From assembly GCA_022563855.1 (NCBI GenBank), contig JADFMN010000005.1:196623-239179 (forward strand): a DNA stretch of 42,557 nucleotides, read 5' to 3'. The notes beneath the pieces are model-generated. The model was not told the DNA's origin. It ran no database searches and saw nothing but the letters and a program-made list of their open reading frames with translations. Both the position numbers and the translations under genes were made by a program. Positions 1 to 42,557 of the stretch are shown piece by piece. This DNA is from Armatimonadota bacterium. GTDB taxonomy: Bacteria; Armatimonadota; Fimbriimonadia; Fimbriimonadales; Fimbriimonadaceae. The first letter of the stretch is position 1. Every line of letters begins with the position of its first letter.

Positions 1-391
1 GGCCGTGCTTGGTGATCAAGGCGCCGCGCCAGCAGCCGTAGTAGCCGGGGCCGTTGCTCGGTCGATACATCGCTGGCAATTGGCAGTCCGTTAGGGATAC
101 GTCTCGATCCACAGGCGCGAGCTTTCCGTGGCGTGAAAACTGTAGATCGATTGCGGTATCGCTTGCGGCCTTGATCTTAGTCGACTTGGCTACCCTGTGA
201 TTGTGGCGATTCCATATGAGAAGCGCGGGTAGACCTGGCTTGATCAGGTCCGTCGGAAAGCTCCCGTCTTCTGGCTCCAGCCGTGCGTGCGTCGGAGCAG
301 AGCTGACGACCTCGCACCTGAACTCCTCGTGCGAGCCTAGAACCATGAGGATGGCTTTGCTATTGGTCAAATTGGTGTGCAAGCGAGCTTC
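1..391 (-). CDS. Hypothetical protein, partial (C-terminus beyond left edge), possibly frameshifted
   Basis: The minus strand is open without a stop for about 130 codons from 391 to the left edge, and the amino-acid mix looks genuinely coding (for example LIKPGLPALLIWNRHN and MYRPSNGPGYYGCWRGAL). The family is not recognised. Possible starts are TTG at 382 or ATG at 346; neither has a good SD. In a neighbouring frame, positions 510 down to 367 are also open and protein-like (GTVSVECRYRGDHPDSV), starting at a GTG only seven bases after the HAD gene's stop. The simplest reading is one gene starting near 510 with a one-base frameshift between 391 and 370. It would be the third gene of a minus-strand operon with the HAD hydrolase and the isomerase. 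Confidence 0.5.
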
Positions 392-516
392 CTACCTTCG
401 ATCACCGAGTCCGGATGATCACCACGGTACCGACACTCCACAGAAACGGTACCGCTGCGCCCCTTATTCCACGCTTTGCCCGGTATTTCCGCCAGAACTC
501 CTAACGACACGCGGCT

Positions 517-1152
517 TCATGGCTCGATACCCGGGATTATTGCCAGGCCCAAGGTGCGGCGGACTTGGCTCGTCGTGCCAACGGACGGATCGACAGCGTG
601 CGCATGCCAACCCCTTACTCGGGCGGCTTCCACGTTCTCCTTCGTGTCGTCGAAGTACACGATCTCACTGCCGGAAAAGCCGGATTTGCGTTCAAACGCT
701 TCAAACATTGCGGGGTCGGGCTTGTTGACGCCTACGTGGTGCGATGCTACGTTTACGGTCAGCAGATCGGCAAAGGGGAACCTGCCGCTGCCAAAGATCT
801 CCTGCCAGTGTAAATCGTTTGTGTTGGATAGGCAGCCGGTTTGAAGACCCGCGGACGCGATGTCCTGCGTCAGTTCAGCTGTTCCGGGATAAGGTTCCAC
901 CAGAATCGCGTTATGGACAAGCTTCGCCTGGTCCGCCGTCCGGCAGCCAAGAAACCTGGCTAGTTCGACCAGATACTCGCTCGTATCGAATTTTCCTGCT
1001 TGGTAGGCAACCAGTGCTGTCGATTCGTTCAGCAATCCAAGGCCTTCGTTCAGACCTTGTTCTGGCAGCGCTAGCTCAACGGCGTCCGACCAACGGTTGC
1101 AGATTCTGATCAGCACGCCACCGAGGTCGAACGCCACAACTCGATGCGACAT
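517..1152 (-). CDS. HAD-superfamily hydrolase (subfamily IA-like)
   Basis: This 211-residue protein has the four HAD motifs. Motif I is FDLGGVLI near residue 8 with the nucleophilic Asp, motif II is a Ser in TGCLSNTND, the motif III Lys is in NKPDPAMF, and the motif IV acidic pair is in IVYFDDTKENV. The region between motifs I and II has the size expected for the helical cap of subfamily IA phosphatases. Such enzymes dephosphorylate small phosphorylated metabolites; the substrate cannot be read from sequence. The second motif I position is Gly rather than Asp, which is common in 'DLGGV' members. It starts six bases after the isomerase stop, so the two are probably co-transcribed. It is expected to be cytosolic, with no signal peptide. 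Confidence 0.85.
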   Translation of the reverse strand: MSHRVVAFDLGGVLIRICNRWSDAVELALPEQGLNEGLGLLNESTALVAYQAGKFDTSEYLVELARFLGCRTADQAKLVHNAILVEPYPGTAELTQDIASAGLQTGCLSNTNDLHWQEIFGSGRFPFADLLTVNVASHHVGVNKPDPAMFEAFERKSGFSGSEIVYFDDTKENVEAARVRGWHAHAVDPSVGTTSQVRRTLGLAIIPGIEP

Positions 1153-1158
1153 CTGGCG

Positions 1159-2001
1159 TTAGTCCCGCAGACCCATCTTCAGCATGTACTCGCGGCTGCG
1201 GCGGACGTGTACGAAAGGGCTTTCGATGCAAGTGTCTCGCTCGATAATGGCGTACTGCACGTTCGTTTCCCGGGCGGCTTCAATGATCGGATCCCACTGC
1301 AAAACCCCCGACCCGACGTCTTCAAACCCCCGATCAGCCTCAGCGGACATGTCTTTGAAGTGCATCGTCACGACGCGGCCGCTCAATCTGTTGAGGTAGG
1401 CGACGGGATCGCCGCCGCCGTACTGAACCCAGTACGCGTCCATCTCGCACTGCACGTACTCCGGGTTTGCGGCCTCCCACAGCACTTGGAAACCTGGGCG
1501 CTTTTGCAGCTTGTCCTGTTCGAACTCAAAGGCGTGGTTGTGGTACAGCAGCCGGATTCCGTCTTCGATCAGCCTCTTCCCGATTCGCTCTAACCTGTCA
1601 GCGACTAGACCCCACCCGTCGGCGTAGACATCTTTGCCGATCCACGGCAGCACCGCGTGCTGCGTTCCCAGCGCCTGGCACGTTTTTGCGACTTTGCCGG
1701 GGCGTTTCTCAAGGTCGTCAAGGCCGACGTGGGGAGCGATTAGGCGGAACCCGATGTCGTCGCACCGCTTGCGAACCTTCTTAGGGTTGTTGCCGAACAG
1801 TCCAGCCGGTTGGCCAGTCTTGAATCCGATCTCTGCGAGCTTTTCGATCGTTCCGAAGAAGTCGTCCGCCATCAGGTCGCGGAGCGTATACAGCTGAACG
1901 GCGATCTTGACGGAGTCTAGGGTCGGTTCCATTGGCTTGAGAGGATTCTGCCAGATGTTCGCCGGTTCGAGCAGTCCTCGGGCCTCAATGCTGGCGCGCA
2001 T
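1159..2001 (-). CDS. Sugar phosphate isomerase/epimerase (xylose isomerase-like TIM barrel)
   Basis: The protein starts its barrel with VKIAVQLYTLRDLM and carries family landmarks such as GFRLIAPHVG, LYHNHAFEFE, YVQCEMDAYWV and VVTMHFKDM. The His, Glu and Asp residues there are the usual metal ligands of AP-endonuclease-2-like (IolE/xylose isomerase) barrels. It probably interconverts or dehydrates a sugar or inositol derivative in the cytosol; the exact substrate is unknown. The 280-residue length assumes ATG at 2001. The barrel begins after an ATG at 1932, and a start there would remove an unconserved 23-residue leader. Neither start has a strong SD. It is the first gene of a minus-strand operon with the HAD hydrolase, divergent from the riboswitch-pilin unit. 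Confidence 0.82.
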   Translation of the reverse strand: MRASIEARGLLEPANIWQNPLKPMEPTLDSVKIAVQLYTLRDLMADDFFGTIEKLAEIGFKTGQPAGLFGNNPKKVRKRCDDIGFRLIAPHVGLDDLEKRPGKVAKTCQALGTQHAVLPWIGKDVYADGWGLVADRLERIGKRLIEDGIRLLYHNHAFEFEQDKLQKRPGFQVLWEAANPEYVQCEMDAYWVQYGGGDPVAYLNRLSGRVVTMHFKDMSAEADRGFEDVGSGVLQWDPIIEAARETNVQYAIIERDTCIESPFVHVRRSREYMLKMGLRD

Positions 2002-2081
2002 CGCAGAAACCTGGAACTCTGCGAGCGATTACCCATCGAATCTGTCCCTATTCGTGCATAATTGGTCTAGGCGTTAATTTG

Positions 2082-2174
2082 CTCGCAGGGGGCGCTGCGA
2101 TGGCTGAGATTCCCGGTTTGCCGGGATGTCCCCTTGAACCTGATCCGGGTAATTCCGGCGTAGGGATTGCGTTC
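2082..2174 (+). promoter_or_regulatory. TPP (THI-box) riboswitch aptamer
   Basis: All parts of the thiamine pyrophosphate aptamer are present in order. P1 arms are CGCA (2084-2087) and TGCG (2168-2171). The P2 arm GGGG pairs with CCCC near 2130. The invariant GGCTGAGA lies at 2102-2109, followed by a P3a hairpin TCCCGG-TTTG-CCGGGA. The second invariant block ACCTGATCCGGGTAATTCC then leads into GGCGTAGGGA at 2157-2166, forming P4/P5. TPP binding normally represses thiamine biosynthesis or transport genes. Here the only downstream gene is a prepilin-like gene, and no thiamine gene is visible in the window. Confidence 0.93.
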
Positions 2175-2178
2175 GCGG

Positions 2179-2234
2179 CCTCCAAGGTTCTTGGCCAACT
2201 CTGCAATCGGTGAGAAGGTCCACGCCATTGGAGG
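2179..2234 (+). promoter_or_regulatory. Putative translational expression platform of the riboswitch
   Basis: CCTCCAA at 2179-2185, just 3' of the aptamer, is a perfect complement of TTGGAGG at 2228-2234, which contains the SD of the pilin gene. The anti-SD can alternatively fold into its own hairpin, CCAAG-GTT-CTTGG at 2182-2194, which would free the SD. This two-state arrangement is typical of riboswitches that control translation. The pairing is seen in the sequence; the switching is inferred. Confidence 0.6.
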
Positions 2235-2243
2235 TTAAGAAAC

Positions 2244-3002
2244 TTGAAACGTTCCGCATTTACGCTCATCGAACTGCTCGTCGTTATTGCGATCATCGCA
2301 ATCCTTGCGGCGATCTTGTTCCCAGTCTATTCACGCGCCAAGGCGTCGGCGAAGAACATCAAAGAGGTCGTCCAGGCGCGCGAGATCGGCATGGCCGTCT
2401 CGATGTACCTGGTCGACTACGACGATACGATGCCGATTTTCTACGCATACAACAGCGACCCGCCAGCCGGCGTCGAAGGGCACAAAGGCGTCGAAGTCTT
2501 GCTCTTCCCGTACACGAAGAGCGAGCCTATCTTCTTGAGCCCGAACGATGTAGGAGGCCCCTTCGCCAGCATCGATGTGCCGGGCGCAACCACCTACTGG
2601 CAGGCGTACGGCAGCTCCTACAGGTTCACGCAGTGCATGTTCTCGATCGTTGCGGGCGAGTCGTCGCAGAACAATACTCTGTACGACTTCTCGAGGATCG
2701 TTACGTCGACGATGATCCAGTTTCCGGCCGAAAGTCGAATGATGCGCGTCGAGATGTTTCCGTTCTTCTCGCGCAAGGTCGATATCGACTGCGCGCGCTA
2801 CTTCTACGACTGCGATCCACCTTACAACTACTACAGAACATGGAGTGACATCGGTGGAACTGTAATTTACGCCGACAGCCATGCGAAGTTCATCACCGGG
2901 CCAGGTCAGTTCGACGCCCAGTACGTTTCGCCGGATGGACACAGGTCTGGCGACGAAAACCCGGACTCCTGGACCGGCGACTGGTACGGCGTCTGCGACT
3001 AG
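2244..3002 (+). CDS. Prepilin-type N-terminal cleavage/methylation protein (pseudopilin-like)
   Basis: The start is TTG at 2244, with GGAGG at 2230-2234 nine bases upstream. The N-terminus (FTLIELLVVIAIIAILAAIL) is a class III prepilin signal: basic MKRSA, then Phe after the cleavage point, the conserved Glu and a hydrophobic helix. The 252-residue body has the MYLVDYDDTMP segment and a C-terminal GTVIYADSHAKF, resembling the 'xADGH' end of the large pseudopilin families of Armatimonadota and Planctomycetota. PilD-type peptidase would process it, after which it would sit in the inner membrane or a surface filament. Its role is unknown. The usual Cys after the helix is absent. It is the only gene that could be controlled by the TPP riboswitch. 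Confidence 0.88.
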   Translation: MKRSAFTLIELLVVIAIIAILAAILFPVYSRAKASAKNIKEVVQAREIGMAVSMYLVDYDDTMPIFYAYNSDPPAGVEGHKGVEVLLFPYTKSEPIFLSPNDVGGPFASIDVPGATTYWQAYGSSYRFTQCMFSIVAGESSQNNTLYDFSRIVTSTMIQFPAESRMMRVEMFPFFSRKVDIDCARYFYDCDPPYNYYRTWSDIGGTVIYADSHAKFITGPGQFDAQYVSPDGHRSGDENPDSWTGDWYGVCD

Positions 3003-3032
3003 CTTGAAAATGGGCACTCCCGGACCGGTCTA

Positions 3033-3059
3033 TAGGACGTATATGACGTATACGTCCTA
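3033..3059. promoter_or_regulatory. Perfect 11-bp inverted repeat, probable operator or hairpin
   Basis: TAGGACGTATA (3033-3043) and TATACGTCCTA (3049-3059) are perfect reverse complements separated by TGACG. The site lies between the pilin stop (3002) and the dipeptidase start (3084). There is no T-run after it, so an intrinsic terminator is unlikely. Its size and symmetry fit a dimeric repressor site over the dipeptidase promoter. Confidence 0.5.
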
Positions 3060-3083
3060 GAAGGAGAGCACCGGTCGGAGATA

Positions 3084-3815
3084 ATGTCCGCTGGCGTGAA
3101 GAAACGCAATATCTCTATTGCAGAGCCGGTCACCGAGTTGAAGCGTGTCAAGATAGTCGACAACGGCGACCCGCTCGTCGACTATCTTGACCTCTGTCCG
3201 AAACTGGTCAAGGCGAAGCCCGTTTTCAACTACCGCTACGAGACGGTCGTGCGCGAGACGGTTGCACGGATGCTGTGCGCTGCCAGCGAGGCGCTGGCGC
3301 CCGGTTACCGGCTCGGTGTGCTGGAGGGGTGGCGACCTCACCACATTCAACGCCGCATGTATCTCCGATCGTGGAACCGGTTCAAGAAGATGCATCCGGA
3401 ATGGAGCGACGCGCAGCTGAGGCGAACCACAAACCGGTACACCGCGCCGATGAACGACAAGGTGCCGCCGCCGCACTCGACCGGCGCGGCCGTGGACCTG
3501 TTCCTGCTCGATGAGAATCTGAACGAGTTGGACCTGCGTGCGCCATATGAATTCATGGATCCAAAGGCGTTTCTGTTCGACGCTAAGGGGCTGACGGTTG
3601 AATCCAAGGAACGCAGGCGGATATTGGCTGACGCACTACTGGCCGGGGGCATGACGAACTACCCTTCCGAGTACTGGCACTGGAGCTTTGGCGATCAGGG
3701 CTGGGCCTACAGGACAGGAGCGCCGAATGCCATCTACGGAGTGATCGAGCCGCAAGACTACGCGCCGCATCCGCCGGACGTGACGGACGATCCTGTTGAG
3801 TGGATCGAGCGTTGA
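3084..3815 (+). CDS. D-alanyl-D-alanine dipeptidase (VanX-like, peptidase family M15D)
   Basis: This 243-residue protein has the VanX fold signature. The transition-state Arg is in GWRP (R84). Zinc ligands H131 and D138 are in HSTGAAVDLF, and the catalytic E196 and third ligand H199 are in SEYWHWSF. The enzyme cleaves D-Ala-D-Ala to free D-alanine, for murein dipeptide salvage or, in resistance clusters, for vancomycin resistance. No vanH or vanA homologue is nearby, so salvage is more likely. There is no signal peptide, as in cytosolic VanX. GGAG at 3077-3080 lies only three bases from the ATG; AAGGAG at 3061-3066 is further away. Its 3' end overlaps the longest reading frame of the next gene. 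Confidence 0.88.
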   Translation: MSAGVKKRNISIAEPVTELKRVKIVDNGDPLVDYLDLCPKLVKAKPVFNYRYETVVRETVARMLCAASEALAPGYRLGVLEGWRPHHIQRRMYLRSWNRFKKMHPEWSDAQLRRTTNRYTAPMNDKVPPPHSTGAAVDLFLLDENLNELDLRAPYEFMDPKAFLFDAKGLTVESKERRRILADALLAGGMTNYPSEYWHWSFGDQGWAYRTGAPNAIYGVIEPQDYAPHPPDVTDDPVEWIER

Positions 3816-5079
3816 CGCGCGTGCGATGTGCCAAGATTCCAGGGTGGCAGGCACGACCCAGTTAGCGACGCACGAGCAAATCCGCGCACAGTTCCCAGCG
3901 CTCGAATCCGGTTTCGCGTTCTTCGAAAACGCGGGCGGATCGCTGCTTCCTAAGCAGGTGATCGACAGGATGACCGACCTGCTGACGAACGCGTACGTTC
4001 AGATTGGTGCGGGGTATCCGGCGTCCGATGCTGTGACTGAAACCGCAGACTCAGCGAAGGCATTCGCTAACGTTCTGATGAACGGGGAAGGGGTTGGGAC
4101 GACTGTTCTCGGGCCATCGACCACCGATCTGCTTTACAGACTGAGCAATTCGATGGCGGATCACATCGAGCCCGGTGACGAGGTCGTCGTGTCGATCGCG
4201 AACCACGAATCCAACATCTCGCCGTGGATCAGGCTGGAGAAAGCCGGGGCGAAGGTTGTGTGGTGGGACGTTGATCCGGAGAGCGGCGACTACAGTTACG
4301 AGGAGCTGAAGAGCCTGCTGGGGCCGCGCACCAAGCTCGTCGCCGTCGCGCACACGTCGAACTTGCTGGGCGACATCATGGACGTGCAGAGGGTGGCCGA
4401 AATGGCGCACGCCGTCGGGGCGCAGATAGTCGTCGACGGCGTTGCGTTTGCGGCACATGGGGCAGTCGACGTGCAGGCTTGGGACGTCGACTTTTACACG
4501 GTCTCGATGTACAAGTTGTACGGGCCGCACATCGCCGGTCTGTTCGGTACCACGGAGGCTTGGGCAGAGCTGAGCGGGCCGAACCACTACTTTATCGCGG
4601 ACGACGACCTGCCGTGGAAGTGGGAGCTTGGATGTCAGCCGTACGAAGCGCTGGCAGGCATCCTGGGGCTCGGCGACTACCTGGCGTTCGTGACCGGATC
4701 GGATCGGCCCGAAGTGGACCGAAAGGTCGTCGAGCAGGCGTTCCGCGCCATGCGAGAGTTCGAAGTGCTGATCCAGGCTCAGTTGATGGAGTACTTGACG
4801 GGTGTGGACTCGATTCGCTTGGTCGGGCCTCGATCTGCAAGCGCTGGAGACCGCCATCCGACGATTTGCTTCTTGCACGACTCGCTGAACTCAGCCGAAG
4901 TCGTGGGCAAGGTCAACGGCCCTGAAATCGGTATCCGGTGCGGGCACATGTACGCATCCCGGCTCTGCGGGCGTTTGGGGGCTCCCACGGATACAGGCTT
5001 CGTCCGGATCAGCGCCGTCCACTACAACAGCGCCGAGGAAGTTGACAGGTTGATCCAATCCCTGCACTCAGTCTTGTAG
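3796..5079 (+). CDS. Class V aminotransferase, cysteine desulfurase-like
   Basis: The PLP lysine is K240 in SMYKLYGPHIAGLF, a signature of the cysteine-desulfurase-like subgroup. Further landmarks are FFENAGGSLLP near residue 43, GPSTTDLLY near 107, NHESN (H137) stacking on PLP, and D214 in VVDGVAFAAH. The family uses PLP to act on cysteine-like or other amino acids; true desulfurase activity needs a mobile-loop Cys, which I cannot assign. The protein is 427 residues from the ATG at 3796, but ATG 3826 or GTG 3844 would avoid overlap with the dipeptidase and still keep the whole fold. A cysteine-dioxygenase-like gene follows after 12 bases, suggesting a shared role in cysteine or sulfur catabolism. 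Confidence 0.85.
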   Translation: MSGSSVDARAMCQDSRVAGTTQLATHEQIRAQFPALESGFAFFENAGGSLLPKQVIDRMTDLLTNAYVQIGAGYPASDAVTETADSAKAFANVLMNGEGVGTTVLGPSTTDLLYRLSNSMADHIEPGDEVVVSIANHESNISPWIRLEKAGAKVVWWDVDPESGDYSYEELKSLLGPRTKLVAVAHTSNLLGDIMDVQRVAEMAHAVGAQIVVDGVAFAAHGAVDVQAWDVDFYTVSMYKLYGPHIAGLFGTTEAWAELSGPNHYFIADDDLPWKWELGCQPYEALAGILGLGDYLAFVTGSDRPEVDRKVVEQAFRAMREFEVLIQAQLMEYLTGVDSIRLVGPRSASAGDRHPTICFLHDSLNSAEVVGKVNGPEIGIRCGHMYASRLCGRLGAPTDTGFVRISAVHYNSAEEVDRLIQSLHSVL

Positions 5080-5091
5080 AATGGGGGCATC

Positions 5092-5664
5092 GTGAGCGAA
5101 ACCCGTGTTGCAACGTCCGTAGAGGAGCTGATCGGCCAGTTGGACGAGGCCGTGGAAGACGATTGCACGGACGGCAAGTGCAGTAAGGTCAAAGAGATCT
5201 TAGAGCGCATGTTTCGTGCGCAGCACGACTTTCTCGACGAGAGCCTGCTCGTCCCCTTGCCAGACACCTACGCCAGGCGCCTTCTGCATCGCGATCCGGC
5301 CGGGCGCTACTCCGTGGTCGTCATGGTCTGGGGGCCAGGCCAGGAAACACCGCTGCACGACCACGCTGGCAAGTGGTGCGTGGAATGCGTCTACAAGGGA
5401 CGAGTGAAGGTCGATTCGTACCGGATGGAGTCAGAGGATGAGGACGGACTCGCCCGGCTGACTAAGGTGACCACCGTTCACGCGGGCGTTGGAGCCGCGG
5501 GCGCGCTCATCCCTCCGTTCGAGTACCACGTGCTGGCGAACGACACCGACGGTCCGTCTGTGACGGTGCACGTCTACGCTGAGGAATTGACCTGCTGCAA
5601 CAAGTTCGTTCCTGAGGGCGATGGCTACAGAAAGGAGAAGTGTGAGCTTTGCTACTCGCCATGA
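5092..5664 (+). CDS. Cysteine dioxygenase-like cupin (thiol dioxygenase)
   Basis: This 190-residue cupin begins with GTG after a G-rich SD (GGGGG). The first cupin motif TPLHDHAGKWCVE supplies H89 and H91, and PFEYHVLAND supplies H146. This three-His iron site without a carboxylate is typical of thiol dioxygenases. YARRLLH near residue 60 matches the carboxylate-binding Arg region, and C96 sits where cysteine dioxygenases carry the Cys of the Cys-Tyr cofactor. The reaction would be O2-dependent oxidation of cysteine, or a related thiol such as 3-mercaptopropionate, to the sulfinate. A Cys-rich tail (CCN and CELCY) is unusual for the family. The gene is probably co-transcribed with the preceding aminotransferase. 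Confidence 0.82.
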   Translation: MSETRVATSVEELIGQLDEAVEDDCTDGKCSKVKEILERMFRAQHDFLDESLLVPLPDTYARRLLHRDPAGRYSVVVMVWGPGQETPLHDHAGKWCVECVYKGRVKVDSYRMESEDEDGLARLTKVTTVHAGVGAAGALIPPFEYHVLANDTDGPSVTVHVYAEELTCCNKFVPEGDGYRKEKCELCYSP

Positions 5665-5914
5665 ACGGCCTGCGGCCTGCGCAGTAGGTACCGATTTGCC
5701 TGGAATGAACGAACAATTCCCTCCGAAAGGCGTCAAAGGAACAGGTGCAGGCTTGCACGCGGTTATCCCGTGCCATGCGGCTCAGGAGATGCCGCGAGGA
5801 CTTGAGGAGTGATGGTTGCGAGCCAATACTACTGTTGTGAGCGTGCTGTCGCCGTACAGCAGCGGTACAGGCGGCGATGACCGAGCTTGCGGAGTACCCT
5901 GAGGGCTGATCGGA

Positions 5915-7192
5915 TTGGTGGAACAGGTAGTTAGCCAGGCAGAGCGGACGCTCCTCGACCTTATCGAGGAGCTGAGCGAATGTCACGACAACATGGACGT
6001 AATGCGCGTCGCATGCGCGCACACCGTTCGTCCGTTCCCCGATTACCTGTTCTTTGGCATTCTGCTTTCCAATCAATCGCGCCAAGAGTGGTGGTTCCTG
6101 CCGATCGAGAACCCTCGGAAGCCGTGCGACGGTTGTGTTCCGCTGGCGAAGTTGCCCAGTGACGAACCCATCGACCCTATTTTGCACGAGTTAGGGAAAG
6201 ACGTTTCGTCGCTGATGCAGCAGGGTGGCAAGATTAGCGCGCTCCTACTCACGGGCGCTGAACCGTTCTGGTGCGGCGCGGAAGACAAGTTGCTGCCTGC
6301 TCTTGCCGAAGTAACCGGTCTGTCGCCGAAGACGGTACTGGGTGCGAGTTGGGAGCGCCCTCGCGGCGGGCTGGGGTGGATGCTGTTGGGTTTCAGCGAA
6401 GCGCGACCATTCAGCGAATCCGAACTGCGCCTCTTCGAGCTGATGGTCCGCGTTACCAGCAGGATGGCGATGTACCCAGAACTCGTCCACGAAGTCGCCC
6501 GGACAGAGCGGCTCGGAGCCTCCCTGAGAAGAAACGTCGTCCACGACCTCAAGACTCCTCTTGCTGTGATCCGCGGTTACGCGGAGACGCTGCTGACCAC
6601 AGACTTCGTGGAGGACTTGGCGACGACGATGGAGCTGTTGCGCGGCGTCGTAGAGCAGACCGAGAGACTGCAGGACGACCTGGACGACATTCTAAAGCCG
6701 TTGGACGACGCTTGGCGACCGCTCCCAGAAGAGTTCGACATCGCGCGACTCGTACAGCAGACGATCATTGCGGAGCGACACACCGAGCGCGCCCGCGATC
6801 ACAGAATTCGGTTGATAGGTGCCGTCGAAGCGTGCAACATCGTGGCCGATAGGAGAAAGATCCGGCGCGTAATCGAGAATCTCACGAGCAACGCGGTCAA
6901 GTATTCGCCGGGCACGGGCAACACGGTAACGGTATCGCTCGAGAAAGACTCCAAGTTCGTTCGAGTCTCCTTCAGGGATGAGGGGATCGGCATGACGGAA
7001 AGCCAGTTGGATCGAGTATTCACAGCTACCATAAGAGTGGTGGACGACGCTCTAGGCATCGAAGGCACGGGCTTCGGCCTGGACTCCTGCAAGCGCGTTC
7101 TAGACATGCACGGCGGGAGCCTTGAGGCGTATTCGGAGCCGGGCGAAGGCTCTACGTTCATAGCTGTGATTCCGCTTGAGTTCTCCGGCTAG
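5915..7192 (+). CDS. Soluble sensor histidine kinase
   Basis: The 425-residue protein has an N-terminal sensor region of about 190 residues, possibly GAF-like but not certain. A HisKA dimerisation domain follows with the phospho-acceptor H210 in VVHDLKTPLAVIRGY, then a HATPase domain. The N box is ENLTSNAVKYS near 316, the G1 box DEGIGM near 347 and the G2 box GTGFGL near 374. No transmembrane segment is visible, so it should sense a cytosolic signal. A C-P-x-C-like CDGC stretch near residue 71 could bind metal or a redox signal. No response regulator is adjacent, making this an orphan kinase. The start is TTG at 5915 (or GTG 5918) after GAGGG. It converges on the metalloprotease gene, overlapping by four bases. 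Confidence 0.88.
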   Translation: MVEQVVSQAERTLLDLIEELSECHDNMDVMRVACAHTVRPFPDYLFFGILLSNQSRQEWWFLPIENPRKPCDGCVPLAKLPSDEPIDPILHELGKDVSSLMQQGGKISALLLTGAEPFWCGAEDKLLPALAEVTGLSPKTVLGASWERPRGGLGWMLLGFSEARPFSESELRLFELMVRVTSRMAMYPELVHEVARTERLGASLRRNVVHDLKTPLAVIRGYAETLLTTDFVEDLATTMELLRGVVEQTERLQDDLDDILKPLDDAWRPLPEEFDIARLVQQTIIAERHTERARDHRIRLIGAVEACNIVADRRKIRRVIENLTSNAVKYSPGTGNTVTVSLEKDSKFVRVSFRDEGIGMTESQLDRVFTATIRVVDDALGIEGTGFGLDSCKRVLDMHGGSLEAYSEPGEGSTFIAVIPLEFSG

Positions 7193-9597
7193 CCGCCGAC
7201 GCTGCAGAACTGCTGCCATCCGATCGGACTTCCCGGCGGCGCTGCGCTTGGCCTGGCGTAGTCGAACGTCGTTCCCGCAGGACGGAAGAGGAACCTCTCG
7301 ATCTCCTCATCGACCAGCGCCTTCTTCGGATCAGAGAGGTCCATCCTGTTCTTGATGGAAACCAGTTGCTCCCGAGCTGCCGCCCGGAGGTGGATTGAGT
7401 TCGAAGTGTCTGCCGCCAGCTGCATCAGCCTGTTCAGGTACAGCTTCCGCAACGCCCATCCGACCGGGCTGATATCGCGCCGCGCCCACGACGGGCCGAA
7501 TACGACCTCGGTTGTCGTGCCGAGAACTTCGTCGATGCCGGGGAGGTCGGCGCGGGGCCTCGTCTGTTGGATCACCCGCTCTAGCCTTGTCGGGTTGAGC
7601 AGAAACCTCAAGACGGTGTCCGCCGCAGCCTCTGACGCGGTTACCGGATCGAAGGTGGGGCTTGTCCGTGTTCCGAATATCTCGCGGTTCCCGCCGAAGC
7701 CGTACGGTCGAGGGCCGATCAGTTGTACGACGTTGTGCGGCACGGTCAGGAAGTCTTCCTCCAAGCACTCCATCAGCGCATTGAGCGCATCGCGCTGCAG
7801 GCTGGCGGGCACGAGGGTGAACGGTCGCACTCCGTCGCTGTTCACCGTGTGCGCGTAGTACACGCCGCCGATCGCCTTCGCGGCGGCCTCGACCTGGTAG
7901 CGGTGGTAAAGGAAGATCGGAACGAACACCTCCTGGAGCATCGACAGCGGCTGGTCGTTTGCGAGATTGCGCCTGCCGAAGTTCTTGAGCGCGATTTCGC
8001 GAACGGCCATCGTCTCGCGCAGTCCTTCGACCGCGTCCCGCCCGTTGTCCCAAAGGCTTGCTCTCGGGTCGGCGGCGCCTGCTGAGCGGGCGTCCTGGTC
8101 GCTCAGGAAGAGCAGGCCGCGCCTCTGTCCATCGCGTATGATTCGCTCAAGCTCTTCGTCCTCGTTGCTCGTGAACTGCGAGTACATCCACTTCACCGCG
8201 TGCTTGTCGTACACGCCGATCCCTACGTCGTAGACCTCGCTGACGTCGAGCTGATCGCCATCGACGCGGACGAGCGGCGCGGGGTAGTCCATCACCGAGC
8301 CTCGTCCGTAGGTGCTCGCCGCGAAATTGTGAGCGAGGCCGATCGTGTGTCCAACTTCATGGGCTGAAAGTTGGCGAATTCGCGCGAGGGCAAGCTCCAC
8401 CGGGTCGTCCGCGTCTCCGCTTCCGGTCTTCTCGACGCCGAGCAGGCCTTCGAAGATCAGGCGGTCTTGCCGCACTCGAAGTGAGCCGAGCGAGACGTGG
8501 CCTTTGATGATCTCGCCGGTTCTCGGATCCCTGACGGACGCGCCGTAGGACCAGCCGCGCGTGGAGCGGTGGACCCACTGGATGACGTTGTAGCGAATGT
8601 CGAGCGGGTGGGCGTCTTCGGGGAGGACCTTGACCTGGAACGCGTTGATGAAGCCTGCCTCCTCGAACGCTTCGTTCCACCAGCTAGCGCCCTCGATGAG
8701 CGCGGACCTTACCGGCTCTGGCGCGGCGTGGTCGACGTAATAAATGATCGGCTCGATCGGCTCGGACATCGCGGCGTTCGGATCCCCTTTCTCAAGTCGG
8801 TGTCGAGCGATGAACCGCTTGCTGATCGACTCGCTGAGCGGAACGGTGTAGTCGAGGTACGAGATTCCGAATGCGCCGATGCGGGTGTCGGCCTCGCGCC
8901 TCTGATAGCCGTCGTCGGGGAGCTCGACGATCGAGACGTGCTGCACGAGGCTCCAGCTTTCGGGGATTTCAGTCGTCGCGCGCACGAAGTTGCCGGGGCC
9001 GGAGACCTTGAACGTCAGGAACGCTTCGAACTCCAGGTTCTTCGGGAACGAGAGGCACTGCTCGAAGTCGATCGCGCTCTTTCCGGCATCGATGCTGGCA
9101 GAGCCCTGTCCGGCGAGCGATCGCCCCACATGGTGTGCGTCGCGCAGGACGAACGAGGTCAGATCGATCAGCAGGTTGCCGTCGTCGTCCTCGGCCTCTA
9201 TCTTGGTCGCCCAGAGGACCGATGGTGCGAACGCCTCGGCCACGGATCGCCGTTCGGCTGGCGACCCCTGTTCGGCGCGGAAACCGAGGTTGGGGACGAA
9301 GAAGACGATCTTGTCGGCCATCCGCTTGATCTCGACGACGTAGGACGGGCCGAGTTGGCCGCGGTCGAGCCCGACGTCGTTCGACCCGAGCCCCGTTCGG
9401 ATCGCGCTGAGCATCAGGAACTCGCGCATGTCCTGGGGCCGGATCAGCATCATCAGCTTGTTCGCCTTGGCTTCGTGGAACGTAGTCAGGAGCCCGTCGT
9501 GCCGCTCCATGCCCTCGGTCATCTCTTCGATCGGAGTCTGCCCAAGCGCCAGGGCGCTCAGGGCGAGAACTGTCAAGACGATCATCGCGCGCGTCAT
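7189..9597 (-). CDS. Secreted zinc metalloprotease (DUF5117/DUF5118-like)
   Basis: From ATG at 9597 the product is 802 residues and starts with a signal peptide (MTRAMIVLTVLALSALALGQ). The active site is HEVGHTIGLAHN: zinc ligands H413, H417 and H423 and catalytic E414. This extended HExxHxxGxxH pattern is metzincin-like. The overall layout resembles large zinc-dependent proteases with DUF5117 and DUF5118 domains, and it probably degrades extracellular proteins. The reading frame stays open upstream to 10200, but that 201-codon extension is translated dispersed repeat and precedes the signal peptide, so it is not real. TATAAG (9605-9610) lies seven bases before the ATG with no SD, suggesting a near-leaderless transcript. 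Confidence 0.85.
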   Translation of the reverse strand: MTRAMIVLTVLALSALALGQTPIEEMTEGMERHDGLLTTFHEAKANKLMMLIRPQDMREFLMLSAIRTGLGSNDVGLDRGQLGPSYVVEIKRMADKIVFFVPNLGFRAEQGSPAERRSVAEAFAPSVLWATKIEAEDDDGNLLIDLTSFVLRDAHHVGRSLAGQGSASIDAGKSAIDFEQCLSFPKNLEFEAFLTFKVSGPGNFVRATTEIPESWSLVQHVSIVELPDDGYQRREADTRIGAFGISYLDYTVPLSESISKRFIARHRLEKGDPNAAMSEPIEPIIYYVDHAAPEPVRSALIEGASWWNEAFEEAGFINAFQVKVLPEDAHPLDIRYNVIQWVHRSTRGWSYGASVRDPRTGEIIKGHVSLGSLRVRQDRLIFEGLLGVEKTGSGDADDPVELALARIRQLSAHEVGHTIGLAHNFAASTYGRGSVMDYPAPLVRVDGDQLDVSEVYDVGIGVYDKHAVKWMYSQFTSNEDEELERIIRDGQRRGLLFLSDQDARSAGAADPRASLWDNGRDAVEGLRETMAVREIALKNFGRRNLANDQPLSMLQEVFVPIFLYHRYQVEAAAKAIGGVYYAHTVNSDGVRPFTLVPASLQRDALNALMECLEEDFLTVPHNVVQLIGPRPYGFGGNREIFGTRTSPTFDPVTASEAAADTVLRFLLNPTRLERVIQQTRPRADLPGIDEVLGTTTEVVFGPSWARRDISPVGWALRKLYLNRLMQLAADTSNSIHLRAAAREQLVSIKNRMDLSDPKKALVDEEIERFLFRPAGTTFDYARPSAAPPGSPIGWQQFCSVGG

Positions 9598-9701
9598 GAT
9601 TGTTCTTATACTCGAAACGGGGCGTTCAGGGTCGAGGATCGAGGGTCTAGGGTCGAGGGGAGTTGGCAGTTTGCAGTGACCAGTTTGCAAAAGGATGATC
9701 A

Positions 9702-9782
9702 GGGGCGACTGCTTGGCGACGACCAGGCGACGGCGAAGCGGCCGACGCATCCAAGGGAGGGCGAGCGTCCCCGCGAGCCGCG
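9702..9782 (+). repeat. About 78-bp dispersed repeat, copy 1
   Basis: This unit starts GGGGCGACTGCTTGGCGACG and ends in the GGGAGGGCGAGCGTCCCCGC block. It recurs at 9885 with only a few differences. The terminal block also occurs inside hutI at 16691. A shorter relative of its first half (ACCAGGCGAC) occurs near 27411 and 29514. Confidence 0.85.
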
Positions 9783-9789
9783 GCCTGGC

Positions 9790-9877
9790 GAGTGCCGAGT
9801 GCCGAGTGCTGAATGCTGAGTGCTGAGTGCGGAGTGCTGAGTGCTGAATGCTGAATGCTGAATGCTGATTGCTGAAC
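9790..9877 (+). repeat. Heptamer tandem array 1 (GTGCTGA-like)
   Basis: About twelve units of a degenerate 7-bp repeat, (A/G)TGC(T/C)GA, run head to tail. Because 7 and 3 are coprime, it stays open in all frames and creates spurious 'QHSALST' peptides. Confidence 0.85.
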
Positions 9878-9884
9878 GATGCAC

Positions 9885-9963
9885 GGGGCGACTGCTTGGC
9901 GACGACCAGGCGACGGCGAAGTGGCCGACGCATCCAAGGGAGGGCGAGCATCCTTGCGAGCCG
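9885..9963 (+). repeat. About 78-bp dispersed repeat, copy 2
   Basis: Near-identical to the copy at 9702, with a few substitutions mainly in the terminal block (GCATCCTTGCG instead of GCGTCCCCGCG). The two copies bracket the first heptamer array. Confidence 0.85.
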
Positions 9964-10040
9964 CACCTGTGACTTGGCGATGTGTTGCAGATGGACTTCA
10001 TGGCTACCCCGCACGGTCATCGGGGCAACCATGCCACGCG

Positions 10041-10096
10041 CCGAGTGCCGAGTGCTGAATGCTGAGTGCTGAGTGCTGAGTGCGGAGTGCTGAGTG
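10041..10096 (+). repeat. Heptamer tandem array 2
   Basis: About eight units of the same degenerate heptamer as at 9790, again next to a dispersed-repeat copy. Confidence 0.85.
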
Positions 10097-10105
10097 ATGC
10101 GACGA

Positions 10106-10176
10106 GTCCCCTCAACCGTCATCCTGAGCGAGCCTGTCCTGAGCGGATCGAAGGAAAGGAGCGCGGTTGAGGGGAC
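10106..10176. repeat. Hairpin element with TCCTGAGC...TCGAAGGA core
   Basis: The arms GTCCCCTCAACCG (10106-10118) and CGGTTGAGGGGAC (10164-10176) are perfect 13-bp complements. They enclose two TCCTGAGCG cores and GGATCGAAGGA. Related elements with different but self-complementary arms lie at 31171 and 31287. Confidence 0.8.
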
Positions 10177-10468
10177 GGCACTCTCCGCCTGATTCGACAA
10201 TCACCACTTTCTGGCCGTCTGGGCGACGGCGAAGCGGGCGGCGGCACCCGATGGAGGGCGCTGCTCCGTCGGCGCCCCGGAGCGTAGCGTAAAAAAACGC
10301 ACGACTCGGATGCTCACGGGCTATCGCGCCGTTCGCTGTTCGCGATTCTCCCGAACTGCCGAACCTCCGAACTCCCGAACGCGACCTAATCCTGCGTTGA
10401 GAATGGACGATATGTTGTAGATGAAGTTCATGGCTGTCACGCACGATCATCGGGACAACCATGCCACC

Positions 10469-10585
10469 CGTCGCTGAATTGGTGGTTGCAGTAACCGAAC
10501 CGAGGGCGTCGTGGAGGTAGTTCGTCCGCGTCCCTCCCGAGGACTCGCCTCGAATCCTCCCGTTCACGGTGTAATAGCTCTTCAC
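10469..10585 (-). pseudogene. RHS/YD-repeat core fragment
   Basis: The first 39 codons (YYTVNGRIRGES, then YLHDALGSVTATTN) match the conserved end of RHS-repeat cores, the barrel-like shells of polymorphic toxins. Normally hundreds of residues precede this segment and a toxin domain follows it. Here it starts at an ATG that overlaps the lipoprotein stop, and it runs straight into a dispersed repeat at 10472; the frame then stays open through repeats to 10112. It is therefore a displaced fragment, not a working gene. Confidence 0.75.
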
Positions 10586-11142
10586 GGCGTAGCCGGCCTC
10601 CAGTCAGTTATTTTTCTCCATTTCACATACACGTCGATACTTGGAAGTTCGATTTGGCCGATTTCGCTTTGATCTGTGAATCCATAGTTTGGTGCCGAAC
10701 CGTTAACATTTTTATCGTCGTAGTACAAGTCACATCGGTGCCAACCGTTCCGGGAATTCGATGAATCAAGAAACGACTGTAAGCCAAGGTATCCAACGAT
10801 TGAATCGTTGGGGTTTAGGGTCTCCCAGGCTCCCGTATCCATCGTGGGTGAGTAAGTGTAGGCGCGCCTGACAATTGCACCCGATCTCACATAGAGAGTC
10901 CAGTCCGAATCCGGGGCGTATGCAGTTATTGTATTAGATGAGAGGTTTGTTATTGATACTTCAATGTATATTTTGTTCGAAGAGAACTCATCTGTGGTCC
11001 GATTCAACGTGACTTGAAAGTCGCCAGAAACCGCGACTGCGCTAGCAGCCCCGGAAGGCTCTCCGCCATCTCCTGGCGCAGTGCAGCCTAGTAGTGCAAG
11101 AGGGGTCAGGAAGGCAATAAGAGAAGGCAATCTCGAACGCAT
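10582..11142 (-). CDS. Hypothetical lipoprotein (possible immunity protein of an RHS remnant)
   Basis: The 186-residue product begins with a lipoprotein signal (LTPLALLGC with the lipobox Cys) and a Gly/Ser-rich linker, followed by a beta-rich domain of unknown family (DFQVTLNRTTDEF, then YIEVSITNLSSNT). Its 5' end overlaps the HEMGH fragment by 37 bases and its 3' end overlaps the RHS core fragment by four. That is the order toxin tip, partner gene, displaced core seen in RHS loci. The gene looks richer in A+T than its neighbours, consistent with transfer. The last residues (DWRPATP) may come from fusion with the RHS fragment. The immunity role is inference from position only. Confidence 0.6.
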   Translation of the reverse strand: MRSRLPSLIAFLTPLALLGCTAPGDGGEPSGAASAVAVSGDFQVTLNRTTDEFSSNKIYIEVSITNLSSNTITAYAPDSDWTLYVRSGAIVRRAYTYSPTMDTGAWETLNPNDSIVGYLGLQSFLDSSNSRNGWHRCDLYYDDKNVNGSAPNYGFTDQSEIGQIELPSIDVYVKWRKITDWRPATP

Positions 11143-11309
11143 TTGGCATACTCGTTTAGGTCTGTTTGACTAGGACCGTCGTCGTCATGGGAATTGCAAC
11201 CCGGCCCACAAATGTGCCCCATCTCATGAAACATCGTGAATACACTCCATTGGCAACCGGCAGACGGGCGGGTGGCATGGTTGTCCGAATGCCCGTGTAA
11301 GGCAACCAT
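11106..11309 (-). pseudogene. Truncated HExxH metallopeptidase tip (possible RHS toxin remnant)
   Basis: Only about 45 residues look like real protein: VFTMFHEMGHICGPGC followed by NEYAKCVRDC. HEMGH is a zinc-peptidase core with nearby Cys residues. The upstream part of the frame is an inverted copy of the GGCATGGTTG dispersed repeat, so the rest of the gene has been lost. It is the likely tip of a polymorphic toxin whose partner is the overlapping lipoprotein. Confidence 0.5.
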
Positions 11310-11344
11310 GATCGCGCCTCTTTACTATCAGTCACCAGATTAGC

Positions 11345-12793
11345 CTACCCAGTCAAATCCTTGATGACATTCCCACCGACATCCGTCAGACGGAAGTCCC
11401 GGCCTTGATACCGATATGTCAGCCGAGTGTGGTCCATGCCCATCTGGTGGAGGATCGTTGCGTGAAGGTCGTTGATGTGTACCGGGTTTTCGACGATATT
11501 GTAGCCGAGTTCGTCGGTCAGGCCGTATGAGACGCCGGGCTTGATCCCTCCCCCGGCCATCCACATCGTGAACGCGCGCGGGTGGTGGTCGCGGCCTTTG
11601 AACTTCGACCCGCCGCGAGCCTCGTTCATCGGCGTCCGGCCGAACTCGCCGCCCCAGACGACGATCGTCTCGTCGAGCAGTCCGCGCTGCTTGAGGTCTT
11701 TGATCAGGGCTGCGATCGGCTGGTCGATCTGTTTGCACAGCACGGGAAGGCCGCCGTCGATAGACTCACCCTGATTGGTTCCGTGGTGATCCCAACCGCG
11801 GTGGTAAAGCTGGACGAACCGCACGCCCCTTTCGACCAGCCGGCGAGCAAGCAGGCAGTTGTTCGCGAAGCTCCGTGCCCCCGGATCGGTTCCGTACGCG
11901 ATGTGCGTCGCCTCGGATTCGCCTGAGATGTCCATCAGTTCCGGGACGCTCGTCTGCATCCGGTACGCGAGTTCGTACTGGGCGATGCGCGTTTGGATTT
12001 CCGGATCGAGCGTCTCCTCGTACCGCATCTGGTTCAGATCACGGATGGCATCAAACGTGTCGCGCCGCACGCCGTCGGTCACGCCCTCGGGGTTTGTCAC
12101 GAACAGCACCGGGTCGCCCTCAGACCGGAACTGCACGCCTTGAAAAACGCTCGGCAGGAACCCGCTGCCCCAGCACGCCTTGCCGCCGTCCGGGTTGGCG
12201 ATCCCGGAGATCAGAACGACGAACCCGGGCAGATCTGCGTTCTCACTGCCGAGCCCGTACGTCAGCCACGATCCCATGCTCGGCCTCCCGGGTATTCGGA
12301 AACCCGTGTTCATGAATATCTGCGCGGGGGCGTGATTGAACTGCTCCGTGTGCATCGAGCGAATAATGGACACGTCGTCGACGATCGTCTTGAAATGCGG
12401 CAGCAGTTCGGTCACCCACTGGCCCGATTCTCCACACTGTTCGAACTCGAACGGGGAGCCGAGCAGCTTTGGCGTGCCCCGGATGAACGCGAACCGTTCG
12501 CCTTCGAGGATATCCGCCGGGCAGTCCTCTCCATCAAGCTCCTGCAAGATCGGCTTCGGGTCGAACATGTCGACTTGCGACGGCGCGCCAGCCATGAACA
12601 GATAGATCACGTTCTTCGCCTTGGCAGGAAAGTGCGAAGGCTTTGCCGCTAGCGGATTGACGGGGTCCTGCGTTGGCAGAAGCGCCTTCACGCCCGGCTT
12701 CATGAGCAGCGAGGAGAGCGCAGTCGCGCCGATTCCGTATCCCATCTGCCGGAATAAAGCTCTGCGTGTGATGTTCTTCAGTGCGTTGATCAT
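11345..12793 (-). CDS. DUF1501 protein (Tat-exported sulfatase-like)
   Basis: ATG at 12793 lies seven bases after AAGGAG. Together with the stop of the upstream gene at 12798, this fixes the start and gives about 482 residues. A twin-arginine signal ([12 protein letters not shown] plus a hydrophobic stretch) heads the protein. The body has the DUF1501 hallmarks: [45 protein letters not shown] and [20 protein letters not shown]1501 proteins belong to the alkaline-phosphatase-like superfamily. They are almost always encoded beside PSD1 cytochromes in Planctomycetota and relatives, as here. The substrate is unknown; a role in periplasmic sugar or sulfate chemistry is inferred. Confidence 0.9.
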
Positions 12794-12797
12794 GTCG

Positions 12798-16115
<3,318 letters not shown>

Positions 16116-16175
16116 GATTCGCCGCCGTTCCATATCCTCTATCAGTAAAGCGCAACTTTGGGCCTGCAAGCAACG

Positions 16176-17420
16176 TTAGGCACGGAAAATCGCCCGTTCG
16201 CCGTTCTTGTAGATAGTGTGGACGTGGTCTACGCCGAAGAAGTATGGGATTTCGCGGTAGTCGTCGACGTCCCACGCGACTAGGTCGGCGACCGTTCCTT
16301 GCTTGATCTGTCCTCGATCTTTGTAGCCGAGGGCCGTTGCTGCGTTTTTGGTGCAGGCTAGCAGGGCTTCAGCGGGTGTCATGCCCATTTGTGTGCATGC
16401 GAGCGACATGATCATGGGGAGGCTAGGGGTCGGCGATGAGCCGGGGTTGAAGTCCGTGGCGAGCACGACCGGCAGGCCCTCGTCGATCATCTTCCTTGCG
16501 TCGGGATACTTGCCCAGTCCGAGCGCGTAAACGCTTCCGGGGAGGAGCACCGGGATGGTTCCGCTCTCTTTGAGGGCTTCTATTCCCGTGTCGGTCGTCT
16601 GCTCGAGGTGGTCGGCGGTGCTGGCGTTGAGCCGCGCCGCCAGCACTGCTCCGCCGGTCGAAAACTGGTCGACGTGCAGCCTTAACCGCAGGGAGGGCGA
16701 GCGTCCCCGCGAGCCGCGCTCGTCGCCGATACAGGTCTGGAGACCCGCGCTGCAATTTGCGAGCCGCTCGGCGTCTTCGTGCGAGAAGTACCCGTCTTCG
16801 ACGAACATATCGACCGCGACCGCAATGCCCTGTTCCATGACGGCGGGCATCATCGCGTCGCAAAGATAATCCATGTACGCCGCGCGATCGTCGAACTCCG
16901 GAGGCACGGCGTGCGCTCCGAGGAACGTCGCCTGTGTGTCGATCGGCGTTTCTTCATCGAGCCGCTTGATGACGCGTAGCATCTTCAGCTCGTCTTCGAG
17001 CGTCAGCCCGTACCCGCTCTTCATTTCTGCAGTCGTGGTGCCGGATCGGAACATCCAGTCGGCATGCTTCTTGGACTGGTCGAACAGCTCGCTTTCGGTC
17101 GCTTTGCGGACGGCGCGCATCGTCGCCTTGATCCCTCCGCCCGCGCTTGCGATCTCTTGGTAGCTTGCGCCCTTTGCGCGCATTTCGTACTCGTCCACCC
17201 GGCTCCCGGCGAACACCGCGTGCGTGTGCGCATCGATCAGCCCCGGCGTGACGACGCGACCGCCGACGTCTATAGTCTCAACATCCGGCGGAACTTGCTG
17301 GCCCTCTGAGACGGCTACGATCACCCCGTCCGAGACCAGCACCGTCGCGTCCTCGATCACTCCTGCCTCGGAACAGGTCGCGACCTGTCCGCAGTTCGTC
17401 AACGCGAAAGTGCCTGCCAT
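16176..17420 (-). CDS. hutI: Imidazolonepropionase (HutI) with an in-frame repeat insertion
   Basis: This enzyme hydrolyses 4-imidazolone-5-propanoate to N-formimino-glutamate, step three of histidine degradation. Metal-dependent amidohydrolase motifs are clear: GLIDAHTHAVFAGSR, RLHVDQFST, TADHLEQTTD and VVLATDFNPGSSPTPS. The frame is open back to a TTG at 17552, but that codon lies in a hairpin repeat and the first 44 residues contain repeat-like sequence; M45 (17420) begins the conserved fold. No SD is visible, so the start is uncertain. Between ANC and LRLRLHVDQF lie about 20 extra residues (SAGLQTCIGDERGSRGRSPS, 16692-16751) encoded by a dispersed repeat. Without them the length would be normal for the family. 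Confidence 0.92.
   Translation of the reverse strand: MAGTFALTNCGQVATCSEAGVIEDATVLVSDGVIVAVSEGQQVPPDVETIDVGGRVVTPGLIDAHTHAVFAGSRVDEYEMRAKGASYQEIASAGGGIKATMRAVRKATESELFDQSKKHADWMFRSGTTTAEMKSGYGLTLEDELKMLRVIKRLDEETPIDTQATFLGAHAVPPEFDDRAAYMDYLCDAMMPAVMEQGIAVAVDMFVEDGYFSHEDAERLANCSAGLQTCIGDERGSRGRSPSLRLRLHVDQFSTGGAVLAARLNASTADHLEQTTDTGIEALKESGTIPVLLPGSVYALGLGKYPDARKMIDEGLPVVLATDFNPGSSPTPSLPMIMSLACTQMGMTPAEALLACTKNAATALGYKDRGQIKQGTVADLVAWDVDDYREIPYFFGVDHVHTIYKNGERAIFRA
16692..16751 (-). repeat. Dispersed repeat inserted in frame in hutI
   Basis: The 60-bp segment encodes 20 residues with no counterpart in typical HutI. Its GGGAGGGCGAGCGTCCCCGC block followed by GAGCCGCG matches the repeat units at 9702 and 9885. 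Its other end (CAGGTCTGGAGACCCG) is a near-palindrome. The length is a multiple of three, so the frame is kept. Confidence 0.75.
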
Positions 17421-17534
17421 CGGCACAAGTTTGGCATTTGGGAGTGCTCCGACGCGTCGGAGCTTTCCACGGCGCAGTAGCACGAGCTTTGGGGGATCGT
17501 TCTCCTGGGCGACCTTTAGTGAGTTGTCACTTGC

Positions 17535-17602
17535 TTTGGACTGAGAGTCCAAAGGCAGGGATGCGGTCCTTCGACAAGCTCAGGAAAGAGTCCGCGCTCC
17601 GA
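17535..17602 (+). repeat. Composite hairpin repeat, copy 1
   Basis: The head is a perfect hairpin, TTTGGACT-GAG-AGTCCAAA. It is followed by GGGATGCGGTCCTTCGACAA, GCTCAGGA and GAGTCCGCGCTCCGA. It is nearly identical to 20769-20838 and to the inverted copy at 26895-26963. It lies between hutG and hutI. Confidence 0.85.
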
Positions 17603-17613
17603 GCGCTGCCATG

Positions 17614-17636
17614 CCTCCACACTCGCAGTGTGGAGG
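17614..17636. repeat. Palindromic repeat CCTCCACACT-CGC-AGTGTGGAGG
   Basis: A perfect 10-bp inverted repeat with a three-base loop. The same arms with loop TCG recur at 26792-26814. It could act as a weak terminator or processing site in the hutG-hutI gap. Confidence 0.85.
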
Positions 17637-17672
17637 GTTCTATCGTTGCCACCGGCTGTCCAGCGATGCCTG

Positions 17673-18579
17673 CTATCGCAGACGCGCGACAAGACCGCAT
17701 GCGAACGACAGGAGGAACATTCCAGTTGCTAGACAAGTGGTGTCGTTGATATCTTTCTCTGGATCGACTTCGACGAGGTCCATGGCCTTAACCTTCGGGT
17801 GGCGGCCCATGAGGAACGCGGCGCGTTTCACCTGCGAGGGCAAGAGCCCGCCCGGTCGCGCGCCGGGGCAGGCGGGGGCGAACGCGCGATCCAGTACGTC
17901 TACGTCGAGGTCGAAGTAGATCACGTCTGCCTTTTCGGCGATCGAGTCCAGCGCGTTTTCGATCGTCGCGTCGATTCCTGTTTCGTGCACGGTGTCCATC
18001 GTCGTAATTGCTATGCCTGCGTCGTCGGCGATGCGCTTGTACTCCTTTGAATTAGCGAACGACGCGATTCCGATCTGTACGATGTTCTCGCCTGGAAGTC
18101 CGTCGTCGAGCAGTGCGCGAACGGGGTTGCCGTTGATCAACCCGCCTTCGAGAGTGCGCAGGTCGAGGTGTTGGTCGAGTGTGACCAGGCCGCACCGGTT
18201 CAAGGGAACGCCGAGCCCGTGCATCGCAGGGCGCGTGATCCCGTTGTCGCCGCCGAGCAAGACGACGGCGCTGCACTCTGCCAATGCCCCGCGTACCGCA
18301 TCGCTGATCGGTGCCAAAGCCTCTTCCGGCTTCATCGCTGCAATCGGCAGATCGCCGAAGTCCTTGCACGCCAGCGACATCGCCTCGACGCCGTTCTCGA
18401 TGTCATAAGTGCTCAGCCGGTGCATCGCCTTTCGCACTGCCGCAGGCGCAAGGTCGCAACGACCAGGCGAGATCGAGTGGTTCAGCGGCGCACCGATCAG
18501 CCCGAGCGTCCCGACAGTGCTGTCGGAGGACGAGCCGGTCAGCCATGCGCTTGCGCGCGGCCAATGCGGGTCTTCGTAA

Positions 18580-18587
<8 letters not shown>
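17673..18587 (-). CDS. hutG: Formimidoylglutamase-like (arginase/ureohydrolase family), HutG
   Basis: It hydrolyses N-formimino-L-glutamate to glutamate and formamide, the last step of this histidine pathway, assigned from family plus operon position. ATG at 18587 overlaps the end of hutU by eight bases (ATGAGTAA), implying translational coupling, and gives 304 residues. Ureohydrolase metal-site blocks are [11 protein letters not shown] (residues 111-120), TLDQHLDLR (137-144) and [10 protein letters not shown] (224-233). In most family members the first block is GGDH/GGNH with a manganese-binding His; here it is Asn115. The remaining acidic and His ligands are present. The frame opens 11 codons earlier, but the coupled ATG is preferred. 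Confidence 0.85.
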
Positions 18588-20226
<1,639 letters not shown>

Positions 20227-20511
20227 GGCCGTATTTTACTGGGGTTCGGAAGTTCGGGGGTTCGGGAGTTCGGATTGGCTCGGGTTTGTTTTCGGGATTC
20301 GTGACTCGTAACTCGGGACTCGGGACTTCCGACTTACGTGTTCCGATGGAGGGTCGTTCTCCTGGGCGACCTTGGCTTTGGCTTGCAGTGTGTTTCCGCT
20401 TGCGACCCCCTCACCTCAATCCTCTCGCTCCAGGGGAGAGGAGGCTGAAACCCGGAGCCCCGCGTTGGAGCGTGGCGCGTCATCCTGAGCGGATCGAAGG
20501 ATCATGCGACA

Positions 20512-20610
20512 CCGCGCCTTTGACTCACGGGCTACCGCGCCTTTGACTCACGGGCTACCGCGCCTTTGACTCACGGGCTACCGCGCCTTTGACTCACGGG
20601 CTACCGCGCC
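20512..20610 (+). repeat. 23-bp tandem array, 4.3 copies
   Basis: Four identical units of CCGCGCCTTTGACTCACGGG plus CTA begin at 20512, 20535, 20558 and 20581, followed by a 7-bp partial unit. A diverged single unit appears near 10315. Perfect identity between units suggests recent expansion. Confidence 0.95.
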
Positions 20611-20768
20611 GTTCGTCTTTGAGGTTCGGGAGTTCGGGATCGTTCTCGATTGCACTGAGAAGGTGGCACGGCCATCCTGGCCGTGCGTGGCTCGGGCATC
20701 TTGCCCGATCGCTGTCGCAGGTTTTCTGCTGGATGGTTGGGCATCCTGTCGTCGTAGAGCCTGTCTGC

Positions 20769-20838
20769 CGTGGACTAAAAGTCCACGGGCCGGGATGCGG
20801 TCCTTCGACAAGCTCAGGAGAGAGTCCGCGCTCCGAAT
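20769..20838 (+). repeat. Composite hairpin repeat, copy 2
   Basis: Hairpin CGTGGACT-AAA-AGTCCACG followed by the same tail as the copy at 17535 (GGGATGCGGTCCTTCGACAA onward). The head arms differ from copy 1 but remain self-complementary. Confidence 0.85.
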
Positions 20839-20930
20839 CCCTCACCTAACCTCTCCCACTCACGATTGCGAATACCGGTCGGGCGGCCGAGGAGCGGGAG
20901 AGGGATTGGCGGATCGAATCGCCAGCGCTG

Positions 20931-22430
20931 CTAGATTAGAAATCGCCGGTCGCGGATCGCAGCCGTCAGCCGTTCGATGTCCCCAGAGAGCGGGCGGTCC
21001 GAGTCCAAGAACGGCACGATCTCGCGCACTTGGTCGTAGATCACCTGTACGCGAGGGCCGGGTTTGAGCGGCTTTCGGTACTCGAGCCCTTCTGCGGCTG
21101 CCATCAGCTCGACGGCGATGACCGTCTCGGCGTTTCCAACGATCTGCTTGAGTTTGAGCGCGGACATCATGCCCATGCTGACGTGATCCTCCTTGCCGCC
21201 GCTCGTGGGAACGTTGTCGACGCTCGCCGGATGCGACAGCACTTTGCACTCGTTCAGCAGAGACACCGCCGCGACGTGCGCGATCATGTACCCGCTGCCG
21301 GTGCCGGGATTGGACGTTAGAAACGGCGGCAGCCCTTCGCTCATCTCCGGAGTGATCATGCGGTCGATCCTCCGCTCGGAGATGCTCGCAAGGTCGGTGA
21401 CGGCTATCGCCACGTAGTCGAACGTCCCGGCGAGCGGTGCGCCGTGAAAGTTGCCGCCGGACAACACCTCGCTGGTCTCAGCGAAGACAAGCGGGTTGTC
21501 CGTCGCCGATCCGCTCTCGATTTCGGTGATACGCACTGCGTGGTCGATCGCATCGAGGGTCGCGCCGTGGACTTGCGGCATGCACCGAAGGCTGTACGCG
21601 TCCTGCACGCGCTCGTCGCCCTCGAAATGCGACTCCCGGATTTCGCTGTCGAGCATCAGTTCGGCAAGGTGTTTTGCCACAGCGATCTGCCCGACGTGAG
21701 GACGCGCCGCGTGGATTCGCGGATCAAAAGGCACCGGCGTTCCGAGCAGCGCTTCCAGCGTCATCGTTCCTGCGCCGTTCGCCAGCCAGACGAGACGCCG
21801 GGCTCGCGCCAACGCGAGGGCGCCGACCGCCGACATTGCCTGCGTGCCGTTCAAAAGCGCCAGCCCCTCCTTCGCCTCAAGCACCACCGGCTTGATCTTT
21901 GCCTTCTTGAGCGCGACGGACGAGTCTACGCGCGCACCTTGGTAAAAGCACTCGCCCTCGCCGATCACAGCCAGAGCCAGGTGCGCGAGAGGGGCAAGAT
22001 CGCCGCTAGCCCCGACCGATCCGCGCGACGGAATCACCGGATGCACGCCAGCGCTCAGCATTGCGATCAGCGTCTCGGCGACCACCGGCCGCGCGCCGCT
22101 GAGGCCGACCGCCAGCACGTTCGCTCGGAGCAGCAGCATCGCCCGCACTTCGGGCTCGCTCAAAGGCTCGCCGACGCCGCAGGAGTGGCTGCGCACCAGG
22201 TTGAGTTGGAGCTCGCCCAACTCCTCGTTTGGGATGCGGACGTAGCTGAGCTTCCCGAAGCCCGTGTTGACGCCGTACACGGTTTCGTCGGTCGCGACGA
22301 TCCGTTCGATCACCCGGCGCGAATCGGTCATCCGGTCGATGGCGGCGGGGTCCAACGACACCTGAGAGCCGTTGTAAACGACGTCTTCCAGCACCTCAAG
22401 CACGATCGGATCGCCGCTGACCGAGATCAT
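20931..22430 (-). CDS. hutH: Histidine ammonia-lyase (HutH)
   Basis: The 499-residue protein carries the Ala-Ser-Gly triad (residues 141-143, in RGSVGASGDLAPLAHL) that cyclises to the MIO electrophile. It also has the N-terminal VYGVNTGFGK block and the C-terminal TSGGKEDHVSMG block. It removes ammonia from histidine to give urocanate, step one of the pathway. On the minus strand TAATCT (22437-22442) lies exactly six bases before the ATG with no SD, so a leaderless mRNA is likely. This -10 overlaps the -10 of the divergent gene at 22453. hutH is separated from hutU by a repeat island. Confidence 0.97.
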   Translation of the reverse strand: MISVSGDPIVLEVLEDVVYNGSQVSLDPAAIDRMTDSRRVIERIVATDETVYGVNTGFGKLSYVRIPNEELGELQLNLVRSHSCGVGEPLSEPEVRAMLLLRANVLAVGLSGARPVVAETLIAMLSAGVHPVIPSRGSVGASGDLAPLAHLALAVIGEGECFYQGARVDSSVALKKAKIKPVVLEAKEGLALLNGTQAMSAVGALALARARRLVWLANGAGTMTLEALLGTPVPFDPRIHAARPHVGQIAVAKHLAELMLDSEIRESHFEGDERVQDAYSLRCMPQVHGATLDAIDHAVRITEIESGSATDNPLVFAETSEVLSGGNFHGAPLAGTFDYVAIAVTDLASISERRIDRMITPEMSEGLPPFLTSNPGTGSGYMIAHVAAVSLLNECKVLSHPASVDNVPTSGGKEDHVSMGMMSALKLKQIVGNAETVIAVELMAAAEGLEYRKPLKPGPRVQVIYDQVREIVPFLDSDRPLSGDIERLTAAIRDRRFLI

Positions 22431-22436
22431 GTAGCG

Positions 22437-22446
22437 AGATTACCAT
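22437..22446. promoter_or_regulatory. Overlapping divergent -10 elements (hutH and Asp-box propeller gene)
   Basis: TACCAT on the plus strand (22441-22446) ends six bases before GTG 22453. TAATCT on the minus strand (22437-22442) ends six bases before the hutH ATG. They share two bases, so polymerase cannot occupy both at once. Neither has an obvious -35. Confidence 0.5.
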
Positions 22447-22452
22447 TCTGCT

Positions 22453-25110
22453 GTGCCAAACTCACGAAAGAGAAAAATGGCAAAACGCGAGCTACTCACG
22501 ACCGACCTTCGACGAATCAAGTGGCGCAGCATCGGGCCAGGCACAATGGGCGGGCGGGTCTCGGCGCTCTGCTTTGAGCCTGGGAACGACAAGACTTTTT
22601 ATGCCGGGTTTGCGTCGGGCGGCCTGTGGCGAACGGAGAATCGCGGCGTGACGTTCGATCCGATCTTCGACAAAGAGATCACGTCGAGCATCGGCTCTGT
22701 CGGTGTTGCGGACGCGCCTGCGGACTGGAGCGGCTGGTCGAAGGAAGACAAGAAGCTGGGCAAGCGCAAGCGCGAGGAGAAGGGACGGGGCGCGATCATC
22801 TGGGTCGGCACCGGCGAAGGCAACAGCCGCAATTCGTCGAGCTGGGGCCACGGCGTCTACCGTTCAACAGACCGCGGCAAGAAGTGGACGCACTGCGGAC
22901 TCGAGAACACGCACGACATACCGAGCTTGGCGATCGATCCGCGCGACCCGGACACCTGCTACGTCGCCGCGCTTGGCCACCTGTGGGGCGCGAACCGCGA
23001 GCGAGGGGTCTACAAAACCACGGACGGAGGGAAGACTTGGAAGGCGGTGTTGCGCATAGATCACGATCACGGATGCTGCGACGTCCACATCGATCCGAAG
23101 AACCCCAACACGGTGTACGCGTGCATGTTCTACCGGCGCAGATCCGCTCACAGTTTTGCGAGCGGTAGCGCAAAGGGAGGAATCTATAAATCTACGAACG
23201 CCGGCAAGACCTGGCGAAAGCTGAGGACGGGCCTGCCGAAAACGGCGGGTCGAATCGGGATCGACATCTTCGACAAAGACCCGAGCGTGCTCATCGCAAC
23301 GGTCGAATCAAAAGAAGGTGGCACGCGCGACATCCGGGACGACCGCAGCCGATCTGGCGGCGTGTTCCGCAGCGAGAACGGCGGCCGGACGTGGAAACGG
23401 CTGTCGGTCCGCACGCCCAGGGGCTGGTACTTCGGGCGAATCTACCTCGATCCGAAGAACAGCAAGCGCGTGTATCAGCTCGGTTGGTACACCGAGGTCA
23501 GCGACGACGGCGGCAAGACGTTCCGGCGGGGTTTCGGCGACAAGATGCACGTCGACATGCACGCGCTGATCATTAGCCCGCGCGACACGGATCACGTGGT
23601 CAACGGAAGCGACGGCGGAATCTACCAAACCTTCGACGGGGGCAAGAAGTGGCAGTTCCTCAACGTCATGGCCGTCGGGCAGTTCTACAACGTGTCGTTC
23701 GACGACTCAGATCCGTACCGAATCATCGGCGGGCTGCAGGACAACGGAACGTGGGTCGGCCCGAGCAGCGGGACGCGCCAGGCGGAGGATCCCGATGCGC
23801 CGAAAACCGGAATCACGAACTTCGACTGGAAGTTTGTGCTGTGGGGCGACGGTTTTCACGCGGAGTTCGATCCGACCGACGAAGACGTCGTGTTCGCTGA
23901 GTGGCAAGGCGGGAACATTACCCGCGTAAATATGCGCACCGGTGAGTTCAGCCGCGTCGCACCGCACCCGGCGGAGGGCGAGCCGCGTGTGAGGTTCAAC
24001 TGGAACAGCCCGTTCCTCGTCAGCGCCCACGATCCAAAGACGCTGTACATCGGCGGGAACCACGTCTTCAAACTGACCGAGCGGGGCGACAGGTGGAAGC
24101 GGATCAGCCCAGATCTGACGACCAACGACAATGAGAAGTCCGATACGACTGGATCGACCGCAGAGACGCACTGCACGGTGGTCACTCTGGCGGAAAGCGC
24201 TCTGAAGAAAGGCTTGCTCTGGTCTGGCTCCGACGACGGCTTGATCCACGTGACGACGGACGACGGGAAGAGTTGGAGCGATGTGACTCCGCGTCAAGTC
24301 GGCGGTCGGTACGTCAGCAGGATAGAGGCGTCGCACCACACCCAGGGCGCGGCGTACGCTAGCGTGGACGGCCACAGAGATGACGACATGGACCCGTGCA
24401 TTTTGATGACGACAAACATGGGCAGGAGCTGGTCCGATATCTCCGGCGATTTGCCCAAAGGCTGGTCCGTGAAGGTCGTGCGCGAGGACCTGAAGAACAA
24501 GAACGTGCTGTACTGCGGCACGGAAAACGGAATGTACGTCACGACAAACCGCGGCAAGAACTGGGTCTCGCTAAAGTGCGATAACTTGCCGACGACCCCC
24601 GTCGACGACATCAAGCAGCACCCGCGAACGCTTGACCTGATTCTGGGGACGCACGGCCGGTCGATCTGGGTGATGGACGACGCTTCGATGTTCGGCCAGC
24701 TCGACGCAAAGGTCATGAAGTCGAAGCTGCACGCGTTCGATCCGCTGCCCGCAAAGCCGCGCTACTTCCTCAATTACGGCGGGCTGTGGACCGATCAGAT
24801 CTTCCGAGGCGAGAACAGGCCGCTCGGTGCGATGATCAACTACTGGGTCGGCGAGTACGAAGCCGACGAAGTCGAGATCGTGATCGAGAACGCGGACGGC
24901 AACGAGGTACGCAAGCTCACCGGTCCGGCGGCGCCAGGGCTCAACCGTGTCGTATGGGACTTGCAGCCGAAAGAGCAATTGCAACTGGCGGACAAGAACC
25001 AAGAGCCGGGGCAGACGTTCTTCGTCGAACCGGGCGTGTACAAAGTGAAGCTGAAGGCCGGCGACGAGACCGCCAGCGTCGAGGTCGAAGTGCTGGCGAT
25101 GGACTCGTAG
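22453..25110 (+). CDS. Asp-box (BNR) / sortilin-like beta-propeller protein
   Basis: The 885-residue protein is built from propeller blades carrying Asp-boxes (S/T-x-D/N-x-G-x-x-W/F): STDRGKKW, TTDGGKTW, STNAGKTW, SENGGRTW, VSDDGGKTF, TFDGGKKW, TTDDGKSW, TTNMGRSW and TTNRGKNW. The opening IKWRSIGPGTMGGRVSALCF is typical of 'glycosyl hydrolase' WD40/YVTN/BNR-like proteins. The last 130 residues form a separate beta domain. Sialidase catalytic residues are not evident, so enzymatic activity is unproven. These proteins are usually secreted, yet no signal peptide is present here. The GTG at 22453 fits the leaderless spacing; ATG 22477 with a weak AAAGAG is the alternative. Confidence 0.85.
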   Translation: MPNSRKRKMAKRELLTTDLRRIKWRSIGPGTMGGRVSALCFEPGNDKTFYAGFASGGLWRTENRGVTFDPIFDKEITSSIGSVGVADAPADWSGWSKEDKKLGKRKREEKGRGAIIWVGTGEGNSRNSSSWGHGVYRSTDRGKKWTHCGLENTHDIPSLAIDPRDPDTCYVAALGHLWGANRERGVYKTTDGGKTWKAVLRIDHDHGCCDVHIDPKNPNTVYACMFYRRRSAHSFASGSAKGGIYKSTNAGKTWRKLRTGLPKTAGRIGIDIFDKDPSVLIATVESKEGGTRDIRDDRSRSGGVFRSENGGRTWKRLSVRTPRGWYFGRIYLDPKNSKRVYQLGWYTEVSDDGGKTFRRGFGDKMHVDMHALIISPRDTDHVVNGSDGGIYQTFDGGKKWQFLNVMAVGQFYNVSFDDSDPYRIIGGLQDNGTWVGPSSGTRQAEDPDAPKTGITNFDWKFVLWGDGFHAEFDPTDEDVVFAEWQGGNITRVNMRTGEFSRVAPHPAEGEPRVRFNWNSPFLVSAHDPKTLYIGGNHVFKLTERGDRWKRISPDLTTNDNEKSDTTGSTAETHCTVVTLAESALKKGLLWSGSDDGLIHVTTDDGKSWSDVTPRQVGGRYVSRIEASHHTQGAAYASVDGHRDDDMDPCILMTTNMGRSWSDISGDLPKGWSVKVVREDLKNKNVLYCGTENGMYVTTNRGKNWVSLKCDNLPTTPVDDIKQHPRTLDLILGTHGRSIWVMDDASMFGQLDAKVMKSKLHAFDPLPAKPRYFLNYGGLWTDQIFRGENRPLGAMINYWVGEYEADEVEIVIENADGNEVRKLTGPAAPGLNRVVWDLQPKEQLQLADKNQEPGQTFFVEPGVYKVKLKAGDETASVEVEVLAMDS

Positions 25111-25180
25111 CTGATGGTCTGCGACAAACTGTGGTGATACGCGAAATCATCTGGCGGTAGGATTACTTTAGGATTCTGTG

Positions 25181-26611
25181 ATGCGAAGAAAACTCGTTCT
25201 GTCTCTCTTTATCGTTGTCGTCGCCGCGCTGGCTGTTGGCCAGGGCAAGACCGATTGGCCGCAGCCGATCATTCGCGGGTCGATTATCGTCTGGGGCGGC
25301 GACGAGGCAAAGGACGATGCGCGTCCACACTTCAAGCGCCTCGCCGGCGATGGACAGATTCTCGTCATCTCATCGACTGCAGACGACGCACGCGCGACGT
25401 GGGCGGAGACGTCGAACGCAAAGGTTGTTTCCGTGTTTGACTCGGCCGATCTCGCTAAAGCTGACTCGGTCTGGATCGACGGCCTCTTCGTCGGAACGGC
25501 GAGCGCGCGCAACGCCCTCAAGGCGATCAAAGAGAAGGGAGGCGTCGTCGGCATATCGGAAGAGCTGCTCGGCACGGGCAGGTTCAAGGCGCTGCTGCCG
25601 TACGTCGAGATCGCCGGGAGCAGCGATAGCTCGTCGGTAGGCACGGTGCAAATGGACGTGGGAGACGGGGCGGCGATCGTGTTCGTGGGGCGGTTCGGAC
25701 GCGTGATCGGGAGCGGCGATACCAAGTTCAGCCTAGCCGCTGGCGGAGGGATGGACGCGGTGGAGATCGTCGTCTCTCCAGGCGGTCGAGTTGATCTCGT
25801 TTCGCTCCGACGTCGCGCGCTCGATCGGACGATGCCCGCGTTCCCGGTTGCCAAGACCCCCGAAGTGCCGAGCGGCACGCTGATGATCGTTGGCGGCGGC
25901 GGAATCCCCGACGGGCTGATCGAGCGGTTCATCAAAGAGGCTGGCGGTCCGGACGCGCGGATCGTTTACGTGCCGTGCTCGTTCCAAGAGGAGATTTCAC
26001 AGGAGCCCGGTTTCGTGCGGCTCTTGCGGGGGCGAGGGGCGAAGAACGTCACTTGGATTCACACAAAGGACCGTGAGAAATCGGATACGGATGAAGAGTT
26101 CTTAGAACCGCTGAAGGACGCGGGCGGTGTTTGGTTCGGCGGTGGGCGCCAGTGGAACCTCGTCGACAGCTACATGGACACGAAGGCGCACGACCTGATG
26201 CGCGACGTGCTGAAAAGAGGCGGGGTTATCGGCGGCTCGTCGGCGGGCGCGTCCATCCAGGCGGAGTTCCTCGCGCGCGGCGATCCGCTCGGAAACCTGA
26301 ACATCATCGCGCCCGGTTACCTGCGCGGCCTCGGATTCCTCCCCGGCGCGGCGGTCGATCAGCACTTCACGCAGCGCGGTAGGCAGAAGGACATGACCGA
26401 GTTGATGAAGGCGTATCCGCAAGTGCTCGGCATCGGCATCGACGAAGGCACCGCGATCATCGTGCAGGGCGTTGTCGCGGAAGTCGTCGGCACCGGCGCG
26501 GTGCACTTCTACGACTACAGAGTTACCCCGACTGGCGAGACAGACTTCTTGAGATTAGAGAAAGGGAAGACCTACGACCTTAAGGAGCGTCGCCAAGTAG
26601 TCGCCAAGTAG
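25181..26611 (+). CDS. Secreted cyanophycinase-like peptidase S51 protein with degenerate N-terminal copy
   Basis: A signal peptide (RRKLVLSLFIVVVAALAVGQ) precedes two S51-like halves. The C-terminal half has the cyanophycinase signature: LMIVGGGGIPD, VWFGGGRQWN, the nucleophilic Ser in GGVIGGSSAGAS (about residue 354) and DQHFTQRGRQ. The N-terminal half repeats the pattern in weakened form, with GGVVGISEELL where the Ser nucleophile should be, so it is probably an inactive duplicate. Cyanophycinases cut multi-Arg/Asp polymers to beta-Asp-Arg; relatives cleave other beta-aspartyl or acidic peptides. TAGGAT ends six bases before ATG 25181 (a GTG lies one codon earlier), again leaderless. The last codons contain a GTCGCCAAGTAG repeat. 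Confidence 0.86.
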   Translation: MRRKLVLSLFIVVVAALAVGQGKTDWPQPIIRGSIIVWGGDEAKDDARPHFKRLAGDGQILVISSTADDARATWAETSNAKVVSVFDSADLAKADSVWIDGLFVGTASARNALKAIKEKGGVVGISEELLGTGRFKALLPYVEIAGSSDSSSVGTVQMDVGDGAAIVFVGRFGRVIGSGDTKFSLAAGGGMDAVEIVVSPGGRVDLVSLRRRALDRTMPAFPVAKTPEVPSGTLMIVGGGGIPDGLIERFIKEAGGPDARIVYVPCSFQEEISQEPGFVRLLRGRGAKNVTWIHTKDREKSDTDEEFLEPLKDAGGVWFGGGRQWNLVDSYMDTKAHDLMRDVLKRGGVIGGSSAGASIQAEFLARGDPLGNLNIIAPGYLRGLGFLPGAAVDQHFTQRGRQKDMTELMKAYPQVLGIGIDEGTAIIVQGVVAEVVGTGAVHFYDYRVTPTGETDFLRLEKGKTYDLKERRQVVAK

Positions 26612-26632
26612 TCGCCGAATTGTCACCAGATA

Positions 26633-26736
26633 GCCTCCTCTCCCGAAGCCTCGGGATTTGCCGCCAAGACCTCTCCGGTGGAGAGTCTTGCCGCGCAAAG
26701 ATTGAGGAGGGGGTTCGAAACCGACAAAGTCCTTTC
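26633..26736 (+). repeat. 104-bp direct repeat, copy 1
   Basis: Begins GCCTCCTC and includes GCCTCGGGATTTGCCGCCAA, a GACCTCTCC/GGAGAGTC-like hairpin and GACAAAGTCCTTTC. About 85 percent identical by eye to 27050-27152. Confidence 0.85.
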
Positions 26737-26791
26737 ATTGTTCATGCCTCCAAACTCATGGAAGGAAGGGGTTTTTTGGCGGCACAAGTAC

Positions 26792-26814
26792 CCTCCACAC
26801 TTCGAGTGTGGAGG
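26792..26814. repeat. Palindromic repeat CCTCCACACT-TCG-AGTGTGGAGG
   Basis: Same arms as 17614-17636 with a different loop, flanked here by an extra C and G. Confidence 0.85.
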
Positions 26815-26822
26815 GATGTAAG

Positions 26823-26864
26823 ATGTACGACCTGAAGGAACGCAAGGAAATCGTCGCCAAGTAG
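26823..26864 (+). pseudogene. Duplicated C-terminal tail of the S51 gene
   Basis: These 14 codons read MYDLKERKEIVAK and a stop, against the S51 C-terminus YDLKERRQVVAK and a stop. The nucleotides differ at several synonymous and non-synonymous sites. The rest of the gene is absent, so this is the residue of an old tandem duplication or of a deletion between paralogues. Confidence 0.7.
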
Positions 26865-26894
26865 TCACCCGGACGACATTGCGACCCCCATGTA

Positions 26895-26963
26895 TCGGAG
26901 CGCGGGCTCTTTCCTGAGCTTGTCGAAGGACCGCAACCCGGCATGTGGACTCTGCAGTCCACA
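26895..26963 (-). repeat. Composite hairpin repeat, copy 3 (inverted)
   Basis: Reverse-oriented tail (TCCTGAGCTTGTCGAAGGA) ending in the hairpin TGTGGACT-CTGC-AGTCCACA. Same family as 17535 and 20769. Confidence 0.8.
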
Positions 26964-27049
26964 GTGTTCTAGCCCCCTCCTAGCCTCCCCCGGCCACCAG
27001 AGCGCGCTGCGAGAGACAGCCCGCAGGCCGCGGGAGGGTTTTCTAAGGA

Positions 27050-27152
27050 GCCTCCTATCCCGGAGCCTCGGGATTTGCCGCCAAGACCTCTCCAGTGGAG
27101 AGTCTTGCCGCGCAAAGATTAAGGATGGGGTCCAATCAGACGAAGTCCTTTA
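27050..27152 (+). repeat. 104-bp direct repeat, copy 2
   Basis: Diverged second copy of 26633-26736; both hold GCCGCCAAGACCTCTCC and GTCTTGCCGCGCAAAGATT. Confidence 0.85.
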
Positions 27153-27410
27153 CTCTTGCGGTGCGACGTCTGGTTGTCGACAGGTAGTCGTCGGGGAGAC
27201 CAAGTGGCTTCCTCCCCCGTTCGAGGGGGAGGATTGAGGAGAGGGGGCGAAACAGAGAAAGTCCTTTCGTTTTTTCGGTTCGATTCTGGAGCCAGAGTTT
27301 AATCGGATGGGACTGTATCGCTTGACCCCCTTAGCCAGCCTCTCCCTCAGGGGGAGAGGTGCTTACTGATGAATAATGCACGACAACTAGGCGACGTCGC
27401 AGGCAGACGA

Positions 27411-28649
27411 CTACCAGGCGACAGCAGAGGACGTGCCGTCAGCCGTCTGCGAAATAGTCACAGAAACGAACGTGTTCGTTCCGTCCGGGTTCTTGCGCAA
27501 GTCGAATGCGTCGTACAGCTCGCCGGTCACTAAATACGCGCGGTACTGCACCGTGTCGCCGTTGACTCGGATGATCTGGTACAGCTGTTTGCGCTCGCCG
27601 GTCTTCTGCATCGTGCGCTTGGCCTCGTCGCCGACCGTGTACATCTTCGGCCCGCTCACAGAGACCACGTACGCAGTCCCCGTCGCCTCATTGACCGCCG
27701 ACAAGCCGGTCGTAACGTTGCGCCGACCGTACGTGTGGTCGTGCCCTTGCAACACCAGAGCGACGTTGTACTTCTCCAGGATCGGCTGCCACGCCGCGCG
27801 AAGGCCCGGGTTGTCACGGCCTTGCGCGGTTGAAAAGATCGGGTGGTGGAAGGTCACGAACGTCCACTTGTTCGGGTTGTCCTTTAGCACTCCATCGAGC
27901 CACGCGGCCTGCTCCTCGATGAGCCGGTTCGAGTCGAGCGCGATGATGCGCGCGCCCTGGAAGTCGATGTAGTAGTTGGTGTCCGGCAGCTGTGGAAGGC
28001 CGTTGCGCGGGAACTCGAACTGCGGGATCCAGAAGTCGCTTAGCTTTCCGCAGCGGTACTCGTGGTTGCCTGGCACAGCGATGCTGGGGAGCATGCTGTG
28101 CACCCAGCCGCCTGCGTAAAACCAGTCCCTCCATTCGCCGTCGGCGTTCGGCGAGTTGACCAGGTCGCCGGCGTGGATCATGAAGTCAGCGCGGGCGTCG
28201 TGCCGGTACGCCTGTCTCACGGTCCTCGACCACAGGCTCTTGAGGTCGTTCTGCGCGTCGCCGAAGTAGATGAACGTGAACGGCTTGGGCGTTGCGCTGG
28301 CGGTGCGGAACTGCACCCACTCGCTCCATTCCTCCTGCGTTCCGACCCGGTAGGCGTAGAGCGTCTCGGGCGTCAGGTCCTTGAAAGTGACTGTGTGGTA
28401 GTGGACGGTTGTCTCACCGATTGTCAGTGGCTGAGAGTTCGCGATGGTCTTTGTTGCATCTTGGACGAACGCCGGATCCGCGTCGGCTGGCGCGATCTCA
28501 CCCTCGGCTCCTTCCGTCGGTGCCTCTGTCCGCCATGTGACGCTGGCCGAGGTCGCCGGATCTCCGGACCAGGTCAGCAATATCCGGTGAGGCGTCGTCG
28601 GCGAGACGTGCGGAGCAAGAGCCAGGAACAGAACGGTGGACGCAAGCAT
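27411..28649 (-). CDS. Secreted purple acid phosphatase-like metallophosphoesterase
   Basis: The 412-residue protein has a short hydrophobic signal (MLASTVLFLALAPHV). An N-terminal fibronectin-III-like domain (RILLTWSGDPATSASVTWRT, then HTVTFKDLTPETLYAYRVG) precedes a metallophosphatase domain. Dimetal ligands appear in order: YFGDAQ, HAGDLVN, PGNHEY, TFHHPIF and LQGHDHTYGR. This is the plant-type purple acid phosphatase layout, and it probably releases phosphate from organic esters outside the cytoplasm. The PAP tyrosine of the GDxGxxxxxY motif is not obvious (GDAQND here), so another phosphoesterase activity is possible. CAGAAT (28656-28661, minus) ends six bases before the ATG and no SD is seen, a weaker case of the leaderless pattern. 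Confidence 0.88.
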   Translation of the reverse strand: MLASTVLFLALAPHVSPTTPHRILLTWSGDPATSASVTWRTEAPTEGAEGEIAPADADPAFVQDATKTIANSQPLTIGETTVHYHTVTFKDLTPETLYAYRVGTQEEWSEWVQFRTASATPKPFTFIYFGDAQNDLKSLWSRTVRQAYRHDARADFMIHAGDLVNSPNADGEWRDWFYAGGWVHSMLPSIAVPGNHEYRCGKLSDFWIPQFEFPRNGLPQLPDTNYYIDFQGARIIALDSNRLIEEQAAWLDGVLKDNPNKWTFVTFHHPIFSTAQGRDNPGLRAAWQPILEKYNVALVLQGHDHTYGRRNVTTGLSAVNEATGTAYVVSVSGPKMYTVGDEAKRTMQKTGERKQLYQIIRVNGDTVQYRAYLVTGELYDAFDLRKNPDGTNTFVSVTISQTADGTSSAVAW

Positions 28650-28681
28650 GGCGTGATTCTGTCACGTTTGGAGCGACCGCG

Positions 28682-29410
28682 TCAGCTACGGAGCGGCTTA
28701 CGCTCGTGCCACTCGTGGTCGATGTCGCGCATGAGTAGCGCGCAGTCGAATACCGCCGAGCCCGGCGGAAACTTCGACTCGTCATCGAACAGGCTGGACT
28801 CGACGACGTCGACATCGAGCGGCTCGACCAGCCAATTCACGCTCATCAGTTCCAGGCCGTCATAAGTCCCCGCACTCCGCGACGCAGAGTAACCCAGCGA
28901 ACCCGCCTCAAAGAACGACGAAGCCTCTTCGAGCGAAGGGAAGACCGAAGATTGCGGAAGACGGTCCGCAATCTTGCCATCGACCATGAGCTTGGCGCCT
29001 CCGTCGTCGCTGGTCATCTCGACACGGTATCGACCACCGCCCTCCTGCACGTCGAACTTCGCAAGGTGATGGTATCCGGGAAACAGACGCCCGCCGAGGA
29101 GAACGTTGAGCCGCGAAGAGGTGTCTCGCCGCGGGATGTACACCCCCTCCTTCGACAAACCGTCCTCGTCCCACTCGACCGCAAACCGATGCGCGGCGTT
29201 CTCGGACGAAATCCCGAATGCGGCTGGAGCTCTGCGCGGCCTGAGCCCCTTCAGGCGGATTAGGCAGACGCCGCCGATCCCGTAGCCGCCCACCGTCTTC
29301 GGTCGGAACGGGTCCGGCAACACTCCGCTCAGAACCTCGGGATCGATTCGGTAGTTCACGAGAATCCGGCGGTCGATCACGCCGTGCACGACAGGAATGT
29401 TCACTCTCAC
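28682..29410 (-). CDS. DUF2071 family protein (acetoacetate decarboxylase-like fold)
   Basis: Family landmarks are RILVNYRIDPEVLSGVLPD at the start, GGVCLIRLKGLRP, YIPRRDTSSRLNVLLGG, and near the C-terminus SLGYSAS, VEPLDVDVVES and PPGSAVFDCALLMRDIDHEW. DUF2071 proteins are cytosolic and of unknown function. From GTG at 29410 (alternative GTG 29404) the product is about 242 residues. The frame is open to 29470, but that stretch contains the GTCGCCAAGTAG repeat and adds nothing conserved. TATACT (29415-29420, minus) is only four bases before the first GTG and ten before the second. The start codon region is a palindrome (ACTCTCACTGAGAGT). Confidence 0.78.
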   Translation of the reverse strand: MRVNIPVVHGVIDRRILVNYRIDPEVLSGVLPDPFRPKTVGGYGIGGVCLIRLKGLRPRRAPAAFGISSENAAHRFAVEWDEDGLSKEGVYIPRRDTSSRLNVLLGGRLFPGYHHLAKFDVQEGGGRYRVEMTSDDGGAKLMVDGKIADRLPQSSVFPSLEEASSFFEAGSLGYSASRSAGTYDGLELMSVNWLVEPLDVDVVESSLFDDESKFPPGSAVFDCALLMRDIDHEWHERKPLRS

Positions 29411-29798
29411 TGAGAGTATACAGCGAGGTTGGGTGGAACGTTTGGCGGGGCGTCGTCCAATGGTCGCCAAGTAGTCGCCAATTGCTATCCCGGCGACGGC
29501 AAAGGCAGACGACGACCAGGCGACAGCGACGCGGTCGACGCACCTTCAAGCCCCGTCCGCAAGTTTGGTTGAGTCTAATTAGCTCTGCTGGCCTGTGGAA
29601 GAGTCGGCGCCGTGCTCAGCCGCTGTTGGGAGAGCACGCTCGGAGAGCCGGGCTCGTTCGGCGAGGTTGTCGACGCGGTGGTTCTTCGGTATATTTGCGG
29701 GGGTGCTCGGGCGACGGTTGGTTGGTATACTTAGATGTGTACTTTGCCTCCCATTTGGAGGATGCGGAGGCTAGATCTAGAGAGGTTCGAAAGGACTG
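29411..29798. other. Divergent intergenic region with repeat fragments
   Basis: It contains a TCGCCAAGTAGTCGCCAA repeat near 29463, a fragment of the CGACCAGGCGACAGC repeat near 29510, and a TATACT at 29726-29731 that could be a -10 for the gene at 29799. No gene is visible. Confidence 0.6.
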
Positions 29799-31142
29799 AT
29801 GAGACCGACGTCTAAGTATTTGGTAGTCGTTTTGGCCGCAATAGCGGCTGCTCCGCTCGTGCAAGCTACTGGCCAGGACAAGATTGTGTTTCATTCCGAG
29901 CGCGTGGGCCCCGGCAACAATGATATCTTCGTCATGAACGCGGACGGCTCCGGGCTGACGAACCTTACGAACGACGCGGTTGACGATATATCTCCTGCGT
30001 TCAACGCGGACGGGTCGAAGATCGTGTACCGATCGTCTGGCCCGAGTAGCCCGGATATCTTCGTCATGAACGCGGACGGCACCGGGAAGACAAACCTGAC
30101 GAACGACTACCAGATCATCGATAGCAATCCTGCGTTCAGCTGGGACGGATCGAAGATCGCGTTTCAGGCCTGGGAGGGCTTCAGCGAACAAATCCACGTC
30201 ATGAACGCAGACGGCTCTGGGCGGACGAACCTTTCGAACAACCTGTTTGGCGATGCCTCTCCTGCGTTCCGTCCGGACGGGTCGAAGATCGTGTTTGAGT
30301 CCGGGCGCGACGGCAACAGTGAGATCTACATCATGAACGCCGACGGCACAGGAGTGACGCGGCTGACCTTTAGCGCGGGTCGCGATCAGCGCCCTGTGTT
30401 CAGCCCTGACGGGTCGAAGATCGCGTTTGACTCCAACCGCAGCGCCGGGTTTCAGATCTACGTTATGAACCCGGACGGCTCTGGGTTGACGAACCTGACC
30501 AATCACACGGGTACCAATTGGAGTGCTGCGTTCAGCCCGGACGGATCGAAGATCGCGTTTGCGTCCGGGCGCGACGGCAACAGTGAGATCTACATCATGA
30601 ACGCCGACGGCTCTGGGCAGACGCGGCTGACGAACAACGCGGCCAACGATGCACAGCCCTCCATCGGGATGGCGCAGACCACGACGGTCTCGCCGGACAG
30701 CTTCTCTCTGTTCCGCGGGATTCTGACCGGCGGCGGGTTGAGCGATCTGCTAGCCAGCGACGACAGCTGGATGCGGGTTAGGCCGGGGATCACGCTGAAC
30801 CAGGCTGAGCGACAAGTGCAGCTGATCGTCGTCGGCACTTCTCCGACTGAAACGCCGAGCGAGCTTCGGATCAGAGTAGAGGCCCACGCCGAGATCAACA
30901 ACATCGGCCAGTGGATCGAGCTGTGGAACTACGACACAAGCTCGTGGGAAGAGGTCGACTTCATGATCGCTACGTTGGCGGACTCGATAGTTGAGGTGAG
31001 CATCACGGTCGACCCGGGACGGTTCATCGAGGCGGGCACGAGGCAGATGAAAGCCAAGATCAGCTACAAAGAAGCTGGGATTGTGCTCTCGTACCCATGG
31101 CTGATCAGCTTCGATCAGACGGTGTGGATCATCGTCTATTGA
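29799..31142 (+). CDS. Secreted TolB-like PD40 beta-propeller protein
   Basis: A signal peptide (YLVVVLAAIAAAPLVQATGQ) leads into six tandem WD40-like PD40 blades of about 43 residues. Each has the pattern I-F-V/Y-x-x-x-R...IYIMNADGSG-T-LTN...P-FSPDGSK. The nucleotide sequence is likewise a roughly 130-bp tandem repeat. The last 150 residues form a different all-beta domain starting near SPDSFSLFRGILTGGG and ending YPWLISFDQTVWIIVY. I recall similar tails on other Armatimonadota surface proteins, which would make it a lineage-specific module; this is memory, not a search. The protein probably binds partners in the cell envelope. AAGGA lies five bases before the ATG. Confidence 0.85.
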   Translation: MRPTSKYLVVVLAAIAAAPLVQATGQDKIVFHSERVGPGNNDIFVMNADGSGLTNLTNDAVDDISPAFNADGSKIVYRSSGPSSPDIFVMNADGTGKTNLTNDYQIIDSNPAFSWDGSKIAFQAWEGFSEQIHVMNADGSGRTNLSNNLFGDASPAFRPDGSKIVFESGRDGNSEIYIMNADGTGVTRLTFSAGRDQRPVFSPDGSKIAFDSNRSAGFQIYVMNPDGSGLTNLTNHTGTNWSAAFSPDGSKIAFASGRDGNSEIYIMNADGSGQTRLTNNAANDAQPSIGMAQTTTVSPDSFSLFRGILTGGGLSDLLASDDSWMRVRPGITLNQAERQVQLIVVGTSPTETPSELRIRVEAHAEINNIGQWIELWNYDTSSWEEVDFMIATLADSIVEVSITVDPGRFIEAGTRQMKAKISYKEAGIVLSYPWLISFDQTVWIIVY

Positions 31143-31170
31143 TCGTGAGGCGGCGAGTGGCAGGACAGTG

Positions 31171-31215
31171 CCCCCAATCGTCATCCTGAGTGGATCGAAG
31201 GAGCGCGATTGGGGG
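31171..31215. repeat. Hairpin element with TCCTGAG...TCGAAGGA core
   Basis: Arms CCCCCAATCG (31171-31180) and CGATTGGGGG (31206-31215) enclose TCATCCTGAGTGGATCGAAG. The core is shared with 10106-10176; the arms differ but still pair. Confidence 0.8.
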
Positions 31216-31286
31216 TATCTGCCGGGCTGTAGACGGCTTTTGGGCCACCTTTCTAATCGTGAGATTCGAGGTGAGCAACCGCCCCT

Positions 31287-31323
31287 GAACCGTGCTCCTT
31301 CGGTCCGCTCGGGATGACGGTTC
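31287..31323. repeat. Hairpin element, inverted copy, abutting the dehydrogenase promoter
   Basis: Arms GAACCG (31287-31292) and CGGTTC (31318-31323) enclose the reverse complement of the TCATCC...CGAAGGA core. It ends four bases before the TAAGAT -10 of the next gene. Confidence 0.7.
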
Positions 31324-31338
31324 TGCTAAGATTCGCCT

Positions 31339-32451
31339 ATGGCTTACGAAGGCAGGGCCTCCATTCTCGAAGAGCCGGGCGCTCCGGCTGTTGTGCGCGA
31401 CATCGTCATCGATCCCCCCGGCCCGAACGAAGTTCTGGTCAAGCTCGTGGCGAGCGGTGTGTGCCACACCGACCTGACGGTCAAGAACCTGGGCGGCAGC
31501 GGCATGGAGTTCCCGATCGTGCTCGGCCACGAGGGCGCGGGGTATGTCGAAGAGGTCGGCGAGGGTGTTACCAATTTACAAAAGGGCGATCCCGTTGTGC
31601 TGGCTTATCGCGCGCCTTGCGAAAAGTGCCCGGCGTGTCTGCGCGGCGATCCGCGCCATTGTTACGCTGCTTTGCGGCCCGGCCCGCGCATCCACCGCAA
31701 GTCCGACGGCGCTGTCTGTTCGCAAGTGCTGCGCTGCGGCACGTTCGCGACCCACACAGTCGTGCACAGCAAGGCCGCGATCAAGATGCCGAGCGAAATG
31801 CCTCTTGACAAGGCGTGCCTGATCGCGTGCGGCGTCGTCACCGGCGTCGGCGCGACGATGAACACGACGCCCGTGTTCCGCGGTGCGCGCGTCGTCGTCA
31901 TCGGTTGCGGCGGTGTCGGCCTGAGCGTGATCCAAGGCGCGAAGCTGATGGGCGCTCGCCAGATCATCGGCGTCGACCTGAAGCAGACGAAGCTCGATTG
32001 GGCCAAGAAGTTCGGCGCGACGCACGTGGTGGACGCGAGCAAAGTCGATCCGGTAGCGGAGGTCCGCAAGCTCACCGACGACGGTTGGGACGGAGGCGCG
32101 GAGTTCGCTTTCGAGGCGACCGGCGTCCCGGCCTGCACCGAGCAGGCGATCAAGATGCTCTCCTACGGCGGCACGGCGACGACGATCGGATTCCCGGCGG
32201 AGACCGACGCGGTCAACCTCAACCTCGGCGACTTCGCGACTGGCGTTTATTGGAACAAGGCGTCGCTACGCGTTTGCCACTGCGGCGACGCGCTCCCCTC
32301 GCACGATTTCCCCCTGCTGGCCGACCTGTATCTGACCGGCAAGCTCGACCTCGACAGCATGGTGACCGGCAAGATCGCGCTCGAAGACGTCGAGGACGCG
32401 TTCCATGAGATGGAGACCGGCGATGTGATCCGATCGGTGATTATGCTTTAG
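31339..32451 (+). CDS. Zinc-dependent alcohol dehydrogenase (class III-like)
   Basis: This 370-residue medium-chain dehydrogenase has catalytic-zinc residues C42 (VCHTDL), H64-E65 (GHEGAGYVEEVG) and a later Cys in ACLIACGVVTG. The structural-zinc Cys quartet is CEKCPACLRGDPRHC (C94, C97, C100, C108). The Rossmann motif VIGCGGVGLSV precedes a GVDLKQTKL strand, and the Asp at its end favours NAD+. The nearest characterised relatives are S-(hydroxymethyl)glutathione or mycothiol-type dehydrogenases, so aldehyde or alcohol oxidation is likely; the substrate is not known. TAAGAT (31327-31332) ends six bases before the ATG and there is no SD: a clear leaderless candidate. Confidence 0.9.
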   Translation: MAYEGRASILEEPGAPAVVRDIVIDPPGPNEVLVKLVASGVCHTDLTVKNLGGSGMEFPIVLGHEGAGYVEEVGEGVTNLQKGDPVVLAYRAPCEKCPACLRGDPRHCYAALRPGPRIHRKSDGAVCSQVLRCGTFATHTVVHSKAAIKMPSEMPLDKACLIACGVVTGVGATMNTTPVFRGARVVVIGCGGVGLSVIQGAKLMGARQIIGVDLKQTKLDWAKKFGATHVVDASKVDPVAEVRKLTDDGWDGGAEFAFEATGVPACTEQAIKMLSYGGTATTIGFPAETDAVNLNLGDFATGVYWNKASLRVCHCGDALPSHDFPLLADLYLTGKLDLDSMVTGKIALEDVEDAFHEMETGDVIRSVIML

Positions 32452-32534
32452 GGGGCGTTCCGGTTGGTTCGGAAGTTCGGTAGACGGGTCGCGGGTGACG
32501 GGTGATGGGCTTTCGGAGTGCGCGGACGCAGTCA

Positions 32535-32564
32535 TCCTGAGCTCAGCACAGGCTGAGCTCAGGA
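32535..32564. repeat. 13-bp perfect inverted repeat
   Basis: TCCTGAGCTCAGC and GCTGAGCTCAGGA pair perfectly around ACAG. It lies 84 bases after the dehydrogenase stop and has no T-run, so termination is uncertain. Confidence 0.85.
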
Positions 32565-32718
32565 GAATGTTCGCGGACCGGGGTACCGTCCTTCGACTGG
32601 CTCAGGAGAATGCCCGCGCTCCGAATCCCTCCCCCGGTCTGCTGGCTGACATACGCCTCGAATCGTCGTGACCGGGGGAGGTTAGGTCGGGGCCTTCCGA
32701 CGCAGGTACGCAATTTGC

Positions 32719-32802
32719 AAGCCCGATCACGGACAAACCCCTCGGGCCTGACCGTGGCACAAGCCCGATCACGGACAAACCCTTCGGGCCTGACCGTGGC
32801 AC
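32719..32802 (+). repeat. 42-bp tandem duplication
   Basis: Two units starting AAGCCCGATCACGGACAAAC (32719 and 32761) differ at one base. Each contains a CACGG...CCGTG inverted repeat. Confidence 0.95.
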
Positions 32803-32906
32803 ACCGCCCATATTCTTCCTTCATCCGTCGCACACCGCACCTTGATCCTAAACAAGAAGATCGACAGACCCGCAGTCAAAGCGTTATACTTCTGGCGAGG
32901 AGTCTT

Positions 32907-34226
32907 ATGTCCAAGAAACTGTCCCGCCGCGATCTTTTGAAGGCGTCCGCGATAGCCGGAGTCGGCATGACAATCGGCCTTCCTGCGTCGGTTGTCGCCG
33001 GCACGACGACCTACCGAGTCCAGAGTCGTCTGCCGCGTTTTGCCGTCGTCGGCGTCGCCGGCAAGGGCGCTTCCGACATGGCATCTGCGAACACGTATGG
33101 CAAACTCGTCAGCCTCTGCGACGCTGACGTCGGCCGCCTTACGACGGCTCTGATCCAGCACCCCGAGTGCAGCGCTTTCAACGACTACCGCATGATGCTC
33201 GAAAAAATGGATAAGGAGATCGACGCGGTCGTCATCAGCACTCCTGACCACAACCACGCCCCCGCCGCCGCGCTGGCGATGCGCATGGGCAAGCACGTCT
33301 TCGTCCAGAAGCCTCTGACGCGCACGCTGCACGAAGCGAGGATGCTGCAGCGCATCGCAAAGGACAACCGCGTGATGTCGCAGATGGGCAACCAGGGTAC
33401 GGCTTCGACCGATCTTCGGAAAGTGGCGAAGATGCTTGAGGACAAGATGTTCGGCGATGTCAAGGAAGTGCACGTTTGGACCGACCGCGCGAGCGGCTGG
33501 TGGCCGCAAGGCGTCGGTCGCCCCGATGTCAAGCCGATCCCGCGCACGCTCAACTGGGAGATGTGGCTCGGGCCAGCGCCGTTCCGCGTTTACGCTGACG
33601 GGTACCACCCGTTCGCGTGGCGCGGACGGTGGGACTTCGGCTCCGGCTCGCTCGGCGACATGGGCTGCCACGTGATCAACCTCGCGTTCATGGGGCTCGA
33701 CCTCCGTGATCCGACTTCCGTACAAGCCGAGACATCGGGCAACAACAGAGAGACGTACCCCGTGTGGTCAAAGGTGAAGTACGAATTTCCCGAGCGACGG
33801 GGTCGCGCGGCCTTGACGATGTACTGGTACGACGGCGGCAAGAAGCCCGATCCTGAGCTAACGCCTGGGATCACAACTGGCGGTAACGGAAGCATATTCG
33901 TTTGCGAGAACGCCACGCTCTACACTCCGGACACCTACGGCAGCGGAACGGTCATCGTTGGTGGCGGGGACTTGCCGGAGGTCGAAGTCGAGGAGTCTCC
34001 CGGCCACTTCAAGGAGCTGGTCGACGCGATCAACGACGGCAAGCGCGCCAAGTCCGACATCGTGGACTACTCCGGGCCGCTGACAGAGACCGTGCTGCTC
34101 GGCAACCTGGCGATCTGGGCGGACGGCGAAAAGGTCGAGTGGGACTCCCGCCGCACGCGGGTCCGCAACTCGGACGAGTTCAACGACCTGATCACGCCGA
34201 CCTACCGCGATGGGTGGAAGCTGTAG
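32907..34226 (+). CDS. Tat-exported Gfo/Idh/MocA family oxidoreductase
   Basis: ATG at 32907 after GAGGAG gives 439 residues. The start is a twin-arginine signal (SRRDLLKASAIAGVGMTIGL). The NAD(P)-binding domain begins at RFAVVGVAGKGASDM, followed by VVISTPDHNHAPAALAM-like motifs and the catalytic EKP-type Lys, here VFVQKPLT. The C-terminal half has the GSGSLGDMGCHVINLAFMGL segment typical of the secreted planctomycete/armatimonad branch. Such enzymes oxidise or rearrange sugars and polyols using a tightly bound nicotinamide cofactor; Tat export fits folding with cofactor before transport. Usual 'EKP' is replaced by 'QKP'. A second family member is encoded at 34964. Confidence 0.9.
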   Translation: MSKKLSRRDLLKASAIAGVGMTIGLPASVVAGTTTYRVQSRLPRFAVVGVAGKGASDMASANTYGKLVSLCDADVGRLTTALIQHPECSAFNDYRMMLEKMDKEIDAVVISTPDHNHAPAAALAMRMGKHVFVQKPLTRTLHEARMLQRIAKDNRVMSQMGNQGTASTDLRKVAKMLEDKMFGDVKEVHVWTDRASGWWPQGVGRPDVKPIPRTLNWEMWLGPAPFRVYADGYHPFAWRGRWDFGSGSLGDMGCHVINLAFMGLDLRDPTSVQAETSGNNRETYPVWSKVKYEFPERRGRAALTMYWYDGGKKPDPELTPGITTGGNGSIFVCENATLYTPDTYGSGTVIVGGGDLPEVEVEESPGHFKELVDAINDGKRAKSDIVDYSGPLTETVLLGNLAIWADGEKVEWDSRRTRVRNSDEFNDLITPTYRDGWKL

Positions 34227-34350
34227 CCGCACATTTAATGTTGCGTTGATGGCTGGGGAATATGCCGATCCGCTGTTGGAGGACACGGATTTAAAGGATG
34301 ACATCGGTTGCTCACGGCGATTTTTCGCGATTGAGTCCCGCCGAGTTTGA

Positions 34351-34356
34351 TATAAT
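34351..34356 (+). promoter_or_regulatory. Extended -10 promoter (TGATATAAT) of a leaderless gene
   Basis: A perfect TATAAT with the TGN extension (34348-34350) ends six bases before ATG 34363, placing the expected transcription start on or next to the A of the ATG. There is no room for an SD. Confidence 0.75.
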
Positions 34357-34362
34357 ATCCGT

Positions 34363-34911
34363 ATGTGGTCTAGAAGTTTATCGGTTCTCGTCCTTGCGAG
34401 CGTCGCAGGCCTCGCGTACGCGCAGCGAGCCGAACTGGCGAACAGCCCCCCTCAGTTCCTCATTGAGCTGTATGTATTCAAGGACTTCGACGGCTTGATT
34501 CTTCCGACCGCTACGATCGCGCACGACAAGATCACGATCTTCCGAGGGGAAGATAAAGCAGCGCTCCTCAAGCAGCGAGACGCTGGCAAATGGGGCAAGC
34601 GCATCATGGCACCCAAGGTTCGGACCTTCATGGGATTTCCAGCAAAGATTTCTGTGACGACCAACGGCATAGGCCACACGTTTCGGACGGTTGTCTTCAT
34701 CGACGAAGAATCGCTTCTTCTCAGCTTTGGGCTCTACTACGGAGAGACCAAATTCATGGACCTCAAAACCTCTGACTTCGAACTGCATACGACCTACTTC
34801 GAGGAGGGCGATATTATCGTCGTCCGTGGAAGCAACGGCACACTTGTAACAGTAGAGGCCTCCCGTGTCAGCGATCACGATTTCGGCGGCGGCGGCGGTT
34901 CGACGCCATGA
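34363..34911 (+). CDS. Hypothetical secreted protein
   Basis: The 182-residue product has a signal peptide (SLSVLVLASVAGLAYAQ) and no recognised domain. KRIMAPKVRTFMGFPAKISV faintly resembles the 'AP-x-V-x-T' strand of secretin N-domains, but that alone is not enough for assignment. The C-terminus is a short Gly-rich stretch (FGGGGGSTP). It sits between two Gfo/Idh/MocA genes and has its own strong leaderless promoter, so it is probably expressed independently of them. Confidence 0.75.
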   Translation: MWSRSLSVLVLASVAGLAYAQRAELANSPPQFLIELYVFKDFDGLILPTATIAHDKITIFRGEDKAALLKQRDAGKWGKRIMAPKVRTFMGFPAKISVTTNGIGHTFRTVVFIDEESLLLSFGLYYGETKFMDLKTSDFELHTTYFEEGDIIVVRGSNGTLVTVEASRVSDHDFGGGGGSTP

Positions 34912-34941
34912 GCTTGATTTGACTCCCGCCAAATAGGCTAA

Positions 34942-34955
34942 CCTCCGCACGGAGG
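34942..34955 (+). promoter_or_regulatory. Hairpin masking the SD of the 34964 gene
   Basis: CCTCCG (34942-34947) and CGGAGG (34950-34955) are complementary, and the second contains the SD for TTG 34964. A CCTCC/GGAGG stem with a four-base loop would hide the SD and slow initiation. Confidence 0.45.
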
Positions 34956-34963
34956 ACACGGAT

Positions 34964-36304
34964 TTGGCAAACGACAACGGATATTCGCGGCGCTCGTTCC
35001 TGAAAAACGCGCTGGTCGGGGCGAGCATGGTGACGCTGCCGGCATGGTTCACGAGCAAGGCAGAGGCGGCAGAGGCAGAGACGTTTCTGCGGCGGCCGAA
35101 GCGCATCGGCCCGAACGACACGCTCAATTTCGCCGTGATCGGCCCCGGCGGGTCGCGCGGCGGTTTTCGGCAGGGGCTCGGCGTCTCGCGATACATTCAC
35201 GACCAGGAGGGCGCGCACTTCGTCGCGGCTTGCGACGTCGACGGCCAGCACCTGCAGGAGGCCGCCGATACTTTTGGCACGGACACCAGGAAGTACGGCG
35301 ACTACCGCGAGATGCTCGCAAAAGAGGACCTCGACGCGGTCGTGATCGGCACTCCCGACCACTGGCACTCGGCGATCTCGATCGCAGCGATGTACGCAGG
35401 GCTCGACGTCTACTGCGAAAAGCCGATGACGCTAACGATCAACCAAGGCCGCGAAGTCTCTTGGGCGGCGACGCGGAACCGCGCGATCTTCCAGACCGGA
35501 AGCCAGCAGAGGTCCAACGGTCGTTTCCGCCTCGCGTGCGAGTTGGTCCGCAACGGAAGGATCGGCAAGCTGAACAAGGTCGTCACCCACCTCCCGACCG
35601 GCCCGACCGGCGGCCCGTTCGAGTCGTTGCCTGTGCCGCACGACCTTGATTTCAACATGTGGCTCGGCCCGGCGCCGGAGAACCCGTACTGCAAAGAGCG
35701 CGTCCACGGCGACTTCCGCTGGTGGCTCGACCACAGCGGCGGGATGCTCACCGACTGGGGCGCGCACCACAACGACATCGCCCAGTGGGGCATCGGCGCA
35801 GACGGCAGCGGACCGATGTCGGTCTACGGCTCGGCCATGATGCCCTCTGGAATTTCGCAGTTCCACTACACCACCTTCCCCGAGTACGACCTCTTCTACG
35901 AGTACCCGAACGACGTGGTCCTGCATTGCACGAACCAGGGCGAGAACGGCGTGACGTTCGAGGGCGACGACGGCTGGATATTCGTCAGCCGCGGACGGAT
36001 CGGCGCGAGCGACCAGGCTCTGATCGATGAGCCGCTGCCAGATGACGCTGAACGGCTGTACGTATCGAACGGCCACGCGCTGAACTTCCTCGACTGCATC
36101 CGGACGCGCCATCTGACGATCTGCACTGCCGAGATCGGCCACCGCTCGGTCACCGTGTGCCACATGGCCAACATCTGCCTCCGGCTCGGCGGGCGAAAGC
36201 TCAATTGGGATGCTGAGAACGAGCAGTTCATCGGCGACGGCGAAGCCAACAGCATGCTCGACCGCGAGCCGAGGGATTGGGAAAGGTTCCCCCACGCGCG
36301 ATAG
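34964..36304 (+). CDS. Tat-exported Gfo/Idh/MocA family oxidoreductase (second copy)
   Basis: TTG at 34964, eight bases after GGAGG, gives 446 residues. The Tat signal is SRRSFLKNALVGASMVTLPA. The nucleotide-binding fold starts at LNFAVIGPGGSRGG. VVIGTPDHWHSAISIAAM and the catalytic Lys in VYCEKPMT follow, then HGDFRWWLDHSGGMLTDWGAHHND, quoted as two landmarks HGDFRWWLDHS and GMLTDWGAHHND, typical of the secreted branch. Unlike the copy at 32907 it keeps the canonical EKP. The two are only distantly similar, so they probably act on different sugars. The identical GGAGGACACGGATTT before this gene and at 34278 suggests local duplication of the upstream region. Confidence 0.9.
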   Translation: MANDNGYSRRSFLKNALVGASMVTLPAWFTSKAEAAEAETFLRRPKRIGPNDTLNFAVIGPGGSRGGFRQGLGVSRYIHDQEGAHFVAACDVDGQHLQEAADTFGTDTRKYGDYREMLAKEDLDAVVIGTPDHWHSAISIAAMYAGLDVYCEKPMTLTINQGREVSWAATRNRAIFQTGSQQRSNGRFRLACELVRNGRIGKLNKVVTHLPTGPTGGPFESLPVPHDLDFNMWLGPAPENPYCKERVHGDFRWWLDHSGGMLTDWGAHHNDIAQWGIGADGSGPMSVYGSAMMPSGISQFHYTTFPEYDLFYEYPNDVVLHCTNQGENGVTFEGDDGWIFVSRGRIGASDQALIDEPLPDDAERLYVSNGHALNFLDCIRTRHLTICTAEIGHRSVTVCHMANICLRLGGRKLNWDAENEQFIGDGEANSMLDREPRDWERFPHAR

Positions 36305-36415
36305 CTTTATGGTGTGAGTTGTTCCGAACCGTAACAATGCAACGGGCATTAGGTAGGATCGGCGTACAGGTTGGCGGGCAGCGGTGGGGCTGCTCAAGAA
36401 CCTAGGTGAACTCAT

Positions 36416-38935
36416 ATGTCAAAATCACGATCGCTGACGTGCATCATACTGCTCGCTCTGGTCGCGGCAGCCGCTGCACAGGGCTCTTCAAACGGCGCAA
36501 ACTGGACCCTTCAGGAGAAGTACTCCGGCTCTGCACTGCGAAAATTCGTTTACTCGACCTCGGTCCGCCCGAGCTGGATCAACGAGTCGGACAAGTTCTG
36601 GTACGTCTGGAACGAGTCCACCGGGCGCCGGTTCATGTTCGTGGACCCGAGCAAGAAGTCGAAGCGACCTGCGTTTGATCACGACAAGCTCGCCGGGGCG
36701 CTTTCAGAGCTTGGAAAAAAGCCGGTGGTCGGCAACCAGCTGCCGTTTTCGTCGATCAAGTACGACGAAGATGAGACAGCGATCACGTTCACCGTCGACG
36801 ACCAAAAGTACGAGTGGAACCTTAAAGATGAGACGCTCAAGAAAGTGGAGAAGGACGAAGACGAAGATGAGACGCCGCCTCGCGGTCCGGGGCAAGGCTT
36901 CCGAGGGCAGCGCGGCCAAGGAGGCAACAGAAACCGACCAACGTTTTCCGTTGCGCCTGACAAATTGACGTTCGTCTACATGCAGGGCTACAACCTGTAC
37001 TTCGGCAAGAAGGAAGACGAAGAGGACAAGGAGGACGATGTCGAGGCAACGCAGTTGACGGAAGACGGAGAGCAGTTCTACGAGTTCCGCAGCGTCAACT
37101 ACCGCACGTACACGCTCGGCGACAAACAGGAGCGCAAGACGCGCGTCGGCGCAAACTGGTCGGAGGACTCGGAGGCGTTCTCCATCGTGCGATCCGATGC
37201 GCGGGAAGTCAAGGACCTGTTCGTCATCAACTCCCTGTCCACCCCACGCCCGACGCTGGAGGTCTACAAGTATCAGATGCCCGGCGAAGAGAACGTGCAG
37301 CTCTCCACGCTCTATGTTTACATCGATGGCTCTCTGTCAGAGGTAGACGTTCACAAGTGGACGGACCAGACTATATCTAACATCCACTGGACCGGAGAGG
37401 GGCACGAAAAACTACGGTTCGTCCGGCGCGACCGGCTGCAGCGAAACCTCGAACTCTGCGAGTACGACATGGAGACTGCGGAGATCAAGGTGCTCATCAC
37501 CGAATCGGTCGAGGACGCGGCTTTGGAGCGGGGCAGCGCTCGATACGTCGGCGAGAACAACACCGGCGACATCCTCTGGTGGTCGGAGCGAAACGGCTGG
37601 GGCCACTTCTATCTGTACTCGCACGACGGCGAGTTTAAGAACGTCATCACGTCCGGAACATGGCGCGCTGAGACGATGATGGGCGTTGATGAAGAAGCTG
37701 AGCGCATGTGGTTCAGCGCCGTCGGCAAGGAGTCCGGCGAGAACATCTACAACACTCACCAATACTCCATCGGCCTCGACGGTTCTGGGCTAAGGATGCT
37801 GACGCACGGCGACGCAAACCACTCGCTGTCTCTCTCCGAATCACGAAAGTACGGCGTTGATTCGTTTTCTCGCGTGGACATGGCGCCGACGTCTGTCGTG
37901 CGCGACGACCGCGGGCGCACGGTGCTCGAGCTGGAGACGATGGACCTCAGCAAACTGGAGGAGATGGGTTGGCACATGCCCGAGCGGTTCGTCGTCAAGG
38001 CGCAGGACGGGGTCACGGACATCTACGGCAATTTGTGGAAGCCGTTCGACTTCGATCCGAACATGAAGTACCCGGTCATCCTGCACATCTACCCAGGGCC
38101 GCAGACCGAGTCGGTGTCGAACAGCTTCAGCGCGACAGCGTCCGATCAAGAGCTGGCGCAGCTCGGGTTCATCGTCATCCAGATCGGCAATCGAGGCGGC
38201 ACGCCGCGCAGATCGAACGCGTACCACAGCTACGGCTACTACAACTTGCGCGACTACGGCCTGGCCGACAAGAAGACCGGCGTCGAGCAGCTCGCTGGCC
38301 GGTATGACTGGATCGACATTGATCGTGTTGGGATATTCGGCCACTCCGGCGGCGGGTTCATGACTGCGGCCGCAATGCTCTTGCCGCCGTTCAATGAGTT
38401 CTTCAAGGTCGGTGTTTCGTCGTCGGGCAACCACGACAACAACATCTACAACGCGAACTGGTCGGAGCGGAACCACGGCCTTAAAGTCGTTGTAAAGAAG
38501 GAAGAAGAGGAAGAGGAGGAGGAAGGCGGCGGGCGCAGGCGCGGCGGTCGTGGTCGGCGCGGCGGTGGCCAGCAGCAACAGCAGCAACAGGAAGAGGAGG
38601 AAGAACAAGAGCAGGATGAGGATGAGGACGAAGGCGACAAGTTCGAGATTCGCGTACCAACGACCGTCGAGCTGGCGGAGAACCTCGAGGGCAAGCTGTT
38701 GCTCGTCACGGGCGAAATCGACAACAACGTGCATCCCGGCGGCACGATCCGGCTGGTCGACGCGCTGATCAAGGCGAACAAGCGGTTCGACTTCATGATC
38801 ATGCCGGGCAAGCGGCACGGCTACGGCTCGATGAGCGGCTACTTCCGGCAGATGCTGTACGAGTACTTCTCGCGGCACCTGATGGGCGACACCTACGACG
38901 CCTCGGCGGAGATGGACGACAAGAAGAACGACTGA
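36416..38935 (+). CDS. Secreted S9 family peptidase (DPP IV/prolyl oligopeptidase type) with a Glu/Gln-rich insert
   Basis: ATG at 36416 follows AGGTGA. The 839-residue protein has a signal peptide (SLTCIILLALVAAAAAQG), an N-terminal beta-propeller region, and a C-terminal alpha/beta-hydrolase. The nucleophile is S644 in GHSGGGFMTAAA, the acid D769 in TGEIDNNVHPGG and the base H801 in KRHGYG. It would release dipeptides or cut short peptides outside the cytoplasm. Two unusual low-complexity insertions are present: an acidic then Gly/Arg-rich one near residues 141-170 and a long Glu-, Gly/Arg-, Gln- and Asp-rich one at about 693-742. The latter lies inside the hydrolase domain between the catalytic Ser and Asp, yet all catalytic motifs are intact. 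Confidence 0.92.
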   Translation: MSKSRSLTCIILLALVAAAAAQGSSNGANWTLQEKYSGSALRKFVYSTSVRPSWINESDKFWYVWNESTGRRFMFVDPSKKSKRPAFDHDKLAGALSELGKKPVVGNQLPFSSIKYDEDETAITFTVDDQKYEWNLKDETLKKVEKDEDEDETPPRGPGQGFRGQRGQGGNRNRPTFSVAPDKLTFVYMQGYNLYFGKKEDEEDKEDDVEATQLTEDGEQFYEFRSVNYRTYTLGDKQERKTRVGANWSEDSEAFSIVRSDAREVKDLFVINSLSTPRPTLEVYKYQMPGEENVQLSTLYVYIDGSLSEVDVHKWTDQTISNIHWTGEGHEKLRFVRRDRLQRNLELCEYDMETAEIKVLITESVEDAALERGSARYVGENNTGDILWWSERNGWGHFYLYSHDGEFKNVITSGTWRAETMMGVDEEAERMWFSAVGKESGENIYNTHQYSIGLDGSGLRMLTHGDANHSLSLSESRKYGVDSFSRVDMAPTSVVRDDRGRTVLELETMDLSKLEEMGWHMPERFVVKAQDGVTDIYGNLWKPFDFDPNMKYPVILHIYPGPQTESVSNSFSATASDQELAQLGFIVIQIGNRGGTPRRSNAYHSYGYYNLRDYGLADKKTGVEQLAGRYDWIDIDRVGIFGHSGGGFMTAAAMLLPPFNEFFKVGVSSSGNHDNNIYNANWSERNHGLKVVVKKEEEEEEEEGGGRRRGGRGRRGGGQQQQQQQEEEEEQEQDEDEDEGDKFEIRVPTTVELAENLEGKLLLVTGEIDNNVHPGGTIRLVDALIKANKRFDFMIMPGKRHGYGSMSGYFRQMLYEYFSRHLMGDTYDASAEMDDKKND

Positions 38936-38943
38936 TCGACGGG

Positions 38944-38971
38944 CGGGGAGAGGGCTCCGGCTCTCTCCCCG
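38944..38971 (+). terminator. Hairpin after the S9 peptidase gene
   Basis: CGGGGAGAG (38944-38952) pairs perfectly with CTCTCCCCG (38963-38971) around a 10-base loop, starting eight bases after the stop codon. No T-run follows, so it may stabilise the 3' end rather than terminate by itself. Confidence 0.55.
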
Positions 38972-39073
38972 AATCTAGCGCTGTTCAAAACACTCGCTGA
39001 CCAGACGCTTGCTTGCTTGTGCCTGTTCCACTCTGTCAGTATGTGAAATCTGTACAGGTAAAATCCGATCACG

Positions 39074-40240
39074 ATGCCTGCGAACGCGAGCACGGGTGAA
39101 CAAAACGACAGCAAGGGTGATCGGCACGACGAGAAACGCTGGTCGTTTGTTGCGCTGCTATTTGCGTTCGTCGCCCTTCTTCTTTCAACGCAGGCGATGA
39201 ATTGGACTCACCCGGCCCGTGTACGGGCAGAATGGGTCCTTGCAGGCGGCGCCGCCCTTTTCGCAGTGGCGTTTGCGCTTTGGAGTTCCTCGCGCACGTC
39301 GTCGCGGAAGTTTCGCCTGTTGCTTGCGGCGGCCTTGGCAATTGCACTCCTCGCCTTGAGCGTCCCCGTCTATTCCTACTACAGAGCATTTGCCGACTTT
39401 CCGTGGACCCTGCTCGTGCCGTTGTTTGTTGTCCTTCTAATCAGCGGATGGGTCGTCCGTCAACGGTGGCTCCCTGTTGGCTGTATTTTGATCGTGGCGC
39501 TCTTCATCATCACAGCAAACGAATCTGCGCAAGCTAAAGTGCCGAGTTCGATAACGAAGGACCAGGTAACCGTATCGATACAAGAACTTTCTCGATCCGG
39601 TCACGTGTTATTCACCGTCAAGAGCGCACCGGGGACGCGCATCGAAGAGGAACTTGATCTGGAAAACATAGAGATCGAAGGGAGGGTCTGCCGCGTCTTG
39701 CCCGTGACGAGTTGGCATCCCAGACCCTATCATCAGGACGAGGATCAGCTATTACCGTACGAGGCCCGACTGATCTCCGTGTATTTCCCGCCTGGATGGA
39801 GCAAGACAATCGACTTCGGAATTCGCGTTCCGAAGTGGCCGTCCGAGCCAGCCGCGTCCGTGACCGTTCCCGTTCCACAACCGGACGACAAACCATCGAA
39901 ACGGGAGTACGAGTCAGAAGGTGGCGGCCTAAGGCTAAACGTCAAACACGTGCTGTGGTCAATATCGCGGCACACGTGGCCTGCAGAGCAGGTCTTGGCG
40001 CTGACAATAACGTATGACGGGTACAGGTACTCGGGCTGGAAGGGTGAAGAGTTGCGAGTTCGTGATCAGAACGGTCGCACTCTGGACCTGAGACTAACCG
40101 GCGGTGGGGGCACCGGAAACTACTGCGAGCTGCCTGATCTGCCACCAGACGCCACGGAACTGACCATTGACATTTTCTCCGAACAGCAGCGCGATGAGGC
40201 GTCTGTTTCCATCCGGTTCGGACGTCTGCCGATTGACTAG
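39074..40240 (+). CDS. Hypothetical membrane protein with five transmembrane segments
   Basis: The 388-residue product has a charged N-terminus and five hydrophobic helices at about residues 23-40, 53-70, 81-100, 110-128 and 132-148. A 240-residue soluble beta-rich tail of unknown family follows (ISVYFPPGWSKTIDFGIRVP and LRLTGGGGTGNYCELPDLPP are typical stretches). No enzyme motif is recognised. No SD is visible; TAAAAT (39059-39064) lies nine bases before the ATG, so the leader would be two or three bases. It could be a sensor or an envelope-stress protein, but nothing in the neighbourhood supports a specific role. Confidence 0.7.
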   Translation: MPANASTGEQNDSKGDRHDEKRWSFVALLFAFVALLLSTQAMNWTHPARVRAEWVLAGGAALFAVAFALWSSSRTSSRKFRLLLAAALAIALLALSVPVYSYYRAFADFPWTLLVPLFVVLLISGWVVRQRWLPVGCILIVALFIITANESAQAKVPSSITKDQVTVSIQELSRSGHVLFTVKSAPGTRIEEELDLENIEIEGRVCRVLPVTSWHPRPYHQDEDQLLPYEARLISVYFPPGWSKTIDFGIRVPKWPSEPAASVTVPVPQPDDKPSKREYESEGGGLRLNVKHVLWSISRHTWPAEQVLALTITYDGYRYSGWKGEELRVRDQNGRTLDLRLTGGGGTGNYCELPDLPPDATELTIDIFSEQQRDEASVSIRFGRLPID

Positions 40241-40316
40241 CGTGCCAATCTCTGTGGCAGCGATCAAAGCCATAGAAAAGGACGGGCACCACGACAGCAA
40301 GAGAGAGTAAGGTCTG

Positions 40317-41528
40317 TTGCAGCTACAAACAAGTCAGCTTATGATTCTTCGCGATTTCCCTCCGATGGGCGTCTATGAGACGCTGTTCAAGTTTACCGAC
40401 GCGACCGGCAAGTACATGGGCGATCCGGGGACGCACCCCTGGGCGCAGGGTTTCCCGCTCACGACGCAGATCCCTGGCGGGCCGCCGCTGCCGGAATCGA
40501 TAGAGTTCGACTCCCGAGACCTGAAGTACCCGAAGGCAACAGGCGAACCGCCGCTGCTCGCTGCGATCGCCGATTATTACAATCATTTTTACAACGCGGG
40601 CATCAGCACCGACAACATTGCGGTCTTTGCCGGCGGCCGGCCAGCGATATTCGCGACGCTTGCGTTTCTACTCGACGATACGACGGTTGCCGTTGGGGAG
40701 ACCGAGTACACACCGTATTACGACATCCTTAACGTTCTTGGCCGGAAGGTGCACCTTATTCCGAGCAACGAGCACAACCGGTTTCGGCCGTCAGCGGACA
40801 GCTACGCGATAGAGCCGCTGCCTGATACGAGCCGCGTCTTCCTGCTCAAGAGTAATCCGTGCAACCCAACGGGCGTTGCGACGGGGGGAGAAGAGCTGCG
40901 GGCGCTGGTGGAGCGTTTTTCCACTGAGAAAACCGGCGCGTTGATCGACGAGGCTTATGAGTTCTATTGCGATCCGGAGCCGGAGAGCGCGCTGAAGCAC
41001 ATCGACAACATCGACGACACCAATATCTTCGTCATCGGTGCGGCGACCAAAGGCCTGCAGGTGCCCGGAATGCGTATTGGTTGGGCGGTCGCGTCGAAAA
41101 AGCACATCGAGATCTTCCGCAACTACTCGTCCTTCGGTATGGGCGGCGTGTCGCGAGCGTCGCAGATATACGTGACGAAACTGTTGCAGCGCGAGAGGGT
41201 GACACAAGCCCGTCGCGCGATCTGCAAATTCTATGGCGAGCAGAGAAAACGGTACGGCGACGGGCTCGCGGACTTAGGTTTCGAGCTTCATACAGGAACC
41301 GGCGGCTTCTATCATTGGGGCAAGCTGCCGATGGGCCTGACGGGCGACGAGTTTAACGAGAGGCTGTTCGCACACGACGCGGGGATCTTGCCGGGACGCC
41401 TCTGCGACATGGCGCGATCGGACTCCGCGCGCAGCAGCCTGGACCACTTCGCCCGATTCTCCTTCGGCCCGCTAAGCGCAGATTCCTATGATGACGATAT
41501 GCGAATCCTGCGCGAAGCGCTCAATTGA
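40317..41528 (+). CDS. Class I/II PLP-dependent aminotransferase
   Basis: The 403-residue protein has fold-type I landmarks: FAGGRPAIFATLA near residue 104, SNPCNPTGVA (179-188, substrate/PLP contact), DEAYEFY (D211 pairing with the pyridine nitrogen, Y214), and the PLP lysine K245 in GAATKGLQVPGMRIGW. A C-terminal RFSFGP supplies the carboxylate-binding Arg. Substrate specificity is not readable. The start is TTG at 40317, preceded by TAAGG; ATG 40341 is possible but has no SD. It is a single gene, with no neighbour suggesting a pathway. Confidence 0.87.
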   Translation: MQLQTSQLMILRDFPPMGVYETLFKFTDATGKYMGDPGTHPWAQGFPLTTQIPGGPPLPESIEFDSRDLKYPKATGEPPLLAAIADYYNHFYNAGISTDNIAVFAGGRPAIFATLAFLLDDTTVAVGETEYTPYYDILNVLGRKVHLIPSNEHNRFRPSADSYAIEPLPDTSRVFLLKSNPCNPTGVATGGEELRALVERFSTEKTGALIDEAYEFYCDPEPESALKHIDNIDDTNIFVIGAATKGLQVPGMRIGWAVASKKHIEIFRNYSSFGMGGVSRASQIYVTKLLQRERVTQARRAICKFYGEQRKRYGDGLADLGFELHTGTGGFYHWGKLPMGLTGDEFNERLFAHDAGILPGRLCDMARSDSARSSLDHFARFSFGPLSADSYDDDMRILREALN

Positions 41529-41563
41529 GCTGCACGCGCGTCAAGAGGCCTCAAAACGCCACC

Positions 41564-42463
41564 TCAGCCGATGATGTCTATTTGGCGTAGCAAGGAGATG
41601 CAATCGAAGTCACGCGTATCTATCGGCCTCGCAAAGAGATTCTTGACACGGTTCCTTTCGTTGGTCGATGCTTGATAGAGCGTGGCGATGCAGGGTGTAT
41701 CCGCTTCTTTGACTATTCCAAGCTGCTTGACATTTAGCGGATGGAACGCGAATCCCAAAAAGGCGATTTTACTTGCGTATCCTACCATTTCTTTGGCAGC
41801 CGCAATCTGTTTAGTATCGCTCCGTTCCCCGCCAAGTAAGCAGATCCGCTTGGCAGCCGTTGAGACCACAGCGGCTGATAGCTCTGGGGTGTAGGGGCGA
41901 GACTCTGCTGTTACCTCCTCACCGAGCGCCCCTAGATCGCCATAGATGTGGTGTATTGGAATTTTCTGGCGAAGCGCTGACGCTTCTTCTTCGCTGACGC
42001 CATAACTGCTCTTGACTGCGATTTCAATAAACCGTTCCAGCGAGCGGTCGTAGTTGAACGTCACGACCTCGACAGGTTTGGCTGGAAAATCTTCCACTGG
42101 CCCGACCAGGCGAGAGAACAGATATTCATACCATTCCTCCTGCTGTCTGCGTCGAAGCATCTTGTCGTGTTCTCTCGTAATTAGCTCTGCCGCCATTGCT
42201 CGTCTGCCGAGCTCTTCATAATTTCCCCTGTAGTAGAGAAATGCATCGATCGAAGGTTGATTGGATTCAACTAGCTCGTCAGCAAACCGTTTGATTTCAT
42301 CCATCCCGTGACCCATCTGGTTAAGCAGGCGTTGCACGTCAGTCGTCGAGTGTAGGTTATGCGCAGTCTGAAACAGCAATTCTCGACCGAGTGGAAAGTT
42401 GTAAGGCAGACTCGCGCCTGCCCCTAGGATCAGGAGGATTTTCTCTTCCGCCATCGTCGACAC
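41564..42463 (-). CDS. SIR2-like (SIR2_2) domain protein, possible NADase / defence protein
   Basis: The 299-residue protein shows a SIR2-type NAD site: LILGAGASLPYNFPLG (residues 11-26), SIDAFLYYR (71-79), VVTFNYDRSLE (133-143), IHHIYGDLG (170-178) and FLGFAFHPLNVKQLG (235-249). The order and the SID-x-FL motif match the SIR2_2 group, often found as NAD-depleting effectors in antiphage systems rather than as histone deacetylases. It has no zinc-binding Cys quartet. GTG at 42463 or ATG at 42454 starts it; no strong SD is seen. Its base composition looks more A+T-rich than that of its neighbours, suggesting transfer. The window ends 94 bases upstream, so a partner gene could lie just outside. 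Confidence 0.75.
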   Translation of the reverse strand: MSTMAEEKILLILGAGASLPYNFPLGRELLFQTAHNLHSTTDVQRLLNQMGHGMDEIKRFADELVESNQPSIDAFLYYRGNYEELGRRAMAAELITREHDKMLRRRQQEEWYEYLFSRLVGPVEDFPAKPVEVVTFNYDRSLERFIEIAVKSSYGVSEEEASALRQKIPIHHIYGDLGALGEEVTAESRPYTPELSAAVVSTAAKRICLLGGERSDTKQIAAAKEMVGYASKIAFLGFAFHPLNVKQLGIVKEADTPCIATLYQASTNERNRVKNLFARPIDTRDFDCISLLRQIDIIG

Positions 42464-42557
42464 CCATTGTTACCGAATCTTGGCTTTGCGTGCCTCAGGA
42501 CGCGGGCGCGTGGCCCGGCCTGACACGTGTGCAGACCGCCGGCCGTGAACGGTCTCT

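Follow-up and report, generated by a model that had tools for sequence, protein, structure and literature searches.

Short palindromic repeats that lie in frame within genes and are translated are already known as intragenic REPs from Opitutus terrae and other bacteria (Di Nocera et al. 2013, PMC3733652). According to the portions of that paper considered here, intragenic REP dimers often encode 20–30 residues, and the Rickettsia palindromic elements RPE-4 and RPE-6 are treated together with in-frame REPs. Two other systems are closely comparable. In REPtrons (RAYT/TnpA_REP), a Tyr/HUH transposase gene is flanked by inverted REPs, each made of a tag and an imperfect hairpin (Nunvar et al. 2010, PMC2817692; PMC8266576). 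In BIMEs, the y/z REP mosaics of E. coli, and in REPINs (PMC3116915), two REPs are opposed around a short spacer.

The locus described here is the hutI gene of an Armatimonadota bacterium of the family Fimbriimonadaceae, located in a window of 42,557 nucleotides, i.e., the whole stretch of DNA that was analysed. Its anomalous segment is best explained as a mixed head-to-head dimer of two RAYT-associated REPs, here termed REP A and REP B, which landed in hutI and is translated; we assign this reading a probability of roughly 0.86. As with the REP-decorated proteins covered in the considered portions of PMC3733652, a conserved gene contains, in frame, a short palindromic repeat that is usually intergenic; dimers there encode 20–30 residues, and a verrucomicrobium (O. 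terrae) is among the richest hosts. Unlike in those proteins, two repeat families are combined in one dimer, one site is read in two frames in sister species, the REP A tag is GGAG rather than GTAG, and the host family lies outside those covered there. No precedent for sister species that read one REP in two different frames at a shared protein site was found in the parts of the REP literature considered, and a text search of the literature for the REP A sequence and the peptide RGSRGRSPS returned nothing relevant. The hutI insert adds to a known kind, the intragenic translated REPs, and its two-frame history is instructive.

Composition of the hutI insert

The hutI product belongs to the HutI family by its score against TIGR01224 (442.6 bits in a family model search; cut-off 298) and by its conserved metal ligands, H109, H111, H293 and D367, which are invariant in an alignment with relatives. 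Urocanase-like and arginase-like ORFs adjoin the gene. An earlier sequence-only reading placed 20 residues, SAGLQTCIGDERGSRGRSPS, at 16692–16751 on the minus strand, in frame and immediately preceding LRLRLHVDQ, and this placement is correct. The same reading described a 60-bp insertion that keeps the frame; the frame is indeed kept, but the element measures 66 bp (Table 1). The net gain of HutI over its relatives in the alignment is 15–18 residues, not 20, because 4–7 ancestral residues are missing. The segment had also been equated with a repeat seen near 9750–9960. The two copies there do match, at 27/27 (9755–9781) and 24/27 (9938–9964) positions, with no matches expected in 100 shuffles; the equation holds for about half of the 60 bp (16691–16717, REP A), but not for the remainder, which contains a second dispersed repeat (16732–16756, REP B).

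Table 1. Coordinates of hutI, the REP dimer insert and associated repeats in the window
Feature	Position	Strand	Remarks
hutI, imidazolonepropionase, 458 aa	16176..17552	minus	ORF; stop codon 16176-16178
Whole REP dimer insert, 66 bp	16691..16756	minus	Contributes to HutI residues 266-288
REP A, GGGAGGGCGAGCGTCCCCGCGAGCCGC	16691..16717	plus	27/27 to genome consensus; 48 copies; hairpin
Spacer between REP A and REP B, 14 nt	16718..16731		Length kept in two other A-B dimers
REP B, CAGGTCTGGAGACCCGCGCTGCAAT	16732..16756	minus	24 copies, 0 in control; aligned copies
Direct repeat CGGCTCGC, 8 nt, copy inside REP A	16709..16716	minus	Copies 50 nt apart
Direct repeat CGGCTCGC, 8 nt, copy in hutI codons for ERLA	16759..16766	minus	Same comparison
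REP A, upstream-region copy	9755..9781	plus	Identical to hutI copy
REP A, second copy in 183-bp duplication	9938..9964	plus	3 mismatches

REP A consists of a GGAG tag at its left (outer) end, followed by an imperfect palindrome whose stem contains tandem G/A mismatches, similar to the mismatch bulge that E. coli REPs require; by inspection, it contains no stop codon in any of the six frames. The hutI copy of REP B matches its family at 22/25 positions and has its tag at the right (outer) end, where hutI has GCAG and other copies have GTGG or GTAG. Since both tags point outward, the arrangement is a head-to-head dimer in the terms used in the considered portions of Di Nocera et al. 2013 (PMC3733652). 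The REP B stem is nearly perfect, and its consensus hairpin has a z of -3.3; the hutI segment, including the REP A hairpin, folds no more stably than shuffles, excess stability being found only for the REP B consensus. The A-14-B layout recurs twice on contig C10, at 41.8 kb and 43.2 kb, with unrelated spacer sequences, and a looser A-B layout is present on contig C13. That the segment is an ordinary loop expansion resembling a repeat by chance has a negligible probability, given that two repeat families, spaced as usual, are matched at 27/27 and 22/25 positions where 0 matches are expected; no support for it was found.

The opposed repeats around a short spacer recall BIMEs and REPINs, but here the partners come from different families, and the spacer is kept in length and not in sequence. 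REPINs consist of two copies of the same REP, inverted and replicating as a unit; with two families, differing spacers and few copies of the dimer, the hutI insert is not a replicating REPIN.

Repeat families and candidate transposases

The REP A 27-mer has 48 copies genome-wide at up to 3 mismatches (reversed control, 0). REP B has 24 copies (control, 0). Both are thus multi-copy, dispersed short palindromes, as RAYT-associated REPs are. The sequence-only reading, in which a dispersed intergenic repeat had inserted in frame into hutI and which absence of the repeat from intergenic DNA elsewhere would contradict, stands in so far as the 48 dispersed REP A copies are mostly intergenic and palindromic; it falls short in that the insert is a dimer of two different REPs, not a single repeat. 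A search for the repeat inside other proteins had been proposed, and a survey of the ORFs spanning REP A or REP B copies in the genome, each classed by reading it, judged hutI to be the sole conserved gene carrying the repeat within its body. In the other ORFs, as judged in the same way, the repeat lies at gene ends or the ORF looks spurious.

Other repeats were observed in the window. Tandem arrays of TGCTGAG-like 7-mers occupy 9793–9874 and 10046–10100, near the REP A copies; the ORF at 7189–10200 spans these arrays, so that its true start is probably near 9600. A 23-bp tandem repeat, TCACGGGCTACCGCGCCTTTGAC, at 20502–20616 resembles the module CTCACGGGCTATCGCGCCGTTCG, which in other parts of the genome is often a neighbour of REP A and REP B. 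A dispersed repeat of 57–59 bp (GGATGCGGTCCTTCGACAAGCTCAGGA...) is present at 17544–17602, 20780–20836 and 26895–26953, one copy overlapping the predicted hutI start region. At 29898–30690, a coding repeat with a 132-bp period, FVMNADGT-like, possibly encodes beta-propeller blades.

Each REP is associated with a transposase gene in the same genome. The A-RAYT gene (C1:477766-478260) scores 81.8 bits against NF047646, the REP-associated tyrosine transposase model (cut-off 80), and is flanked by four forward REP A copies on one side and two reversed copies on the other (C1:477538-478357). The B-RAYT gene (C10:56678-56920) carries a Y1_Tnp domain, and REP B copies at C10:56423 and 57068 lie on either side of it in opposite orientations. 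Copies of both REP A and REP B therefore flank a RAYT gene in inverted orientation, and REP A likewise flanks relatives of A-RAYT in Kiritimatiellae and Lentisphaerae genomes. Because each repeat flanks its own RAYT in this way, the genome encodes a candidate mover for either half of the hutI insert, and the insert is classed as a RAYT-type REP dimer, mixed and head-to-head. We infer that these RAYTs moved the hutI copy of the REPs. The arrangement differs from described REPtrons in the GGAG tag of REP A and in a host and REP sequence without precedent in PMC2817692 and PMC8266576, and the RAYTs named here are candidates by sequence.

A third palindromic repeat, CCTCCACACTCGCAGTGTGGAGG, occurs in the window at 17610–17641 and 26787–26818, one copy lying just upstream of hutI. 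Peptides that it could encode flank both sides of another Y1_Tnp gene (L058, C6:166238); repeat and gene are possibly a third REP-RAYT pair.

With respect to the GTAG superfamily, the two REPs are classified differently. REP B fits it: its copies carry GTGG and, in some cases, GTAG, and the GCAG of the hutI copy is a GYAG variant; GTGG is accepted as the tag of O. terrae GTAG-20 in the considered portions of PMC3733652. In REP A the tag is GGAG in almost every copy, whichever of the examined hosts is considered, and this is not among the variants listed there; for this reason, REP A is filed as a RAYT-associated REP and not as a member of the superfamily. The CGTC-tag REPs were considered because REP A contains CGTC, and this identity was rejected: in REP A, CGTC runs across part of the hairpin, from stem into loop, and does not form a tag at the end, and REPs of the CGTC group have been reported to lack accompanying transposases. 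No target-site rule was found for the REP insertions.

The insert had also been likened to the palindromic elements that invade Rickettsia proteins. As an analogy this is apt, both being palindromic repeats translated within conserved proteins, a likeness drawn by description; the hutI element would, however, belong to the RAYT-associated REP kind, and it is distinguished from RPEs by a RAYT as its likely mover.

Compared with the 48 copies in this genome, REP A has 15 in the one genus mate compared. It is absent from 81 of 83 other genomes of the family, the remaining two having 1–2 near matches, and occurs as one copy each in four other genomes of a wider phylum sample. Among the matches listed in an exact-pattern scan of species genomes, most come from Kiritimatiellae, Lentisphaerae, Verrucomicrobia and Phycisphaerae, and where copies were counted, a single genome has as many as 50. 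Amplification only in this genus within the family, together with the commonness of the repeat in PVC bacteria, suggests that the REP A system was acquired by the genus.

The same site in a sister species

An alignment with HutI from relatives had been proposed as a check of strain specificity. The segment is absent from solved HutI structures and from 28 relatives outside the genus, which argues against its being a part of HutI shared by many phyla, but it is not strictly specific to one species, the REP A half being present at the same site in a sister species. The hutI gene of this genus mate has at the same codons GCGGCTCGCGGAGACGCTCGCCCTCCC, which matches REP A at 26/27 positions; other relatives match at no more than 16/27 at the hutI site and 19/27 anywhere in their 4-kb loci. 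The sister reads REP A in a different frame, as RLAETLALP, whereas the present species reads ...GSRGRSPS. In the sister frame the repeat passes for normal HutI, and a protein alignment alone would miss it. A HutI protein query against the genome contigs found no relative.

The two alleles can be connected by a simple rearrangement. In the present species, one copy of CGGCTCGC lies in the ERLA codons and another, at a distance of 50 nt, in REP A; a deletion between the two would leave the layout of the left part of the sister sequence. With a further 4-nt difference in the right flanks, the sisters differ by a net 54 nt, in frame. The simplest account is one insertion before the species split, followed by divergence. 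A REP copy would have entered a helix-to-strand loop of HutI in the ancestor of the genus, moved by RAYTs, HUH/Tyr single-strand transposases (TnpA_REP) that would recognise the tag and hairpin on single-stranded DNA. The alleles would then have diverged, the present species having B-14-A and the sister A alone, mimicking native HutI. In the simplest order, the dimer was inserted first, and in the sister a 50-bp deletion between the 8-nt repeats and a 4-nt change would have followed, keeping the frame.

Two independent REP A insertions at this one site, guided by CGGCTCGC in the ERLA codons through microhomology or target preference, are an unlikely but serious alternative. The octamer in the hutI codons does match the REP A end, the two species differ in reading frame and in flanks, and the other REP A loci compared are not common to both: when seven distinct REP A loci of the sister were set against the REP A loci fetched from this genome, an orthologous neighbourhood was found only at hutI. 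It should be noted that this comparison involves one genus mate with a genome 68% complete and is partial for the REP A loci. Against two insertions, the same few codons would have been struck twice with only about 15 and 48 copies per genome, and the sister sequence, save point changes and the right flank, is the product expected of the deletion between the 8-nt repeats.

Effect on the enzyme and other translated elements

In an AlphaFold2 model of HutI (mean pLDDT 88.8), which matches the HutI crystal structure 2g3f with a Z of 54, pLDDT falls below 50 solely at residues 1–37, the N-terminal tail, and 273–282. The latter lie between helix 258–270 and strand 289–294, and the prediction agrees with the earlier expectation of a surface loop in that it places the REP segment in a disordered, flexible loop. 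The helix-to-strand loops of a TIM-like barrel are expected on the face opposite the active site. The insert would have been tolerated because REP A is stop-free in any frame and because the loop would, by prediction, point away from the active site.

As had been stated from sequence, the catalytic motifs are intact: all invariant catalytic positions are kept in the alignment with relatives, and of 49 near-invariant positions in this HutI, 48 are intact and one is altered, a number of departures also seen in its relatives. These data make it improbable that hutI is decaying in this species and that the insert is a lesion in which the frame survived by accident. Its length and predicted disorder would fit such a lesion, but the ORF is intact, all metal ligands are kept, and the urocanase-like and arginase-like neighbours are in place. 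Co-option of the insert, e.g., for regulation or interaction through the loop, or for tuning hutI expression through an mRNA hairpin, is slightly less probable still. It would fit the finding that hutI is the only REP A locus common to both species among those compared, and REPs have been proposed to act in RNA (PMC3733652, in the portions considered); yet the sisters differ here in both sequence and frame, disorder is predicted for the loop, and the fold of the segment is no stronger than that of shuffles. Moreover, retention of the segment is expected without co-option, because only a deletion that preserves the frame could take it out of a coding gene. No new function is assigned to the REP-derived segment in HutI, which is most likely neutral.

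Other mobile elements lying in frame were observed. An ORF for the N-terminal half of CarB in this genome (C1:284752-287460, minus strand, L220) has a complete RAYT embedded in frame, with KDLRH on one side and the PTDERLWA region on the other. RAYT-derived in-frame inserts occupy the same carB site in two other genera (G006, L221; G002, L222), with identities of 48% and 33%, respectively, within the insert; the HUH and Tyr motifs are intact in G006 and degenerate in G002. The genus mate and most others lack the insert. A whole RAYT in frame within CarB may be more unusual than the hutI case.

In other bacteria, REP A itself occurs in frame. Kiritimatiellae RAYT genes carry their own REP A between the HUH motif and the WDTQ region (L095 920-1808, L151 66-801, L144 3249-3963). 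The clearest case among the matches listed is REP A in the linker between two MutL domains (L143 2669-4591), and further copies lie in frame near the ends of UvrD-like, type ISP methylase and topoisomerase A-like domains (L172, L119, L104).

The two HutIs provide a concrete enzyme pair for testing the cost of such inserts. In them, a selfish repeat tied to a likely transposase across several phyla appears to have been caught at two stages of assimilation in one enzyme, as an added loop, predicted to be disordered, in one species and as native-looking sequence in its sister. We suggest, as a doubtful and more general proposal, that RAYTs and REPs are stop-free in-frame passengers, and that translated REPs may outlast intergenic copies and be re-read until they look native, whole RAYTs faring likewise, as in CarB. 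If this is true, REPs would keep supplying these bacteria with new protein sequence.
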